Of a DNA stretch of 64,000 nucleotides, positions 1 to 64,000 are shown one piece after another. The position numbers were made by a program, and so were the translations under genes. Origin of the DNA: Marinobacterium iners DSM 11526 (GTDB lineage Bacteria > Pseudomonadota > Gammaproteobacteria > Pseudomonadales > Balneatricaceae); NCBI RefSeq assembly GCF_900107855.1, contig NZ_FNRJ01000002.1, positions 256,453 to 320,452 of the forward strand, written 5' to 3'. The notes beneath the pieces were generated by a model that searched no databases, had not been told where the DNA came from, and saw only the letters and a program-made list of their open reading frames with translations. Within the stretch, counting starts at the first letter, position 1; each line of letters begins with the position of its first letter.

Positions 1-1
1 G

Positions 2-592
2 GTACTGGTTGCCACTGATGACATGTACGAGCACATCCTGTTCACCGATCAGCCGTTCTGCAACATCCTGAACGCCTGTCCTGAGCTGTATGACCGTACC
101 ATCGTGCTGAACGGTGTTTCCAAGGCCTACTCCATGACCGGCTGGCGTATCGGTTATGCGGCAGGCCCGGCCAAGCTGATCGGCGCCATGAAGAAAATTC
201 AGTCACAGAGCACATCCAATCCGAACTCCATCGCTCAGGTGGCGGCTCAGGCGGCACTGGATGGCCCACAGGATTGTGTTGCCATGATGGTCAGCGCATT
301 CAAGCAGCGTCATGACTTCGTGGTCAATGCACTGAACGAGATCGACGGTGTCGAGTGCATCCGGGCGGACGGTACCTTTTACGCCTTCCCGAGCTTCCAC
401 AAGGTGATCGACTCTCGCCCCGAGTTTAATGATGACATTGCATTGGCCGAATTCCTGTTGCAGGAAGCCGGTGTAGCACTGGTGCCTGGATCGGCCTTTG
501 GCACACCCGGCAACATGCGACTTTCCTTCGCTACCAGCCTGAATGTGCTCGAGGATGCAATCAGCCGCATCAAGGCGGCACTGGAACGCTAA
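2..592 (+). CDS. Class I PLP-dependent aminotransferase, C-terminal part (5' end outside window)
   Basis: Partial gene: the frame is already open at base 2 and runs 196 codons to TAA at 592. The fragment holds the second half of a fold-type I aminotransferase of the aspartate/aromatic class. VSKAYSMTGWRIGY carries the Lys that forms the Schiff base with PLP, and the upstream TDDMYEHI corresponds to the family Asp/Tyr pair that contacts the cofactor. The C-terminal small domain ends with a GSAFG...MRLSFA segment; its Arg is expected to bind the substrate alpha-carboxylate. Such enzymes exchange amino groups between aspartate (or aromatic amino acids, or prephenate) and 2-oxoglutarate. Substrate cannot be decided from this fragment. 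A clear terminator follows, so it ends a transcription unit. Confidence 0.9.
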   Translation, partial: VLVATDDMYEHILFTDQPFCNILNACPELYDRTIVLNGVSKAYSMTGWRIGYAAGPAKLIGAMKKIQSQSTSNPNSIAQVAAQAALDGPQDCVAMMVSAFKQRHDFVVNALNEIDGVECIRADGTFYAFPSFHKVIDSRPEFNDDIALAEFLLQEAGVALVPGSAFGTPGNMRLSFATSLNVLEDAISRIKAALER

Positions 593-596
593 ACAC

Positions 597-623
597 AAGC
601 CCCGGCACAGTCCGGGGCTTTTT
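597..623 (+). terminator. Rho-independent terminator after the aminotransferase
   Basis: A 9-bp perfect stem (AAGCCCCGG / CCGGGGCTT) with a 6-base loop is followed by a short T run, five bases after the aminotransferase stop codon. Confidence 0.9.
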
Positions 624-651
624 GTATCCCCTATCCTGATCGAACACTGCC

Positions 652-1845
652 ATGAAAACCAGAATTCTGACTCGACTGCTTGCCGATACATCCGCTCCGG
701 CCCTGCTGCTGAAGGACTCCAAAGCCGAATGGAGCAACGAGGCCTTTGAACAGTTGCCGAAAAAGCAGCGTAAGAGCATTGTGGACTGGAGCAGTGACAG
801 CAAAAATACCGACATCCTGATCAGCCAGGGCGTGATCTTTGAGCGCCTGAAAACGGATGAGCACTACCTGATATTGGCGTGCGGGCACCGTGCCGGACAA
901 CAGCAGCGAGCATTGCTGCAGGAGCTGATGCCTGCCCTGGCCTCGGGCAGCGACCCGTTCTTTATTCTGCCGCAACTGCTGGCATCCCTGCTTGACTGGC
1001 CCGAGGCGGCTGGCTGCAAGCTGCAGGGCACTGATAAGCTGGCTCTGATGGGACACTGGTCCGGACAACATCTGTTGCCACCGCAAACATTGGAGCTTAA
1101 AAACAGCTCAGCAGCTCCGCTCTACCAGCAAGGCCAGCCCGGTACCCTGATTCTGGAATGGGACCGAAACGAAGCCAGAGTGCGCGATCCCCTGCTTGGG
1201 GATCAGGGACTCTGGATTGCACAGCGCGTGGATTCCCGCAATGGCAACCCATTGGGACACTTGAGCCTGTGGGGGGCCGAGAAAACAGCCAGCCTGGCTG
1301 ACAGTATCCATCTGATGCAACTCTGCGCCGATCTTATCAGCGCCTGGCAACCGGAACAGTTGGAAAGAAGTGAGCGCAGCCCTGCTCTCCAGCTGGACCC
1401 TTTGACACAACTGCCCGGACGCGACGCACTCGATCACACCCTTGCCGGCAGCGAGCAGGAGCGGAAGCAGTCCGGCCGTGACTGTCTGCTGGCACTGATC
1501 GACATCGACAGCCTTTCGGCAATCAACAATCTGCACGGCCAGCACGAAGGAGACCGCGTCTTGTGCCAGTTTGCCGACCGCCTGCGCCACATCTGCCGTC
1601 CTGATGACCACTTGTTCCGTTTTGGCGGCGACGAGTTCGTCCTGCTGCTTCCCGTCAAACACACGCCACCGCCTTTGCAACAGCGCCTGGATCAGATCAA
1701 CCGCGCCATGACACAGACATTAGGGTCAGCCTTTCATGCCAGTGCCGGCCTGGCTCTGCTGTCAGAAGTCAACGGCAGTGGTGATGAGCTGCTGCTGCTG
1801 GCGGACAGCCGCTTGAGAAAAGAAAAGAAACAGCGCGGGATTTGA
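652..1845 (+). CDS. Diguanylate cyclase (GGDEF domain) with uncharacterised N-terminal sensor region
   Basis: A 397-residue protein that should make c-di-GMP from two GTP. The C-terminal ~160 residues form a GGDEF domain: DPLTQLPGRDAL at its start, a DIDSLSAINN segment corresponding to the D-x-D/N-D region, then FRFGGDEFVLLLP with the signature intact. An RPDD sequence lies exactly five residues before GGDEF, matching the RxxD inhibitory I-site, so product feedback is expected. The first ~240 residues show no transmembrane helix; the beginning (ALLLKDSKAEWSNEAF) is PAS-like, and the rest could be a GAF-type fold, but neither is certain. Probably cytoplasmic. No strong ribosome site is seen before the ATG. 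It is one of two apparently intact c-di-GMP genes in the window. Confidence 0.88.
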   Translation: MKTRILTRLLADTSAPALLLKDSKAEWSNEAFEQLPKKQRKSIVDWSSDSKNTDILISQGVIFERLKTDEHYLILACGHRAGQQQRALLQELMPALASGSDPFFILPQLLASLLDWPEAAGCKLQGTDKLALMGHWSGQHLLPPQTLELKNSSAAPLYQQGQPGTLILEWDRNEARVRDPLLGDQGLWIAQRVDSRNGNPLGHLSLWGAEKTASLADSIHLMQLCADLISAWQPEQLERSERSPALQLDPLTQLPGRDALDHTLAGSEQERKQSGRDCLLALIDIDSLSAINNLHGQHEGDRVLCQFADRLRHICRPDDHLFRFGGDEFVLLLPVKHTPPPLQQRLDQINRAMTQTLGSAFHASAGLALLSEVNGSGDELLLLADSRLRKEKKQRGI

Positions 1846-1916
1846 GTGACAGATTATTGAACTGGCCAGTCTGTTAATGCACAATGACGCCTTTCTGGAA
1901 TGATCGGTTCAATTAA

Positions 1917-2573
1917 ATGGCACGAGGCAGACCCCCGGTACACAGCCGCGAAGCCTTGCTGGATCTTGGCAACCACCTTTTCCAGCGCCACGGCTATCAC
2001 GGCACCAGCCTGAGCATGATTCTGGATGCCTGTGACGTTTCGCGTGGTTCCTTCTACAATTATTTCGGCGGCAAAGAATCATTCGCCATCGAAGTCATCG
2101 AACACTATCAGGCACTGGAAATGGACCTGTGGCGCGAAGAATTCAGCCGCATTCAGGGCTCCCACGCCGACAAGCTGCGAACCATGATGCTGCGCCTGAT
2201 CGAAGACTTTTCTGATGAAAACGAACGAATCGGCTGCCTGCTGGCCAACCTGTCCGGAGAGATGGCTCTGGCCTCACCGGAATTTCGGCACGCCATTCGC
2301 GATGCAATCCAGCGTGTTATCGATGCCATAAATGACGATATGCTGATCTGTCAGCAGGAAGGCAGTGTCCGCACCGACCTCTCTGCCAGTGCCCTTGCGC
2401 GCCTGATCTGGGACTACTGGCAAGGCGCACTGCTGCGGATGAAAGTTGAAGATAGCCGCCAGCCACTTTATGACGCAGTTAATATGCTGTGGCAGCAAAT
2501 TTTGCCCGCTCCGGAACCCAACGACCGGCCCGTACATCACACAAGGGAAGTATTGCACAGTGAAACGCATTAA
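1917..2573 (+). CDS. TetR/AcrR-family transcriptional regulator
   Basis: A 218-residue one-component regulator. The N-terminal helix-turn-helix is typical of TetR: GNHLFQRHGYHGTSLSMILDA followed by CDVSRGSFYNYFGGKESFA. The C-terminal ligand-binding domain is all-helical and resembles the TetR_C_6 type. Its 3' end overlaps the start of the TolC-family gene by 14 bases, so the two are translationally coupled and the regulator probably controls that outer-membrane component together with itself. A perfect 10-bp palindrome (ACTGGCCAGT, 1861-1870) lies 46 bases before the start and is a possible autoregulatory site. Ligand unknown; a lipophilic or toxic small molecule is the usual case. Confidence 0.9.
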   Translation: MARGRPPVHSREALLDLGNHLFQRHGYHGTSLSMILDACDVSRGSFYNYFGGKESFAIEVIEHYQALEMDLWREEFSRIQGSHADKLRTMMLRLIEDFSDENERIGCLLANLSGEMALASPEFRHAIRDAIQRVIDAINDDMLICQQEGSVRTDLSASALARLIWDYWQGALLRMKVEDSRQPLYDAVNMLWQQILPAPEPNDRPVHHTREVLHSETH

Positions 2574-3873
2574 ACGGAAACTCATCCCGCTGCTGGCCCT
2601 TGCCAGCTTCAGCAGTGCACCTGCTGGTGCAGCGGCTCTTGCCGATCTGTACCGCATGGCACTGGATAACGACCCGCAGCTCAAGGCCGCAGAAGCCCGC
2701 TACCTGGCCGGGCAGGAAGCAGAGACTCAGGGGCTGGCGCAACTGCTGCCACAAATCAATGCCGGTGGCAGCTACACACACAGTAATGATGGCTATCGTG
2801 ACCAGAGCGCAGATGATCGCGCCTGGCAGGTCTCTCTGGTACAGCCGGTATTCGACACTGCCAAGTGGTTCGGTTATCAGAAAAGCCAGCTGATCACAGA
2901 ACAGACATCGCTTCAATTCGATCTTGACCAGCAGCAGCTGATCCAGCGCACGGTTGACGCTTACCTTGGCGTTCTGCGTGCCATGAGCACGCTGGAGACC
3001 GCTCAGGCCCAAGAACGCGCATTGCAGCGCCGACTGGAGCAGGTAAACGCGCAATTTGAGGTTGGCGTGATTGCCATCACCGATGTACAGGAAGCCCAGG
3101 CTTCCTTTGATAATGCTGTCGTACAGCGAATCGATGCTGAAGGCGCCCTGACCAACAGCTATGAAGCACTGGAGCGGCTGGCGGGACAGCAATTTACCAC
3201 GGTCGACCTGCTGCGCGAGGATTATCCGATTGAGCCGATTACACCGGCTGAGCCCGCGCCATGGCTCGAAAAGGCACGTAGCGGCAACCTGGCCCTCAAA
3301 CTCAGCGAGCTTGGCATTGAAACCAGCCGCCGCGACAGTCAGATTGCACGTGCCGGCCATCATCCGCGCGTGAATCTCGAAGCCAACTATGGCTACAGTG
3401 AATCTGAATTCACTAGTCACCCCTGGGAGGACAGCAGTTCGGTAGCCCTGACTCTGAGCGTACCGCTGTTCAGCGGAGGCGCCACAAGTTCTCAGGTACG
3501 CGAGGCGCAGCAGAACCTGTATGCCGCCCAGTATGAGCGTGAGGACCGGTATCGTGAGGTCACGGAACAGACCCGTTCGCTCTTGCGCAACCTGCAAACC
3601 AGCGTCCAGAGCGTGAAAGCCCGGATGCAGAGCATTAAATCACGCGAGACGGCCCTGCGTGCCACTGAAGAAGGCTTCAACGTGGGTACCCGCAACGTGG
3701 TGGATGTGTTGCAGGCCGAACAGGCGCTGTATCAAGCCCGACTGGACTACGCGACTGCACGATTCAATCATGTGTCCACCCTGTTCCGTTTCAAGCAACA
3801 GCTGGGCACGCTGAGCCCCGATGACCTGCTGTCACTGGATGAATGGCTGAAGTCATCGACCGCAGCTCAATAA
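2560..3873 (+). CDS. TolC-family outer-membrane efflux/secretion channel
   Basis: A 437-residue outer-membrane protein. I start it at GTG 2560, because AAGGGAAG lies nine bases upstream and the N-terminus (KRIKRKLIPLLALASFSSAPAGAAA) then reads as a signal peptide; an upstream in-frame ATG would remove the signal from the N-terminus. Two TolC repeats are visible: LADLYRMALDNDPQLKAAEARY at the mature start, and a second half near LARKARSG-like helices, ending in EEGFNVGTRNVVDVLQAEQ, the family hallmark. It would form the trimeric exit duct for tripartite efflux or type I secretion. No adaptor or inner-membrane pump is encoded beside it, so it probably serves partners elsewhere. It overlaps the TetR gene by 14 bases. 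Confidence 0.9.
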   Translation: MKRIKRKLIPLLALASFSSAPAGAAALADLYRMALDNDPQLKAAEARYLAGQEAETQGLAQLLPQINAGGSYTHSNDGYRDQSADDRAWQVSLVQPVFDTAKWFGYQKSQLITEQTSLQFDLDQQQLIQRTVDAYLGVLRAMSTLETAQAQERALQRRLEQVNAQFEVGVIAITDVQEAQASFDNAVVQRIDAEGALTNSYEALERLAGQQFTTVDLLREDYPIEPITPAEPAPWLEKARSGNLALKLSELGIETSRRDSQIARAGHHPRVNLEANYGYSESEFTSHPWEDSSSVALTLSVPLFSGGATSSQVREAQQNLYAAQYEREDRYREVTEQTRSLLRNLQTSVQSVKARMQSIKSRETALRATEEGFNVGTRNVVDVLQAEQALYQARLDYATARFNHVSTLFRFKQQLGTLSPDDLLSLDEWLKSSTAAQ

Positions 3874-3891
3874 ATCCTGACCTGAATACGT

Positions 3892-3917
3892 AAAAAGCCG
3901 GCAGTTGCCGGCTTTTT
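3892..3917. terminator. Bidirectional terminator between the TolC gene and the convergent 263-aa gene
   Basis: GCCGGC-AGTT-GCCGGC stem flanked by A5 on the left and T5 on the right, so it gives a hairpin plus U-tract in both directions. It sits between two convergent genes. Confidence 0.9.
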
Positions 3918-3961
3918 ATTGTGCTTTTGTGATACCGAGTCGCCGGCACATTGCAAGCCAC

Positions 3962-4753
3962 TCAATGCAGCGTGGGCGCATCTTCATCCGATTCAGGCAA
4001 AATCAGCTGGCCAGCACTGTCCAGCGGCAAGGCGCCCTGCCCCTGAGCCAGTTCCAGCAATTGCTGCAGCAGCATTTCAGTCAAGTGGGCACTGATGATC
4101 AGCCCGGCAGGCGGATCACCTTCAAACATGTCTTCATCTACCAATTCGTCGGCACGGAGTCCTAATAGCAGCGGGTTTTCCTGTATCAGCGGTGCCAGGT
4201 CATCCGGCGCAAACACCACATAATCCGAAGATACCTGCAGCGCCAGCTGATAGGCATCATGAGGGGCTTCCCCCAACTGCTTGAGATAGGCTTTCTCGGC
4301 CGCATTAAACAGCACAGACAACTGGCTGTTCTGGCGCTGACTAAGATCAGGTGGAGCCACATCACTGTAGTCCACACTTTTAACTTCGGGAATGTTGTCC
4401 AGCTCCCACGCATCGACCAGAATACGGTCATCGCTGTCGATCTGGAGCCACTCACGATTGACAGCCACTGCCAGCAGCCCCTCAAGCGCCGCCGCACAGA
4501 TATTGCTGGTCACTATTACGCCAATACTTGGGTTTTCAATCTCGGCAGGATCTTCCACCAGCTCACCGGCACGTGCTGACAGCAGTTTCGGATCTTCCGC
4601 AATCAACTCCGCCAGAGCTAACGGTGAAAGATTGAGCATCTGCTGACACACCCGGTGTGCCGTGATGTAAGGCTCACGCTGACCACTTTCCTGCATGGTG
4701 CGTACATAACGTTGCCGCACCCTGTCCATAAGATCTGCCAGCCGACGACTCAT
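3962..4753 (-). CDS. Uncharacterised acidic protein (263 aa)
   Basis: I do not recognise this family. The product is acidic and soluble-looking, without a signal peptide or membrane segment. It begins MSRRLADLMDRVRQRYVR and contains two similar-looking alternations of acidic and hydrophobic helices: AELIAEDPKLLSARAGELVE, and later APLIQENPLLLGLRADELVD. The two motifs share the pattern LI.E(D/N)P.LL..RA.ELV, which suggests an internal duplication. The gene lies 35 bases after the 215-residue gene and that gene lies just after dcd, all on the minus strand, so the three are probably co-transcribed. Coding is supported by length, codon character and operon position. Function unknown. Confidence 0.75.
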   Translation of the reverse strand: MSRRLADLMDRVRQRYVRTMQESGQREPYITAHRVCQQMLNLSPLALAELIAEDPKLLSARAGELVEDPAEIENPSIGVIVTSNICAAALEGLLAVAVNREWLQIDSDDRILVDAWELDNIPEVKSVDYSDVAPPDLSQRQNSQLSVLFNAAEKAYLKQLGEAPHDAYQLALQVSSDYVVFAPDDLAPLIQENPLLLGLRADELVDEDMFEGDPPAGLIISAHLTEMLLQQLLELAQGQGALPLDSAGQLILPESDEDAPTLH

Positions 4754-4788
4754 GCCGTGCCTCCGCCCATCTGCAGGATAAACCCTGC

Positions 4789-5436
4789 TTAGTGAATGGT
4801 AATACCCACAGGTTTAACGTCATCTTTCAGCTTGTCAAACTGCTCACGCAGCTGCAGCAAGGGTATCAGACCAAAATCGAGTGGCTCTGCCGGCAGTTCG
4901 CACCAGTCCAGCGCCCAGATCCGGGTCATCAGCTCATATTCGCCAATCAGAGCATCCATGAAAATCATCACCGCCTCAACCCGCGGATCCATCTCCAGTA
5001 TTTTGGGAGAATCCTGCAGATAGATGGCCAGGTGCAGCTTGCCTTCGATCACGCGCAGTGAACACCAGAACTCTTCAATATCACAGTACTCTTCACCCAG
5101 GTTGACGCAGGACGGTACTGGATCATAGCGGTGATTGAAGGCACGAAAGTTGATGCCACTGAGCTCAGGCGCAGCACCCACCACACTGAGTACAGCATGG
5201 ATCGACTCAGGATAGCCGTCACAACCAAAGATCATCTCGACCGGCCCTTCTTCATGCTCGCGCTCAAAGTGGAAGGTCAGATTACGGTCGATTTTCTGCA
5301 GCGAGACACGGTAGGTATCGAGCAGGTTGTCGGCATCAAACTGCATATCCTGCTGACTATCCAGCAGCTGATCGAGTGTTTGTTCAATCTGCTGCCAGAA
5401 AGCGCGGATCTGATTCAAATCAGGATTGGAATTCAT
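4789..5436 (-). CDS. Uncharacterised acidic protein (215 aa) downstream of dcd
   Basis: Not recognised. The product is strongly acidic (for example FEREHEEGPVEM and NLGEEYCDIEEFWCSL), with no signal peptide or transmembrane helix, so a cytosolic protein is likely. I start it at ATG 5436 (MNSNPDLNQIRAFW) rather than at the TTG three codons earlier. It follows dcd by about 24 bases and precedes the 263-residue gene by 35, on the same strand. The first ~40 residues look helical, and the middle looks like a mixed alpha/beta fold. Genome position beside a nucleotide-metabolism gene is suggestive at most. No function is proposed. Confidence 0.75.
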   Translation of the reverse strand: MNSNPDLNQIRAFWQQIEQTLDQLLDSQQDMQFDADNLLDTYRVSLQKIDRNLTFHFEREHEEGPVEMIFGCDGYPESIHAVLSVVGAAPELSGINFRAFNHRYDPVPSCVNLGEEYCDIEEFWCSLRVIEGKLHLAIYLQDSPKILEMDPRVEAVMIFMDALIGEYELMTRIWALDWCELPAEPLDFGLIPLLQLREQFDKLKDDVKPVGITIH

Positions 5437-5460
5437 GTACACCAATGATGTTAAAGCGTG

Positions 5461-6027
5461 TCAGGTTCGCGGAACAACAACACCCGTCTGTCCCTGGTAT
5501 TTGCCACTGCGATCTTTATAGGAGGTCTCACAAACCTCATCTGCGCCGAGAAACAGCATCTGAGCTACGCCTTCATTGGCATAGATACGGGCCGGCAGTG
5601 GCGTCGTGTTGGAGAATTCGAGGGTTACATGTCCTTCCCATTCGGGCTCCAGCGGTGTCACGTTAACGATGATACCGCAGCGAGCATAGGTACTTTTACC
5701 CAGGCAGATCGTCAGTACGTCTCGCGGGATACGGAAGTACTCGACCGTACGTGCCAGTGCAAACGAGTTGGGAGGAATAATGCAAACGTCAGACTGCACA
5801 TCAACAAAGCTGCCCTGATCGAAGTTCTTCGGATCCACGATGGAGGAGTTGATGTTGGTGAAGATCTTGAATTCGTCCGCACAGCGAACATCGTAACCAT
5901 AGCTCGAGGTCCCGTAGGACACAATCGGCTGATCATTGGCACGTCGTACCTGACCGGCCTCGAACGGCTCAATCATGCGGTGTTTGTCCGCCATCTGGCG
6001 AATCCAGCGATCCGACTTTATACCCAT
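5461..6027 (-). CDS. dcd: dCTP deaminase
   Basis: A 188-residue cytosolic enzyme that deaminates dCTP to dUTP and so supplies dUMP for thymidylate synthesis. The length equals that of the classical homotrimeric Dcd. Recognised blocks are [13 protein letters not shown] at the start, [27 protein letters not shown], the nucleotide-binding [10 protein letters not shown], and [18 protein letters not shown], which holds the catalytic Glu. The C-terminus ([19 protein letters not shown]) matches the family's closing segment. It is separated from the upstream apbC gene by a terminator and is followed closely by two unknown genes on the same strand. The apbC-dcd neighbourhood is, from memory, common in pseudomonad-like gammaproteobacteria. 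Confidence 0.97.
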
Positions 6028-6088
6028 AGCTGCCTGTTCACCTGAAAGTCTGTTGGCAAATCAACGCACCATTCTATACGTTTTGGGC

Positions 6089-6121
6089 AAAAAAAACCGC
6101 CCCGGTGTAACACTGGGGCGG
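6089..6121 (-). terminator. Rho-independent terminator after apbC
   Basis: The hairpin has CCGCCCC and GGGGCGG arms with an extra GTG/CAC inner pairing. On the minus strand it is followed by a run of eight T (A8 at 6089-6096 on the plus strand). It sits 20 bases after the apbC stop. Confidence 0.92.
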
Positions 6122-6140
6122 AAAATTTCATCTCGCTGTA

Positions 6141-7238
6141 CTAGTCACTGTTGACCTGAATAGTGGGAATTGAGTTCCCCGCTGTAGTTAATTTTTTTGC
6201 CAGCCGCGCGCCCATGCTCCGAGCAATTTCTCGATAGCGCTGGGCATGGCCACTTTCGGGGTCGGCAACCACCGTCGGCTTGCCGGCATCGGTCTGCTCA
6301 CGAATCGCAAGCGCCAGCGGCAACTGCCCCAGCAGCTCTGTCTCGTACTGTTGCGCGATGCGCGCGCCACCACCAGCACCAAACAGCGCTTCTTCATGGC
6401 CACACTGACTGCAGATATGCACACTCATATTCTCGACAATTCCAAGCACCGGAATATCCACCTTGCGGAACATCTCGATCCCTTTGCGGGCATCCAGCAG
6501 AGCAATATCCTGTGGCGTAGTGACAATGACCGCCGCGCTGACCGGTACCCGCTGCGCCAGCGTCAGCTGGATATCGCCGGTGCCGGGCGGCATGTCGATC
6601 AGCAGGTAGTCCAGATCCTGCCACAATGTCTGGTTCAGCAACTGCTGCATGGCGCCACTCACCATTGGTCCGCGCCAGACCATGGGTGTGTTTTCATCGA
6701 CCAGATAGCTCATCGACATGGACTGAATACCATGCCCCACGATCGGACGGAAGTATTTCTCTTCCGCGGTTTCGGGTCGCTGTCCTTCGGGAATTCCCAA
6801 CATCATGCCCTGACTGGGGCCATAAATATCCGCATCCAGAATACCCACCCGTGCGCCTTCCGCTGCGAGCGCCAGCGCCAGGTTTACGGTGGTAGTCGAC
6901 TTGCCAACTCCACCTTTGCCGGAAGCAATGGCGATAATATTGCGAACCCCTTCAAGGCCAGGTAGCTTTTTAGGGCTGGGGTGTGCCTGAATCTGCTGGC
7001 AAACCTGGATCTCAACGGTATGCCCTGCATACATCTCGCTAACCGTCTCATTCAAGCCATCATGCAGCCTCGAGTGCTGGCTGGCACAGGCAAATCCCAG
7101 CTCAACTACAACCCTGATGCGGGTGTCATCAATTTCTATCGGACCAACCCGGCCAATGTCCGCCAGGGCCAGCCCGGTATCGGGATCAATCCAAGCCTCA
7201 ATGGCTGCACGTATCTGCTCGGCATTTGCTGCTGTCAT
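6141..7238 (-). CDS. apbC: Iron-sulfur cluster carrier protein ApbC (Mrp/NBP35 family)
   Basis: A 365-residue P-loop ATPase that binds and transfers [4Fe-4S] clusters to apo-proteins in the cytosol. A short N-terminal MIP18/DUF59-like domain (about residues 1-85) precedes the Mrp domain. The deviant Walker A is IASGKGGVGKSTTTVNLAL, followed by ILDADIYGPSQ and LIDMPPGTGDIQLTL. The MSVHICSQCGHEEALFG segment carries the CxxC that bridges the cluster between two subunits. All key residues are present. The start ATG at 7238 has AAGGAGT just upstream. It is a single-gene unit ended by the terminator at 6089-6121. Confidence 0.95.
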   Translation of the reverse strand: MTAANAEQIRAAIEAWIDPDTGLALADIGRVGPIEIDDTRIRVVVELGFACASQHSRLHDGLNETVSEMYAGHTVEIQVCQQIQAHPSPKKLPGLEGVRNIIAIASGKGGVGKSTTTVNLALALAAEGARVGILDADIYGPSQGMMLGIPEGQRPETAEEKYFRPIVGHGIQSMSMSYLVDENTPMVWRGPMVSGAMQQLLNQTLWQDLDYLLIDMPPGTGDIQLTLAQRVPVSAAVIVTTPQDIALLDARKGIEMFRKVDIPVLGIVENMSVHICSQCGHEEALFGAGGGARIAQQYETELLGQLPLALAIREQTDAGKPTVVADPESGHAQRYREIARSMGARLAKKLTTAGNSIPTIQVNSD

Positions 7239-7291
7239 GGAAACTCCTTGAACGATCTGAGCCTGATAATAACCCAGTACTATAGTCGGAA

Positions 7292-10200
7292 TTATGCCTC
7301 AGATATGCCTTGCTGTTCCAGTGCAAGCTGCCGCAGCGCGGGAAGATCCATCTTGCCACTGCCCAGCAGCGGTATTTGATCAACGGTATACACCCTTGCA
7401 GGCCGACACAGCGGCGCAATTGAGGATTTCCGCAAGCACGACTGAATCGACTCGGAATCAGCCCCCTCCACCAGCAATACAATTTGCTCGCCCTTGCGCT
7501 CATCCGGTACAGCAACCGCCGCCAGCACAAGCTCCGGCTGATCCAGTTCTGACTGCACGGCTCGCTCTACCGAGCTGAGCGAGATCATCTCGCCCCCTAT
7601 CTTGGCAAAGCGTGAATAGCGATCAATGATGGTAAGGAAGCCATCTTCATCCAGATACCCCTTGTCACCAGTCTTGTACCAACGCAAACCATCCGCCTCA
7701 ATGATCACCTCGGCAGTACGATCAGGTTCGTTGAGGTATCCCTTCATGATCTGACTGCCTCCCAGCAGGATCATTCCGCTATCACCAACCGGTAACGGCT
7801 TCAGCGAAACCGGGTCTACGACTCTGAACATGGAGCCAGGCAGTGCCATGCCCACGGTCCCTTCGCGCTGCCCCCGCTGCAGGTGCCACCACTGTGTATC
7901 GAGGTAATCCGGCAGGTTTACGCTGGCCACCGGCGTGGTTTCTGTACAGCCATATCCTTCCAGGACCGGAACGCGAAAGCGCGCCTCGAAGCCGGATTTT
8001 ATCTGCGGCGAGAGCTTCTCGGCTCCTGCCACCACCAAACGCAACGAGCTGAACATCAGCGGATGCAGTTTCTGGTTGCGCACATAAATGCCAAGAAAGG
8101 TGCTGGTACCGCACAGAATCGTGGCACGATAGCGCGCTGCCGCCTTGCCGATATTGACCGCATCGGTCGGATCCGGATGGCAGGCCAGCGGGATTCCCTC
8201 CACCAGCGGCATCATGCAAGTAACGGTAAGGCCAAAGGCATGGAACAGGGGCAGCGTTGCCAGTACACAGTCATCCTCCTGAACGTTCAACACGGCCGCG
8301 ATCTGTTTAAGGTTTGCCATCATGTTACGGTGGCTCAGCATGACCCCTTTGGGGGCTCCTTCGCTACCGGATGAGAACATGATCGCGGCGGTGTCATCCA
8401 GATCAGACGCCCCCCCATAACGCCAGTGCAACGCCCATACCGGCGTCAGCACTGCTTGCATCAGGGTCAGCAGCGACTCTGGCTTGCCAATCCCTGCTTT
8501 TACGTCTTCCAGGATGATTACATTCATTCGCTCCAGCAGCTGCCTGAAACTCAGGCCTCGCTGCTCAAGCTTGCGCAGAAACTGTGACGAGGTGACCAGT
8601 GTGCGTACACCAGCCCGCTCGGCACAACCCAGCAACACGTGCTCCGGTGATGTGTAGTTCAGGTTGACCAGCGTCTTGCCTGACATCAAAAGCGCCATAT
8701 TGGCAATGGCACCACCGGCCGCCGTCGGCAACAACAGCCCAACATTTTGCTCTTCAATCTTTCTAAGCCGGCGACTGAAAAGGATACAGGCCGTCAACAG
8801 CCTTCGATGGTTAAGCACAGGGCCGTTAAGATCGGTCAAAGCCCATTCAGAGGGTGCCGCCCTGGCTGTACGAATAAAGGCTCGCGGCAGCGTTTCTAGG
8901 CTGTCGGTGTACTCATTCCAGGCATGAATCGATAGCTGGGCAACCGTCTGCTTGACCGTTTCAGCACGGGTATCAAGCGGCAGCGGTTCACCAAATGCCA
9001 CTATCACATCACGTTTGAGCCCACGGTTGTCAAATCCCTGCAGCCGCTCACTGGAGCGAGAAAAGCGACTGCCCCACAACCCCCGCAGATAAAAAGGTAT
9101 GATCCGCGCATTCGGAACCGGACCATCCCCGCTTTCACGAGCGACCCGCTCAAAGCCACGTTTGAACTCGCCCAGCTGACCGCTGTAACTGATGGCGCCT
9201 TCCGGGAACAGACACACGACTCGGCCATCAGCCAGCAGCTTGCGTACCTGGCGCATGGCGCTGCGCGGGCCTCGCGCAGAGATGGGAATGACACGATACA
9301 GATCCAGAAACCAGCGCAGATACCAGCGCTCATAAATCGAGCGTTCCATCACAAAATGGATATGACGCGGGCAAGCCATCTGCAGCATGGCCCAGTCCAG
9401 CCAGCTGATATGGTTCCCAAGCAGAAGAGTCCCTTCTCCGCTCACCGGTAGGTGCTCGAACCCAAGCACCTTCAGGTTGTAGCGACGTCGAATCAGACTT
9501 GTAGCCATAAGACGTACAAGCGCTTGTGGCAGCAGGATCACCGCATAGATTGCACCACATACCGCCACCAGCGCCAGCAGCCAAAGCACCCAAGTTGAGG
9601 GTACCGATAACAGCGCACTTGTCACGGTCAGCAGCAGGAAACTGAGCATGGAAACGTTTTGAACAAAATTATTGCCGGCCAGCACGCGCCCCAGACGCGA
9701 CTCTTCAGCGTTAAACTGAATCATGGCGTTGAGCGGGATAATCATCATCGCACCGCTGGCCCCGATCAGCAGAAAGGCCAGCGCACAGAGGGCAATACTG
9801 TTCAGTTGCGGCAACAGCAGCAGCCCCAATGCCACACCACAGGCACCCAGGGGAATGAGTCCGACATTGATGTAGTGTCGTGACAGGCGACCCGCGATGA
9901 CAGAACCAATCATGATGCCGACCCCTGCCAGCGCCATCGCTCCCTGAATAATGAATGTGTTGTTCTGGTCCAGATGCTCTTTGGCATAGGCGGGAAATAC
10001 AGCCAGCATCACCTGACTGATTGACCAGAACATGGCGAGGCCAAATATGGACAGGAGAATGGTGCGTACACTCGCCAGCTCGGCCAGGTTACGCCACAGA
10101 CTGCGCCCACTGACGTAGTCCCGCACGCTGAAACATTGTCGAGAATCGGTTTGGCTCAAGGCCGGCAGACGCAAGGTCAGCAGTAGCTGCAGGGCTGCCC

Positions 10201-10771
10201 CACCCACCAGAACCCAGCCAAGTGAGGCCACGTTTGGCAGAATTTGATTTGGGCCATGCAGCGACTGCCCGGCCAGCATCCACTCGAACAGCGCCGAAAA
10301 CACCACAATGCCACTTAGTATCGCCACAATGGTAACAGCCTGAATCCAGCCGTTGCCTTCGCTCAAACGCTCAACACCGAGCAGTTCCCGAATAAAACCG
10401 TATTTTGCCGGTGAATAAATCGCACTTTGCACAGCCAGAATAAAGGTCAGGGCAAAGGCGGGGATGAACAGGCCGGCATAGTAACAGGCTGTAATAGCCA
10501 GCGTAATTAACAGTGCCGCCGCTGCGGATAGCTGCATGACACGGTGTTTTGGGTACTTGTCGGAAACAAAACCTGCAGGGGTAAACAGCATAATAAAAGG
10601 CAGCAGGATCAAGCCATTTACGACAGCCGTCAGCAGAATTTGCGTTTCACCATCATAACTTTTGAAAAGGGTGTTCTGGATGGTGACCTTGTGTCCCAGA
10701 TCGACAAACGCATTGATAAACGCCACCAGAATGAACGCCGGAAACCCCCGTATCTTCAGTAATTCCGTCAT
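7292..10771 (-). CDS. aas: Fused lysophospholipid transporter, PlsC acyltransferase and acyl-ACP synthetase (Aas/LplT type)
   Basis: A 1159-residue inner-membrane protein joining three activities that E. coli splits into LplT and Aas. Residues ~1-410 form a 12-helix MFS transporter beginning MTELLKIRGFPAFILVAF. Residues ~430-620 are a PlsC-type acyltransferase with NHISWLDW (the HxxxxD motif, near 452) and FPEGAIS. The rest is an AMP-forming acyl-activating domain with MFSSGSEGAPKGV (near 800), YGCTETTP and YKTGDKGYLD. Expected role: import lyso-phosphatidylethanolamine from the periplasmic side and re-acylate it with acyl-ACP made in place. I prefer ATG 10771 over GTG 10789, because GGGAGAGGG sits directly upstream of the ATG. 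The BCCT gene is divergent. Confidence 0.92.
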   Translation of the reverse strand: MTELLKIRGFPAFILVAFINAFVDLGHKVTIQNTLFKSYDGETQILLTAVVNGLILLPFIMLFTPAGFVSDKYPKHRVMQLSAAAALLITLAITACYYAGLFIPAFALTFILAVQSAIYSPAKYGFIRELLGVERLSEGNGWIQAVTIVAILSGIVVFSALFEWMLAGQSLHGPNQILPNVASLGWVLVGGAALQLLLTLRLPALSQTDSRQCFSVRDYVSGRSLWRNLAELASVRTILLSIFGLAMFWSISQVMLAVFPAYAKEHLDQNNTFIIQGAMALAGVGIMIGSVIAGRLSRHYINVGLIPLGACGVALGLLLLPQLNSIALCALAFLLIGASGAMMIIPLNAMIQFNAEESRLGRVLAGNNFVQNVSMLSFLLLTVTSALLSVPSTWVLWLLALVAVCGAIYAVILLPQALVRLMATSLIRRRYNLKVLGFEHLPVSGEGTLLLGNHISWLDWAMLQMACPRHIHFVMERSIYERWYLRWFLDLYRVIPISARGPRSAMRQVRKLLADGRVVCLFPEGAISYSGQLGEFKRGFERVARESGDGPVPNARIIPFYLRGLWGSRFSRSSERLQGFDNRGLKRDVIVAFGEPLPLDTRAETVKQTVAQLSIHAWNEYTDSLETLPRAFIRTARAAPSEWALTDLNGPVLNHRRLLTACILFSRRLRKIEEQNVGLLLPTAAGGAIANMALLMSGKTLVNLNYTSPEHVLLGCAERAGVRTLVTSSQFLRKLEQRGLSFRQLLERMNVIILEDVKAGIGKPESLLTLMQAVLTPVWALHWRYGGASDLDDTAAIMFSSGSEGAPKGVMLSHRNMMANLKQIAAVLNVQEDDCVLATLPLFHAFGLTVTCMMPLVEGIPLACHPDPTDAVNIGKAAARYRATILCGTSTFLGIYVRNQKLHPLMFSSLRLVVAGAEKLSPQIKSGFEARFRVPVLEGYGCTETTPVASVNLPDYLDTQWWHLQRGQREGTVGMALPGSMFRVVDPVSLKPLPVGDSGMILLGGSQIMKGYLNEPDRTAEVIIEADGLRWYKTGDKGYLDEDGFLTIIDRYSRFAKIGGEMISLSSVERAVQSELDQPELVLAAVAVPDERKGEQIVLLVEGADSESIQSCLRKSSIAPLCRPARVYTVDQIPLLGSGKMDLPALRQLALEQQGISEA

Positions 10772-10897
10772 TCCAACACCCTCTCCCACACCCTCAGCGA
10801 ACCGACCGCCCGTGACTCTATTTTCTCGGCACGGTTGTAATCAGTGCCTCAACCCTTACCATTTCAGGATCTTACCCGATAAAAGGAGGATAGTGCA

Positions 10898-12529
10898 TTG
10901 TATAATCAGGCACAGACAGGCCCGTTCAAGGGGATGAACGCAGGGATGAGCACCATCGCCATCCTGATGATTCTGGCGACGGTGGTAGCCGGTGTTTTCT
11001 TCACCGATGAAAGTGCCGCCGCAATCGGCCAGCTGCGCAGCTGGCTCAACCCCTTTCTGGAATGGTATTACGTCCTGCTGGTTGCCTTTCTGCTGTTCTT
11101 CATGATCTGGCTCGGCACTGGGCGCTATAAGAATGTGCGTCTGGGCAACGATGCCGAGGTACCCGAATTTACCTTTTTCTCCTGGGTCAGCATGCTGTTT
11201 GCAGCCGGAACCGGGGTCGGGATTCTTTTCTGGTCGGTGGCACAACCGATTCTTCAGTTTCAAGACAACCCTTTTGTTGAGTTTGGCAGCACTGATGCCG
11301 ACGCAGCCATCATCGCCATGCGGCTCTCGTTTTTTCACTGGGGTATCAACGGCTGGGCCATCTTCTCCTTTGTCGGGCTCACCATGGCCTACTTTGCCTT
11401 TCGCCATGACCAGCCATTGACTGTACGCTCAGCCTTGCGCCCACTGCTGGGCAACCGAATCCATGGGGCTTTTGGTGATCTGGTCGATCTGCTGGCGGTA
11501 TTCGGCACTGTGTTTGGCATTGCCACAACACTGGGCCTTGGCGTTCAACAGATGAACGCCGGGCTTAATCGTGTATTTGGCATCGTCAATTCCACCGAAC
11601 TGCAGTTGACCGTAATCGCCGGTATCATGATGATCGCCACCGTCTCGGTGGTATCAGGTGTTTCTCGTGGTGTGCGGCTGCTATCGGAAATGAACTTCTG
11701 GCTCAGCATTGCCGCCGTCTTCTTCATGCTGATTCTAGGCCCTACACAGTATCTGATCGGCGTCACTATTGAAGCCACCGGCGACTACATCCAGAATTTG
11801 TTGCCCCTAAGTTTCCACACCAACGCCACCCATGGTGGCCACTGGCAAGCAGAGTGGACTGTGTTCTTCTGGGGCTGGTGGCTGGCCTGGAGCCCGTTTG
11901 TTGGCATGTTTATCGCCCGAATTTCACGCGGGCGCACCTTCCGTGAGTTTGTCACCGGTGTACTGTTGGTTCCTACCGGCATCACTATTATCTGGATAGG
12001 CCTGTTTGGCGGCACCGCATTGTATCAAGAGCTGTTTCAAGGCGGCGGTGTCATTGAAGCCGTGTACAACGATATCTCTTCGGCCCTGTTTGTCATGATT
12101 GAAGGCATGTCATTGGGTATCATGACACCGGTTGTATCCACTCTGCTGATTGTGCTGATCGGTACCTACCTGATCACCTCAGCCAATGCCGGCACACTGG
12201 TGATCACCACCATTCTGTCTGGCGGGGATACCGATCCGCCCTCTGGGCACCGTATTCTCTGGGGAGTTTTTCTGGCTCTGCTGACCGCAGTTCTGCTGTT
12301 GGCCGGCGGACTCGAAACCCTGCAGGCAGCTGTTATTACCGCTGCCTTGCCGTTTTCACTGGTGGTGGTGGCCATGGCGACCGGTTTGCTGCGTGCGCTG
12401 CGTAAAGAGCGCTATGCTGCTCGCACCGGTGAGCGCAAACTGGCTCCGGCAGAACCCTGGGCGGTAGCGGAAGATGTGATCGAAGAGCCCGCGATCGAAC
12501 GCAGAGCACAGGATTCAGCCGGTCTATGA
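10898..12529 (+). CDS. BCCT-family betaine/choline/carnitine transporter
   Basis: A 543-residue inner-membrane transporter with about 12 hydrophobic helices. The diagnostic BCCT region is WTVFFWGWWLAWSPFVGMF followed by IARISRGRTFREF. Further family features are MLFAAGTGVGILFWSVAQP, corresponding to the glycine-rich stretch of helix 3, and HWGINGWAIFS. These proteins import quaternary ammonium compounds such as glycine betaine or choline, usually with Na+ or H+, for osmoprotection or nutrition. The start is TTG at 10898 behind an excellent AAAGGAGGA site, seven bases away. The long N-terminal tail seen in osmosensing BetP is absent. A perfect 7-bp inverted repeat overlaps the stop codon. Substrate cannot be assigned. 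Confidence 0.92.
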   Translation: MYNQAQTGPFKGMNAGMSTIAILMILATVVAGVFFTDESAAAIGQLRSWLNPFLEWYYVLLVAFLLFFMIWLGTGRYKNVRLGNDAEVPEFTFFSWVSMLFAAGTGVGILFWSVAQPILQFQDNPFVEFGSTDADAAIIAMRLSFFHWGINGWAIFSFVGLTMAYFAFRHDQPLTVRSALRPLLGNRIHGAFGDLVDLLAVFGTVFGIATTLGLGVQQMNAGLNRVFGIVNSTELQLTVIAGIMMIATVSVVSGVSRGVRLLSEMNFWLSIAAVFFMLILGPTQYLIGVTIEATGDYIQNLLPLSFHTNATHGGHWQAEWTVFFWGWWLAWSPFVGMFIARISRGRTFREFVTGVLLVPTGITIIWIGLFGGTALYQELFQGGGVIEAVYNDISSALFVMIEGMSLGIMTPVVSTLLIVLIGTYLITSANAGTLVITTILSGGDTDPPSGHRILWGVFLALLTAVLLLAGGLETLQAAVITAALPFSLVVVAMATGLLRALRKERYAARTGERKLAPAEPWAVAEDVIEEPAIERRAQDSAGL

Positions 12530-12534
12530 CCGGC
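12518..12534 (+). other. Hairpin over the BCCT stop codon
   Basis: GCCGGTC-TAT-GACCGGC is a perfect 7-bp stem with a 3-base loop that includes the TGA stop (12527-12529). No T-tract follows, so it is not a classical terminator. It may stabilise the mRNA end or assist factor-dependent termination. Confidence 0.45.
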
Positions 12535-12545
12535 CCATTGCCTGA

Positions 12546-12906
12546 TCAGTCGGGCAGTTTCTCGAAATCAACCTTGGGCAGACATTCAAAGCCTGGTTTC
12601 GCGAAGTAGTAGCCTTGCATCAAGGTCACGCCGTGTTGGAGGAAATACTCCATCTCGGCGGCGGTTTCGACCCCCTCGGCCAGAATACGAATATCGAGCT
12701 GGTTACAGATATCGATCAACCCACCCACGATGATCTGTTTAACCCGACTGCTGTCGATATCGCGCACCATCCACGCCGCGCACCAGCGCTTAGTGTCCAT
12801 AGATCTCGCCACTGGACAGCTCCACTATAGGCTGAAAGGCAAAGGTAAAATCAAAATCCAGCGGTACCTGACATCCGGCACAGCCGGGAAGTGTCTGCGG
12901 GGGCAT
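12546..12906 (-). pseudogene. EAL-domain (c-di-GMP phosphodiesterase) gene, broken by a stop codon and an internal deletion
   Basis: Reading from ATG 12906 (AAGGAT just upstream) gives 38 codons that look like the start of a short EAL protein: a CAGC cysteine pair, then FDFTFAFQPIVELSSGEIYGH. A TAA at 12790-12792 falls exactly where the family has the Glu of the E-A-L motif; the following codons in the same frame still read ALVRGVDGA. Beyond that point homology resumes in another frame with the end of an EAL domain: VRDIDSSRVKQIIVGG, then DIRILAEGVETAAEM, and LMQGYYFAKPG. The core between these two parts, by family comparison well over 100 codons, is missing. The gene is therefore a remnant with at least two lesions and cannot encode an active phosphodiesterase. 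Confidence 0.85.
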
Positions 12907-13062
12907 GGTGTATCCTTGTATAAAACACGACTCAGGGGTTTACAGTATTCTAGATCAAAAAAAGTGTAGTGTCAGAGTGCCACTCTTGAAAGTTACTGCC
13001 TATCACGACTATCAACCGAGTGCTCAGTGGTTATAATCGCAGCGATAACCAAGGAGGACACT

Positions 13063-13671
13063 ATGCTCAAACCATTGCTGCTTGGCCTGGCACTTCTGCC
13101 AGCCACTTTTATGCCTGCCCACGCCGAAGACACAATGCCCCGAGTGTTACTGAACACCACACTGGGCCCTATCGAGCTGGAGATTAACGCCGACAAAGCC
13201 CCCATTACTGCAAAAAACTTCCTGCAATACGTGGACAAGGGCCACTATGACGGCCTGATCTTTCATCGCGTAATCCCGGGCTTCATGATCCAGGGTGGCG
13301 GCTTCACGGTCGAGATGGAGCAGGTTGAAACTGATTCGCCGATCAAGAACGAATCGGGCAACGGCTTGAGCAACCAACGTGGCACCATCGCCATGGCTCG
13401 CACACGGGACCTGGACAGCGCCACAGCCCAGTTCTTCATCAATACAGCTGATAACGTTCGGCTTGACGGCCGCAATGGACCAACCGGTTACACCGTGTTC
13501 GGTAAAGTGATCAGCGGCATGGACACCATCGATGAAATCAGTGCAGTGAAAACCGGCCGCAAAGGCATGCACGGAGATGTACCGCTAACACCCGTGGTGA
13601 TCGAAAGCGCCGTGCGCATGGTCGAACCAATGTCCGATAACACGACCGGCAACCCATCGAGCGAAGAGTAG
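13063..13671 (+). CDS. ppiA: Periplasmic cyclophilin-type peptidyl-prolyl isomerase
   Basis: A 202-residue exported foldase. The N-terminus MLKPLLLGLALLPATFMPAHA is a clear signal peptide, with cleavage likely after AHA. The cyclophilin core follows: FHRVIPGFMIQGGGF carries the catalytic Arg, and later AMARTRDLDSATAQFFIN and YTVFGKVISGMD contain the usual active-site segments. I start at ATG 13063, because AAGGAGG lies seven bases upstream and a TATAAT box is at 13032-13037. The role is cis/trans isomerisation of X-Pro bonds in periplasmic proteins. A C-terminal acidic tail (SDNTTGNPSSEE) is not part of the fold. It converges on paaE. Confidence 0.92.
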   Translation: MLKPLLLGLALLPATFMPAHAEDTMPRVLLNTTLGPIELEINADKAPITAKNFLQYVDKGHYDGLIFHRVIPGFMIQGGGFTVEMEQVETDSPIKNESGNGLSNQRGTIAMARTRDLDSATAQFFINTADNVRLDGRNGPTGYTVFGKVISGMDTIDEISAVKTGRKGMHGDVPLTPVVIESAVRMVEPMSDNTTGNPSSEE

Positions 13672-13678
13672 AAACGCA

Positions 13679-13703
13679 AACGCCCCGCACTGGGCGGGGC
13701 GTT
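13679..13703. terminator. Terminator shared by the cyclophilin gene and paaE
   Basis: A 10-bp perfect stem (AACGCCCCGC / GCGGGGCGTT) with a 5-base loop lies between two convergent genes. The T-tract is short on both strands, so efficiency is uncertain. Confidence 0.75.
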
Positions 13704-13724
13704 CCGGTATAAACCGACGCGGTA

Positions 13725-14822
13725 TCAGCGCTGATCGAAATCCAGCACCACCTCGTCCGAGATCGGGTGTGCCTGACAGCTGAGCACGTAACCGGCTTCA
13801 ATTTCGTGCTGCTCCAAGCCATGGGAGATATCCATCTCCACTTCACCCTTGGTCAGTTTACACTTGCAGGTGGAGCACACACCGGCCTTGCAGGAGTACG
13901 GCAGGTCCATACCGGCATCCATACCCGCATCCAGGATATTCTGGCCCACGGTAGCCAGGTCGAACATCACCGAGCGACCATCGGCAACCACGGTCACCTT
14001 GCTCATCTTGTCTTCGCCATACTGCGCTACACGCGCCTGTGCTTTCTCCAGCATCTCCTTGGAGTCTGCAGATGAAGTAGCAAAGAGCTCGTAGTGAATC
14101 TGGCTGTCGCTCAAACCTTCCATACGGAAGCCGCGAGAGACTTCGGTCATCATCGCCTCAGGACCACAAATGAACGCTTCATCGGTGCTCTTGATATCGA
14201 TCAGGCCACTCTTCTGCAGTGCATAGCCTTTCTTGTTGTCGATGCGACCGTTTAGCAGATCCGCTCCCTGATCTTCATAGTCCATAATATTGATCCACTG
14301 GAAGCGATCCATATAACGGTTCTTGATGAAGTTCAGCTCATCCTTGAACATCACGGTATTGCTGCGCTGGTTACCGTAGATCAGCGTGACCTTGCTGTTG
14401 GCTTCGGTTGAAAGCACGGACTTCATGATCGAGATCATCGGCGTAATGCCGGAGCCCGCCGCGATGCACATGTAGTTCTTGGCGTTATCCGGGTTCAGCT
14501 CGGTGTAGAAGCTGCCCTGAGGCGGCATGACTTCAACCTCAACGCCCGGCTTGAAGTGGTCGTTGGCGTAGTTGGAGAAACGACCATCCTGTACACGCTT
14601 AATGCCGACACGCATGTGGCCATCGTTCACGCCGGAGCAGATGGAGTAGGAACGACGCACATCTTCGCCATCAATCATGGCGCGCAGGGTCAGGAACTGG
14701 CCCTGGATAAACTTGAACTTCTGCTTCAGTTCTTCAGGTACTTCAAAGGTCACGCAGATGGCCGAGTCCGTTTCAGGCTGGACTTCGGCCACTTTCAGCG
14801 TGTAGAAATTGGTGTCAGACAT
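13725..14822 (-). CDS. paaE: Phenylacetyl-CoA 1,2-epoxidase, reductase subunit PaaE
   Basis: A 365-residue flavoprotein that passes electrons from NADPH to the diiron PaaA subunit. The N-terminal FAD domain has RRSYSICSGVNDG (the RxYS flavin motif). The NAD(P) domain has CIAAGSGITPMISIM and an EAFICGPEAMM segment. The C-terminal plant-type ferredoxin domain provides the [2Fe-2S] ligands: CKAGVCSTCKCKL and, further on, VLSCQAHP. This order (reductase then ferredoxin) is that of class IA-like reductases and of PaaE. It is the last gene of paaABCDE, eight bases after paaD, and it ends at a shared terminator. Confidence 0.96.
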   Translation of the reverse strand: MSDTNFYTLKVAEVQPETDSAICVTFEVPEELKQKFKFIQGQFLTLRAMIDGEDVRRSYSICSGVNDGHMRVGIKRVQDGRFSNYANDHFKPGVEVEVMPPQGSFYTELNPDNAKNYMCIAAGSGITPMISIMKSVLSTEANSKVTLIYGNQRSNTVMFKDELNFIKNRYMDRFQWINIMDYEDQGADLLNGRIDNKKGYALQKSGLIDIKSTDEAFICGPEAMMTEVSRGFRMEGLSDSQIHYELFATSSADSKEMLEKAQARVAQYGEDKMSKVTVVADGRSVMFDLATVGQNILDAGMDAGMDLPYSCKAGVCSTCKCKLTKGEVEMDISHGLEQHEIEAGYVLSCQAHPISDEVVLDFDQR

Positions 14823-14830
14823 CGCTTCAC

Positions 14831-15370
14831 CTATATCTTCTTAAAATAGTCAAAAGGCTCGTTGCAATCGTTGCACTGGAACAGCGCCTTGCAGGCGGTG
14901 GAGCCAAACTCGCTTATCCGACGGGTGTTGCGCGAGCCACAGTGCGGGCACTTGGCATGGGCATCCGGGGTCAGGCCATCCGCATCGATATCGGCATCTT
15001 CCGGCGGTGCCACGCCGTAGTTGCGCAGCTTGCGGCGTCCTTCCGGTGACATCCACTCCGAACTCCAGGCCGGCGACAGCGTCATTTTGACTTCGACCTT
15101 GTCATAACCGTTTCGGTTGAGCTGAGCCACCACGTCATCGGTGATGGTGTTCATCGCCGGACAGCCGGAGTAAGTCGGAGTGATGGTGACCACAATACGG
15201 TCACCATCACGCTCCACGTCACGCAGAATCCCCAGATCCCAGATGCTCAGTACCGGGACTTCGGGATCCTTCACTTCATCGAGCAAATTCCAGAGTTCCT
15301 TTACGTCCGGGGCGTTGCGCTGTTGCAAACGGCGATACTGCTCTTCCGGCATCAGTGAGATTTCATTCAT
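14831..15370 (-). CDS. paaD: Phenylacetate degradation protein PaaD (MIP18/DUF59 family)
   Basis: A 179-residue member of the Fe-S/metal maturation family. The N-terminal DUF59 domain includes LLDEVKDPEVPVLSIWDLG and the TPTYSGCPAMNTI segment with its conserved Cys. The C-terminus forms a small zinc-ribbon-like unit, with CPHCGSRN and later LFQCNDC. PaaD is needed for activity of the PaaABCE epoxidase but is not part of the purified complex; a role in assembling metal centres is inferred for the family. It lies six bases after paaC and eight before paaE, within the paa operon. Confidence 0.95.
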   Translation of the reverse strand: MNEISLMPEEQYRRLQQRNAPDVKELWNLLDEVKDPEVPVLSIWDLGILRDVERDGDRIVVTITPTYSGCPAMNTITDDVVAQLNRNGYDKVEVKMTLSPAWSSEWMSPEGRRKLRNYGVAPPEDADIDADGLTPDAHAKCPHCGSRNTRRISEFGSTACKALFQCNDCNEPFDYFKKI

Positions 15371-15376
15371 GGCGCG

Positions 15377-16141
15377 TTACCACTGGCATCCGGGGTGAGA
15401 GCGATGCACGATCTGCATCTCGGTCAACATGTGACCCAGATTCTCGGTGTGATAGCCGGTACGACCACCACGTACGGCCCAGCTGTCTTCCGGTACGGTC
15501 AGAGTCGCTTCGGTCAGAATATCGCTGACCATCTTGTGCCACTCATCGCGCAACTTGGATACGTCGACACCGATACCGTTGTCAGCCAGCAGTTGCTCGG
15601 TTTCATCCATGTCGAACATCTCGTGGGTGTAACCCCAGAGTGCATCCACGGCCTTTTGAGTACGCTTGTGGCTCTCTTCAGTACCATCACCCAAGCGCAG
15701 TACCCAATCGCGGCTGCGACGCAGGTGATACTTGGTTTCCTTGATCGCCTTGGAGGCGATTGCGGCCAGCGTTTTGTCCTTGGACTGCTCCAGATGCGGC
15801 AGCATGATGGTGTAGTACACATCCGCGAACAGCTGACGAACCTGAGAGTAGGCGAAATCACCCTTGGGCATTTCCATCAACAACAGGTTGCGGTATTCAC
15901 GATCGCTGCGCATGTAGGCGAAGTCATCTTCGGTGCGACCATCGTTGGCCAGCTCGGCTGCATAGGTATAGAACATGCGAGCACGACCGATGTAGTCCAG
16001 TGCCACATTGCCGTAGGCGATGTCTTCTTCGAGGAACGGACCGTAGCTCACCCACTCGGAGATACGGTGGCCCAGAACCACGGAGTCATCACCCAGACGG
16101 GTGGCATATTCAAGCGTTGCCGCCTTGATTGCGTCACTCAT
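15377..16141 (-). CDS. paaC: Phenylacetyl-CoA epoxidase structural subunit PaaC
   Basis: A 254-residue helical, ferritin-like protein that pairs with PaaA as the non-catalytic structural subunit of the epoxidase. The sequence shows the expected blocks: LGDDSVVLGHRISEWVSYGP, EEDIAYGNVALDYIGRARM, DYAYMRSDREYRNLL-like region, and ETKYHLRRSRDWVLRLGDGT. As in other PaaC proteins, the pattern resembles the diiron fold without being the catalytic site. It lies 19 bases after paaB and six before paaD. The length matches characterised PaaC. Confidence 0.95.
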   Translation of the reverse strand: MSDAIKAATLEYATRLGDDSVVLGHRISEWVSYGPFLEEDIAYGNVALDYIGRARMFYTYAAELANDGRTEDDFAYMRSDREYRNLLLMEMPKGDFAYSQVRQLFADVYYTIMLPHLEQSKDKTLAAIASKAIKETKYHLRRSRDWVLRLGDGTEESHKRTQKAVDALWGYTHEMFDMDETEQLLADNGIGVDVSKLRDEWHKMVSDILTEATLTVPEDSWAVRGGRTGYHTENLGHMLTEMQIVHRSHPGCQW

Positions 16142-16160
16142 TACTCTATCTCCTCACCAA

Positions 16161-16454
16161 TTACATGTTGTTGACGGGATCGGGCAGCACGTAATAAGTC
16201 GCGTGACGGTAGGGCTTGTCATCGTTCGGATCGTAGAAGCAATCCGCATCATCTTCCTGAGAGGCGCAGATGTCGCTGGACTTTACGACCCACAGGCTGA
16301 CGCCTTCGCTGCGACGGGTGTAGCAGTCGCGGGCGTACTCCAGTGCCTGTTCAGGATCTTCAGCGTGCAGGCTGCCGACATGTTTGTGGTCCAGACCACG
16401 CTTGGAGCGTACGAAAACCTCAAACAGTTCCAGTTTTTCTGTTGGCTTTGTCAT
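16161..16454 (-). CDS. paaB: Phenylacetyl-CoA epoxidase subunit PaaB
   Basis: A 97-residue small subunit that bridges the PaaA/PaaC heterodimers in the multicomponent oxygenase. Recognised by its length, its position between paaA and paaC, and motifs LFEVFVRSKRGLDHKHVGSL, ALEYARDCYTRRSEGVSLWV and DKPYRHATYYVLPD. It is 13 bases after paaA. No catalytic residues are expected. Confidence 0.95.
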   Translation of the reverse strand: MTKPTEKLELFEVFVRSKRGLDHKHVGSLHAEDPEQALEYARDCYTRRSEGVSLWVVKSSDICASQEDDADCFYDPNDDKPYRHATYYVLPDPVNNM

Positions 16455-16467
16455 TTCCAGTTACCTC

Positions 16468-17409
16468 TTAAGCTGCACGCTGTGCTTTTTTGGCGCGTTT
16501 CTTTTCGTTGTATGCAGTAATGGCGTCACGAACCCATTCGCCTTCATCGTGAGCGGCAACATGGTGCTCGATACGCTGACGGTTGCAGTGACCGTTACCG
16601 TTGATCACACTCCAGAACTCGTCCCAGTTCAGATCGCTGCTGTCGTAGTGGCCACGCGCTTCGTTCCACTTGATGTTGGCGTCCGGGTGGTCAAGACCCA
16701 GCACTTCAATCTGCTTGACGGTCTGGTCAACAAATTTTTGGCGCAGATCGTCATTGGTCTCGCGCTTGATCTTCCACTCCATGGACTTCTGGGAGTGGGC
16801 AGATTCGGTGTCGTGCGGACCAAACATCATCAGGGCCGGCCAGTAAAAGCGATTCAGGGCGTCCTGAGCCATCGCCTTCTGTTCCGGAGAACCCTTGGCC
16901 AAAGCCAGCATGGCTTCATAGCCCTGACGCTGGTGGAAACTCTCTTCCTTACAGATACGGATCATGCCGCGTGAGTACGGACCGTAAGAGGTACGCTGCA
17001 GGGATACCTGGTTCACGATGGCAGCACCATCAACCAGCCAACCTATCGCCGCTACATCAGCCCAGGTCAGGGTCGGGTAGTTGAAAATCGAGGAATACTT
17101 GGCTTTACCGGTCTGTAGCTGCTCGATCATTTCGGAACGAGAAATACCCAGGGTTTCGGCTGCGCTGTAGAGATAAAGGCCGTGTCCCGCTTCGTCCTGT
17201 ACCTTGGACAGCAATACCGCCTTGCGGCGCAGAGAAGGTGCACGGGTGATCCAGTTGCCTTCCGGCTGCATGCCGATCACTTCAGAGTGAGCGTGCTGAG
17301 AGATCTGACGGATCAGGTTCTTGCGGTATTCCGCAGGCATCCAGTCCTTGGGCTCGATCTTCTCTTCCGCTTCGATCTTACGCATGAAATTCTTTTCTTC
17401 GGGCGTCAT
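16468..17409 (-). CDS. paaA: Phenylacetyl-CoA 1,2-epoxidase catalytic diiron subunit PaaA
   Basis: A 313-residue catalytic subunit that inserts oxygen into the ring of phenylacetyl-CoA to give the 1,2-epoxide. The diiron ligands are visible as two ExxH-type motifs: [14 protein letters not shown], and [17 protein letters not shown] place the start at ATG 17409 ([20 protein letters not shown]), where GGAGAG lies eight bases upstream; a longer frame of 29 more residues has no ribosome site and does not match the family N-terminus. It is the first gene of paaABCDE. Ring-opening and beta-oxidation genes (paaGZHJ) and the CoA ligase paaK are not in this window. A likely PaaX-type operator lies 184-223 bases upstream. 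Confidence 0.96.
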
Positions 17410-17816
17410 CGTTCTGCTCTCCGATCTTGGTTCATTCTGTCGCACTGTGTAACTTATTTTTCTAAGCCAGAGTGTTTTTTGTATCGCTCTAGCCACTTAC
17501 AGCCTGTTTAGCTGTACCGCTTCAGGCACAGATACAACAGGATACGCTCACCAACATGCGATGGATTAAATGTACTACCAAATCTAATTAAATGATACAT
17601 AAAAACAAAACTTTTTTTGAATTAGTGTATCACTTGAAGCAATGATACTGCGGGTGCAGTCATACGGATCAGTCTAGTCAATAAATACGACAAGTGAGGG
17701 CGTAGCTCCGAGTCAATGCTGAAATTGATTCACGTCAGTTAAGGTATCGCCGAACAGATACTGCAGATGTGCCGAAAACGACTTGAGTTCAAGAGTGACA
17801 CCGCACCGATTGCGGT
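17410..17816. other. 407-bp intergenic region upstream of paaA
   Basis: No gene is seen. The central part (about 17560-17640) is AT-rich and holds the inverted repeat described separately. The part next to paaA is a leader of some 180 bases. The part next to the metallophosphatase stop holds no convincing terminator. Confidence 0.6.
17593..17632 (-). promoter_or_regulatory. Candidate PaaX-type operator upstream of paaA
   Basis: TGATAC (17593-17598) and GTATCA (17627-17632) form an inverted repeat separated by exactly 28 bases, so the arms are about three helical turns apart. This has the same shape as the TGATTC-N27/28-GAATCA element described for PaaX at E. coli paa promoters, with one base changed in each arm. 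A further TGATAC half-site is at 17643-17648. The intervening DNA is A/T-rich and could hold the promoter. Repression relieved by phenylacetyl-CoA would be expected, but no paaX gene is in the window. Confidence 0.5.
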
Positions 17817-18563
17817 TCAGTGAGCTGAAATCACAAACAATTCGCTGAGTTCGATCGCCGTAATACGCGGGTTATGAGTACGGCTTTCAGGCTTCAGCGG
17901 CTGTTCAAACAACGCAGCCCCCGTATCAATATATATGCCGTTGCCACGTCGCTCGACCCTTGGCACAACCACATGGCCATGTACCGTCAGGTCGATCCCC
18001 TCCACATGGTGGACAAATTCAGACTGCTTAATGGGGCGTTCCCACAACAAGGCTTCCTGCAACGCAGGCTCAAACGGTAGCCTCAGGGCGAGGTCTTCCC
18101 ATTCATCCAGCGGGAAGGTGCTGTGTGAGATGCCGATTCTGCGCCCATCACCCACCTCAAGCTCAATTACCCAGGGCATTTGCTCTGCCAGCATCTCAGC
18201 ATGCTGGCGCAGCTTCGCATGGCGAGCAAAGTAGTGTTCCGGACCGGTGCCCAACCAGGCTCTGCCGCCGTATCGCAGCCATGTTTCCACATCCACCGCC
18301 TCAGGCTGTTTCAGCCAGTTGAACAATATTTGCTCGTGATTTCCGCGCACCGCAAAAAACCAGGGCTCTTGAGTCAACAGCAGGCAACGTTCTGAATCCG
18401 GCCCTCGATTGATCAAGTCCCCCACTGAAAACAGCCGATCCCGGGCAGGGTCAAAACAGACCGCCTCCAGCTCAGCCATTAAGGGCCCGTACCAGCCGTG
18501 AATATCACCCACCACAAAATCGCGCCCACGCTGATTAGCTGCCACATGCTGGATTACATTCAT
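17817..18563 (-). CDS. Metallophosphoesterase (PPP-type serine/threonine or diadenosine-polyphosphate phosphatase)
   Basis: A 248-residue cytosolic calcineurin-like phosphatase. The three signature blocks are present: VVGDIHGWYGPL (GDxHG), SVGDLINRGPDS (GDxxxRG), and VRGNHEQILF (GNHE), plus HGHVVVPR near the C-terminus for the last metal ligand. The spacing is that of the bacteriophage lambda phosphatase/PrpA group. Substrates for such proteins range from phosphoproteins to ApnA nucleotides and cannot be decided here. It stands alone between the paa region and the divergent iorAB. Confidence 0.9.
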   Translation of the reverse strand: MNVIQHVAANQRGRDFVVGDIHGWYGPLMAELEAVCFDPARDRLFSVGDLINRGPDSERCLLLTQEPWFFAVRGNHEQILFNWLKQPEAVDVETWLRYGGRAWLGTGPEHYFARHAKLRQHAEMLAEQMPWVIELEVGDGRRIGISHSTFPLDEWEDLALRLPFEPALQEALLWERPIKQSEFVHHVEGIDLTVHGHVVVPRVERRGNGIYIDTGAALFEQPLKPESRTHNPRITAIELSELFVISAH

Positions 18564-18749
18564 AACATTCCCGCTCCCTGATGATCGACATCAACGCTCT
18601 TCGCCGCGCTGCTATTGGCTAATGTGCCACATTCACGCTTTATTGATCCAGATCCGTATACGCCCGTGGCTGCAGCTCTACACTCGAAACATGATTCATT
18701 TTCGAACAAGACCTTTAATAAAAAATATCATCTTGTCATGGAGCGCCCA

Positions 18750-20615
18750 ATGACCGCCGCCGAACAGGTACGTAATCCACAGGCCATATTCATTTCCGGC
18801 AACGAAGCGGTAGCGATGGCTGCCCGCGATGCCGATTGCCGTGTGGCAGCAGCCTACCCCGGGACACCATCCACCGAAATACTGGAATATCTGTCAGCCT
18901 ATCCAACGGTCTACTCAGAGTGGTCGATCAACGAAAAGGTGTCACTTGAGGTCACGATTGGCGCTTCGCTGGCCGGAAGCCGGGCCCTTTGCGCCATGAA
19001 GCACGTCGGACTCAACGTGGCATCCGATGCTTTGATGACTCAAACACTGATTGGCGCGGTTGGCGGACTGGTCATTGCAGTGGCGGATGATGTGGGGCTC
19101 TCTTCCTCACAGAATGAGCAAGACTCTCGCTACTGGGGTCGGTTCGCCCATATTCCGGTGCTGGAGCCTTGTGACGCGCAGGAAGCCTACAGCATGACCC
19201 GCTTTGCTTTCAGCCTGTCAGAACAGTTTTCAGTACCCGTGCTGCTGCGCCTAACCACTCGTATCTGCCACGTAAAGGGACTGGTCCGAACCGATGCGTC
19301 CGAAAAAACGGTTGCACGGTTCTTCAATAAGGACAGCAGCCGCTACGTAATGGTGCCGGGCAACGCACGCAACCGCATACCGTTGATGATGCAACGCGAT
19401 AAAGAGTTGGCGCAATTTTCAGAAGGCTGTGAACTGAACCGGTTCGAGCCAGGCCAGGATCGGCGGATTGGCTTTGTCACCTCGGGAGCCGCCTATTGCC
19501 ATGTACGCGAAACATTTCCGGAAGCCCCCGTTCTGAAGCTTGGGCTTAGCCACCCCGCCCCCATTGAAACAATCAGAGCCTTTGCCCAAGAGGTTGACCA
19601 GCTTATTGTGGCAGAAGAGGTCGAACCCCTGCTCGAAACCGAGTTGAAAGCGGCCGGCATCCAGCTCAGCGGTAAGGATATCCTGCCCCGGATCGGAGAA
19701 CTGATACCTTCCGTACTAAGGCCCGCATTGGCCCCGCTCACCGGTGACACCTGCACCACTGCCCCTGCAACTCAAAACGACCTGTTTCCGCGCCCACCAA
19801 CCCTGTGCGTCGCCTGCCCTCACATGGGCATCTACTACTGCCTCGCACACGTTAAAAACACCATTATCTCCGGCGACATCGGTTGCTACACGCTGGGGGC
19901 CGGCCAGCCATGGAGTGCACTGGATACCTGCATCAGCATGGGGGCTTCACTAAGCGTTGCCCAAGGGATCGACAAGGGGCGCAGTGAAGCGGATCAAAAC
20001 AAGAATGTCATTGCGGTCATCGGCGATTCCACATTCCTGCATATGGGCATGCAGGGACTGCTGGACATCACCTACAACCGTGGCAACGTTACCATCCTGC
20101 TGCTGGACAACCGAGCAGTTGGGATGACCGGTGGACAGAACGCTCCCTCTTCAGGCCTTGATCTTCATGGCGAGGAAACCATACAGGTAGATTTCAGAAA
20201 GCTGTGTGAGGCCCTGGGTGTCAAACCAGCGCGAATCCATGAGGTAAACCCATATGAACTGCCTGTACTGTTCAAGGCGTTGCGCGAAGAGGTCAAACAA
20301 ACCGGGCCGTCGGTCATCATCACCAATCAGCCCTGCGTCCTTACCGAGCGTTACCGACAACAACCGGCTCTGGCGGTAGATGCCGACAGGTGTACCGGCT
20401 GCAGCAACTGCCTTGATGTAGGCTGCCCGGCCATTCTGGTTGAACGGCGTGAAACGGTGATCAAACCCAACGGTCGTGAAAAGCAACTGGCATTCGTGAA
20501 AATCGACAGCGCAGCCTGTACCGGATGCAATCTTTGCATCAACACCTGCGGCCCGGATGCCATCATTCCGCTAAGCCGCGACAGCCGAATCAATGCCGTG
20601 GAGGTAAGTGCATGA
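18750..20615 (+). CDS. iorA: Indolepyruvate ferredoxin oxidoreductase, alpha subunit
   Basis: A 621-residue thiamine-diphosphate enzyme subunit. With IorB it oxidatively decarboxylates aryl-pyruvates (indolepyruvate, phenylpyruvate) to aryl-acetyl-CoA with ferredoxin as electron acceptor. Visible features are the N-terminal pyrimidine-binding domain with AAYPGTPSTEILEYLS, LCVACPHMGIYYC with GDIGCYTLGAGQPW, the diphosphate region IGDSTFLHMGMQGLLD, and two C-terminal [4Fe-4S] clusters: CTGCSNCLDVGCP and CTGCNLCINTCGP. I start at ATG 18750, because GGAG lies six bases upstream; the ATG 12 bases earlier and longer forms have no ribosome site. iorB overlaps by four bases. Confidence 0.94.
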   Translation: MTAAEQVRNPQAIFISGNEAVAMAARDADCRVAAAYPGTPSTEILEYLSAYPTVYSEWSINEKVSLEVTIGASLAGSRALCAMKHVGLNVASDALMTQTLIGAVGGLVIAVADDVGLSSSQNEQDSRYWGRFAHIPVLEPCDAQEAYSMTRFAFSLSEQFSVPVLLRLTTRICHVKGLVRTDASEKTVARFFNKDSSRYVMVPGNARNRIPLMMQRDKELAQFSEGCELNRFEPGQDRRIGFVTSGAAYCHVRETFPEAPVLKLGLSHPAPIETIRAFAQEVDQLIVAEEVEPLLETELKAAGIQLSGKDILPRIGELIPSVLRPALAPLTGDTCTTAPATQNDLFPRPPTLCVACPHMGIYYCLAHVKNTIISGDIGCYTLGAGQPWSALDTCISMGASLSVAQGIDKGRSEADQNKNVIAVIGDSTFLHMGMQGLLDITYNRGNVTILLLDNRAVGMTGGQNAPSSGLDLHGEETIQVDFRKLCEALGVKPARIHEVNPYELPVLFKALREEVKQTGPSVIITNQPCVLTERYRQQPALAVDADRCTGCSNCLDVGCPAILVERRETVIKPNGREKQLAFVKIDSAACTGCNLCINTCGPDAIIPLSRDSRINAVEVSA

Positions 20616-21208
20616 GCTACGTAACCAATATACTGGTGGCCGGAATTGGCGGACAAGGCGTCATGACCGCAGCGGACATTATTGCTCAGACTGCCATTCG
20701 CGCCGGCCATGATGTGAAAAAGACAGAGGTAGCAGGCATGGCACAGCGCGGTGGTGTTGTAACCTCCCACGTCCGCTTTGGTGAGCACGTGTACTCCCCT
20801 TCCATCACACCCGGACACGCCGACTTGCTACTGGCGTTCGAGCCAGCTGAGGCACTGCGCTGGGCGGGACACCTGCGCACAGGTGCAGCTGCACTGGTAA
20901 ACACCTTTGCACAAACTCCACCGGTTGTATCTTTAGGGTTGTTTGAATATCCGGATGCACCACTGGAACAGCTGGCCCGGTATCCGATCAGCGTCAGCAG
21001 CTTGAATGCCGGGGATATGGCCATTGGCATGGGGGATCGTCGATTGGTAAACAGCCTGATGCTCGGTGCCGCAGCCAGACATCTGCCTTTCGACAGCGGC
21101 TTGCTGAAACAGGCTTTGCTGGACCATTTTGCCAACAAGGGTGGAAAAATGCTGACTCTTAATGAGCAGGCATTTGATGCCGGTTACAGAGAACCTGGAA
21201 AGATATAA
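20612..21208 (+). CDS. iorB: Indolepyruvate ferredoxin oxidoreductase, beta subunit
   Basis: A 198-residue gamma-type subunit of the 2-oxoacid:ferredoxin oxidoreductase family, partner of IorA. Motifs are ILVAGIGGQGVMTAADII near the N-terminus and KTEVAGMAQRGGVVTSHVRF, both characteristic of the POR gamma domain. The start ATG overlaps the iorA stop (ATGA) and has GGAGG seven bases upstream, so translation is coupled. Together with paaABCDE close by, this pair could feed phenylpyruvate into the phenylacetyl-CoA route; that link is inference. Its 3' end abuts the tRNA array on the other strand. Confidence 0.94.
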   Translation: MSYVTNILVAGIGGQGVMTAADIIAQTAIRAGHDVKKTEVAGMAQRGGVVTSHVRFGEHVYSPSITPGHADLLLAFEPAEALRWAGHLRTGAAALVNTFAQTPPVVSLGLFEYPDAPLEQLARYPISVSSLNAGDMAIGMGDRRLVNSLMLGAAARHLPFDSGLLKQALLDHFANKGGKMLTLNEQAFDAGYREPGKI

Positions 21209-21213
21209 GAGGA

Positions 21214-21289
21214 TGGTGGAGCCTAGCGGGATCGAACCGCTGACCTCGACACTGCCAGTGTCGCGCTCTCCCAGCTGAGCTAAGGCCCC
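21214..21289 (-). tRNA. tRNA-Ala (anticodon GGC)
   Basis: 76 bases on the minus strand with encoded CCA. The anticodon loop CTGGCAG gives GGC. The acceptor stem GGGGCCT/AGGCTCC has one G-U pair. It differs from the copy at 21407-21482 only in one anticodon-stem base pair, G-C here. Confidence 0.97.
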
Positions 21290-21314
21290 ACAATCAGGCG
21301 AATGCCTGTAAAAA

Positions 21315-21390
21315 TGGCGTCCCATAGGGGGTTCGAACCCCTGTTACCGCCGTGAAAGGGCGGTGTCCTAGGCCACTAGACGAATGGGAC
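21315..21390 (-). tRNA. tRNA-Glu (anticodon TTC)
   Basis: 76 bases on the minus strand with a standard cloverleaf: acceptor stem GTCCCAT/ATGGGAC, anticodon loop CTTTCAC giving TTC, T-loop GGTTCGAAC, encoded CCA after G73. It sits between two tRNA-Ala genes and close to gltX, the enzyme that charges it. Confidence 0.97.
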
Positions 21391-21406
21391 GCAGTGTATG
21401 ACGATT

Positions 21407-21482
21407 TGGTGGAGCCTAGCGGGATCGAACCGCTGACCTCAACACTGCCAGTGTTGCGCTCTCCCAGCTGAGCTAAGGCCCC
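21407..21482 (-). tRNA. tRNA-Ala (anticodon GGC), second copy
   Basis: 76 bases, same as the first copy except that base pair 28-42 is A-T rather than G-C. It is the promoter-proximal gene of the tRNA-Ala/Glu/Ala array. Confidence 0.97.
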
Positions 21483-21501
21483 TCGTCAAAGGACGGGGCG
21501 T

Positions 21502-21530
21502 ATAGTAATGGCCCCACCCTGTGCTGTCAA
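21502..21530 (-). promoter_or_regulatory. Sigma-70 promoter of the tRNA array
   Basis: On the minus strand TTGACA (21525-21530) and TACTAT (21502-21507) are separated by 17 bases, a near-consensus promoter. The bases just after the -10 box read ACGCCCCGTCC, a GC-rich discriminator typical of stringently controlled stable-RNA promoters. It begins 19 bases before the first tRNA-Ala. Confidence 0.8.
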
Positions 21531-21570
21531 ACGTTTTCTTGCAGTAAATTTGACAATTTGCACAACTGAA

Positions 21571-23055
21571 TCAGTCAGTTAGCGCCTTGTATTCCTTTTC
21601 GAGACGCTTGGTTTCCTTCTTGGACGGCGTACCCACTACTTCAAGCGCATGGCGCAGACGGGCGCGGCTCATATCCGGTCCCAAAATAGACATGGCATCC
21701 ACCACTGAAACACTTTGTGCCGTACCGGATATGGCTACGAACAGCGGGAACAGGAAATCACGAATCTTGATTTCCATACCATCGGCCAGTTGTTTCAACT
21801 CGGCGAACAGGCTGTCACGGTCCCAATGGCCTTGCTGATCCATATGCCAAACACTGAACTGCAGGATGCGACGCACCTCATCAAGCTCGATTTTCTTGTG
21901 CTCAAAATCCGCCTCGGTGATCGACAGCATTCCACTGAGGAAGAACCCAGCCAGCGGAGCGATGTCAGTAAATTTCTCGACGCGTGGCTGAATCAGCGGA
22001 ATGATCTGCGCCAGATACTCGGGGTTCAACGCCCACTTCTGTACCTGTGCCGCAAACTGCTCTGGGCTCAGCTCTTCACGAATCCAAAGGCCATTGAGCC
22101 AGCTCAGCTTTTCCTGATCGAATACCGGCCCGCCCAAAGACACACGCTGAATATCGAAGTTCGCAAACATCTCGTCACGGTTGAACTTTTCACGCTCATC
22201 CGGCATGGACCAACCCATGCGACCGAGATAGTTCAGCAGCGCTTCCGGCAGGAAGCCCATGCGCTGATAGTACAGAATGCTGGTCGGGTTCTTGCGCTTG
22301 GACAGCTTGGATTTGTCCGGGTTGCGCAGCAGCGGCATGTGGCACAACTGCGGCATCTCCCAACCAAAGTACTGGTACAGCAGCTTGTGCTTGGGTGCTG
22401 AGTTGATCCACTCTTCGCCACGAATCACGTGGGTGATCTGCATTAGATGGTCATCGACTACGTTGGCCAGATGGTAGGTCGGCATGCCATCGGACTTGAG
22501 CAGAATCTGAGCATCAACCTGCCCCCAATCCAGCTCGATCGGGCCTCGCAGCATGTCGTCAATCACACAGACACCCTCTTCGGGCACCTTCATGCGGACC
22601 ACATAGGGCATTCCCGCCGCCATGCGACGCTCGACTTCGTCCTGCGGCAACTCAAGGTCACTCTGTTTCAGTGCTGTATGCTTGCCATCGACACGACGAG
22701 TTTCGCGCAGCTCATCCAGCTCCTCTGCGGTACGGAAGCAGAGAAACGCCGTGCCCTCCTCCACCAGACGCATGGCAAAGTCCTTGTACATATCCTTGCG
22801 TTCGCTCTGGCGATAAGGACCATGTGGACCGCCCACGTCTGGGCCTTCGTCCCACTCCAGCCCCAGCCAGCGCAACGAGTCCAGGATCGCCTGTTCAGAC
22901 TCGACCGTACTGCGGGTTTGGTCGGTATCTTCAATACGCAGAATGAACTGACCGCCATGCTGACGGGCAAAAGCGAGGTTAAACAGTGCAATATAGGCGG
23001 TGCCTACGTGGGGATCGCCAGTAGGTGACGGTGCTACACGGGTACGAACAGTCAT
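21571..23055 (-). CDS. gltX: Glutamate--tRNA ligase
   Basis: A 494-residue class I aminoacyl-tRNA synthetase that charges tRNA-Glu in the cytosol. The HIGH motif appears as [13 protein letters not shown] and the KMSKS motif as [11 protein letters not shown]. Other conserved parts are [21 protein letters not shown] at the start and [21 protein letters not shown] in the middle. The enzyme is a little longer than E. coli GltX (471), as usual in pseudomonad-like groups. The tRNA array with tRNA-Glu lies immediately downstream on the same strand but has its own promoter; no terminator separates them, so some read-through is possible. Confidence 0.97.
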
Positions 23056-23136
23056 GATGGTGACTCGATCCTGTAATGGGGTGAGTTAAACGCGACATTA
23101 TAACGCGCAAGACAGGCAGGCTGCCATGCAGGAGCG

Positions 23137-23508
23137 TCAGCTGAAGTTGTCCCAAGCGATACCGCCCCAGATCAAAGCCGTAACGAACAGCGCCAGCAAC
23201 ACCGCTGCCGATCCAAGATCCTTGGCCAGGCCGGCCAGAGCATGGAACTCGGTACCGGCACGGTCGACCACCGCTTCTATGGCAGTATTGATCAGCTCCA
23301 TGATCAGCACAAACAGCAGTGAGCTGATCAAAAGTCCCAGCTGCAAGCCGGATTGAGCCAGCCAGAATGCCAGTGGCAACAGCAACGCTGCCGCCCACAG
23401 TTCATACCGAAATGCCGGCTCACTGCGATAGGCGGCTCGCAGCCCCTTGATTGAATAGCGGGTGGCGTAATAGAACCTCGCCAGCCCCGTGGTTTTGGTT
23501 ACGATCAT
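23137..23508 (-). CDS. dgkA: Diacylglycerol kinase DgkA
   Basis: A 123-residue inner-membrane enzyme with three predicted helices that phosphorylates diacylglycerol to phosphatidic acid. The active-site signature MELINTAIEAVVDR is intact, followed by AKDLGSAAVLLAL. It overlaps the stop of the phosphoethanolamine-transferase-like gene (ATGA), so the two are translated together. This fits its job: transfer of phosphoethanolamine from phosphatidylethanolamine leaves diacylglycerol, which DgkA recycles. Confidence 0.95.
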   Translation of the reverse strand: MIVTKTTGLARFYYATRYSIKGLRAAYRSEPAFRYELWAAALLLPLAFWLAQSGLQLGLLISSLLFVLIMELINTAIEAVVDRAGTEFHALAGLAKDLGSAAVLLALFVTALIWGGIAWDNFS

Positions 23509-25262
23509 TCGCTTGTTTTCCCTGCATTAATTCGACGGTCGAACATCTGACGGTAGCGCTTATCCATCTGGCGGTAGGGAATCACACTCTCCCCATCGGC
23601 CAAGCGTACATTGCTGCGTTCAAAATCCACTTCCCAGATGCGACGATCCGGGAACACCAGCGCAGCCCGCGGGTCATTATGCAGAGTTTTCATAAACGCC
23701 GTGACAATTCGCATCCGACCTTCAGGAATATCACCCAACAGGCTCAAACCATCAATAGGTGTCACCGGCTCCACCTGCATCAGTTCCAGCAGGGTAGCGA
23801 AAATATCTGCCTGTGACAGCGGAGCATCCACCTTGCCGACAACCGCTTCATAATATGATGCAGGTGGGAAAACCAGAAAACTGTTGTGTGTCACCTCATC
23901 CTGAAAATCGCCATGAAAGGCCCCACCCTTTCCGGTCACATGCTCCCCGTGATCGGATGAGTAAAAGATCCAGCTGTTCGGCTTCTCGGCTCTTACTGCC
24001 TGAAAAAGTTCATTTAGAACAAGATCGGTGTACCACACTGTGTTGTCATAGGCGTTGATGCTGTTGGGGTTTTCTTCCGGCAAGAACTGCTTCATATCGG
24101 CCGGTACCTGTCGAGAAAACGGAGTGTGGCTGCCGCTCATTTGAACCACCAGCATGAAGGGACGCTCATCTTCTGACTGGCGTTGCAGCCAGGGCTTGAT
24201 ACCTTTTTCCAGCACCACCCGATCGTCAGCACCAATCGACACGCTGACGTCAGCGCTGAAATGACTGCCCTGCTCAAAGTGATCCATATCCTGATCAACA
24301 AAAAGTTTATCTGTATTCCGCCACTGGAAATCCTGCGCCGTGATCAGTGCGGTGACATAGCCCGCACTTTTCGCATAATTGAACAGAGTCGGCACGGAGT
24401 AGATCACCCCGTGCGGGTCAACGCCTTGCAATCCGGTCAACATGTAGGGAACCGAGGTTAGCGTGCGTGGACCAATACTCACTGCATTGCGCATGGCGAC
24501 CAGCTTTTGCTCCTGTTGCAACCGGCTCAGATTCGGTGTTGTCGCACGCTCATAGCCATAAACCCCCATATGATTCACGTTCAATGACTCGCCGATCACA
24601 AACACCAGCGATGGCGCTCCTTCAGGCACCTGCTCGCGGTAATTCAGCGTGGGTTTTGGCGGGTAGTCATCCCGGTTGTAATTGAACTCGACTGCACTGA
24701 TCAGATTACCGGCATAGGCCACCGGTGAAAGCTGGAAATGAGGTGCGCCATACCAGTTGAGCGTCACCAGTAAAAACAGTGCAACACCCAACCCACCCTT
24801 ACTCCAGCGCAGCCAGCGACGAGGGGAGGCCGGCTGGCGCATAATCAGATACAACACCATACAGGCGAGCCCTGCCGCCAGAACAGGACGCAGAAAGGTA
24901 CCGTGCTCCAGCCACAATTCAACGGCCATAAGGGGATCAGTGGCAAAAAAGCGGAAATCAAATACCGTTACAAACTTGCGGTATACGCCGAAGTAGGCAC
25001 TTTGGGCGAAATAGGCAATGGCCACGCCAGCCAACAAGGCGACTGCAGTGCGCCGGTGCAGGTTCCAATAGCCTCGGATATTGAATAACAGCGCCCAAAG
25101 CACAAAAGCACTGATGCCAAAATTGACCCAGAAGCGCTTGCCCTGATAGTTCTCCAGCGTCCATGCCAAATCTCGCACCAACAGAAGATCGAGCAGCAAA
25201 AGAAAAATGATCGCTACCGGCAACCCCAGCAGGGGCCTGGATAAGGCTTTAAATACAGACAA
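23505..25262 (-). CDS. Phosphoethanolamine transferase-like membrane sulfatase-fold protein (EptA/LtaS type)
   Basis: A 585-residue inner-membrane protein. About five N-terminal transmembrane segments (roughly residues 1-170) precede a periplasmic alkaline-phosphatase/sulfatase-fold domain. Metal and nucleophile motifs are visible: VFVIGESLNVNHMGVYGYER (Glu ligand), IGPRTLTSVPYML with a Thr at the place of the catalytic Thr of EptA/MCR enzymes, and YSSDHGEHVTGKGG plus GDFQDEVTHNSF for further ligands. The likely reaction is transfer of phosphoethanolamine from phosphatidylethanolamine to lipid A or another envelope glycan. Coupling to dgkA supports a diacylglycerol-releasing activity. The exact acceptor is unknown. 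A perfect 20-bp palindrome lies just before its start. Confidence 0.85.
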   Translation of the reverse strand: MSVFKALSRPLLGLPVAIIFLLLLDLLLVRDLAWTLENYQGKRFWVNFGISAFVLWALLFNIRGYWNLHRRTAVALLAGVAIAYFAQSAYFGVYRKFVTVFDFRFFATDPLMAVELWLEHGTFLRPVLAAGLACMVLYLIMRQPASPRRWLRWSKGGLGVALFLLVTLNWYGAPHFQLSPVAYAGNLISAVEFNYNRDDYPPKPTLNYREQVPEGAPSLVFVIGESLNVNHMGVYGYERATTPNLSRLQQEQKLVAMRNAVSIGPRTLTSVPYMLTGLQGVDPHGVIYSVPTLFNYAKSAGYVTALITAQDFQWRNTDKLFVDQDMDHFEQGSHFSADVSVSIGADDRVVLEKGIKPWLQRQSEDERPFMLVVQMSGSHTPFSRQVPADMKQFLPEENPNSINAYDNTVWYTDLVLNELFQAVRAEKPNSWIFYSSDHGEHVTGKGGAFHGDFQDEVTHNSFLVFPPASYYEAVVGKVDAPLSQADIFATLLELMQVEPVTPIDGLSLLGDIPEGRMRIVTAFMKTLHNDPRAALVFPDRRIWEVDFERSNVRLADGESVIPYRQMDKRYRQMFDRRINAGKTSE

Positions 25263-25274
25263 GGTCTAATACCA

Positions 25275-25294
25275 CACGTTTGAGCTCAAACGTG
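25275..25294. promoter_or_regulatory. Perfect 20-bp palindrome between divergent pEtN-transferase-like and OprD genes
   Basis: CACGTTTGAGCTCAAACGTG reads the same on both strands. It begins 13 bases upstream of the minus-strand ATG and 97 bases upstream of the OprD-family ATG. With no coding role and no loop bases at its centre, a dimeric repressor or activator site is the natural reading. I cannot name the protein. Confidence 0.6.
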
Positions 25295-25390
25295 CATTTT
25301 ATTACACTGCGCCCCGTTCAGTCTGCTGCCAATACCAAATTTGGCGAACACAACTCTGCAGACCCTCTCATTCAACAGGGTACAGCTACG

Positions 25391-26605
25391 ATGAATACAC
25401 TCAAAAAACCACTCGCCGTTGCATTAGCAAGTTGCGGCATGATCGCCACGCCAGCTGCCTTTGCCAATGAGCCAAGCCTGGATATCAACCTGCGTACGCT
25501 TTACTTCAATCGCGACTTTCGTCAAGGGACCGCAGAAGACCGTGTAGCCGCTTCTCAGGCCGTGCGCATTGATTATGTTTCTCCCTATATCAACGATGTG
25601 ATCGGCTTTGACGCCTCCCTGTTTGGAGCCCTCAAACTGGATGGCCGCGGTGGCGATGAAAGCATTGGCATGCTTAAAGCCGATGGCGATGATACCGAGA
25701 GCTATGCCAAACTGGGCCAGGCATTCATCAAACTGAAATTGGGTGACATCACCGAGCTGCGTGCGGGTCGCATGGTTCTCGCGACTCCTCTGCTATACGA
25801 TGACGACTCTCGCTCAACCCCCAGCTCGACCCAGGCGATCAAACTGGATACTCAAGTGGGCGGCGCTGATCTTTATGCCATCTACAGTGATCGTGCTGTC
25901 AACATGGCCGAGACTGACTTTGACAAGTATGAAGCCAACGGTGAAGAGTACGACCTGTACGTCCTCGGCGGCAGCTATAGCTTCAATAACGGCTTGAGCG
26001 TCCAGGCAGCTCACGGCATCGCTGATGACTACCTGCGTCAGACCTACCTGAACGCGTCCTATCCGTTTGAACTGAACAACGGCGACAATATTCTGGTAGA
26101 TGCACACTATTACTACGGCACGGATGACGGTGACCTTTACGGCCGTGATTATCAATCCAGCCTGTTCAACCTTGCAGGCCGCTACACGACCGGCGACCTA
26201 ACCATGACGCTGTCCTACCAGAACATAGGTGGCGATGATGGTTATGACTACAGCTGGGATGGCTTTAACAACGACAACAACATCCTGATGGTCTGGAACT
26301 CCGTTCAATATCTGGACTTCAACAGTGCGGATGAACAGTCACTGCAGGTTCGCGCCGACTACAATGTCGCATCTGTACCGGGACTGAGTCTGATGGCACG
26401 TCATACCGAAGGTTGGGATATTGATACCAGCACCCAGTCAGATGCCAAAGAAAGCGAAACCGATCTTGAAGCCCGATATACAGTTCAGGGCGGAACGCTT
26501 GAGGGCCTTTCACTGCGTGCACGCATTGCTCACATTGAAAGTGAGCAGTTCGACAACGTCGACGAGGTACGCCTGATCGCAAACTACGGCTTCAACGCTT
26601 TCTGA
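25391..26605 (+). CDS. OprD-family outer-membrane porin
   Basis: A 404-residue outer-membrane beta-barrel for uptake of small anionic or amino-acid-like solutes. The start at ATG 25391 gives a standard signal peptide (MNTLKKPLAVALASCGMIAT then PAAFA). The mature start EPSLDINLRTLYFNRDF and the alternating aromatic beta-strand pattern are those of OprD proteins, and RIDYVSPYINDVIGFDASLF is a recognisable early strand pair. The protein ends in ...LIANYGFNAF with a terminal Phe, as required for barrel assembly. Substrate unknown. It ends in a clear terminator and is divergent from the pEtN-transferase-like gene. Confidence 0.88.
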   Translation: MNTLKKPLAVALASCGMIATPAAFANEPSLDINLRTLYFNRDFRQGTAEDRVAASQAVRIDYVSPYINDVIGFDASLFGALKLDGRGGDESIGMLKADGDDTESYAKLGQAFIKLKLGDITELRAGRMVLATPLLYDDDSRSTPSSTQAIKLDTQVGGADLYAIYSDRAVNMAETDFDKYEANGEEYDLYVLGGSYSFNNGLSVQAAHGIADDYLRQTYLNASYPFELNNGDNILVDAHYYYGTDDGDLYGRDYQSSLFNLAGRYTTGDLTMTLSYQNIGGDDGYDYSWDGFNNDNNILMVWNSVQYLDFNSADEQSLQVRADYNVASVPGLSLMARHTEGWDIDTSTQSDAKESETDLEARYTVQGGTLEGLSLRARIAHIESEQFDNVDEVRLIANYGFNAF

Positions 26606-26629
26606 TCAGCTGTCAGTTTCCTCTTTTTA

Positions 26630-26654
26630 CAGGCCCCCTTTTGGGGCCTGTTTT
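26630..26654 (+). terminator. Rho-independent terminator after the OprD-family gene
   Basis: CAGGCCCC / GGGGCCTG 8-bp stem with a 5-base loop followed by TTTT, 24 bases after the stop codon. Confidence 0.93.
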
Positions 26655-26728
26655 GTCTCTGCGCCCCGCCGAATCATCCTGCCAGCTGTGTTATAGTAGC
26701 CGCCTTAAATCGAACAGAACAGGCAGTA

Positions 26729-27760
26729 ATGAACTCAGCTCAGGCACCACAAAGACTCGACATTTCCAATCCCTCTTCGACACCTGACAGTATCAGCCGG
26801 CGATTCTCAGTTGCGCCGATGATGGACTGGACAACATCTGATTGCAGGGTCTTTCATCGCCTGTTCTCAGACCACACTTTGCTGTACACCGAAATGGTTA
26901 CGACAGGCGCGCTGATCCATGGCGACGCCGCACGCCATCTTGACTATCACGCCAGTGAGCATCCAGTCGCGCTTCAGTTGGGTGGCAGCAACCCGAGTGA
27001 ACTCGCTCAGTGCGCCCGCATGGCCGAAGAGTGGGGCTATGACGAGGTGAACCTGAATGTAGGCTGCCCAAGCGATCGGGTACAGAACAATATGATCGGC
27101 GCCTGCCTGATGGCGCACCCACAGCTTGTGGCGGAATGCCTGGGAGAAATGCGGGCAGCGGCAGGCATTCCCGTCACGGTCAAACACCGACTTGGCATTG
27201 ATGATCTGGACAGCTTTGAACACTTGCACCAGTTTGTCGAGACAGTTCGCCAAAGCGGCTGCACCAGCTTTACCATTCATGCACGAAAGGCGATTCTTCA
27301 GGGCTTGAGCCCCAAGGAAAATCGCGATATCCCGCCACTGATCTACGACCATGTTTACCGCATAAAGGCTCTATACCCCGAGCTGGAGATCATCATCAAT
27401 GGCGGCATTAAAACACTTGCCGAGTGCGACCAGCATCTTGAGAGGGTCGACGGCGTGATGATCGGGCGTGAGGCCTACCAGAATCCCTGGCCACTGCTCA
27501 GTGAGGTGGACCAACGCTACTTCGGCATTGATCGTCCGGCACGCAGCCGCATGGACATTGCCGAAGCATTCATCCCCTACTTGGAGCAGCGCCTGGCTGA
27601 AGGCGCTCCCCTGTACGCCGTTGCCAAACACCTGCTTGGACTCTTCCACGGCCAGCGTGGCGGTAAACAGTTCCGCCGATATCTAAGCGAAAACGGTCAT
27701 GCAAGGGAAGCAGGCGTTGACACCTTCAGGGCCGCGCTTGCATTGGTCGCACAGGATTGA
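26729..27760 (+). CDS. dusA: tRNA-dihydrouridine synthase A
   Basis: A 343-residue FMN enzyme that reduces uridine in the tRNA D-loop (U20/U20a in E. coli). The TIM-barrel start is [20 protein letters not shown], followed by [33 protein letters not shown], and [11 protein letters not shown] with the catalytic Cys. Phosphate-binding and specificity segments [17 protein letters not shown] and [10 protein letters not shown] agree with subfamily A. The first ~24 residues (to SRR) are extra to the fold, so a slightly later start is possible. The tal gene follows with its own start 37 bases after the stop. Confidence 0.95.
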
Positions 27761-27797
27761 GCTAAAGACTTTATTTGCTTTTACAGGACTAGATTTG

Positions 27798-28745
27798 ATG
27801 AACCAGCTTGAACAATTGAAACAGATGACAACCGTGGTGGCGGATACCGGCGATATCGACGCCATCCGCCAGTTTGCACCGGTCGATGCCACCACGAACC
27901 CATCACTGCTGCTCAAGGCCGCACAGGATGCAAAATATACCCCCCTGCTGAAGGAGGCACAGGACTGGGCTGCCGCACAAACCTCCAACACAACCAAGCA
28001 GCTCGGACTGATGACAGATCGCTTCGCCGTACTGATCGGCCGTGAAATTACTCAACTGGTACCGGGACGCGTCTCTACCGAAGTTGATGCCCGCCTGTCA
28101 TTTGATACGGCAGCTACGGTTGCCAAGGCGCGGGAGCTGATCAGCATGTACGAAGCCCTTGATATTCCCCGGGAACGCGTATTGATCAAGATTGCCTCCA
28201 CTTGGGAGGGTATCGAAGCTGGCCGTCAACTGGAGCAGGAAGGCATCAACTGCAACCTGACCTTACTGTTTGGCTTTGCTCAGGCCCGCGCCTGCGCCGA
28301 TGCCGGCATTTATCTGATTTCACCCTTTGTTGGCCGCATACTGGACTGGCACAAGGCTCGAGAGCCAGAGGCTGATTTCAGCCTCCAGCGTGACCCGGGG
28401 GTACGATCAGTGGCTCGAATCTACCATTACTACAAAGCACACAACTACGATACAGTCGTGATGGGTGCCAGTTTCCGCAATATCGGCGAAATCCAGTCAT
28501 TGGCAGGCTGTGATCGACTCACGATCAGCCCCGCCCTGATGCAGGAACTGGCCAGCACGGAGCAGCCCCTGCACCGCATGCTGTCAGCTGAATGCAGCAG
28601 TGATGATACTCGCCTACACCTGAACGAAAGCGACTTCCGCTGGGATATGAACGAAGATGTAATGGCACAGGAAAAGCTGGCAGAAGGGATTCGCAATTTT
28701 GCCAAGGACCAGATCAAGCTGGAACAACTACTGGCAGGTCACTGA
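27798..28745 (+). CDS. tal: Transaldolase
   Basis: A 315-residue cytosolic enzyme of the non-oxidative pentose phosphate pathway, exchanging a dihydroxyacetone unit between sedoheptulose 7-phosphate and glyceraldehyde 3-phosphate. The signature [15 protein letters not shown] and the Schiff-base region [16 protein letters not shown] with its catalytic Lys are intact, as is [21 protein letters not shown] start at ATG 27798 ([19 protein letters not shown]), which matches TalB; a longer reading would overlap dusA. It converges on the STAS gene with a hairpin between. Confidence 0.96.
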
Positions 28746-28753
28746 CGGTTGCA

Positions 28754-28780
28754 GGAGAGCGGCTTTAACGGCAGCTCTCC
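28754..28780. other. Hairpin between convergent tal and STAS genes
   Basis: GGAGAGC / GCTCTCC 7-bp stem with a 13-base loop spans the STAS gene stop codon (28765-28767). No T-tract on either side, so it may be a weak or factor-assisted terminator. Confidence 0.4.
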
Positions 28781-29250
28781 AATGTTGCGACCAGATCCTT
28801 AAAGGCGTTACGGTTGGACTCGTTCAGATCAATCAGCACCTTGTGAGCATCGAGAATTCGCTCGCGCACTTCATCTTCAGACTCCTGCACAAACGGCACC
28901 TGCTTGAGGTCACAGCGGCTGGTAGGCAACTCCTCCAGCAACACAAACACGCGATCAAACCCCATACTGTAGAGAATGCGTGTGATATCGCCGTTGGTGG
29001 ACACCAAGGTCGGCAACGGCATTCCTTTCTCTCGCGCCTTGATCGCAAGCTTTGCAATCAACCCAAGAGATGTGCTGTCGATGTTGTCCGTTTCAGTCAG
29101 GTCAACCAGCGTATCTGACACATCTTCACGCTCCAACACGGCTTCGAGGTGTCGCTCGATAGTCGAGCAGAGGGTCAGGCGCACATCACCTACAAACTTC
29201 AGAACGTAGTGCCCGTCGCGGCACGCGTAATAGATCGCCCCATCACTCAT
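28765..29250 (-). CDS. hsbA: STAS-domain anti-anti-sigma factor, HsbA-like
   Basis: A 161-residue protein with an N-terminal STAS domain and a helical C-terminal tail. The phosphorylatable region is LTETDNIDSTSLGLIAKLAI, with Ser/Thr after the Asp as in SpoIIAA-type antagonists. It overlaps the PP2C regulator by four bases (ATGA), the arrangement of the Pseudomonas hsbR-hsbA pair, where the phosphatase/kinase HsbR controls phosphorylation of HsbA, and HsbA binds either the anti-sigma factor FlgM or a diguanylate cyclase. Equivalence is by architecture and position; the symbol should be read as a homology label. Confidence 0.78.
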   Translation of the reverse strand: MSDGAIYYACRDGHYVLKFVGDVRLTLCSTIERHLEAVLEREDVSDTLVDLTETDNIDSTSLGLIAKLAIKAREKGMPLPTLVSTNGDITRILYSMGFDRVFVLLEELPTSRCDLKQVPFVQESEDEVRERILDAHKVLIDLNESNRNAFKDLVATLESCR

Positions 29251-30416
29251 AAAGACTCTCTGCGTACAGTCATGATCGCCACATCATCGGGATGTCCCCG
29301 CCCGGCGGGCATCATACTCTGCAAAAACTCGGCTGGCGACCCGTATTTTGCACTGCACATATTCAGCAGCACCTGCTCTTTATCTTCCAGCGTTTCACCA
29401 TCAATCACTTCAAGCACACCATCGGAGAACAGAGTCAGTGTAAAATTGTCGCCAAGCGGACACTCTAACTCATCAAACACCGGCTCTTCAAACAAGCCAA
29501 GGGGCATACCCCTCCCTTCCAGAAAACGCACCCTCCCATCCTGAAGCAAAATCGGCAGCGGATGATGACCACCTACAGCATAGCTCAGGGTTTGAGTATC
29601 GTGGTTAATCAAACCGACAAACATGGTCAAATGCTTGCCCAGCGAAGTCAGCAACATCTCACGATTAATGCGGTGCAACGTGGCAGAAGGCGACAGAATG
29701 TCAAAGCTTGAATTACGGCGGTAGTTACGCAGCAGCCTGTGTGTCATGTTTTTCAGCAACACCGTCACCAGCGCCGATGAAGCCCCATGCCCGGATACAT
29801 CCGCCAGATAGAACAGGCTCAACTTGTCACTGACAACAAAGGCATCAACAAAATCACCGCTGAGCAGCAAGGAAGGCTGGAGCACATAGGCGTACTCGAT
29901 ACCATTGATATCCTGTTGCTGAGGCGGAAGCAGATTCTGCTGCACCTGCTGAGCAGCATGCTGATCCTCACGCAGCTCATCCAGGCTGCGCTCAAGGCTG
30001 TCACGAAGACTGCGCACCTCCTCAATATAGCGTGCCCGCTTCAATTGCCGCTCAACCGAACGAACGAACAACTCAGGGTGCAGATCCAGCTCGCCCGATA
30101 CGTAAACATCATCAGCCCCGCTGCGCAGTGCAGCAACCAAGCTCTCGGCCGTGCCTTCATTGATCAGGGCGATAAGTGGCTTGGGGTTAAGTCGCTGTGC
30201 GATGCGATCCATCGACAGGCTGCTGCCGACAGAAGCAAGATCGAAAATTATCAGGGAGATATCATAGTGGTCGAGCTGTTGATCGGCATCGTCAGTGTCA
30301 CGACAAACAATCAGACGCAGACGCTGATGATCACATTCCTCACAGAGCTCGAAGATACGATCGGTGGTGCGGGTGCTGTCTGAGACCAGCAACACCCGCT
30401 GATGGTGTAGACCCAT
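29247..30416 (-). CDS. hsbR: Response regulator with PP2C/SpoIIE phosphatase domain, HsbR-like
   Basis: A 389-residue cytosolic signalling protein. Residues ~8-125 form a receiver domain (RVLLVSDSTRTTDRIFELC; phosphoacceptor candidate in LIIFDLASVG). A coiled-coil linker around 130-170 (SLERSLDELREDQHAAQQVQ) leads into a PP2C-type serine phosphatase with LLSGDFVDAFVVSD, YLADVSGHGASSALV and FSDGVLEV for metal binding. It would dephosphorylate the STAS partner encoded right after it. In Pseudomonas this module is driven by the phosphotransfer protein HptB, which is not present here. A hairpin lies 15 bases before the ATG, which has no clear Shine-Dalgarno site. Confidence 0.82.
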   Translation of the reverse strand: MGLHHQRVLLVSDSTRTTDRIFELCEECDHQRLRLIVCRDTDDADQQLDHYDISLIIFDLASVGSSLSMDRIAQRLNPKPLIALINEGTAESLVAALRSGADDVYVSGELDLHPELFVRSVERQLKRARYIEEVRSLRDSLERSLDELREDQHAAQQVQQNLLPPQQQDINGIEYAYVLQPSLLLSGDFVDAFVVSDKLSLFYLADVSGHGASSALVTVLLKNMTHRLLRNYRRNSSFDILSPSATLHRINREMLLTSLGKHLTMFVGLINHDTQTLSYAVGGHHPLPILLQDGRVRFLEGRGMPLGLFEEPVFDELECPLGDNFTLTLFSDGVLEVIDGETLEDKEQVLLNMCSAKYGSPAEFLQSMMPAGRGHPDDVAIMTVRRESL

Positions 30417-30430
30417 TAATCAGCCATTAA

Positions 30431-30452
30431 GAGACTCTAAATCAAGAGTCTC
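30431..30452. other. Inverted repeat between mlaA and the HsbR-like gene
   Basis: GAGACTC-N8-GAGTCTC, a perfect 7-bp hairpin on either strand, 35 bases after the mlaA stop and 15 before the HsbR-like ATG. On the minus strand only TTAATGG follows, so it is a poor terminator. It could be an operator or a translation-control hairpin. Confidence 0.4.
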
Positions 30453-30487
30453 AACAGTAGCCACAACCGCACCCGGTTGCAACTGAA

Positions 30488-31192
30488 TCAGAAGTCGTTC
30501 TTGTAGTCGACATCAACGGCTTTATCGTTAATCTGATATTCACGACGCTGCATATACGCATCACGAATAAAACTGTATTTGTCGCCACTGATGATCTGCT
30601 CAGCCTGAAGCAACCGGCTGCGAGTATCAATCAGGCGCAAACCGTAAAGCGCATTGCGGTCAGACGTGTCACCGACCTGGCGTACAGGGTCGACAGCACT
30701 ATCCGCGAGCAGTGAAATACCGTCACGCGGGTTACTTGGCCCCAGCAGCGGCAGCACAAGATAAGGCCCCGAAGGCATGCCCCAATAACCCAGCGTCTGA
30801 CCGAAGTCTTCAGGCTTCTGAGCTATTCCCATCGGTGTTGCCACATCAATCAGACCAAACAGACCGAAGGTTGAGTTGAACGTAAGGCGAGCAAAGCTCT
30901 GACCGGCCGCTTCAAGCTTGAACTGCAGAAGATTGTTCAGCAGATTGCGCACATCGCTCAGGTTATCGAAGAAATTACTGACGCCCTTTTCGGCAATGTC
31001 AGGCGTGACATAACGGTATCCCTGCGCCAGCGGCTTCAACGCATACTTGTCCACGCCTTCATTGAAGTTGAATACCGGGCGATTAAAGCCTTCCCAAGGG
31101 TCAACTTCGCTGTTCGCCGACAAAGGGGCAGCAATAGCCGCCAGCGAAAAACCGGTTACCAGAAGCCCTGTACGCAGTGCAGATTTCAGCAT
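30488..31192 (-). CDS. mlaA: MlaA/VacJ phospholipid-transport outer-membrane component, without lipobox
   Basis: A 234-residue protein of the Mla system, which removes misplaced phospholipids from the outer leaflet of the outer membrane. The family core is plain: DPWEGFNRPVFNFNEGVDKY, VSNFFDNLSDVRNLLNNLLQ, FNSTFGLFGLIDVATPMG, and DFGQTLGYWGMPSGPYLVLP. The N-terminus (MLKSALRTGLLVTGFSLAAI, then AAPLSANS) is a signal peptide with signal peptidase I character. The lipobox Cys of E. coli MlaA is absent, and the whole protein has no Cys, so it cannot be lipidated in the usual way. It stands upstream of the HsbR/HsbA pair on the same strand. Confidence 0.92.
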   Translation of the reverse strand: MLKSALRTGLLVTGFSLAAIAAPLSANSEVDPWEGFNRPVFNFNEGVDKYALKPLAQGYRYVTPDIAEKGVSNFFDNLSDVRNLLNNLLQFKLEAAGQSFARLTFNSTFGLFGLIDVATPMGIAQKPEDFGQTLGYWGMPSGPYLVLPLLGPSNPRDGISLLADSAVDPVRQVGDTSDRNALYGLRLIDTRSRLLQAEQIISGDKYSFIRDAYMQRREYQINDKAVDVDYKNDF

Positions 31193-31340
31193 GCTCGATC
31201 CTTAAAAGCTGACATGACAATGGGGCAATTCTATCTCGGGGGGCAAACAGAGTAAATGAGCTCACTTAAACTAAGCCAAGTAGCAGCCATTCAAGCAAAT
31301 ATTCTCAATAACACTGGAGTGATAATGTCTCCAATAATGC

Positions 31341-31365
31341 AAAAAGGCTCCCGAAGGAGCCTTTT
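31341..31365 (-). terminator. Terminator of the porin gene, UUCG tetraloop
   Basis: On the minus strand the transcript forms AAAAGGCTCC-TTCG-GGAGCCTTTT followed by further T. The loop is a C(UUCG)G tetraloop, which is unusually stable. It lies 28 bases after the porin stop. Confidence 0.95.
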
Positions 31366-31392
31366 CATACCAGATACTAATCTATGATTAGA

Positions 31393-32388
31393 TTAGAAAT
31401 CTACGCGGTAACCCAGAACCAGTGTATCTTCTGCTGCGCCCAGAGCGGTTGCAACTTCTTCTTCGATATCAGTGTAGCCTACCCAAACCAGGCCTTTGCT
31501 GCCCAGCTTGTGCTCAACTTCCAGACCCCACTGATCACCATCAGCAACATTGTCGATATCCAAGCTACCGTAACGAGCTTTCAGCGCAGTTGCACCCATC
31601 TGGTATACACCAGCAAGTTCCCAAGCATCGCGCTCATCGATGGTTGCACCAGCAGCATTTTCGATTTCACGATCTTCGTAGCGAGCACCGATTGTAAAAT
31701 CAGCGATCTTGTAGCTAGCACCAAGACCCCACAGATCCTGATCGACTGTAGCTGCACCACCATCGCTAGTAGAAGCATAAGACACGGTAGCACGCAGACC
31801 TTCAACACCAGTGAACTGGGCTGCGATGTTGTATCCGTCTACGTCGTCACGAGAGTCATCACCTTCACCAGCGATAACTGCACCAGCTACCACCTGGAAG
31901 CCACCCATAACAGGAGAGGCGTAGGCAATAGTGTTGTCATTACGCTTGTGAGCGAAACCGCCATGCCGTCCAGCATTACCAATCGCAAACGCTTCACCAA
32001 ACTCGCTATCTGCAGAGTTAAAGATATTAGTGTGAGACACCAGCATGGTGTAGTGCGGGTGGTACTGACGACCAACCAGAGCAGTACCCCAAGAACCAGT
32101 CAAACCTGCATAGGAGAGACGCGGAGCGAACATATCAGCACCGTAACCACCCTGGTCAGTAGTATTGATATTAGCTTCCCAATGGAACAAACCCTTGGTG
32201 TCTTCCAGACCCAGATCTACAGTGCCCTTGATACCAATACGGGTAGATTCGTCACGCAGATCAGCATCTTCATTATCTTGGAATGCCAGACCTACACGGA
32301 AAGAACCGTACAGAGTAGCGTCAGCCTGAGCGACCATCGGAGCAGTCATGGCACCAGCAACAGCCAGAGCAATCAGTGACTTTTTCAT
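31393..32388 (-). CDS. General (Gram-negative) outer-membrane porin
   Basis: A 331-residue beta-barrel porin. ATG 32388 gives the signal peptide MKKSLIALAVAGAMTAPMVA-QA, and GGGG lies eight bases upstream; two further upstream ATGs are less well placed. The mature protein opens with DATLYGSFRVGLAFQD, and contains RIGIKGTVDLGLEDTKGLFH and LSYAGLTGSWGTALVGRQYH, the eyelet-loop region of 16-strand porins. It ends in VLGYRVDF with a terminal Phe. It lets small hydrophilic solutes diffuse across the outer membrane. The strong terminator and leader suggest high expression. It is downstream of hrpA but separated by 321 bases. Confidence 0.92.
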   Translation of the reverse strand: MKKSLIALAVAGAMTAPMVAQADATLYGSFRVGLAFQDNEDADLRDESTRIGIKGTVDLGLEDTKGLFHWEANINTTDQGGYGADMFAPRLSYAGLTGSWGTALVGRQYHPHYTMLVSHTNIFNSADSEFGEAFAIGNAGRHGGFAHKRNDNTIAYASPVMGGFQVVAGAVIAGEGDDSRDDVDGYNIAAQFTGVEGLRATVSYASTSDGGAATVDQDLWGLGASYKIADFTIGARYEDREIENAAGATIDERDAWELAGVYQMGATALKARYGSLDIDNVADGDQWGLEVEHKLGSKGLVWVGYTDIEEEVATALGAAEDTLVLGYRVDF

Positions 32389-32709
32389 CAACATTTCCCC
32401 TTCATTCAACATACTAGTAGTGAATTCTAGTTTTTCTCAGCACTATCAGCGCTATCAGAAAAATACTATAAATCCAGATTATTGCAAACCAATCAAAGCA
32501 AAAAGTTCCATAACTTTTAAACTTTTACCGGTTCGATGTTGCATGGTAACTGCCCTCCCTTGCAAGGTTCTCTGCTGAGAATGGCTCGCGTCCGGCTGAG
32601 CAACCACCTAAATTGGCGGCATTACAGCACAAGCACCGCACTGGTGCAACCCTTTAGAGCCTTTGCTCGCAAGGGCTGGACGGGTTTTTGACCCCCGTCA
32701 TAACAATAC
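32389..32709. other. 321-bp intergenic region between hrpA and the porin gene
   Basis: No gene is seen. It contains the candidate porin promoter, a 10-bp palindrome CCTTGCAAGG (32558-32567), and near the hrpA stop a GACGGG/CCCGTC hairpin without a T-tract. Confidence 0.5.
32465..32492 (-). promoter_or_regulatory. Candidate promoter of the porin gene
   Basis: On the minus strand TTGGTT (32487-32492) and TATAGT (32465-32470) are 16 bases apart, in AT-rich DNA about 77 bases before the start codon. Both boxes deviate from consensus. Confidence 0.4.
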
Positions 32710-35700
32710 TCAAAGCTCGGCCAAGGCCTGTTTAAGGCGCTTCTCTGAAACAGTCACTTTTGTACCCAGCTGCTGGGCAAACAGGGACACTCTGTATTCC
32801 TCCAGCAGCCAGCGAAAACGACTCAGGGCCTGCGGTAGCTCATGGCGCGCCCGGCACTCCTGCTCCTTTTTTTTATATTGCTGCCAGAGTTGGCTTAATT
32901 GATCTGACAGCAGGCATTGCTGGCGGAGATCGCGCTGATATTTTTCCAGCCGGATTTCAATCGCCTGCAGATAGCGCGGATACTGTTGCAACCACTCCTC
33001 TTCTGTACGACTAAGGTAGTGCGGATGCATTAGCTCCGCCAACTGCTGCTTGATATCATTCAGCACAGGCACAGCCTGCAGGTTAATACGGCCACCCAGT
33101 TGTTTGTTAATACGATGCACTGACTGGTGACACTGCAAAACAAACTGTCCAGTCTGCGCCACTTCATCGGCAATACTGCCTCGCATCTGTTCACGCAAGG
33201 CATCAAAACGGTCTTCATCGCGAGGCAACTGCTCAGGATCAAGACCGGAAGCACGCCGTGCAGCGAGCAGCAGAACCTCATCTTCCAGCCGTTTGCGCTC
33301 AAACAGCTTTCCGGTCAGAATCAGACTCTGGTTCAGCTGCGGGATATCGCGGCGCAGGTATTTGAGTTGTTGTGCCGGCAGTGACAACAGCAACAGTCGG
33401 CAGATGCCCAGCAGGCTTTCCTGCTGAGCCAGATCGGGAGAAGGCATTACTTTAAGTTCAATACTGTCCTGCCGATCAATCAGGGCAGGCCAGACTTCGA
33501 CTTCGATACCACCTGCCTGACGCAGTCGCAATGACGCAGGCAACTCACCAAAACCCCAACCGGTAATACCGATTTTGCCCCATTGTTGTGACGGCCCTGC
33601 CTGCAGCGCCGCTTCAGCCTTGTCACCGAAGCGACGGTTAAGCGCGTCCCAGTCACGCCCCTCCCCCACGACCCGATCCTTTTCGTCACGCAGGCGCAGG
33701 TTGAATCGATGATGCGGCTCCAGCTCTACATCACGCAGGGTATCGGCATCAATTCGTATACCGGTCATGCGCAGCAGCTGAAGCGCCAATGCTTCGTACA
33801 GGTCACCCTCTGCAAACACCACTGCAGCACAAAAGGCTTCAACATAATTGGGTACAGGTACATAGTGCTTGCGCAATGACTTGGGCAGCCCCTTCAAAAT
33901 CGCTGCCACCTTGTCCGCGAGCATCCCCGGCACCAGCCACTCCAGCCGCTGCAGCGGTGCGATACGCAGCAGTGCCAGGGGCAGCTCCAACGTCACACCG
34001 TCATCCTCGGCACCTGGCTCAAACTGGTAGCTGAGTTTAAGCCCGGCTCCTTCCAGATCCAGATGATCCGGGTATTGGCGTGCTGTTACATGAGCCGCTT
34101 CACGCTGCAGGATATCCTCTTCACGCATAAACAGCGCTTCGGGGTTATCCTGCTCAACCTGTTTGCGCCAGTGCTCAAAGCCCTTGCCGTTGACGACATG
34201 AGTGCCCTTCAACTCCTCAAAGCGCTGGGCATAGAAAGCGTACAACTGCTCCTCATCCACCAACAGGTCGCGGCGGCGTGACTTGTCCTCCAGCGCCTCG
34301 ACACTGGCCAGCAGTTCACGGTTATGCTGGAAGAAGGCGGCACTCGTTTGATACTCACCTTCTACCAGCGCCGCGCGAATGAATATTTCATGGGAGACTA
34401 CCGGATCGATGGTGCCATAGTTGACCTTGCGCTTGGGAACAATGATCAACCCGAACAGGCTGACCTGCTCGGTTGCCACCACCTGGGCACGCTTTTTCTC
34501 CCAGTGCGGCTCCATCCATGTTTTCTTGATCAGATGCCGAGCCGGGGCTTCCACCCATTCAGGTTCAATTCGCGCCACCTGGTGTGCAAACAGCTGACTG
34601 GTTTCCAGCAACTCTGCCGCCATGACCCACTTGGGAGCTTTCTTGAACACCCCCGAAGCCGGAAATATCTTGAAGCGACGGTTACGCGCACCCAGATACT
34701 CGCCTTTCTCCTGCTTGAAACCGATCTGGCTTAGCAGCCCAGCCAGCAGGGAACAATGCATCGCCTTGTAATCCGCTGGCTCGGTATTTTCCTTCAGACC
34801 CAACTCACGGATGCTCAGGTGCAGCTGGCGGTGTACATCACGCCACTCACGCAGACGCATGAAAGAAAGAAAGCGCTTCTGACACCAGCGCCGTAACTGG
34901 CTCTGGCTGAGCGCTTCGCGCTGTTCATTGTACAGGTCCCACAGATTGACCAGCGAGACAAAGTCAGACTCCTCATCACTGTATTCCTTGTGCTTCTGAT
35001 CTGCGGCCTGGCGTTTGTCATGCGGGCGCTCACGCGGATCCTGTACGCTGAGCGCACTGGCAACTATGATCACCTCACGCAACGCATCCAGCCGGCCGGC
35101 CTCGATCACCATGCGCGCGATGCGCGGGTCCACGGGCAGCCTTGCCAACTGCCGCCCAATCGGCGTCAGGTTGCGTGAACTGTCGACAGCGCCCAGCTCC
35201 TCCAGCAGCTTGTAACCATCATTGACCATGCGACTGTCGGGCGGATCAACAAACGGGAAGTCTCGGACATCACCCAACTTGAGCTGCAGCATCTGCAAGA
35301 TAACAGCTGCCAGATTGGTGCGCCGAATCTCGGCGTCGGTAAACTCGGGTCTACCAAGAAAGTCTTCCTCGGAATAGAGGCGGACACAAACACCCGGCGC
35401 CACACGACCGCAACGACCAGCGCGCTGATTGGCGCTGGCCTGGGATACGGCCTCAATCGGAAGTCGCTGCACTTTGGAACGATAGCTGTAGCGAGAGATG
35501 CGCGCCAGACCGGGATCAATTACATAACGAATACCCGGCACAGTCAGTGAGGTTTCAGCCACATTTGTCGAAAGTACAATGCGACGCCCCGCAGCCCGAC
35601 CGCCATGAAACACCCTGTTTTGTTCCGCGAGTGACAAGCGCGCATAGAGTGGAATGATTTCAGTGTCACGCAGTTGAGCCTTACGCAACAGGTCAGCGGT

Positions 35701-36624
35701 TTCACGAATTTCACGCTCACCCGGCAGAAATACCAGAATATCACCGGGGCCTCCATTTCGCTTGGCGCGATCAATTTCGACCAGCTCATCCACCGCAGCC
35801 AGAATTCCCTGCTGCAGGTCCAACGCCTTCTCATCCTCACCTTCCATTTCATGCAACGGGCGGTAAAGAACATCAACAGGATAGGTGCGACCGGATACTT
35901 CGATCACTGGTGCATCATCAAAGTGCTTTGAGAAACGCTCCAGATCAATGGTGGCTGAGGTGATAATAAGCTTGAGGTCAGGTCGCCGCGGCAATAGACG
36001 TTTGACGTAACCAAGCAGAAAATCGATGTTGAGACTGCGCTCATGGGCTTCATCGATAATCAATACTTCGTACTTATCAAGAAAACGATCATGCTGGGTT
36101 TCAGCAAGCAGAATACCGTCGGTCATCAGCTTGATCTGGGTATTGTCGCTTACCTGATCATGGAACCGCACCTGATACCCCACACGCTCGCCCAGCGAAG
36201 TTTTCAGTTCTTCGGCAATACGAGCAGCAACGGTACGCGCCGCCAATCGGCGTGGCTGGGTGTGGCCGATCAGGCCGCGGCAACCCAGTCCCAGCTCAAG
36301 GCAGAGCTTGGGTATCTGGGTGGTCTTTCCGGAACCGGTCTCGCCAGCGATTACAACCACCTGGTGCTCAGCAATGGCCTTGAGCAGTTCCTCGCGACGT
36401 TCCGATACCGGCAGATCAGGGTATTCAGGCTTTGCAGGCAGGGCTTTCAAACGTTCGACCTGAGCCACTGAAGCGTCAATCTGTTCATTCAGGCGTTGCA
36501 GACGATCCGGGTCCGGCGTTTGAGTATTACGCTGCAAACGGTTGAGATCTCGCTGCAAACGGAAGCGGTCCGCGAGGCGAACCTGCTGCAGCCTCTGTTT
36601 CAAGCTAATAATGGAGTCAGACAA
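32710..36624 (-). CDS. hrpA: ATP-dependent RNA helicase HrpA
   Basis: A 1304-residue DEAH-box helicase that acts on mRNA and stalled ribosomes in the cytosol. Motifs: GETGSGKTTQIPKLCLELG (motif I), THTQPRRLAARTVA-type motif Ia read here as GHTQPRRLAARTVAARIAEE, IIDEAHERSLNIDF (II), IITSATID (III), and QASANQRAGRCGRVAPGVC (VI). Winged-helix, ratchet and the long HrpA-specific C-terminal region follow. There is no ATG near the expected N-terminus. TTG 36624 (LSDSIISLKQRLQQVR) gives a length close to E. coli HrpA (1300) and leaves a 34-base gap after the acyl-CoA ligase stop. It is the last gene of the M23-bactofilin operon. Confidence 0.94.
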   Translation of the reverse strand: MSDSIISLKQRLQQVRLADRFRLQRDLNRLQRNTQTPDPDRLQRLNEQIDASVAQVERLKALPAKPEYPDLPVSERREELLKAIAEHQVVVIAGETGSGKTTQIPKLCLELGLGCRGLIGHTQPRRLAARTVAARIAEELKTSLGERVGYQVRFHDQVSDNTQIKLMTDGILLAETQHDRFLDKYEVLIIDEAHERSLNIDFLLGYVKRLLPRRPDLKLIITSATIDLERFSKHFDDAPVIEVSGRTYPVDVLYRPLHEMEGEDEKALDLQQGILAAVDELVEIDRAKRNGGPGDILVFLPGEREIRETADLLRKAQLRDTEIIPLYARLSLAEQNRVFHGGRAAGRRIVLSTNVAETSLTVPGIRYVIDPGLARISRYSYRSKVQRLPIEAVSQASANQRAGRCGRVAPGVCVRLYSEEDFLGRPEFTDAEIRRTNLAAVILQMLQLKLGDVRDFPFVDPPDSRMVNDGYKLLEELGAVDSSRNLTPIGRQLARLPVDPRIARMVIEAGRLDALREVIIVASALSVQDPRERPHDKRQAADQKHKEYSDEESDFVSLVNLWDLYNEQREALSQSQLRRWCQKRFLSFMRLREWRDVHRQLHLSIRELGLKENTEPADYKAMHCSLLAGLLSQIGFKQEKGEYLGARNRRFKIFPASGVFKKAPKWVMAAELLETSQLFAHQVARIEPEWVEAPARHLIKKTWMEPHWEKKRAQVVATEQVSLFGLIIVPKRKVNYGTIDPVVSHEIFIRAALVEGEYQTSAAFFQHNRELLASVEALEDKSRRRDLLVDEEQLYAFYAQRFEELKGTHVVNGKGFEHWRKQVEQDNPEALFMREEDILQREAAHVTARQYPDHLDLEGAGLKLSYQFEPGAEDDGVTLELPLALLRIAPLQRLEWLVPGMLADKVAAILKGLPKSLRKHYVPVPNYVEAFCAAVVFAEGDLYEALALQLLRMTGIRIDADTLRDVELEPHHRFNLRLRDEKDRVVGEGRDWDALNRRFGDKAEAALQAGPSQQWGKIGITGWGFGELPASLRLRQAGGIEVEVWPALIDRQDSIELKVMPSPDLAQQESLLGICRLLLLSLPAQQLKYLRRDIPQLNQSLILTGKLFERKRLEDEVLLLAARRASGLDPEQLPRDEDRFDALREQMRGSIADEVAQTGQFVLQCHQSVHRINKQLGGRINLQAVPVLNDIKQQLAELMHPHYLSRTEEEWLQQYPRYLQAIEIRLEKYQRDLRQQCLLSDQLSQLWQQYKKKEQECRARHELPQALSRFRWLLEEYRVSLFAQQLGTKVTVSEKRLKQALAEL

Positions 36625-36658
36625 ACCGATACAACCTGTTGCGGGTAAATGAATGTGT

Positions 36659-38317
36659 TCAGAGAGTACGGCGCCCCAGCGCCTGCTCGCGCAACGCACG
36701 GCGCGAAACCTTGCCGATCGAGGTACGCGGTAACTGCTGGCAGAACTCTACCAAGCGCGGCACCTTATAGGGTGTCAGCCGTTCACGGCAATAGTCGCGT
36801 ACTGCCTTGATGGTCAGTTGTTGACTGGCAGGCACCACGTAAAGCTTGATCTGCTCACCACTGCAGCTGTCCGGTAGCCCTATCACAGCGCATTCCAGAA
36901 TATCCGGGTGGCACGCAATAATATCTTCCAGCTCACTGGGATACACTTTGAAGCCTGATACATTAATCACCTCCTTGCGACGGTCAATGATACGCAGATA
37001 ACCCTGTGTATCGATCAGACCGATATCCCCTGTATCCAACCAGCCTTCATGAAAGGCCTGCTGTGTTTCGCCATGCTGATGCCAATAGCCCTGCATCAAT
37101 TGTGGCCCGCGTACGAAAATGGAGCCAATCTCGCCATCGGGCAATCTCTGGTCCTGCTCACCAATGATACGAACCTCTGTATCCGGCAACGGACAACCGA
37201 CACTACCCAGATGAATATCATCGGGCCGGTTCACACTCACCACCGGTGAACACTCGGTCAGGCCGTAACCTTCACAAATAGCGTTGCCCGTCACTTGCTG
37301 CCAGCGTTGTGCCACCGATTGGGTGAGCGCCATACCGCCTGAAATGGTCAGCTTCAAGCGACCAAAGTCCAGGCGCTGAAACTCCGGTTGCTGACATAGA
37401 AAGATGAACAGAGGGTTGATTCCGGCCACTACAGTCGGATCGAAACGATCCCAGCATTTGACCAGAGTCCGGATACGACGCGGGTCCGGTACCAGCTCAA
37501 TACAGCTACCAATGCTCAACATGACCAGCGTCAACATGAACGAGTAGATATGATACAGCGGCAAGGGTTGCAGTAGTTTTTCCTGACCCGGCTCACAATA
37601 GTGGTCAAGCAAGGCACGAATCTGGACCAGATTCGCCAGCAGTGCCTTTTCGCTCAGCATGGCACCCTTGGCAGGCCCTGTCGTTCCACCGGTGTACTGC
37701 AACAATGCCAACGACTCCTGTTGGCCGAACCGCTCCGGCGGCTGCCAGATCAAGCCGCCGCCCTTTTGCATCACTTGGGTCAAGCGCATGCATTGTATAC
37801 CTGATAATTGTGGTACCGGCTGGAGCAACTGAGCCGCACCGCCTCGTTTAAAGCGGGCGGCCAGATTCAGCACCCAGCGCTTGCGCAGAGGATGCAGATC
37901 ACCCAGCTCGGTGGTAACCAGATATTCGATTTCGGTGCCGGCAAGCTGTTGACACACCTGCGCCTGCAGCGGCGCAAAGGCAACCAGCGCACGCGCACCC
38001 GAGTCTTTCAAGTGCTGACACAGCTCTTCACAGCAGTAAAGGGGATTGGTATTCACCACCACCAGCCCAGCCCGGCGAGCCCCAAACAACACCACTGGAT
38101 ATTGCATCAGGTTGGGGAGTTGTAATGCGATTCGGTCGCCCGGCTGCAAATCGGTTTCATGCTGCACCCAGGCGGCAAAGCGGCGTGACAGGCGATCCAG
38201 ATCAGCAAAGCTGATACTGGCTCCCATATGCCCAAAGGCCGGACGTTCATCAAAACGGCGCGCCAGCAACTGGAGCATGTCGGACAGACTGTCGAACTGC
38301 GGCCCGGGCGCCTGCAT
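36659..38317 (-). CDS. Fatty acyl-CoA synthetase (FadD-like AMP-forming ligase)
   Basis: A 552-residue acyl-activating enzyme expected to form fatty acyl-CoA through an acyl-adenylate. Key motifs: LLQYTGGTTGPAKGAMLS (P-loop), CEGYGLTECSPVVSVN, HEGWLDTGDIGLIDTQGYLR, and IDRRKEVINVSGFKVYPSE with PRTSIGKVSRRAL at the end, holding the catalytic Lys. Length and motifs match long-chain FadD, but chain-length preference cannot be read. The start codon shares one base with the amidotransferase stop (TGATG), so it is coupled to that gene, an unusual partnership. Confidence 0.9.
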   Translation of the reverse strand: MQAPGPQFDSLSDMLQLLARRFDERPAFGHMGASISFADLDRLSRRFAAWVQHETDLQPGDRIALQLPNLMQYPVVLFGARRAGLVVVNTNPLYCCEELCQHLKDSGARALVAFAPLQAQVCQQLAGTEIEYLVTTELGDLHPLRKRWVLNLAARFKRGGAAQLLQPVPQLSGIQCMRLTQVMQKGGGLIWQPPERFGQQESLALLQYTGGTTGPAKGAMLSEKALLANLVQIRALLDHYCEPGQEKLLQPLPLYHIYSFMLTLVMLSIGSCIELVPDPRRIRTLVKCWDRFDPTVVAGINPLFIFLCQQPEFQRLDFGRLKLTISGGMALTQSVAQRWQQVTGNAICEGYGLTECSPVVSVNRPDDIHLGSVGCPLPDTEVRIIGEQDQRLPDGEIGSIFVRGPQLMQGYWHQHGETQQAFHEGWLDTGDIGLIDTQGYLRIIDRRKEVINVSGFKVYPSELEDIIACHPDILECAVIGLPDSCSGEQIKLYVVPASQQLTIKAVRDYCRERLTPYKVPRLVEFCQQLPRTSIGKVSRRALREQALGRRTL

Positions 38318-39105
38318 CAGGACGCCTCCGACAAATCACATACAACTTCGCCGTCATTGAATACAACCAACTCACCCGCCTGCAGTCGCTGCCACTGTTC
38401 GTTATCCGTGAGCGGTTCGGTGGCAATGACAGTAACCACGTCATTCGGTGTTGTTTCAGCGCCAAAGTCCACGCTCATCTCGCAATCTTTCAGCCGAGCC
38501 TCGCCAAAAGGTGCCCGCCGTGTAATCCAGGCCAGCTTGGTACTGCAATAACAGAACAAATGGGTAGACTCACTCAACAGCATGTTGAACACGCCCAGCC
38601 CGCGCAGCCTCTCACAGCACTGGTGAATAAAGCGCTCCAGCTCATGCAAATCAGTTGGACGTTCGGGGTAGCGGTTACGGATCTGATCCAACAGCCAGCA
38701 GAAGGCATATTCGCTGTCGGTGGTACCCACCGGATGATAGAACTTCAATGGCCAGTCGAACAGGTTCGGGTCAAGCTGACCGTTATGGGCATAGGTCCAG
38801 CTATAGCCCCACAGTTCACGACTGAACGGGTGAGTATTTTCCAGGCAAACCTGGCCGACATTGGCCTGACGAATATGGCTGATCACCACCCTGCTCTTGA
38901 TCGAGTAGTCCGCGACCAGATTCGCGATGCGCGAGTCTGCACTGGGCTTGGGATCATGAAAGCAGCGCAGCCCCTTGCCCTCATAAAAGGCGATACCCCA
39001 ACCATCCCGATGCGGACCGGTGCGACCACCGCGCTGCATTAGACCAGTAAAGCTGAAACAGATATCCGTCGGCACATTGGCACTCATGCCAAGTAATTCG
39101 CACAT
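38317..39105 (-). CDS. Class II glutamine amidotransferase (YafJ type), copy 1
   Basis: A 262-residue N-terminal-nucleophile hydrolase. Cys2 (MCELLGMS) becomes the N-terminal nucleophile after Met removal. Conserved glutaminase residues are seen in [37 protein letters not shown] and [14 protein letters not shown]. There is no synthetase domain, so ammonia or glutamyl transfer must serve a separate partner. It sits three bases after the bactofilin gene and overlaps the acyl-CoA ligase by one base. A second member of the family is at 61520-62359. The physiological role of this family is not established. Confidence 0.9.
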
Positions 39106-39108
39106 GGC

Positions 39109-39576
39109 CTAGCTTCCCTTGGCGCTGAGGGTAATACGGTCCGGCAGCGAGTCGATCAGACTGTAGTCGATGCTGCCACTGTGTTCACGCATTGCCTCTT
39201 CAGGGTGATATTCCAGCTGTGGCGTAACCTGAAGCCGGCGCTCGCCGACAAAACAACCTTGTGGGTCAATGCTCAGATTATCACTGTAGACGGTGGCGCG
39301 TACCTGCCCGCCACGCTCGATATGCAGCTGATCGCAGATCAGTTCACCCTCCAGCACACCACTGACTGTTACGTTGCGTGCCTTGATACGGCCACGAACA
39401 CAGCCATGGCGCCCGATAGAGATATCCTCGGACGAATCAACACTGCCCTCAAATAGGCCATCCACATGCATCTTGCCGGATACCTGGGTATCACCCTTGA
39501 AGTGATTGCCCTGAGCGATGATGGTTACTGCAGACCGACCTGATTTAGCGGATACATCGCGTTTAATGATTCCCAA
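39109..39576 (-). CDS. Bactofilin
   Basis: A 155-residue polymerising cytoskeletal protein. The DUF583 right-handed beta-helix core runs about residues 17-120, with short repeats such as VSGKMHVDGLFEGSV, ISIGRHGCVRGRIKARNVTV and VSGVLEGELICDQLHIE. Flanking tails are flexible. The start is TTG 39576 behind an excellent GAGGAGG site, four bases away; this places the first 52 bases inside the 3' end of the M23 peptidase gene. No later start keeps the core whole. Bactofilins and M23 endopeptidases act together in cell-shape control in other bacteria (CcmA with Csd proteins in Helicobacter), which fits this pairing. Confidence 0.92.
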   Translation of the reverse strand: MGIIKRDVSAKSGRSAVTIIAQGNHFKGDTQVSGKMHVDGLFEGSVDSSEDISIGRHGCVRGRIKARNVTVSGVLEGELICDQLHIERGGQVRATVYSDNLSIDPQGCFVGERRLQVTPQLEYHPEEAMREHSGSIDYSLIDSLPDRITLSAKGS

Positions 39577-40460
39577 GGTACCTCCTCGACACGACTGAAC
39601 AGGGAGTCGAAATTATCCAGCCCCCATTGTACAAAGGGCTCCGGGTTCAGAGGCCGATACAGATGTCGCACCTCGTAGTGTAGATGAGCACCGGTGGAGC
39701 GACCGGTGTTGCCACTCAGTCCGATCTGCTGCCCCTTGTAGACAAAGCTGCCGCTTTTGACCTGCACCTTGTGCAGATGCGCATAATAGGTCTTGAAACC
39801 GAAATTATGCTGCAGAATGATCAGATTGCCAAAGCCGCTGCCCTTGCGATAGCCGGCATACTCAACCACACCATCTGCTGTGGCATACACGGGTGTGCCT
39901 GTGTCAGCCTTAAAGTCAGTACCATTGTGCATTTTGCGGGTTTTGAGCACCGGATGGAAACGCATGCCGTAGCTGTCATTCACCTGCTCCGCCTGGATCG
40001 GCACCCCGTTGGGAATACTGTGCAGCAGGAACAAACGCTGACGAGCGGCCAGCCGAGCGAGTTCCAGCCTTTGCTCAGCATTATCGGCAGCGCTGTCTTC
40101 AGCCAAAAGCCCCAGCATCGATTCCAGATCATCCAGAGCAGTACTGAATTGATGATTTTCCAACGCGAGTTGCTCACGTTCTTCTGACAGACTGGACAGG
40201 GTTGCACCCAACTCCCCCAGCTCGGATATGTAGAGCTGCTGGGTACCCAGTAACATTTCATACTGCTCGTTCAAACTTTGATGGTCACGTTCCAGATCCG
40301 TCAGATTATCGTGGGTCTTCATCAATAACCAATTGGATACAAAAAAGCTCAGCGCTGACACCAGCAGGAACATCAGCATCAAATAGCCCAATACCCGGTG
40401 AAGGGAATACTGCCGGGAGCCACGCACGGTGGTCAGTGTCAGAATCAGCTTACGTCGCAA
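39525..40460 (-). CDS. M23 family metallopeptidase with transmembrane anchor and coiled coil
   Basis: A 311-residue envelope protein. One transmembrane helix (about residues 24-46, GYLMLMFLLVSALSFFVSNW) anchors it in the inner membrane. A periplasmic coiled coil (about 50-130) leads to a LytM/M23 domain that should cut peptidoglycan cross-links. Zinc ligands are present: KMHNGTDFKADTG (HxxxD) and GAHLHYEVRH (HxH). SYGMRFHPVL is the usual domain start. The gene overlaps the bactofilin gene by 52 bases and heads a five-gene operon. The divergent neighbour is the PutA-like gene. A TATAGT box is at 40490-40495 on the minus strand. Confidence 0.92.
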   Translation of the reverse strand: MRRKLILTLTTVRGSRQYSLHRVLGYLMLMFLLVSALSFFVSNWLLMKTHDNLTDLERDHQSLNEQYEMLLGTQQLYISELGELGATLSSLSEEREQLALENHQFSTALDDLESMLGLLAEDSAADNAEQRLELARLAARQRLFLLHSIPNGVPIQAEQVNDSYGMRFHPVLKTRKMHNGTDFKADTGTPVYATADGVVEYAGYRKGSGFGNLIILQHNFGFKTYYAHLHKVQVKSGSFVYKGQQIGLSGNTGRSTGAHLHYEVRHLYRPLNPEPFVQWGLDNFDSLFSRVEEVPWESLNAMYPLNQVGLQ

Positions 40461-40616
40461 ACGGGATACTCATACGCTCAAATCCAGCTACTATAACCCG
40501 AGTACCCCCATGCCACCAGTAACACGACCCTGATCAATGCCGCTGGCAAAAGGGAGTTTCTGGAGCGTTTTTTAAGGTAGACTGGGTCACGACCACTCAT
40601 TGTGCGGAGTAGATGG

Positions 40617-42980
40617 ATGTTACCGCTGGCACTCTATATTTCGGATGAATTCAGGCTGTTGAGTCGAGCCCAGCTGCAACGAGGTGTAAGCCAATACTTT
40701 ACGGTCCCTGACCAGCTATTGGTCAGTGCCTGGCAGGAATTGAAAAACCTGACACCGGAAGTATGGCAACCCGGGCGCAGGCAAGAACAAATCCAGACGG
40801 ATATCTGTCTGCCGACACGGCTGCCACCGCCGCTGAGCATTGAAGAATCCAATCAGCGCTTCAACCAATATCTGAACTCACCAACACCGCGGAACACCCC
40901 GCTGATCATTAACCCTGCTGATCTGCACCCCCGTTTCGAGCCGCTTCTGCGCGAGCGAATCAGCGAGGGAATCAGCAAACGGCTACAGGTAATTGCCCTG
41001 GCTGCGCGCGAGCAGGGACGCGAAGTGCTGTTACTCTCCCCTTCGGAAGAGGCTCTCGAACTTACACTGGGCATTTTTACCAGTACCCTTGCCCTGCCGG
41101 GCCTGGAAGGCTGGAATCATTTTGGCATCTGCCTTCCGACAGCATCAAAACGCGCACTTCCAACCCTGGGATACCTGGAACACCTGGGACGTGCGTTCAA
41201 GCTTAACATTCCGGTCCTGCTGCTGACTGGCGCACCGGAGACCTCGGAAATCAGTAACGCCCAACACCTCGGCTACCCTGAATATCCGGTCATGACCGAC
41301 CCTGCACACTGCGACATCGCATTTGAGCTGTGCGACACTTTCCTGCACAGTACCAATAACACCTGCCTGCGTACCCGACTCGCCAAATCCCGCCCTTTTC
41401 CTGATCACTATTCAGCTCCGTTACCACCAACCGACATCTACTTGCCTGCCAGACTGAACGCCACCGGCCCCATACGCGGCCAATGGTTGATTGAACAGGC
41501 ACTGCAGGACGCATTGCAGCGTGTTCAACGGGAAAGATGGGTTGCCTGCCCTCTGATCGCAGGCGAGAGCTGCACCGATACGCTGGCCAGAGAGCGCTTT
41601 AACCCTGCTCATGTTGAAGACATGATCGGCGAGGTTTGCGACTGTACCGAAGCGCAGGTGCGTGAAGCATTTCAGCTGGCCGTGGAAGCACAGCCCGGCT
41701 GGAATGACGTTCACGTCTCTCACCGCGCTGATCTGATTCTACGCTGGGGGCAGCGGTTACAACAGGAACTGAATACACTGGCCACATTGTGTGTTCGCGA
41801 ATCAGGGCTTGTGCTGAATGATGTACTGGGTGATCTGCGTACCGCCATCAACCTGTGCTACTACTATAGCGCTCAGGCTCGAACACAGCTGCAGACACGC
41901 CCCCTGCACGGTCTGCCCGGTGAGGTAAACCAGCTGGAACTGCACGGCCGCGGTGTCTACATTTGCATCACGGATGACAACGACCCCCTGGCCACTCTTG
42001 TGGGTCAACTTGCGGCCATTCTGGTTAGCGGCAATGCCGTTTTGGTCAATACAGGCAGCGCCACGGCTTTCAGCGCGACTCGACTGATCGAGCTGCTGCT
42101 GGAAACCGGTCTGCCTGAGTCGCTTGTCGCGCTGCTGCCAGGCCCTACCGAACGGGTTTCGGCCTGGATGGCTGAAGACTACCGGCTGGCAGGTGCCGTG
42201 TTTTTTGGTGATGCCAGTGAAGCCACAGCTCTGAATGCGATGATCAGCAACCGCTCAGGGGCTCCGCTGGTACCGCCTCTGACTCACAGCAGCCTACCTG
42301 GTACTCAGCTGGTTGACCGACCACTGGACAACCGTGAAGTGCGCGAACTAATGCACAGTGCCTTCAGTTTTGCCGGCCAGAGACGCGCCTCGCTGGGCAT
42401 GCTTTATATTGAAGAGTCGATAGCCGACCAGCTGGAAGCCCAACTGATCAGCAGCCTGCAGCTTTTGCACCTGGGCGATCCGGCAGAACCTGACACCGAT
42501 ATTGGCCCACTGGTCAGCCGTCATCAGATGGACCGGGTCTATCACCACATTGAGCGACTGCGGGTGCGTGATCGCTTGCTGGCACAACTGCCACTGGACG
42601 ACCGCCATGACAATGGCTTTTTTGTACCCCCAACGCTGCTGCGACTGTACACCCTGGATGAGCTGCAAGACTGTGTAAATGGCCCCATCCTGCACCTCAT
42701 CCGTTACAACCGGGAAAACCTGCAGCGTGTGATCGACGAAATCAACCGTTACTGCCAGGGGCAGGCATTCGGCATTCACACCCATGATGAAGCACTGATC
42801 GCTCGGGTGCGACAACAGCTGCAGGCCGGCAGCCTGATGATCAACCGCAGCCTGGCCGACCTGTCAGCCGGAGTAAGACCTGCCGGCGGGGCAGGCACAT
42901 CGGGTACCGGGCCGCTCTATGGCGGCCCCAATTACCTCACATCATTTGTGCGTGAACGCACCATCTCGCGCCAGCTCTGA
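40617..42980 (+). CDS. PutA-derived protein with truncated proline dehydrogenase and degenerate P5C dehydrogenase domains
   Basis: A 787-residue protein (ATG 40617; GGAG seven bases upstream). Residues ~120-240 match the first half of the PutA proline dehydrogenase barrel, for example GWNHFGICLPTASKRALPTL and IPVLLLTGAPETSEISNAQ, but the FAD/proline-contacting Lys is Thr204 and the second half of the barrel is missing. From ~275 on it follows the P5C dehydrogenase domain: RFNPAHVEDMIGEV, VGQLAAILVSGNAVLVN, SAFSFAGQRRASL, and NRSLADLSAGVRPAGGAG. The catalytic Cys of GQRC is Arg590 (CGC for TGC), and the general-base Glu is not found. Asn455 is kept. Activity of either kind is unlikely. The intact frame argues for a retained non-catalytic role. 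Confidence 0.82.
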   Translation: MLPLALYISDEFRLLSRAQLQRGVSQYFTVPDQLLVSAWQELKNLTPEVWQPGRRQEQIQTDICLPTRLPPPLSIEESNQRFNQYLNSPTPRNTPLIINPADLHPRFEPLLRERISEGISKRLQVIALAAREQGREVLLLSPSEEALELTLGIFTSTLALPGLEGWNHFGICLPTASKRALPTLGYLEHLGRAFKLNIPVLLLTGAPETSEISNAQHLGYPEYPVMTDPAHCDIAFELCDTFLHSTNNTCLRTRLAKSRPFPDHYSAPLPPTDIYLPARLNATGPIRGQWLIEQALQDALQRVQRERWVACPLIAGESCTDTLARERFNPAHVEDMIGEVCDCTEAQVREAFQLAVEAQPGWNDVHVSHRADLILRWGQRLQQELNTLATLCVRESGLVLNDVLGDLRTAINLCYYYSAQARTQLQTRPLHGLPGEVNQLELHGRGVYICITDDNDPLATLVGQLAAILVSGNAVLVNTGSATAFSATRLIELLLETGLPESLVALLPGPTERVSAWMAEDYRLAGAVFFGDASEATALNAMISNRSGAPLVPPLTHSSLPGTQLVDRPLDNREVRELMHSAFSFAGQRRASLGMLYIEESIADQLEAQLISSLQLLHLGDPAEPDTDIGPLVSRHQMDRVYHHIERLRVRDRLLAQLPLDDRHDNGFFVPPTLLRLYTLDELQDCVNGPILHLIRYNRENLQRVIDEINRYCQGQAFGIHTHDEALIARVRQQLQAGSLMINRSLADLSAGVRPAGGAGTSGTGPLYGGPNYLTSFVRERTISRQL

Positions 42981-44372
42981 TCAACCGGCCGAGGCACGAT
43001 TGTTTCGTGCCAGCCGGAAGCAGGGCTGGTAATCGTCATGATTAATCTTCATGCGGCGCTGTGAAACGAAGGATTCCAGCAACTCATCCAGTGCCTCGAT
43101 CACCTCAGGTTCGCCGTGCAGCTCGAACGGCCCATGTTGCTCAATGGCTCGAATGCCCGGCTCCTTGACGTTACCAGCCACAATGCCGGACAGCGCACAA
43201 CGCAACTGGGCTGCCAGCTCATGATCCTCCTGCCGACGAGACAGGTTAAGCCCGCGCATGTTGGCGTGTGTCGGCTCGAAAGTCTGCTGCAGCGACAACG
43301 GGATATGCAGCTGCCAGTTGAAATGGTACGCCTCTCCGGTCGCCTTTCGATATGAAGTCACGGCTTCCAGCCCCACCCGCATCCGCTCCGCCACCTCATA
43401 CGCATCATCCACAACGATTTCATAGCAGCTGGCGGCACGCTCACCCAGCGTATTGCGGATAAAGCGATCCACGGTTTCAAAGTAGGCCTCGCTGCCAGCG
43501 GGACCGGTAAAGATCAGCGGGAATGGCTGTTCTGTATTATCCTGCTGCAGCAAAATGCCAAGGATGTACAAAATTTCTTCTGCTGTACCAACCCCCCCGG
43601 GGAATACGACAAAACCGTGCCCAAGCCGTACGAACGCTTCCAGTCGACGCTCGATATCAGGCATGATGATCAGCTCGTTAACAATCGGATTGGGAGACTC
43701 AGCCGCAATAATGCCTGGCTCCGAGATACCCACATAACGGCCATCGTGGATACGCTGCTTGGCATGAGCAATCGTGGCGCCCTTCATCGGCCCCTTCATG
43801 GCTCCCGGACCACAGCCGGTACAGATATTCATGCCGCGCAGGCCCATCTCGTAGCCCACCCGCTTGGTATAGTCATATTCAACCTGATTGATCGAATGTC
43901 CGCCCCAGCATACCACCATGTTCGGCTTCACATGGGGCCGCAGAGCATTGGCATGACGCAGGGTGTTGAATACCTGATTGGAGATGGTACCGGACAGGTC
44001 CAGCCCCTCACAGCAGCCATCAATTTTGTCACTGACATATAGCAGGTCACGCAGCACCGCAAACAGGTGCTCGTGAATCCCCTGAATCAGCTCACCATCG
44101 ACAAACGCTGCGGCTGGTGCATTGATCAGGTCCAGCTGTACCCCTCGGTGCTTCTGACTGATCTGTACATCGAACTCGCGAAAGCGATTCAGCACCAAAC
44201 GGGTACTGTCCATTTCGCTGCCACAGTTTAAGACCGCCAGTGCACACTGACGAAACAGGTTGTACAGGCCGCCCTGGCTTTTGTCCTGCAGCCGGGCCAC
44301 TTCATAAGGTGAAAGAACATCGAGATTGTCCAGCGGTGTTACGCTGGAGGTAATGTAGTGCTCGGTCATCAT
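42981..44372 (-). CDS. ppnN: Purine/pyrimidine nucleotide 5'-monophosphate nucleosidase PpnN (YgdH)
   Basis: A 463-residue cytosolic enzyme that cleaves nucleoside monophosphates to base and ribose 5-phosphate; the E. coli enzyme is controlled by (p)ppGpp. The LOG-like catalytic core shows VCWGGHSINQVEYDYTKRVG, NICTGCGPGAMKGPMKGA, and VFPGGVGTAEEILYILGILL with the PGGxGT motif. N- and C-terminal extensions, which bind the alarmone in the E. coli protein, are present, and the length equals YgdH (454) closely. AAGGAGG precedes two adjacent ATGs (44372 and 44369); either may be used. Its stop codon touches that of the PutA-like gene with no gap. Confidence 0.93.
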   Translation of the reverse strand: MMTEHYITSSVTPLDNLDVLSPYEVARLQDKSQGGLYNLFRQCALAVLNCGSEMDSTRLVLNRFREFDVQISQKHRGVQLDLINAPAAAFVDGELIQGIHEHLFAVLRDLLYVSDKIDGCCEGLDLSGTISNQVFNTLRHANALRPHVKPNMVVCWGGHSINQVEYDYTKRVGYEMGLRGMNICTGCGPGAMKGPMKGATIAHAKQRIHDGRYVGISEPGIIAAESPNPIVNELIIMPDIERRLEAFVRLGHGFVVFPGGVGTAEEILYILGILLQQDNTEQPFPLIFTGPAGSEAYFETVDRFIRNTLGERAASCYEIVVDDAYEVAERMRVGLEAVTSYRKATGEAYHFNWQLHIPLSLQQTFEPTHANMRGLNLSRRQEDHELAAQLRCALSGIVAGNVKEPGIRAIEQHGPFELHGEPEVIEALDELLESFVSQRRMKINHDDYQPCFRLARNNRASAG

Positions 44373-44589
44373 ACTGACCTCCTTGTTCGCTACTGCTTTG
44401 ACACACGCCGATACCTGCGTGTGGCTTTAACTATGAACGCTGCCGGACAGATTTACTACCACCGCATGTCAACCCTGTTACAGCACCTCACTGAACTGAT
44501 ATGCAGCAAAAGCCTAACCGGACGCGTTGTAATTGGTCTCACCTTGAATTAGTTTGAAGCCATACACTGACGTACAAGGAAGCCTGCCG

Positions 44590-45978
44590 ATGTCTGCATC
44601 AAAACTGTATATCCTGGACACCAACGTTCTGCTGCATGATCCCAAGTGTCTGTTCCAGTTCAAGGAGCAGGACATCACCATCCCGATGACCGTGCTCGAA
44701 GAGCTTGATTCAATCAAGGACCGCAAGCAAAACGTAGCTGCAGAGGCGCGGCATGCCATCCGCGTGATCGACAACATTCTGTCCAGTGCCACCAACGCGA
44801 GCCAAATCACTAAAGGCGTGCGCATTCTGGTGGAAGGCAAGGAGCGCGAGCAGAAGCTGGGCAAGCTGTCGATTTTCCCGGACCATGAACTGACCAGCCG
44901 CCAGGGCTTTTTGCCGGACATAAGCAACAAGGACAATCGCATCATCAACTGCGCGCTGCACCTGCAGGCCACCTTCCCTCACCGGCAGATTGTTCTGGTT
45001 ACCAAGGACATCAATATGCGCCTCAAGGCGCTGGGGGCGGGCCTTCAGCGGGTGGAAGACTACCGCACCGACCAGCTGGTATCCGACATCGACATGCTGC
45101 CGGCCGGACATCATCATCTGGATACCCCCTTCTGGGAAGGCGTGGATAAGGTCGACAGTTTTCAGCAAGACGGCCACACCTACCATAAGGTGGATCGCAG
45201 CCTGTTACCTGACACCTACATGAACGAATACATCTATGACGACAGCAAGGATTTTGCAGCGCGTACCGTGAAAGTGGACGAAACGACCGTCACCTTGATG
45301 GATCTGGGCTATGACCGCTTGATGCAACAATCCTGCTGGGGTATTCAACCGATTAACCTGCAGCAGGCATTTGCGATGCAGTCGTTGATGGATCCCGAGG
45401 TTGACCTCAGCATCCTGCTGGGTGCCGCCGGCTCGGGCAAGACGTTAATAGCGCTGGCCTGCGCCCTGGAAATGGTGATAGAGGAGCAGCGCTTCAACAA
45501 GATCATCGTGACACGCTCCACACCTCCCGTGGCCGAGGACATCGGCTTTCTGCCCGGAACCGAAGAGGAGAAGATGACGCCCTGGATGAGCTCGATCAAC
45601 GATAACCTTGAAGCCATGCACGAGCAGGACGAGCGTCCACAGAGCAGTGTCAAATACGCGATTGAGAAAGCCAACATTCAATTCAAGTCACTGAACTTCA
45701 TCCGCGGCCGCAGCATACAAAATGCCATCGTACTGATTGACGAAGCCCAGAACCTGACGCCACAACAACTCAAAACCATTCTGACCCGCTGTGGCAAGGG
45801 CACCAAGATGGTATGCCTGGGCAACCTGGCGCAGATCGATTCCAATTACCTCACGGCGCTGACCTCGGGCCTGACCTACATTGTCGAACGCTTCCGTGAC
45901 TTTGAAGGTTCGGCGAGCGTTCACTTTGAAGGGATCTTCCGCTCACGCTTGGCCGAGTACGCCGAAGAACACCTCTGA
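44590..45978 (+). CDS. PIN-PhoH family ATPase (PhoH2/YlaK type)
   Basis: A 462-residue cytosolic protein with two domains. Residues ~6-140 form a PIN nuclease domain: KLYILDTNVLLHDP, VLEELDSIKD, and LVTKDINMRLKA supply the acidic metal ligands. Residues ~240-460 form a PhoH P-loop ATPase with ILLGAAGSGKTLIALACALE (Walker A) and NAIVLIDEAQNLTPQQLKTI (Walker B). This pairing is that of PhoH2-type RNA helicase/ribonucleases. Start ATG 44590 has AAGGAAG seven bases upstream. Divergent from ppnN. A long perfect hairpin follows the stop. Confidence 0.92.
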   Translation: MSASKLYILDTNVLLHDPKCLFQFKEQDITIPMTVLEELDSIKDRKQNVAAEARHAIRVIDNILSSATNASQITKGVRILVEGKEREQKLGKLSIFPDHELTSRQGFLPDISNKDNRIINCALHLQATFPHRQIVLVTKDINMRLKALGAGLQRVEDYRTDQLVSDIDMLPAGHHHLDTPFWEGVDKVDSFQQDGHTYHKVDRSLLPDTYMNEYIYDDSKDFAARTVKVDETTVTLMDLGYDRLMQQSCWGIQPINLQQAFAMQSLMDPEVDLSILLGAAGSGKTLIALACALEMVIEEQRFNKIIVTRSTPPVAEDIGFLPGTEEEKMTPWMSSINDNLEAMHEQDERPQSSVKYAIEKANIQFKSLNFIRGRSIQNAIVLIDEAQNLTPQQLKTILTRCGKGTKMVCLGNLAQIDSNYLTALTSGLTYIVERFRDFEGSASVHFEGIFRSRLAEYAEEHL

Positions 45979-45996
45979 ACGGCGTCAGCCTGCGAG

Positions 45997-46024
45997 TTGC
46001 AGCGAACCAAACGGTTCGCTGCAA
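45997..46024 (+). other. Perfect 12-bp hairpin after the PhoH gene
   Basis: TTGCAGCGAACC-AAAC-GGTTCGCTGCAA: perfect 12-bp arms with a 4-base loop, starting 18 bases after the stop codon. The stem is terminator-like but no T-tract follows, so it may be an RNA-end stabiliser or a factor-dependent terminator. Confidence 0.5.
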
Positions 46025-46146
46025 CAGTGGAATTCAAAACCGCGACAATCGCGAGACCAAAGTCTAAAAAACGCCTCAACGCCTTATCTCACGCGGGTTA
46101 CAGCCTGATGACATCACCCCGGCAGGGCACCTGATTCGAGCAGTGA

Positions 46147-46175
46147 GTTTTATTCTGTCGACAGTTGCATATAAT
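46147..46175 (+). promoter_or_regulatory. Candidate mqo promoter with overlapping palindrome
   Basis: A perfect TATAAT (46170-46175) lies in an AT-rich stretch about 195 bases before the mqo ATG. The -35 region is poor (GTTTTA at 17-base spacing). A 10-bp palindrome CTGTCGACAG (46155-46164) sits between the boxes, which suggests a regulator-dependent promoter. Confidence 0.5.
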
Positions 46176-46181
46176 GCACCG

Positions 46182-46370
46182 CACCAACGTATTCAGCGTA
46201 AATAATCATGCAATCTGCGCGCGGGACCGAGCATCAGCCGGTGACCGCTGCAGTGAGACCCGGAGGTCCTGACCGGTTTTGTGCCCAACGGCACGGGTCC
46301 GATCAGGTGTGCCAAAAGCCTTCCTCCCGGTTTCTGAATCCCATTGTTTACGATCAAATGGCGAACTCAT
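46182..46370 (+). other. Possible structured leader of mqo
   Basis: If transcription starts about seven bases after the TATAAT box, the mqo mRNA has a leader of roughly 190 bases. It is GC-rich and can fold: GTGCC-CAAC-GGCAC (46281-46294) nests inside CCTGA (46268-46272) pairing with TCAGG (46303-46307). No known riboswitch core was recognised. No convincing small gene is seen here. Confidence 0.35.
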
Positions 46371-47861
46371 ATGACCACTAAAACTGTAGATGTGCTGCTT
46401 GTCGGTGCCGGTGCCATGAGTACCACCCTCGGGATGATACTCAAACAGCTGGACCCGGCCCTGAAGATCTGTATGGTCGAGCGTCTTGACCATGTTGCGC
46501 GCGAGAGTACCGACGCCTGGAACAACGCCGGTACTGGCCATGCGGCCTATTGTGAGTTGAACTACACGCCCGAGCAGCCTGATGGCAGCATCAATACCAC
46601 CAAGGCGTTCGCAATCAACACCTCCTTTGAGGTCAGCCTGCAGTTCTGGTCCTATCTGGTCGAGCAGGGTAACCTGCCTTCACCCCGTGAGTTCATCAAC
46701 CCGGCTCCTCATCAAAGCTTCGTCTGGGGCGAAAAAAACGTTGAGTTTCTGCGCAAGCGCTACGCCGCGCTGAGCCAGCACCCCTGCTTCAAAGACATGG
46801 AGTACAGCGAAGACCACGCCATGTTGCGCGAGTGGATGCCGCTGGTAATGCAGAACCGTGACCCGTCCGACAAGGTTGCCGGCACCCGGGTTCGCTATGG
46901 CTCCGACGTCAACTTCGGTGCCCTGGCACGCAACCTGGTCAGCAACCTTGAACAACAGGATGGCTTCGATCTGCTGCTTAGCCGCAACGTCAAGGACCTG
47001 AACAAGAACAGTGATGGCAGCTGGGACGTGGTGTTGAAAAACAACAGCAACGGCAGCTCTGAAACCGTTCGCAGCCGTTTCGTGTTTCTCGGTGCCGGCG
47101 GCGGCGCACTGCCACTACTGCAGAAGTCTGCAATCGAAGAAGGTCGGGGTTACGGCGGCTTCCCGGTAAGCGGCATGTGGCTGGTCTGCAAACGCCCAGA
47201 AGTCATCGAACAGCATCAGGCCAAGGTTTACGGCATGGCACCGATCGGCGCTCCGCCCATGTCGGTTCCACACTTGGATACCCGTGTGATCGATGGCAAG
47301 AAGGCACTGCTGTTTGGGCCCTTCGCCGGCTTTACCACCAAGTTCCTCAAGCAGGGCTCGTTTCTGGACCTGCCGCTAAGCATTCGCCCAAGCAACCTGG
47401 CACCAATGATGTCGGTGGCAATGCACAACATGGACCTGACCCGATACCTGATCAGTGAAGTGCGCCAGTCTCACCGTTCGCGGGTTGAATCTCTGCGCAA
47501 CTTCTTCCCGGATGCCAAAGAAGAAGATTGGGAGCTGTCCTATGCCGGTCAGCGTGTGCAGATCATCAAGCCTGGTACCGAGCGCGCGGGCAAGCTGGAA
47601 TTCGGTACCGAAGTGATAACCTCTGCTGACGGCTCACTGGCGGCACTGCTGGGCGCATCTCCGGGCGCTTCCACTGCTGTCAGCGCCATGTTGAGCATCG
47701 TCGAGCGCTGTTTTGCAGAGCGCATGAAGGAAGAGAGCTGGAAACAAAAGATCACCGAACTGGTGCCTTCCTACGGCCAGAACCTGACTGAAAACACGGA
47801 GCTACTGCTTCAGGTGCGCAAGCGCACGCTGTCGGTACTGGAGCTGGATCGTCAGTCTTGA
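46371..47861 (+). CDS. mqo: Malate:quinone oxidoreductase
   Basis: A 496-residue peripheral membrane flavoprotein that oxidises malate to oxaloacetate and reduces quinone, joining the TCA cycle to respiration. The FAD-binding start is [20 protein letters not shown]. Family segments are [55 protein letters not shown] and [13 protein letters not shown], ending with [16 protein letters not shown] start at ATG 46371, which matches the family N-terminus; the site has no good Shine-Dalgarno sequence. It is transcribed alone from the promoter region at ~46150 and ends in a GC-rich hairpin. Confidence 0.96.
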
Positions 47862-47870
47862 TCACTTGCC

Positions 47871-47893
47871 GAGGGGCCTTTTACAGGCCCCTC
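47871..47893 (+). terminator. Probable mqo terminator hairpin
   Basis: GAGGGGCC / GGCCCCTC 8-bp stem with a 7-base loop, nine bases after the stop. No T run follows, so termination may need Rho or be weak. Confidence 0.5.
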
Positions 47894-47962
47894 ACAGTTC
47901 TCTTCACTGGCTGTTGCCTGCTGCACGGGCTATCATCTGCAACAGATGGTTTCGAGGTTCCC

Positions 47963-48265
47963 ATGCATCAACTGACCCAATGGCTTAAAAAACTCCTTAT
48001 TCTGCTGGTGCGTGGCTACCAGCTACTGCTCAGCCCCTTTCTCGGCAACAACTGCCGTTTCTATCCCAGCTGTTCCAGCTACATGATCGAAGCGATCGAA
48101 GTGCATGGCGTGTTCAAAGGGCTATGGCTCGGTACTCGACGCATCCTGCGCTGCCATCCCTACAGCGACGGTGGAATTGATCCTGTACCTCCACGCTGTG
48201 GCTGTGCCGGCCACGACGAGCGTTCCGAATTGTCACAACCTGACTACACTGAAAAGAATCACTGA
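47963..48265 (+). CDS. yidD: Membrane protein insertion efficiency factor YidD
   Basis: A 100-residue small protein that assists YidC-dependent insertion at the inner membrane. The family block is complete: [27 protein letters not shown], here split by its Cys residues, then [25 protein letters not shown] short amphipathic N-terminal helix ([16 protein letters not shown]) fits membrane binding. Start ATG 47963 has GAGG six bases upstream. YidD normally sits in the rpmH-rnpA-yidD-yidC cluster; this copy is between mqo and an SLC5-STAC gene, so it is either relocated or a second copy. Confidence 0.92.
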
Positions 48266-48289
48266 CCGCCACCGGCTGCAGGAGCAAAG

Positions 48290-50473
48290 ATGTTTTCTCC
48301 ACTGAGTGTCATTCTGGTTGTTGTTGTCTACATCGCGTTCCTGTTTGGTCTGGCTCAGTGGGGTGAGCAGCGCACACGACGCGGCCAGCCGTTTAACTCG
48401 GCTACCCTGTATGCCCTGTCTATGGGAGTCTACTTCACCACCTGGACCTTCTACGGCAGTATCGGTTTTGCCACTCAGTCCGGCCTGTTGTATCTGGGTA
48501 TTTATGTTGGCGCTTTACTGTCCATTTTCTTCTGGCAGATGACCCTGAGGCGCATGATTGCGGTTAAGGAAACATTCCGTATCACCAGCATTGCCGACCT
48601 GATTTCGACTCGTTACCGACGCTCGCAACGGATCGCGGCGCTGGTAACCTTGATCGCCTTTCTCGGCCTGCTGCCCTACATCAGCCTGCAGCTTGAAGCG
48701 GTGGTGCGTTCTTTTCGCCTGATCACCATTGAAGAAGCCGATGGTATCCACTGGAGCTCTTCAGGGTTGCTGATCACCCTGATGATGGTGGTGTTTACCA
48801 TTCTGTTCGGGGTACGCCGCCTGGACCCCACCGAACGGCACCAGGGAATGATTCTTGCGCTGGTGGCCGAATGCGTAGTCAAGCTGGTGGCCTTTTTGGT
48901 ACTGGGCGGCTTCATTACCTGGTACTTTTTTGATGGTCCGGTGGATATGTATCAACAAATCCAGACCAACGGCTATCAACACCTGCTCGGGTTGGGAGGC
49001 GAAGATGCGGGTATCCAGTGGATGACGCTGATCGTACTCAGCTTCGTCGGTGTGCAGCTGCTGCCACGTCAGTTCCATGTAGCCGTGGTGGAGAACGTGT
49101 CACCCCGTCACCTGGGCCGTGCACGCTGGATATTTCCGCTGTATACGGCTCTGATCACGGCCTTCGTGATTCCTGTCGCCGCAGCCGGCATGATTCTGGG
49201 CCTGCCCGAAGCCCGCGCCGACTATTTCATGCTGATGGTTCCACAGGCATTGGGCCAACCGCTTCTGGCATTACTTGCCTTTGTTGGCGGCTTTTCAGCA
49301 GCCAGCGGCATGGTCATTATCACAACCATGACACTCTCAACCATGGTCTCCAACCACCTGTTACTGCCGGTCTGCGAGAAGTTTGATAATCTGCGCTGGA
49401 TGCGTACCTGGCTACTGCAGGTCCGCTGGGTACTCGTGGCACTGATTCTGTTTGGCAGCTTTGGTCTGGCACGGCTACTCAGCGATACGCACATGCTGGT
49501 GGCTGTAGGCCTGATCTCATTTGTAGCTGCACTGCAGCTGGCACCGGCAACCCTCATAGGCCTGTTCTGGTCTCGCGGCAACAGCATGGGGGCTTTTCTT
49601 GGCATGCTGGTCGGTTTTGCCCTCTGGGGATGGACATTGATCATCCCAGCCTGGGTGGAGGAAGGCTGGGTGTCAGCCAGCCTTCTCAATAACGGGCCTT
49701 TCGGGATTGAGTGGTTGCGACCGGAAATGCTGTTTGGCCTGGACCTGCCTCAGGTCCCTCATGCCGTATTCTGGTCTCTATTGGCCAACATCCTGTTTTA
49801 TCTGCTGGGGTCCTGGTTCTACCACCCACAAAAGCACGAACGCACCCTGACTACCGAATTCCTGTATACAACGCGAGCACTGCGCACTCAGGAAAAAACA
49901 CGCCCTACCGGACTCAATGCGTATATCGAATTAGCCCCCAAATTGGTGGAGGCGGAACAGTTACTCAAGCGCTACCTGGGTGAAGAGAAGGCGCAGCACA
50001 GCGTAAATCGCATCGCCGAAGACCTGCAGGTTTACGACAAGAGTCACATTTCGGTTGTGGAGTTGATGGAGTTCCACCGCATGCTGGAGCAGGTACTGGC
50101 AGGTTCAATTGGGGCTGCCAGCGCGCATACTGCCATTGAGGAAAGTATTCGCTATACCGACCGGGAACGCTCGGACCTGACCGCCATTTACAGCCATATT
50201 GTAAACGAGTTGCAGGGGTCCTATCGTTTTCACCCGGACAAGGCGCACGAGCCACAAAATCACAGCTTTGAAGCATTGGATGATCTGCAGAACCAACTGG
50301 AACGGTTGCAGCTGAAGGTGGATCAGCAGAAGAATCAGATTGAGCAGCTTGAAACGCGCCTGGAACAGCGTTACCAGGAGATATTCGATTATCGAGTGGA
50401 AGCGCAGCGCCTGCGTCATGAAAACGAGACGCTGCGTCAGCAGCTGCTGCAGGAACCCCAACAGGAGGGGTAG
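48290..50473 (+). CDS. SLC5-type sodium/solute symporter domain fused to a STAC domain, no kinase
   Basis: A 727-residue inner-membrane protein. Residues ~1-510 form about 13 transmembrane helices of the sodium:solute symporter family (for example MGVYFTTWTFYGSIGFATQSG and ISTRYRRSQRIAAL). A cytoplasmic part follows, with the helical STAC-like region around LEQVLAGSIGAASAHTAIEE and SIRYTDRERSDLTAIYSHI, then a coiled coil from ~660 (FEALDDLQNQLERLQLKVDQ) to the end. In CbrA-type sensors the same symporter-STAC unit is followed by PAS and histidine-kinase domains; those are absent. It may report transport or substrate occupancy to an unlinked partner. Substrate unknown. Confidence 0.82.
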   Translation: MFSPLSVILVVVVYIAFLFGLAQWGEQRTRRGQPFNSATLYALSMGVYFTTWTFYGSIGFATQSGLLYLGIYVGALLSIFFWQMTLRRMIAVKETFRITSIADLISTRYRRSQRIAALVTLIAFLGLLPYISLQLEAVVRSFRLITIEEADGIHWSSSGLLITLMMVVFTILFGVRRLDPTERHQGMILALVAECVVKLVAFLVLGGFITWYFFDGPVDMYQQIQTNGYQHLLGLGGEDAGIQWMTLIVLSFVGVQLLPRQFHVAVVENVSPRHLGRARWIFPLYTALITAFVIPVAAAGMILGLPEARADYFMLMVPQALGQPLLALLAFVGGFSAASGMVIITTMTLSTMVSNHLLLPVCEKFDNLRWMRTWLLQVRWVLVALILFGSFGLARLLSDTHMLVAVGLISFVAALQLAPATLIGLFWSRGNSMGAFLGMLVGFALWGWTLIIPAWVEEGWVSASLLNNGPFGIEWLRPEMLFGLDLPQVPHAVFWSLLANILFYLLGSWFYHPQKHERTLTTEFLYTTRALRTQEKTRPTGLNAYIELAPKLVEAEQLLKRYLGEEKAQHSVNRIAEDLQVYDKSHISVVELMEFHRMLEQVLAGSIGAASAHTAIEESIRYTDRERSDLTAIYSHIVNELQGSYRFHPDKAHEPQNHSFEALDDLQNQLERLQLKVDQQKNQIEQLETRLEQRYQEIFDYRVEAQRLRHENETLRQQLLQEPQQEG

Positions 50474-50479
50474 GCAGGT

Positions 50480-51289
50480 TCAGTCGGCTGACTCTTCCCG
50501 ATGGAAATGGACATCCATCTGCGGGAAGGGAATGCTGATTCCCTGACGGTCAAACTCCAGCTTTACCTTTTCTGTGGTATCCCAGAGCACCGGCCAGTAG
50601 TCGGCATTTTTGACCCAGGGACGCACGTTGAAGTTAACACTGCTGTCGGCCAGCGCCGCCACATTCACGACTGGCTCAGGCTCTTTCAGTACGCGCTCAT
50701 CCTGAGCAAGAATATCAACCAGAATTTGCTTGGCTTTCAGCAGGTCATCGCCGTAGCCAATGCCGAATACCATATCCACGCGACGTGTCTCACGTGTGGA
50801 GTAGTTGGTAATGTTGTCAGCATAGATTTTGCCATTGGGGATAATGACTTCGCGGTTGTCGCCGGTACGAAAAACAGAGTTGAAAATAGTGATGTGCTCA
50901 ACGATACCGGTCACGCCACCGGCTTCAACGAAATCACCAGCCTTGAACGGACGAAACACAATCAACATTACGCCTGCAGCAAAGTTCTTCAGCGAATCCT
51001 GCAGTGACAAACCAATGGCCAGACCAGCCGCACCGATCAAGGCGATCAGCGAGGTAGTATCAACACCCAGCTGACCCAGTGCAGCAATGATAACAAACAG
51101 CAGCAGCAGAGCATACGCGATGGAACTGATGAAGTTGATCAGCATTACATCCATTTTGCTCTTGCGCAGCAGTCGCCCCACCACATTCATCAACAGTTTC
51201 ACAACCAGACGACCCACAAAAAAGATCGCGATTGCCAGGGCGATATTGACCGCCCAAGGTAAAATATATTCCTGAGAAAAGGCTTCCAT
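50480..51289 (-). CDS. Small-conductance mechanosensitive channel (MscS family)
   Basis: A 269-residue inner-membrane channel that opens under hypo-osmotic shock. Three transmembrane helices are followed by the MscS beta domain. The pore helix TM3 is ALIGAAGLAIGLSLQDSLKNF with the Gly/Ala packing pattern, and PFKAGDFVEAGGVTGIVEHI and VIIPNGKIYADNITNYS are the usual cytoplasmic motifs. I start at ATG 51289, because GGGGAG lies six bases upstream; 12 extra residues upstream lack a site. Its stop is six bases from that of the convergent SLC5-STAC gene. Confidence 0.93.
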   Translation of the reverse strand: MEAFSQEYILPWAVNIALAIAIFFVGRLVVKLLMNVVGRLLRKSKMDVMLINFISSIAYALLLLFVIIAALGQLGVDTTSLIALIGAAGLAIGLSLQDSLKNFAAGVMLIVFRPFKAGDFVEAGGVTGIVEHITIFNSVFRTGDNREVIIPNGKIYADNITNYSTRETRRVDMVFGIGYGDDLLKAKQILVDILAQDERVLKEPEPVVNVAALADSSVNFNVRPWVKNADYWPVLWDTTEKVKLEFDRQGISIPFPQMDVHFHREESAD

Positions 51290-51419
51290 TTGTGCTCCCC
51301 TTGAAAATTCAGGCACATTAATCATGTTTTGCTGCCGTTCATGTACGGGACAGCTCCTAAACGATAAAGTGTTTGTAGTGTAAAATCATGTTTTTGTTGA
51401 TTACGCAGATGGGAAAACG

Positions 51420-51992
51420 ATGAGAAAAACAGCCCTGTTCACCGCCCTGCTCAGCTTCTCGTTACCGGTTCTGGCTGAGAAAGGACATATTGCCGACGAT
51501 GTGTACGTTTTTTTCCACGGCGGCCCAAGCAATGAGTACCGTATTACCGGCCGGGTTAACAGTGGCGAGCCCGTGGAAATCCTGGGACGTAACAACGGTA
51601 CCGGTTACGTTCAGATTCAAACAGAGAGTGGTCGTACCGGCTGGATGCCCGATCAGTTTGTAGCGACGGGGGACAGCAAGCTGATCGAACTGCCAAAACT
51701 GGAGCAGTCTCTGGAGCAAAGCAAGGCCACCATCAGCCAGCAGGCAAAGACCATTGAGCAGCTCAACACCAGCCTGAGCCAGCTGAAAAGCGAGAATGGG
51801 ACCTATGATGATCAGATCAGAACACTCAACACCGAGATTCGGGACTTGCAGTCTCAGATTGCAAACATGGATCAGAGCAACCTGATGCGTTGGCTGACCT
51901 ATGGAGGCCTGATCGCCTTTGGCGGCGTCATCCTGGGACTGGTGATGCCCTATATGCCGCGCAAGCGCAAACGCCGCGACGACTGGTTCTAG
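51420..51992 (+). CDS. SH3-domain membrane protein, YgiM/TIGR04211 type
   Basis: A 190-residue envelope protein. The signal peptide MRKTALFTALLSFSLPVLA is followed by a bacterial SH3 domain (about residues 22-85: DDVYVFFHGGPSNEYRITGR, then GYVQIQTESGRTGWMPDQF), a coiled coil (about 90-155) and a C-terminal transmembrane helix before the basic tail RKRKRRDDWF. The N-terminal part is periplasmic, and the end is anchored in the inner membrane. The family is widespread in gammaproteobacteria with no settled function; peptidoglycan contact is a guess. It ends four bases inside the convergent 68-residue gene. Confidence 0.88.
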   Translation: MRKTALFTALLSFSLPVLAEKGHIADDVYVFFHGGPSNEYRITGRVNSGEPVEILGRNNGTGYVQIQTESGRTGWMPDQFVATGDSKLIELPKLEQSLEQSKATISQQAKTIEQLNTSLSQLKSENGTYDDQIRTLNTEIRDLQSQIANMDQSNLMRWLTYGGLIAFGGVILGLVMPYMPRKRKRRDDWF

Positions 51993-52195
51993 GCGCTGAC
52001 ACGCCCCAGAGACGGAGGCAGGGGTTCCAGTTCGGCAAACCCTTCGCCTCTGGCCCAATAATGGCGCCCCTGCTCTACCCTGATCACCCCTTCAAAGCGC
52101 TGCTGCAGGTATTCGACCGCCTCTTCCAGCGTATCAATATCACAGAGTATTACGCCGCCGCGCTCGTTGTCGGTGGCAAAAATATAGCTTTTCAC
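51989..52195 (-). CDS. Small uncharacterised protein (68 aa)
   Basis: Not recognised. It begins MKSYIFATDNERGGVILCDI and looks like a small alpha/beta protein without signal or membrane segments. It lies 34 bases after the CBS-PAS-GGDEF-EAL gene on the same strand, so the two may be co-transcribed. Its last four bases overlap the end of the SH3 gene on the other strand. Coding is plausible from the operon position and regular composition, but its small size leaves doubt. Confidence 0.55.
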   Translation of the reverse strand: MKSYIFATDNERGGVILCDIDTLEEAVEYLQQRFEGVIRVEQGRHYWARGEGFAELEPLPPSLGRVSA

Positions 52196-52229
52196 GCATT
52201 CACTCCCGCTGAAGTCTCAGGCCATCGCC

Positions 52230-54776
52230 TCATAACTGAGCCGAATCATCCGGTGAAAGGAGAGCATTGGCCTGATAGTGTTCAGCCCACTTCACCAGCT
52301 CCTCCGCCCGCATCGGCCGGGCAATATGGTACCCCTGCGCCTGATCACAACCAAGCTCATGCAGCACCCGCAGATCCTGCTCGTTCTCGATACCTTCCGC
52401 CACAACTATCAGCTCCATCGCATGACTCATATCGATCATGGCCTGTACCAGCCGCGCGTCAGTACTGCCTGCCTGTACTCCACTGACGAAACTGCGATCA
52501 ATCTTGAGCATATCGAGTGACATCTGGCGGATATAACTGAGGCTGGAGTAACCGGTACCGAAATCATCAATGGCGATACGCACGCCTTGATTGCGCAAGC
52601 GGCAGATTTCATGCTCGGTGCGCTCGGCACTGTGCAGAAAACTGGTTTCAGTCAGCTCCACCACAAACTGATCGGCCGGTAACCGGTAGGTCTGCAGTGC
52701 CCTGAGGACCTGATCCGCCACTTCAGTACGCTGAAACTGACGAGCAGAGAAGTTAACCGACATTTTCAGTACCAGGCCCTGAGCCAACCAGTCAGCCGCA
52801 TCCCGTGCAGACTGATCCAGCACCCAGGCACCAATTGATTCAATCAGGCCGGTATCTTCGGCCACCGGGATAAAATCATCCGGCGCTACGCGTCCCAGTT
52901 CCGGGCTGTCCCAGCGAATCAGGGCTTCGACACCCAGCAGAGTGCCACTTCGAAGACAGACCTGTGGTTGATACACCAGGGTGAACTCTTCACGTTCCAG
53001 GGCCTGATGCAAGAAACTGTTAATACGATAACGACTCAGCGTCTGTTCGTGCAGAACGGGCGAGAAGAAGCAGATATTGTTGCGACCCCGTTCCTTGGAG
53101 TGCTCCAGCGCCACCTCCGCAGCCCGCACCAGTTCTCCCGGCTCATTTGCATCAGCCGGAAAAACCGCCACACCAATACTGCCAAGAACACGTATCTCGC
53201 GATTCTCGATCAGGATTGGCAGTGACAATGCCCTGCTTATCCGATCAAGACAGGCCGTGATGCAGGTCTCGTCCTTGAGCTCTGTCAACAGAATATAAAA
53301 CTCGTCCCCTGACGGCCTCGCCGCGGTGCCGCACTCCTGCAGTGCAGACTCGATCCTCTCGGCAATTTGCTTCAGCACCTGGTCGCCACCACTGTGGCCA
53401 AAGCGATCATTAATCTGCTTGAACATATCCAGATCCAGCGCCAGAAGCGCCAACGATCGCTGCTGCTCACGGGCAAAACCCAGCGCCATCTGCAGCCGGT
53501 CATGAAAAAGCCGACGGTTGGCCAACCCTGTCACACTGTCAAACCAAGACAGCTGCTGCATGCGTGCTTCCGAGCGCTTGGCTTCGGTCAAGTCATGAAA
53601 TATGGCGGCATACTGTGTAATCTGGCCGTCGTCATTCTCGATGGCGGTAATGCTGAGCCATTCAGGATAAATACTTCCATCCTTGCGACGGTTCCAGATC
53701 TCCCCTTGCCAGCGCCCTTCTTGCTCCAGAGTCTGCCAAAGCTGACGGTAGAACTGACGATCATGACGCCCTGAACTGAGCATGCTGGGGTTACGCCCCA
53801 GCGCTTCCCAGGCTTCATAACCGGTGATGGCGGTAAACGCCGGGTTAACGCTCTGAATATGACCCGTGCCATCCGTGATCACAATCCCCTCGCGGGATGC
53901 ATTAATCACCCGTTCAATCAGGCGCAGGTTATGCTGAGACTGTTGCAGGGCACGGCTCTTGTCATGCAGCAGCTCTCGCAGCCGATAGATGTAGTCCAGT
54001 TCGACACTGCGCAGTATATCGCCATAGGAGGCCAGGCCAATCACTGTCTCGTTGTGATCCTTGACGCCGATATGCCGGCAGTTGTGCTCTCGAAAATAGC
54101 GCCGCACATTATAAAGGCTCAGGCGGCTGTCAACGGATATCAAGCTTGGCAGTGCCAGGCCAGCCAGCGGCTGATCCAGGTCGACCGCTTCGGCCAGCAG
54201 ACGAATGACATCGGTTTCAGTCATGATCTGCCAGCCTTGAGCATCATCACCTACCAGCATGGCGGTATAATTCACGCTGCGCAGGCGCTCGATTGCCCGC
54301 CTCAAGCTGCAATCCGGGGACAGTCTGAGTACATTGAAGTTGGTAATTTCTTCCAACGATTTGAGAAACAGGTCGTGCTCCAGCCCTTGACTGTTAACGA
54401 CATCACTCTGGCTGACAATACCAACCCATTGACCGGCCATCCCGACAACAACTGCATGGGCTGCACTTTGACTGATGAACTCAAGCCCCAACTCATCCAC
54501 GCTCAGATTGGCATCCACCTGCAGTACCGGTGCCAGCATACTGGCTTCAATCAGGGTATTGCTGGAGCCCTGCTGCAACACCAGCTGCATCGCTCTGCTA
54601 CGGGTCAAGAGCCCCACCGGACGGGCACCATCTTCCACCAACACTGAGCCAATATGGTGCTGCGCCATCAGGGTTACCGCCTGCGACAGGGGGGCACCGA
54701 GTTCGATGCTAATAATTTCAGCCTGGCTGATTGCTGCAACCTTTATTGCCGGCAGATGTCGGAGATGTGTATTCAT
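52230..54776 (-). CDS. CBS-PAS-GGDEF-EAL c-di-GMP signalling protein
   Basis: An 848-residue soluble protein. Two CBS-domain pairs fill about residues 10-280 (QHHIGSVLVEDGARPVGLLT; later RHIGVKDHNETVIGLASYGD). A PAS domain follows (about 300-420; REGIVITDGTGHIQSVNPAF). The GGDEF domain has the degenerate site RPSGDEFYIL, first Gly replaced by Ser, and is probably a regulatory or weakly active cyclase. The EAL domain looks active: VEALIRWDSPELG, SVNFSARQF, VVELTETSFL, AIDDFGTGYSSLSYI and VVAEGIENEQD. The net activity is probably c-di-GMP hydrolysis, controlled through CBS (adenine-nucleotide) and PAS signals. ATG 54776 is preferred over a TTG nine codons earlier. Confidence 0.9.
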   Translation of the reverse strand: MNTHLRHLPAIKVAAISQAEIISIELGAPLSQAVTLMAQHHIGSVLVEDGARPVGLLTRSRAMQLVLQQGSSNTLIEASMLAPVLQVDANLSVDELGLEFISQSAAHAVVVGMAGQWVGIVSQSDVVNSQGLEHDLFLKSLEEITNFNVLRLSPDCSLRRAIERLRSVNYTAMLVGDDAQGWQIMTETDVIRLLAEAVDLDQPLAGLALPSLISVDSRLSLYNVRRYFREHNCRHIGVKDHNETVIGLASYGDILRSVELDYIYRLRELLHDKSRALQQSQHNLRLIERVINASREGIVITDGTGHIQSVNPAFTAITGYEAWEALGRNPSMLSSGRHDRQFYRQLWQTLEQEGRWQGEIWNRRKDGSIYPEWLSITAIENDDGQITQYAAIFHDLTEAKRSEARMQQLSWFDSVTGLANRRLFHDRLQMALGFAREQQRSLALLALDLDMFKQINDRFGHSGGDQVLKQIAERIESALQECGTAARPSGDEFYILLTELKDETCITACLDRISRALSLPILIENREIRVLGSIGVAVFPADANEPGELVRAAEVALEHSKERGRNNICFFSPVLHEQTLSRYRINSFLHQALEREEFTLVYQPQVCLRSGTLLGVEALIRWDSPELGRVAPDDFIPVAEDTGLIESIGAWVLDQSARDAADWLAQGLVLKMSVNFSARQFQRTEVADQVLRALQTYRLPADQFVVELTETSFLHSAERTEHEICRLRNQGVRIAIDDFGTGYSSLSYIRQMSLDMLKIDRSFVSGVQAGSTDARLVQAMIDMSHAMELIVVAEGIENEQDLRVLHELGCDQAQGYHIARPMRAEELVKWAEHYQANALLSPDDSAQL

Positions 54777-54862
54777 GATCTGCAAGATTACCACACTTCG
54801 CAATTTGCGCTAATTGTAGTCTATCAGTGACAGATTTTTGATTCGCATCAAAGCATTGCTCT

Positions 54863-54882
54863 GCTGTCACAGCTGTGACAGC
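54863..54882. promoter_or_regulatory. Perfect 20-bp palindrome between the GGDEF-EAL gene and ptsP
   Basis: GCTGTCACAGCTGTGACAGC reads the same on both strands. It lies 62 bases before the ptsP ATG and 87 before the divergent ATG, so one dimeric regulator could act on both. The spacing differs from the LexA box (CTGT-N8-ACAG; here N10). Confidence 0.6.
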
Positions 54883-54943
54883 ATCCATGCATTACCTGCC
54901 GATTGCCGGATTCATTGTCGGAACCTTTTTCGGAACTGCGACC

Positions 54944-57259
54944 ATGCAACAACCCTCTCTGAGCGCCCTGACCGCTATTGTTGAACAGATTGCGCGTACC
55001 GGCGATCCTGAAGCAATGATGAGTACCATCGTCCAACGCCTGTGTCAGCTGATGCACGTTGATGTATGCAGCCTTTACCTGTGCACACCGGATCAGGAGC
55101 ATCTGATCCTGGCCGCGACCGAAGGTCTGTCAAGAGAAGCTGTTGGCAAGGCCCGACTGAAGCTTGACGAGGGACTGGTAGGGCATATAGCCGCCTCACT
55201 AAGCACTCTCAATCTTGGCGATGCGCCGGCGGATGATCGCTTCGTGTTCATTCCGGAAACCCACGAAATGCCGTACCACCGCTTTCTTGGCGTGCCACTG
55301 ATCCATCTGCGCCGTCTGGTGGGTGTATTGGTGGTGCAGGGGCGCGAGCGTGAACCTTTTTCCCAAGAGGTTGAGGCCTTCCTGATTACCATCGCTTCCC
55401 AGCTGGCCGGCAGCTTGCATGCCCTGCAAAGTCGGGGGGACTGGTACGAGCAACGCCCGCGCAGCAATCGCGGCGTGTACCGTCGCCATGTCGGTCTGAA
55501 GGGAGCCCCGGGGCTCGGCCTTGGACGGCTTTGGCTCGTAAAACCACACATGTCGCTCGATCAGGTTCAGCCCGGGATCAACAGTGATCCGGTGCAGGAG
55601 CGCGACGAGTTGCTGGCGGCCATCTCCATGGTCAGTGACGAGCTTGAGTCCGGTTCAGGCCATCTTGGCAGCCACCTGCCCAGCGATGTACACGCGCTGT
55701 TCAGCGTCTATCAAATGATGCTGCACAGTCCCGAGCTGACCCAGCAGACACTGGCACTGATTGAGGCCGGCGACAGTGCCGCCTGGGCATTGCGTCAGAC
55801 AATCGAGCAAATGGCTGATCAGTTTCACCAGTCGGAAGACCCCTACCTGCGCGCCCGTGGTGAGGATATCGCCAACATCGGCCAGCGGGTACTGAACCAG
55901 CTTTTATCGCGCGAACGCCCTGTCATCGAAACCCCGGATGAAGAGCTGGTCCTGGCCGGCGAGCTGGTCAGTATCGCCGACCTGGCTGACTTTCCGCTGC
56001 AACAGATTCGCGGCATTCTGTGCACTCAAGGGTCTACCCTGTCCCATACCGCCATTGTCGCCAATGCGCTGGGGATTCCTGCAGTGATGGGGCTGGAGCA
56101 ACTTGAACCGGAGCACCACCGTGGCGCTCGCGTGATTGTTGATGGCAACCGGGCAGAAGCCGTACTCAACCCGCCACCACCGCTGTTGGCTGAATACAAG
56201 CGGATGATTGCGGAAGAAAAACGTTTTATGGAAGGGCTCGAGAAGCTGCGCGATGAGCCCGCCGTAACCCAGGATGGCTTCCGCGTAACCCTGCTGACGA
56301 ACACCGGTCTGCTGGCAGATGCCACTCCCGGTCTTCAGCGCGGCGCTGAAGGGGTTGGTCTGTACCGGTCGGAAATTCCGTTCATGATTCATGACAGCTT
56401 TCCTACCGAGCAGGAGCAGTTCACCCTGTACCAGAAGGTGCTGAAGGCCTATGCGCCTAGGCCCGTTACAATGCGTACGCTGGATATCGGTGGCGACAAG
56501 CAGCTGCCCTATTTCGACATCAGCGAGAGTAACCCCTATTTAGGCTGGCGTGGCATCCGCTTTACGCTGGACAATGCCCAACTGTTGATCAGTCAGGTGC
56601 GTGCCATGCTGAGGGCCAATGTCGACACCGACAATCTGAAGCTGTTGGTGCCGATGGTTGGACGGGTGGACGAGATGCAGGCGTTTCGCCAGTATGTGGA
56701 GAAGGCGGTCGATTCACTGCTGCGCGAAGGACATCAGGTAAAAGTGCCACCGATCGGCATGATGATCGAAGTGCCCTCCTCCATGTTGCTGCTGTCAAAG
56801 CTGGCCCCCTACATCGATTACGTTTCGATCGGCTCCAACGACCTGACACAGTATCTGCTGGCGGTAGACCGTAACAACCCGCGCGTCTCGGCGCTGTTTG
56901 ACCATCTTCACCCGGCGGTACTAGTAGCCCTGGAATATATTCTGCAGCAATGCAAGGCCCTGTCACTGCCGGTGTCAATCTGTGGCGAGATGGCTTCAGA
57001 CCCGGCAGCAGTACTGGTACTGACTGCCATGGGCTATGACTGCCTGAGCCTCAGTGCCTACAACATTCCCCGTATCAAACTGCTTATCCGCTCGATCAAC
57101 CGGGACGAGCTGCTGCCGGTACTGGAGCAGGCCAGAGCCTGCAACAGCGAAGCCGAGGTACGTGCACTGTTGCTGCCTGTACTTGAGCAGTATGGCTGGG
57201 GACGTGAGCCACGCCCGCATCTGAACGACCCTGACAACGCCGAAGCGGGCTACCAATAA
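54944..57259 (+). CDS. ptsP: PTS-Ntr enzyme I (GAF domain plus enzyme I)
   Basis: A 771-residue cytosolic phosphotransferase that starts the nitrogen-related PTS relay: PEP to PtsP to NPr to EIIA-Ntr. Residues ~1-165 form a GAF domain, a sensor for glutamine or 2-oxoglutarate in studied cases. The enzyme I part follows: GILCTQGSTLSHTAIVANAL has the phosphorylated His, and GVGLYRSEIPFM, MRTLDIGGDKQLPYF, IGMMIEVPSSML, SIGSNDLTQYLLAVDR and SICGEMASDPAAV form the PEP-binding barrel. ATG 54944 (MQQPSLSALTAIVEQI) gives the usual PtsP N-terminus and length; a GTG 23 codons earlier would start inside the palindrome. Its stop is four bases from the convergent rimK-like gene. Confidence 0.93.
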   Translation: MQQPSLSALTAIVEQIARTGDPEAMMSTIVQRLCQLMHVDVCSLYLCTPDQEHLILAATEGLSREAVGKARLKLDEGLVGHIAASLSTLNLGDAPADDRFVFIPETHEMPYHRFLGVPLIHLRRLVGVLVVQGREREPFSQEVEAFLITIASQLAGSLHALQSRGDWYEQRPRSNRGVYRRHVGLKGAPGLGLGRLWLVKPHMSLDQVQPGINSDPVQERDELLAAISMVSDELESGSGHLGSHLPSDVHALFSVYQMMLHSPELTQQTLALIEAGDSAAWALRQTIEQMADQFHQSEDPYLRARGEDIANIGQRVLNQLLSRERPVIETPDEELVLAGELVSIADLADFPLQQIRGILCTQGSTLSHTAIVANALGIPAVMGLEQLEPEHHRGARVIVDGNRAEAVLNPPPPLLAEYKRMIAEEKRFMEGLEKLRDEPAVTQDGFRVTLLTNTGLLADATPGLQRGAEGVGLYRSEIPFMIHDSFPTEQEQFTLYQKVLKAYAPRPVTMRTLDIGGDKQLPYFDISESNPYLGWRGIRFTLDNAQLLISQVRAMLRANVDTDNLKLLVPMVGRVDEMQAFRQYVEKAVDSLLREGHQVKVPPIGMMIEVPSSMLLLSKLAPYIDYVSIGSNDLTQYLLAVDRNNPRVSALFDHLHPAVLVALEYILQQCKALSLPVSICGEMASDPAAVLVLTAMGYDCLSLSAYNIPRIKLLIRSINRDELLPVLEQARACNSEAEVRALLLPVLEQYGWGREPRPHLNDPDNAEAGYQ

Positions 57260-57263
57260 CAGA

Positions 57264-58169
57264 TTAGAAGTTACCAAGGCGGATACAGAGGAAGTTGTAG
57301 ATCTCGTTCACCACATCCACCTCGCAGCAGCTCTCCACACCTTCAAAGCCGGGGGATGAATTGGCTTCACACACCTTGTAGTGATCGCCGGCAAACAGCA
57401 GATCCACCCCCGCGATCTCCAGGCCCAGTACTCTGGCGGTTTCGATCGCCAGCCATTCGATTTCGGGAGTCATCGGATAGGGCCGAACCGAGGCCCCGCG
57501 GGAGAAGTTGGCCTTGAAGCTGCCCTCTTCCGCCACCCGCTCCATGCAGGCCACAGCTCGCCCCCCGATCACAATCACGCGCAGGTCTCGGCCACGACTG
57601 TCGGCGATGAACTCCTGCAGAATGATGTTGGCTTTGGGGTTGGTCAGCTCCACCATCTGCATCAGGTCTTCAAAATGGTTCAGGGTTTCGCACAGGAACA
57701 CGCCGCTGCCCTGAGAGCCGGAAAGCGTTTTTACCACCACCGGAAAACCGATCTGTTTTTTCACCAGTTCCGGGTTGACCGGAAACTTAACCAGCATGGT
57801 TTTGGGTACCGGTAGCCCGTTCTGAGCCAGAATCTGGTGACTGTAGAGTTTGTCCTTGACCGTATCGATGCTTTCGGCCGAATTGAAACTGTGTACCCCA
57901 AGGCGCTCCAGGTGACGAATGACCGCCAGCGCAAAGTAATTGGTGCCTGCCCCCATGCGAGGCAGAAAGAAATCCGGCAGCGGGGTGGACTCGCCGTTGA
58001 TCATTACGCTGTTGCGATCATCACGGGTGACCGTAAGGTCGAAGTCCTCGGGCTGATACACGCGGATATCGATGCCGTGCGAAGGCGCACGCGCAACCAG
58101 TCGCTCAAGTTCGTAGGTTTCCTGTTTGACCAGGGTGCTGTCCGATTTGTAAAGAATCCAGCCAAGCAT
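57264..58169 (-). CDS. rimK: RimK-type ATP-grasp amino-acid ligase
   Basis: A 301-residue ATP-grasp ligase. The ATP-binding strands are FPVVVKTLSGSQGSGVFLCE and NIILQEFIADSRGRDLRVIV, and the metal/active-site end is YKVCEANSSPGFEGVESCCE, close to the ESNSSPGLEGIE-like block of RimK. In E. coli RimK adds glutamates to the C-terminus of ribosomal protein S6. The N-terminal pre-ATP-grasp domain is LGWILYKSDSTLVKQETYEL. It is divergent from a GshB-like ligase and a MATCAP-type peptidase gene, so the substrate may be something other than S6. The symbol marks family membership. Confidence 0.85.
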   Translation of the reverse strand: MLGWILYKSDSTLVKQETYELERLVARAPSHGIDIRVYQPEDFDLTVTRDDRNSVMINGESTPLPDFFLPRMGAGTNYFALAVIRHLERLGVHSFNSAESIDTVKDKLYSHQILAQNGLPVPKTMLVKFPVNPELVKKQIGFPVVVKTLSGSQGSGVFLCETLNHFEDLMQMVELTNPKANIILQEFIADSRGRDLRVIVIGGRAVACMERVAEEGSFKANFSRGASVRPYPMTPEIEWLAIETARVLGLEIAGVDLLFAGDHYKVCEANSSPGFEGVESCCEVDVVNEIYNFLCIRLGNF

Positions 58170-58497
58170 CTGTCGGGGCTACTCCGAAGGGTGTGAGCGG
58201 CGATATTAAGCCCGCCACATGAGCTGTACCAGAGTCTAGGCCAAAAAGTTTTACACCGCCTGCCACAACATGAACACAGCACACTATACTCAGGCGAATA
58301 GATGAAAAAAATCCATGTTTCACCGGGTAAAAAGTGTTGTGTCAAACGGCGATATGGCGTCCAATGCGCGCACTTGTCGCACGCTGTCCAGACCTGTACA
58401 GCGGCCCTTTTTTACCCCCTATATCTGACACACTGACAGCTTCCTGATTCCGGCAGATGTGCTGCCCGGTACGTCTGTCTGTCTGCAGGAGAAAGAC
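58170..58497. other. 328-bp divergent intergenic region, rimK-like / gshB-like
   Basis: No gene is seen. It should hold both promoters; a TATACT-like box on the plus side of the minus gene (58283-58288 read as CTATAC/TATACT) and an ATATCT stretch near 58431 are weak candidates. The 20-bp near-palindrome at 58383-58402 is the main feature. Confidence 0.45.
58383..58402. promoter_or_regulatory. Near-palindrome between the two ATP-grasp genes
   Basis: GCTGTCCAGACCTGTACAGC pairs with itself in eight of ten positions. Its ends (GCTGTC...ACAGC) and CTGT-N10-ACAG spacing are the same as in the perfect palindrome at 54863-54882, 3.5 kb away, so the same regulator could bind both. Confidence 0.45.
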
Positions 58498-59535
58498 ATG
58501 AAAATCTGCTTTCTGATGTACCCCTGGGAACAAATCAAACCGGACACCGACACCACACTGCGCATGGTGCATGAGGCGGCCCTCCGTGGTCATACCGTGG
58601 CGATCACTTCACCCGCCAACCTGACCATTCGCGACAACATCAGCAGTGCGTTTTGCAACGTATTGCGCAAGGGCAGCAAGGTGTCGGACAACATTCCATC
58701 CTTTTACCGCCACGCCGAATTCCGCCGCAGCCGTCTGCCACTGGCTGGCTTTGATGCCATCATCGTGCGTCTGAACCCGCCGCTGGATACCATCGTGCTG
58801 AACTTCCTGGATTCGGTTCATGGTGAAGTGTTTATCATGAATGGACTGGATGGCCTGCGCATTGGCAACAACAAACTCTATACAGCGGCATTTAACGGCC
58901 CCGCTGCACAGTATCTGCCGGTGACCCATGTATCCAAGAACAAGGACTACCTGGAAAAGGCACTGGATGAGTCACCCGGCGAGCGCATGATCCTCAAGCC
59001 GCTGAACGGCTTCGGTGGCAAGGGAGTGATCGTCATCGAGAAAAGCGCGCGTCAGAGCTTCCGCTCTCTGCTCGACTTCTACATCGGCAGTGGCAGCAGC
59101 AGCAACTATGTCATCCTGCAGGAATACATTGAAGGCGCCGAGAACGGCGATGTCCGTATTCTGATGCTCAATGGCGAGCCGATTGGCGCAATGCGCCGCA
59201 TCCCGGCCGAGAACGACATGCGCTCCAATGTGCACGCAGGCGGTCGCGTAGTGAAACACACCCTCACAAAACAGGAACTGGAACTGTGCCGCAGCTTCGG
59301 CCCGAAACTGGTGCGTGACGGCCTCTATTTCACCGGTTTGGATGTGATCAACGGCAAGTTGCTGGAAGTGAACGTCATGGCACCGGGTGGCATCGTTCGA
59401 ATCAATAAGCTCAATCGGGTACGCCTGCAACGTCAGGTGATCGACTTTGTCGAAAATGTGGTCGAGGCGCGCAACATGGTCGAACAGCGCAAAACCGCTT
59501 TCCGCAAGGTGATCGAAGATGCAGACGCTGTCTGA
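58498..59535 (+). CDS. GshB-like ATP-grasp ligase
   Basis: A 345-residue ATP-grasp enzyme resembling prokaryotic glutathione synthetase. It starts MKICFLMYPWEQIKPDTDTT with AGGAG nine bases upstream. ATP-binding segments are MILKPLNGFGGKGVIVIEK and YVILQEYIEGAENGDVRILM; the C-terminal motif is FTGLDVINGKLLEVNVMAPGG, where the Asn is a metal ligand. True GshB joins gamma-glutamylcysteine and glycine; there is no gshA here, and the partner is a peptidase fusion, so a different peptide bond is likely. Its last 17 bases overlap the next gene, so the two are translated together. Confidence 0.85.
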   Translation: MKICFLMYPWEQIKPDTDTTLRMVHEAALRGHTVAITSPANLTIRDNISSAFCNVLRKGSKVSDNIPSFYRHAEFRRSRLPLAGFDAIIVRLNPPLDTIVLNFLDSVHGEVFIMNGLDGLRIGNNKLYTAAFNGPAAQYLPVTHVSKNKDYLEKALDESPGERMILKPLNGFGGKGVIVIEKSARQSFRSLLDFYIGSGSSSNYVILQEYIEGAENGDVRILMLNGEPIGAMRRIPAENDMRSNVHAGGRVVKHTLTKQELELCRSFGPKLVRDGLYFTGLDVINGKLLEVNVMAPGGIVRINKLNRVRLQRQVIDFVENVVEARNMVEQRKTAFRKVIEDADAV

Positions 59536-61501
59536 AGCCCAGGTTGTCAGCCTGATCGAAGCACGCCAGCCGGTTCACGCCCGGCTGCGCAACGCCGGGC
59601 TGACCATACGCATTGATGAGTATGTGCCGCTGGTATGCACCGTTTTACATGCGGGCACCAGCCTGCGGCCTGAAATTTCCTCGCGGCTGGCCATCAGCGA
59701 AGAGCAGCGGCAGCGTTTCGAGACGACCGGTACGGAGCAGCTCGCCGCCCTGCTGCCGATCACGCTGATTGTTGAAGAATCTCGCCTGGGCTGCGACCTG
59801 AATTTTCCGCTGTCGCAATGCCTGCGCAGGCGCATCGACGGCCGCAGCCTGTGGCAGCGCCCTCCCACCAAGCAGATGCAACAGCGGGCTCATCGTCAGC
59901 ACCAACGCTTCTACCATCTGCTGGATGCACTGTTGGATGCACTGGAAGAGGACCATGGCCACTGCCTGCTGATCGACCTTCACAGCCACCCACGAGAGCC
60001 AGGTACCGAAAGCGGGATTTTTCACGTCATCGCCAGTCAGGTACGTTTGCCGGAAGGTGAAACGGTGGTCAATGGTCTGCTCAAGCAGCTTGACCAGATC
60101 AGCCTTCCCAACCAGAGCGTCAGTGTATCGACCGGTGAACCGATACATCAGGGAGAGTACCTGGGTGCTCATGTGAACACCCGTCATGAACAGACCCTGA
60201 CCATCCCCTTACAGATCGACCCGGTATTCCGCGACAGCAGCGGCGCCCTGTATCCACTGGTGGTGGATGCACTTTGCACCGGGCTGCATCACAGCCTGTA
60301 CGAGACCGCCGCCATTCTGGCCCGGCAAAGGTCGGGCCAACGGATTCGCGGCCATGACCTGATGCCCAGCGAACTACCTGGTGAAGTGCTGCGCGTCGAC
60401 CGCGCACTTAAAAAGCTGGCCAAGGGGTTGGAGACTCTGTTGTACATCAACCCTATCAATATTGCCCGGGAAGAGCGGCTGTTCATGCGCAACCGTGGTC
60501 GCTATCAACCGCAGTTCCGCTATCGTCAGTTGCGCATTGACCCTTATGTACACCGCGAGAAGCTGTACCGCCTACCGGTTGACCGCATCCGCGACCCTGC
60601 CCTGCGCCAGCTCTACCGTGAGGTGATCGATGCACTGGCCGAGCGGATCGACCTGCTGGTCAGCATCGGCAGTGACCGCTTCCTGTATAATTCACTGCGT
60701 TATTACGGTGAACCTACCTCTGAAGATCTGGCGAATGCCCGTTTCCTGCTGCATGCCCCCGAACGGCCTGAAGAGCATAATGGCGTACGTTACAGTGCCG
60801 AAGAGATGATCCCGTTCTTCGAACAGAAAGCGCAGCAATGGGGGCTGGAGTGCAAGGTAGAGCTGTCGGATCGACTGCTGGCACAGGCGATGGTGAATAA
60901 CGGCCGCAAGGCACTGCTGGTGAAACGCAGCGCCCGTGCCAGCGAGGCTGAGCTGCACGCGCTGGCACATCATGAGCTGGGGGTTCACATGAGCACGTCG
61001 CTCAATGCTGCTGCTCAGCCGCTGAAGGTGTTTACCCTGGGCCTGCCCGGGAATACCCATGCGCAGGAAGGACTGGCGATTCTGAGCGAGTACCTGTGTG
61101 GCCACCTCACGCTGAAGCGTCTCAAGACACTGGCATTAAGGGTCATCGCGGTTGACCAGATGATCCGCTACAACGACTTCTGCCGCACCTGGCGCACGCT
61201 GGTGGAAGATCACGCCTGCCCAGAGGAAGAGGCATTCAAGATCACTGCACGGGTACACCGTGGAGGCGGTTTCACCAAGGATCATCTCTACTTGAGCGGT
61301 TTCAGCCAGGCGTTGAAGCTGTGGCGCGAGGGGGATATCAAGGGGCTGTATATCGGCAAGACCGGCTTCAGCTACCTGCCACTGATCAACGAACTGCTGG
61401 CTCGCGGTCTTGTAGAGCCTCCGACCTACCTGCCCGACAGTCTGGTCAACCCACAAAATTGCAGCCCCGAGATCACCTACCTGGTGAACTGTATCCGCTG
61501 A
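59519..61501 (+). CDS. N-formylglutamate-amidohydrolase-like domain fused to QEGLA/DUF1704 (MATCAP-type) metallopeptidase
   Basis: A 660-residue protein with two hydrolase domains. Residues ~20-250 resemble N-formylglutamate amidohydrolase: CTVLHAGTSLRPEIS, VEESRLGCDLNFP and LLIDLHSHPRE (Asp153-His157). Residues ~275-655 are the QEGLA family (annotated as flavohemoglobin expression-modulating protein; DUF1704). The zinc site reads His485-Glu486-Leu-Gly-Val-His490, like the HExGxH motif of the tubulin tyrosine carboxypeptidase MATCAP, and HAQEGLAILSEYL (Gln516-Ala520) should give the third ligand. No signal peptide is seen, so it is cytosolic. It overlaps the GshB-like gene by 17 bases. Removal of residues added by the two ligases is a reasonable guess, not shown. 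Confidence 0.83.
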   Translation: MQTLSEAQVVSLIEARQPVHARLRNAGLTIRIDEYVPLVCTVLHAGTSLRPEISSRLAISEEQRQRFETTGTEQLAALLPITLIVEESRLGCDLNFPLSQCLRRRIDGRSLWQRPPTKQMQQRAHRQHQRFYHLLDALLDALEEDHGHCLLIDLHSHPREPGTESGIFHVIASQVRLPEGETVVNGLLKQLDQISLPNQSVSVSTGEPIHQGEYLGAHVNTRHEQTLTIPLQIDPVFRDSSGALYPLVVDALCTGLHHSLYETAAILARQRSGQRIRGHDLMPSELPGEVLRVDRALKKLAKGLETLLYINPINIAREERLFMRNRGRYQPQFRYRQLRIDPYVHREKLYRLPVDRIRDPALRQLYREVIDALAERIDLLVSIGSDRFLYNSLRYYGEPTSEDLANARFLLHAPERPEEHNGVRYSAEEMIPFFEQKAQQWGLECKVELSDRLLAQAMVNNGRKALLVKRSARASEAELHALAHHELGVHMSTSLNAAAQPLKVFTLGLPGNTHAQEGLAILSEYLCGHLTLKRLKTLALRVIAVDQMIRYNDFCRTWRTLVEDHACPEEEAFKITARVHRGGGFTKDHLYLSGFSQALKLWREGDIKGLYIGKTGFSYLPLINELLARGLVEPPTYLPDSLVNPQNCSPEITYLVNCIR

Positions 61502-61519
61502 ATTGCTACATCCGGTCGT

Positions 61520-62359
61520 TCAGTATTCCAGCTGTTCCCGTGCCTCACTCCAAAGAGAGAGGCGCGGGCACTGATCCAGCAGCACCCCATCGCGAAACAT
61601 CATCACCTCTCCTTCAGGCAATGGCTGCCAGCTACGTCCATCCAAAGGCACGCTTGCCAGCATTACGCCGGGGTTGTTACGCAGCGGTTCAATCTCGATA
61701 CCGTCTATATGGGCGTTACCACTTTCGTCACACTCCAGCAGATGCAGTCCTGGCGCCGAAACAGTGCCATCTGCCTGACGCCTGCGGTCACTGTGGGCAA
61801 ACAACAGCTCTCCGTCTGAGTAGAGAAAGTTGGCCGTACCGAGCTGGCGCATGCGTGCCGCAAAATCGGCCACCACCGCCAGTCGTACTTCCGGATCGGG
61901 ACGCCCATCCTGCCAAACGGCACTGATGCGATTCATCAGTACACAGAAGGCACGTTCGGAGTCGGTTTCACCCACGGGACGGTAACCACCAGTGGGAAAA
62001 CGCTTGGGGTTATGTATGAACTGGTTGAGATCACCATTATGTGCAAACAGGTGCATGCGTCCTGAGGCTTCTCGCTGAAACGGCTGGGTATTGCGCAGTG
62101 CCAGTTCGCCCTGAGTGGCATGCCGTATATGGCCGACAAACAGACTTGAAGGTCGATGACGCTCCCGCAGCCAGTGCGCCGTCTCACTGTGAGCACAAGC
62201 GGCCGCTTCACGAATCAGCTGGACATCTGCTCCCTCATACCAGGCAAAACCCCAGCCATCGCCATGAGGACCTTCCAGCCCACCATGACGAGCAAAGCGT
62301 TCCAGTGAAAGTGACAAATGCACAGGTTCAGCCGTTGAGATCGCCAGCAGCTCACACAT
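61520..62359 (-). CDS. Class II glutamine amidotransferase (YafJ type), copy 2
   Basis: A 279-residue paralogue of the protein at 38317-39105. Cys2 (MCELLAIS) is the nucleophile; GPHGDGWGFAWYEGA, LFVGHIRHATQGELALRN, FAHNGDLNQFI and GETDSERAFCVLMNRI hold the remaining glutaminase residues. No synthetase domain is attached. It begins three bases after the MFS gene stop on the same strand, so the two form a small operon converging on the FGase-MATCAP gene with an 18-base gap. Function of this family is unsettled. Confidence 0.9.
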   Translation of the reverse strand: MCELLAISTAEPVHLSLSLERFARHGGLEGPHGDGWGFAWYEGADVQLIREAAACAHSETAHWLRERHRPSSLFVGHIRHATQGELALRNTQPFQREASGRMHLFAHNGDLNQFIHNPKRFPTGGYRPVGETDSERAFCVLMNRISAVWQDGRPDPEVRLAVVADFAARMRQLGTANFLYSDGELLFAHSDRRRQADGTVSAPGLHLLECDESGNAHIDGIEIEPLRNNPGVMLASVPLDGRSWQPLPEGEVMMFRDGVLLDQCPRLSLWSEAREQLEY

Positions 62360-62362
62360 GAT

Positions 62363-63550
62363 TCAGGATACTCCAGCTGGTTGCGGAACTTCCTGCTGTC
62401 GACGCAAGGGCTCCAGCAACAGGATTGCCAACAGGGTAAAACCCACTACCGGGATCATCAATGCGTTCATCGCCTGCCAACCCAGGCTGGACTCCAGCCA
62501 GCCAGCTGCCAGCGCCGAAAAGGTGACCGTCCCGAATACCAGAAATTCATTGGCGGCCTGAGTCCGCGCCTTCTCAGCCGGCCGATAGGCCTTGGTCAGG
62601 AAGGAGGTTGCGCAGATGAACATCCAGTTCCAGCCCAGACCCAGCAGGAACAGCGCGCTCCAGAAGTGCCACTCGCTGACACCGTGCAGGTTGATGCCAA
62701 TACACACCAGCATGATGATCGCACCACAGAGCATAAGGCGCACTTCGCCAAAACGACGAATAAGCTGGCCAGTAAAGAAGGATGGCAGGTACATTCCCAA
62801 CACATGCCACTCAATGACGTTGGCTGCACTGGAAAAGGCATAGCCACAACGATCCATCGCCAGCGGAGTTGCTGTCATCAGCAGGTTCATAACCGCATAA
62901 CTTGTCATGCCCACAATCACCGCCAGCAAAAACCTTGGCTGCAGCAGGATTTGCCGCAACGGTCTTACTTCGCCATTCGTCCCCTGCTGCATCGGCGGAA
63001 TTCGAATTTGCGTCAGCAGTACAAGTGCCAGCAGATACAGTCCGGCGAGTACGGCAAAGGCGCCACTGAAATCGGCACCAATCTCGAAGTCACGGCTGTA
63101 AACGGCAATATTGGGCCCCAGAATGGCCGCAACCACCCCACCCACCATTACCATGGAAATGGCACGACTTTCATAGCCCTTGTTGCACACTTCAACGGCG
63201 GCAAAGCGATACAACATGCCGAAGCCGATGCCCACCCCAAGGAGGGCGGTACCCGTACAGAACAGCACAAATGAACGCTGTTGCAGCGCCAACAGGCAGA
63301 GCAAAGCACCGCTGAAGCCTATCAGGTTGCCCAGAAAGAAGCCGTTGCGCCGCCCGATACGCTGCATGATCAGCGAAGCGGGAATGGTCGCCAGCATCAG
63401 ACCTATGAACTGAAACGCCACTGGCAGCGTAATCCACTCACTGGCCGGTGCGAGCTGCAGACCGATCAGGGCGTTGACCGATACCAGCAATACATTGCCG
63501 GTGTTCAACAATGCCTGACAGAGTGCCAATAACCAGACATGGCGATTCAT
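62363..63550 (-). CDS. MFS transporter
   Basis: A 395-residue inner-membrane protein with about 12 helices. The loop 2-3 signature is IMQRIGRRNGFFLGN, close to the MFS GxxxDxxGRR pattern, and helix 5 has ISMVMVGGVVAAILGPNIAV. Loop 8-9 is FFTGQLIRRFGEVRLML. No subfamily substrate can be assigned; the long helices resemble multidrug or metabolite exporters. It is upstream of the second amidotransferase gene in the same operon. Confidence 0.88.
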   Translation of the reverse strand: MNRHVWLLALCQALLNTGNVLLVSVNALIGLQLAPASEWITLPVAFQFIGLMLATIPASLIMQRIGRRNGFFLGNLIGFSGALLCLLALQQRSFVLFCTGTALLGVGIGFGMLYRFAAVEVCNKGYESRAISMVMVGGVVAAILGPNIAVYSRDFEIGADFSGAFAVLAGLYLLALVLLTQIRIPPMQQGTNGEVRPLRQILLQPRFLLAVIVGMTSYAVMNLLMTATPLAMDRCGYAFSSAANVIEWHVLGMYLPSFFTGQLIRRFGEVRLMLCGAIIMLVCIGINLHGVSEWHFWSALFLLGLGWNWMFICATSFLTKAYRPAEKARTQAANEFLVFGTVTFSALAAGWLESSLGWQAMNALMIPVVGFTLLAILLLEPLRRQQEVPQPAGVS

Positions 63551-63789
63551 ATACTTATTCCATCCAAGACCAAAGCCAGCTATTTAACGGCGATATCTCC
63601 CCTTGATGCAAGCCGTAGCGGATCCCTGAGCCAAACCGGGGCAAAAAAATACGGAAAAGGCGGCACTAATGTTGATAATCTGAGACACTAAACACAGGCA
63701 GTTCCCCCTGTATACTGTAGATAAAAGCTGAACATCAGACTCACGACCGGGGTCTGGGACTGATTCAAGTCAGAATGGATTGAACTGAT

Positions 63790-64000
63790 ATGAACCTCGA
63801 TGAACTTCTGGTACTGGTAATTGAGCCCTCACGACTTCAACGGCATATCATCATCGACATGCTCAAAGACGTCGGGCTACGTGAGATTGAGCCATTTGAA
63901 GAGGCCGGTCCCGCGCTTGAGCGGATGCAACATGTAGTGCCGGATATCGTTGTCTCTTCCATGCACCTGCCGGACATGACCGGCACTGAGCTGGTAACCC
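63790..64000 (+). CDS. Response regulator with degenerate receiver domain (3' end outside window)
   Basis: The first 70 codons of a longer gene, from ATG 63790; the frame is open to the window edge. MNLDELLVLVIEPSRLQRHI matches the start of a receiver domain, but the acidic pair of strand 1 reads Glu-Pro. The strand-3 phosphoacceptor position in PDIVVSSMHLPDMTGTELV is Ser instead of Asp. The fold is otherwise well kept. It probably cannot be phosphorylated in the usual way. A TATACT box lies at 63711-63716 without a good -35. The output domain is not visible. Confidence 0.8.
   Translation, partial: MNLDELLVLVIEPSRLQRHIIIDMLKDVGLREIEPFEEAGPALERMQHVVPDIVVSSMHLPDMTGTELVT

Follow-up and report, generated by a model that had tools for sequence, protein, structure and literature searches.

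Gene arrangement of the locus

The window, namely the whole 64,000-nucleotide stretch of Marinobacterium iners DSM 11526 DNA analysed here, carries the genes and domains listed in Table 1. The first-pass annotation had described divergent genes for a RimK-like and a GshB-like ligase, together with a MATCAP gene overlapping the latter by 17 bases, and all three were located as described. In the divergent intergenic region, the stretch at about 58298–58376 is the best conserved part relative to M. sediminicola. No convincing open reading frame for a precursor peptide was found in this region when the window and this one relative were compared. A consensus sigma-70 site was not found there either, and a promoter and terminator scan gave no signal above shuffled sequences.

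Table 1. Positions of genes, domains and motifs in the window
Feature	Position	Strand	Basis
RimK-family alpha-L-glutamate ligase paralogue (P0001)	57264-58169	-	TIGR00768
Divergent intergenic region between the RimK-like and GshB-like genes	58170-58497		
GshB-like ATP-grasp ligase (P0002), PRK12458 subfamily, 345 aa	58498-59535	+	NF009110
17-base overlap between the end of the ligase gene and the beginning of the hydrolase gene	59519-59535	+	coordinates
MATCAP gene, encoding an FGase-MATCAP fusion	59519-61501	+	PF05013 + PF08014
FGase-like zinc amidohydrolase domain, N-terminal, residues 1-~275	59519-60343	+	PF05013, fold match, motifs
MATCAP/QEGLA zinc carboxypeptidase-type domain, C-terminal, residues 322-657	60482-61489	+	PF08014, TIGR02421
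HELGVH motif of the MATCAP domain	60971-60988	+	residues 485-490
QEGLA motif of the MATCAP domain	61064-61078	+	residues 516-520

For the comparisons, 80 named loci, an order sample of 194 genomes and a phylum sample of 398 genomes were used. P0001 matches the RimK family (PF08443, E = 3.9e-48) and passes the broad model TIGR00768 (224.5 bits, cut-off 143.4), and it misses the S6-specific RimK equivalog NF007764 (167.5 of the 331 bits needed). By this NCBIfam cut-off, P0001 is not classed as the ribosomal S6 ligase. Its gene adjoins the module in the window and in one of the 80 named loci (L052, from M. sediminicola). Homologues above 200 bits occur in two of the 194 order-sample genomes, the best match among the other 192 being 179.5 bits (36%), and three of the eight module genomes tested gave no match above about 43 bits. 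The RimK-type ligase, counted as a module member in the first-pass annotation, was therefore rejected as a core part, because it adjoins the module only in the window and one sister species. The core consists of two genes.

The GshB-like ligase

P0002 matches the GSH-S_ATP family (PF02955, E = 1.9e-53) and passes NF009110 (448.9 bits, cut-off 408), a model whose own family name is glutathione synthetase. It falls narrowly under the cut-off of one glutathione synthase equivalog, PRK05246 (264.1 against 272), and well under that of the other, TIGR01380 (224 against 299.05). By the NCBIfam cut-offs, P0002 is not classed as a glutathione synthase, since neither equivalog was passed, one miss being narrow. 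In the AlphaFold model of P0002 (pLDDT 80.5), the top PDB match is E. coli GshB (1gsa; TM-score by target 0.84), followed by RimK (about 0.7). P0002 is a relative of GshB, and the ligase of this operon probably attaches an amino acid to the end of a chain.

ATP-grasp macrocyclases were also found among the structural matches of P0002, which would suit a graspetide-type natural product, whose short precursor would be modified by the ligase and then matured by the peptidases. However, the nearest ligase folds are GshB and RimK, the second and third genes overlap, and the comparison with one relative revealed no convincing small reading frame between the first and second genes. We consider this explanation extremely improbable.

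The FGase-MATCAP fusion protein

The third gene had been described as encoding a QEGLA/MATCAP metallopeptidase. This description holds for the C-terminal half, but a second zinc-hydrolase domain, FGase, had been overlooked in the N-terminal part. The C-terminal domain matches PF08014 (E = 1.7e-100, 337 bits, cut-off 27) and exceeds the cut-off of the QEGLA model TIGR02421 (396.6 bits, cut-off 338.65), and its fold matches that of human MATCAP (7z5g; TM-score by target 0.70). The expected HExGxH site reads HELGVH, in agreement with HExxxH, and H485, E486, H490, Q516 and E517 are invariant in 81 of 81 sequences. The downstream Glu motif is QEG here and EEG in human MATCAP. From these family matches, the C-terminal half is assigned to the MATCAP/QEGLA peptidases, which are predicted to be of the carboxypeptidase type.

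The FGase domain matches PF05013 at residues 37–163 (E = 9.6e-15, 55.8 bits, cut-off 28.9), and its fold resembles 2q7s and 2odf, both N-formylglutamate amidohydrolases (TM-scores of 0.67–0.70 by target length). The cut-off of the N-formylglutamate deformylase model HutG, TIGR02017, is missed (16.3 of 278.75 bits). According to the motif tables, H44, D93, N95, D153 and H155 are kept in the window and R96 is replaced by F; the motif is thus not intact relative to the H44, D93, N95, R96 and H155 of its relatives, the other four being kept. The Asn-Arg pair of this motif (N95, R96) presumably binds a carboxylate. With the additional FGase domain, the operon therefore combines one ligase with two hydrolases.

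Conservation of the linkage

A co-occurrence check over many genomes, as the first-pass annotation had proposed, showed that the ligase/MATCAP linkage extends far beyond the genus and occurs in two gene orders. The ligase lies 5′ of the fusion gene in 74 of the 80 named loci (72 whole; L089 and L102 are interrupted by contig ends). Ligase and fusion genes overlap in all 73 loci where both were called whole (72 named loci and the window), and the overlap is 14–119 bases long with starts taken from the longest reading frames (14–23 bases in 65 of the 73). One phylum-sample locus, L208, has a 2-base gap instead. The overlap is more than a chance feature. In the order sample, PRK12458 is above its cut-off in 8 of the 194 genomes, and these are the same eight that have a fused MATCAP with enough flank. 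In the phylum sample, MATCAP adjoins 15 of the 16 ligase loci on the same strand within 1 kb, and the remaining one begins at the edge of a contig. In the second gene order, FGase is a separate gene lying at most about 2 kb upstream (5 of 8 loci); thus, the fusion unites genes that are neighbours elsewhere. An HdfR-like LysR gene (at least 100 bits) was found in 47 of the 80 named loci and, for the second order, in 4 of the 8 loci.

The reverse relationship is looser. MATCAP is present in 47 of the 398 phylum-sample genomes and adjoins the ligase in 13; the majority of MATCAPs have no PRK12458-type ligase alongside, and no ligase was found near the unfused MATCAPs L213–L215. A neighbouring ligase subfamily (348–380 bits, under the cut-off) occurs in nine order-sample genomes, eight of them lacking MATCAP. 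In 9 of the 44 order-sample loci, a MATCAP without FGase stands with GNAT-C39 and 500-aa RimK-like ATP-grasp genes, these two names being based on sequence reading and BLAST rather than on a family search.

Among the titles and abstract openings listed by an open-access literature search, none describes the ligase/FGase/MATCAP gene set. The ATP-grasp amidoligase survey of Iyer et al. 2009 may list the ligase/MATCAP association. The key-term passages of two related surveys contain nothing on this association, a MATCAP1 paper gave no match for bacterial terms, and COG3930 occurs in PMC3091676. The pairing of an ATP-grasp ligase with a peptidase is of a known kind, and the set of ligase, FGase and MATCAP is a new variant of it.

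Erosion in the Marinobacterium clade

The 6 named loci without the ligase are all from Marinobacterium genomes that retain the hydrolase; therefore, the peptidase can persist alone. The ligase was probably lost twice in this clade. The FGase pocket is also altered there, and the FGase half shows an identity of 0.35 as against 0.72 elsewhere, at MATCAP identities of 0.6–0.7. In close Marinobacterium pairs, the excess FGase divergence is small (0.735 vs 0.823; 0.86 vs 0.882). The FGase half may be failing in the window itself. FGase alteration and ligase loss in one clade form the pattern expected if FGase and the ligase share a substrate. This coupling depends on few events, because the Marinobacterium erosion represents one clade and the excess in close pairs is small. 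In Agaribacterium (L072), the FGase motif is broken and the ligase is present.

The MATCAP site stays invariant (81 of 81) while loss or alteration has affected the ligase and FGase, and numerous MATCAPs lack the ligase. These features would be expected if MATCAP were the essential actor, a general carboxypeptidase for acidic peptides in low osmolarity, with the ligase and FGase as accessories dispensable as in the window's genus. Nevertheless, the ligase linkage persists across the change in gene order, and we regard this explanation as unlikely.

Low salt and the proposed function

In the passages of PMC10308900 consulted, three Photobacterium damselae genes are reported to be induced at 1% relative to 3% NaCl: the 'GshB' gene RS17020 (38.42-fold), the QEGLA gene RS17025 (27.51-fold) and the RimK gene RS00405 (52.24-fold). 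These are among 888 genes that rose in low salt in a single species other than that of the window. The induced RS17020–RS17025 pair looks like the ligase and MATCAP genes of the module. The authors took RS17020 for GshB (PMC10308900, same passages), and redundant glutathione synthesis and turnover would agree with this, with the name of NF009110, with the kinship of P0002 to GshB and with PRK05246, which P0002 missed narrowly and the P. damselae copy passes (288.6, cut-off 272). However, both P0002 and the P. damselae copy (242.1, cut-off 299.05) fail TIGR01380, and the window genome already has a true GshB elsewhere (L004) that passes both models. A glutathione role for P0002 is disfavoured by these scores and appears very unlikely.

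Reading the observed gene content, domains, conserved linkage and motif conservation together, we infer a reaction direction, a shared substrate and a role: the operon quite possibly uses ATP to attach an amino acid or a short chain to a free carboxyl terminus and hydrolysis to take it off again, as part of adapting to low osmolarity. As in GshB and RimK, a terminal carboxylate would be converted by the ligase into an acyl phosphate, to which an amino acid would then be joined. The FGase-like domain, with its carboxypeptidase-type zinc fold, would cut an amide bond beside a free carboxylate, and the MATCAP domain would likewise cut a bond adjoining one. The substrate may be a protein tail or an oligopeptide, glutamate-rich by analogy, and the module often lies beside the HdfR-like LysR gene. 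The conserved linkage, the P. damselae induction, the rlo-type neighbours in one genus, the trimming of C-terminal residues by eukaryotic MATCAPs and the joint erosion of FGase and ligase in Marinobacterium favour this reading. The Marinobacterium hydrolases without a ligase, the broken FGase motif of L072 and the many MATCAPs away from the ligase speak against it.

Alternatively, the ligase might make a soluble acidic di- or tripeptide, as an osmolyte or reserve, that both zinc hydrolases degrade, with no protein tagging. The nearest fold is that of GshB, a tripeptide maker, the FGase family acts, by its name, on N-acyl amino acids, and the low-salt regulation in the P. damselae passages fits peptide turnover. 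Against this, osmolyte synthesis induced at low salt would be odd, and the eukaryotic MATCAP relatives work on protein tails, being described in PMC10499314 as removing C-terminal residues and polyglutamate. We consider this alternative plausible, albeit rather unlikely.

A bolder form of the addition-and-removal reading would be a bacterial equivalent of the code carried by tubulin C-terminal tails, in which the ligase writes and MATCAP and FGase erase on an acidic protein tail to adapt to low osmolarity; this seems quite unlikely. The acidic-tailed DUF413/MaoP-like proteins encoded beside the operon would be one candidate substrate outside the window genome, and 16 of 20 such Photobacterium neighbours end in tyrosine, mostly as DLDY or DIDY. 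As an obligate substrate, DUF413/MaoP was rejected: it was present in 18 of the 38 module genomes searched, and none was found in the window genome.

Several known systems resemble the module. The module shares the MATCAP peptidase family with the tubulin tyrosination/glutamylation cycle (TTL/TTLL with MATCAP/TMCP), but its ligase is GshB/RimK-like rather than TTL, it has an additional FGase domain, and it has no known tubulin substrate. The GNAT-C39/RimK-like loci also place MATCAP next to genes for an ATP-grasp ligase and of peptidase type, whereas their ligase and peptidase families differ and their MATCAP is unfused to FGase. In RimK-RimB of Pseudomonas, according to the excerpts of PMC12239564 consulted, ribosomal S6 glutamylation by an ATP-grasp C-terminal amino-acid ligase is paired with a retropepsin-like protease that removes the added residues; the module ligase belongs to a different subfamily, and its hydrolases are zinc FGase and MATCAP, whereas RimB is an aspartic protease. 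The same excerpts describe the RloA-RloB-RloC operon, with ATP-grasp and protease genes tied to low osmolarity, as governing how P. aeruginosa tolerates hypoosmotic conditions (PMC12239564). Four genomes of one genus (L200, L203, L205 and L216) carry similar genes after the module ligase; in L200, TIGR02291 (RloC), the RloB Pfam models and PF05618 are matched, and the RloA-like protein misses the NCBIfam RloA equivalog cut-offs (110.6 of 210 at best). The window genes differ from rlo: a tblastn search of the window gave no match at the threshold used to RloA (retropepsin), RloB (7TM transglutaminase-type) or RloC (TIGR02291), and no 7TM transglutaminase-type gene was found there.

Significance

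The operon of ligase and FGase-MATCAP appears, from the sequences compared, to be widespread, and the bacterial MATCAP/QEGLA peptidases, described in NCBIfam only as 'flavohemoglobin expression-modulating', thereby gain a tightly conserved partner set. The 'glutathione synthetase' strongly induced at low salt in the published data is probably a different enzyme. Low salt provides a testable condition for the module, and reversible tagging is worth testing. If true, it would connect a eukaryotic family of tubulin deglutamylases with a ligase/peptidase cycle in bacteria.

Gene and domain structures at the locus

The positions of the three genes named in the first-pass annotation were borne out by the window sequence (see the table). 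The product of gene 1 (P0001) scored 167.5 bits in the NCBIfam profile search against the S6 ligase equivalog, for which 331 bits are required. Gene 2 (P0002) belongs to a subfamily whose model itself bears the name glutathione synthetase; in the profile search, its product was under both glutathione synthase equivalog cut-offs (264.1 against 272, a narrow miss, and 224 against 299.05), and a separate true glutathione synthase, over both cut-offs, is encoded in the window genome. Genes 2 and 3 overlap by 17 bases. In the AlphaFold model of the gene 3 fusion protein (mean pLDDT 91.1), the MATCAP half was matched by Foldseek to the human MATCAP structure 7z5g, and the FGase half to the N-formylglutamate amidohydrolases 2q7s and 2odf. 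The model of the gene 2 ligase (pLDDT 80.5) gave GshB (1gsa) as the top structural match and RimK as the next. The window genome contains a single MATCAP match and a single FGase match, both at this locus.

Coordinates of the features in the window and in two compared loci
Feature	Locus	Position	Strand	Remarks
Gene 1, RimK-family ligase	Window	57264-58169	-	Passes TIGR00768
Conserved intergenic block	Window	58298-58376		Best conserved part of the spacer separating the divergent RimK and ligase genes; may be regulatory
Gene 2, GshB-like ligase	Window	58498-59535	+	PRK12458 subfamily, 448.9 bits (cut-off 408)
Gene 3, FGase-MATCAP fusion	Window	59519-61501	+	Pfam PF05013, residues 37-163; PF08014, residues 322-657
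DUF413/MaoP-like gene	L124 (Photobacterium)	8519-8869		Next to the operon; acidic tail
AstE/aspartoacylase-type gene and second MATCAP gene	L201 (genome G316)	7158-10110		Overlapping; MATCAP of 640 aa

The core operon in named relatives

A scan of named bacterial genomes confirmed 493 relatives, of which the best 80 were retained. These are from Marinobacterium, Neptuniibacter, Zooshikella, Shewanella, Colwellia, Thalassotalea, Pseudoalteromonas, Photobacterium and Methyloprofundus, together with records labelled Coxiellaceae, Piscirickettsiaceae and Nitrospirota; the closest among them to the window locus is Marinobacterium sediminicola (L052), so that the window very likely belongs to Marinobacterium. 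A whole ligase gene lies immediately upstream of the fusion gene in 72 of these 80 loci. Contig ends break it in two more: the L102 contig opens with the final 96 residues of the split upstream ligase, and in the L089 genome the beginning of L089 is overlapped by a contig that carries the ligase and the first part of the fusion gene. The ligase is thus upstream in 74 of the best 80. Six Marinobacterium genomes among the 80 have no close ligase homologue, only GshB-type proteins at about 30%. The ligase and fusion genes overlap in 73 of 73 loci with both genes called whole, the window included, and these two genes are the core of the module. The RimK gene, which had been counted as a third member, does not belong to it: among the best 80 of 493 loci and the window, it adjoins the operon in the window and L052 only, and P0001 homologues over 200 bits occur in the same two species among the 194 genomes of the order, the top homologue in the other 192 reaching 179.5 bits.

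Occurrence in the order and phylum samples

The linkage of ligase and MATCAP extends beyond the genus. In the phylum sample of 398 genomes, PRK12458 exceeded the cut-off in 14 genomes, at 16 loci in total; 15 of these adjoin a MATCAP gene, at most 1 kb away and on the same strand, and the sixteenth starts 48 bases from a contig end. In the order sample, the model was over the cut-off in 8 of 194 genomes, the same 8 in which an FGase fusion has enough flanking sequence; one more FGase-fused locus, the ninth, lies at a contig edge. A neighbouring ligase subfamily, with scores of 348-380 bits just under the cut-off, is present in 9 other order genomes; a single one of these has a MATCAP, located elsewhere in that genome.

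Two gene orders of the module were found. In the second, a separate FGase gene lies about 2 kb or less upstream in 5 of 8 loci (L198, L199, L200, L204 and L206), with other ORFs intervening in L199 and L204; L202 has none in that interval, and contig ends truncate L203 and L205. The MATCAP proteins of L198-L202 and L204 carry an extra N-terminal region of 255-305 residues, with no Pfam match in the two scanned (L198 and L200).

MATCAP is more widely distributed than the ligase module: it occurs in 44 of the 194 order genomes, and in 47 of the 398 phylum-sample genomes, with the ligase adjacent in 13 of the latter. At 9 of the 44 order loci (L045, L051, L158, L163, L166, L192-L194 and L197), spanning three families with seven loci in one, a MATCAP without FGase has as neighbours a GNAT-C39-type gene and a RimK-like ATP-grasp gene of 500 aa. 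The unfused MATCAPs of L213-L215 have no PRK12458-type ligase nearby. A RimB-RimK-type fusion lies within 5 kb of MATCAP in L049, L050 and L159, and the second MATCAP of G316 is preceded by another zinc amidohydrolase gene, of the AstE/aspartoacylase type.

Drift of the FGase domain in one clade

At the MATCAP site, all 81 of the 81 proteins share the H, E and H of HELGVH and the QEG. In the window's Marinobacterium clade, which is monophyletic with support of 100/100, all nine members have a changed FGase motif (at R96 only in the window and L054); the motif was not scorable in L089. For pairs with MATCAP identity of 0.6-0.7, the clade shows an FGase identity of 0.35 (10 pairs) versus 0.72 elsewhere (254 pairs; 1st percentile, 0.46), and for those of 0.7-0.8, one of 0.435 (15 pairs) versus 0.726 (239 pairs). 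The gap is smaller in closer pairs (0.735 versus 0.823, and 0.86 versus 0.882). The ligase absence maps to two branches of the tree; since the fork separating L053 is weak (97/64), a single loss may also account for it. The drift and the ligase loss fit a substrate shared by ligase and FGase, though the events are few. Against such coupling, the Agaribacterium locus L072 keeps its ligase despite a changed FGase motif.

Neighbouring genes and low salt

An HdfR-like LysR gene (at least 100 bits) lies near 47 of the best 80 of 493 named loci and 4 of the 8 with the second gene order; none is near the operon in the window. That of Photobacterium damselae is over the HdfR equivalog cut-off (253.7 versus 240). 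DUF413 genes lie near 41 loci; these DUF413/MaoP-like neighbours in L124 and other Photobacterium loci have acidic tails, and tyrosine is C-terminal in 16 of 20 from Photobacterium.

In a study of P. damselae RM-71 at 1% versus 3% NaCl, 888 genes were up at low salt, including 'GshB' RS17020 (38.42-fold), treated there as glutathione synthetase, QEGLA RS17025 (27.51-fold) and RimK RS00405 (52.24-fold) (PMC10308900). In the type strain, the one close ligase homologue lies immediately ahead of the fused MATCAP gene; this arrangement and the neighbouring locus tags suggest that RS17020 is the module ligase. The sole close RimK homologue of the type strain is the ordinary S6 enzyme (462.4 bits; cut-off 331). 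Retropepsin-, 7TM-transglutaminase- and ATP-grasp-type genes lie downstream of the ligase in L200, L203, L205 and L216, all of a single genus, the L216 contig beginning with the ligase. Of these, L200 was scanned: the TIGR02291 (RloC type) and RloB Pfam models were matched there, and the RloA-like protein did not reach the RloA equivalog cut-offs. The rlo gene set is described as controlling hypoosmotic tolerance in P. aeruginosa (PMC12239564).

Discussion

No description of this gene set came up among the titles and abstract openings listed in searches of an open-access collection. The ligase-peptidase association may already be in print; what is added here is the fusion with FGase, the existence of two gene orders, the connection to low salt and the contiguity with rlo genes. 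The domains, linkage and motif conservation of the module have been demonstrated. GshB and RimK lengthen carboxyl ends, and FGase-type enzymes and MATCAP cleave amides next to a free carboxylate. Eukaryotic MATCAPs take off terminal residues and polyglutamate, according to a survey in which 22 organisms are named and eukaryotes are shown (PMC10499314). The module may operate as a ligase/hydrolase cycle on a common substrate class, with a putative role in low osmolarity.
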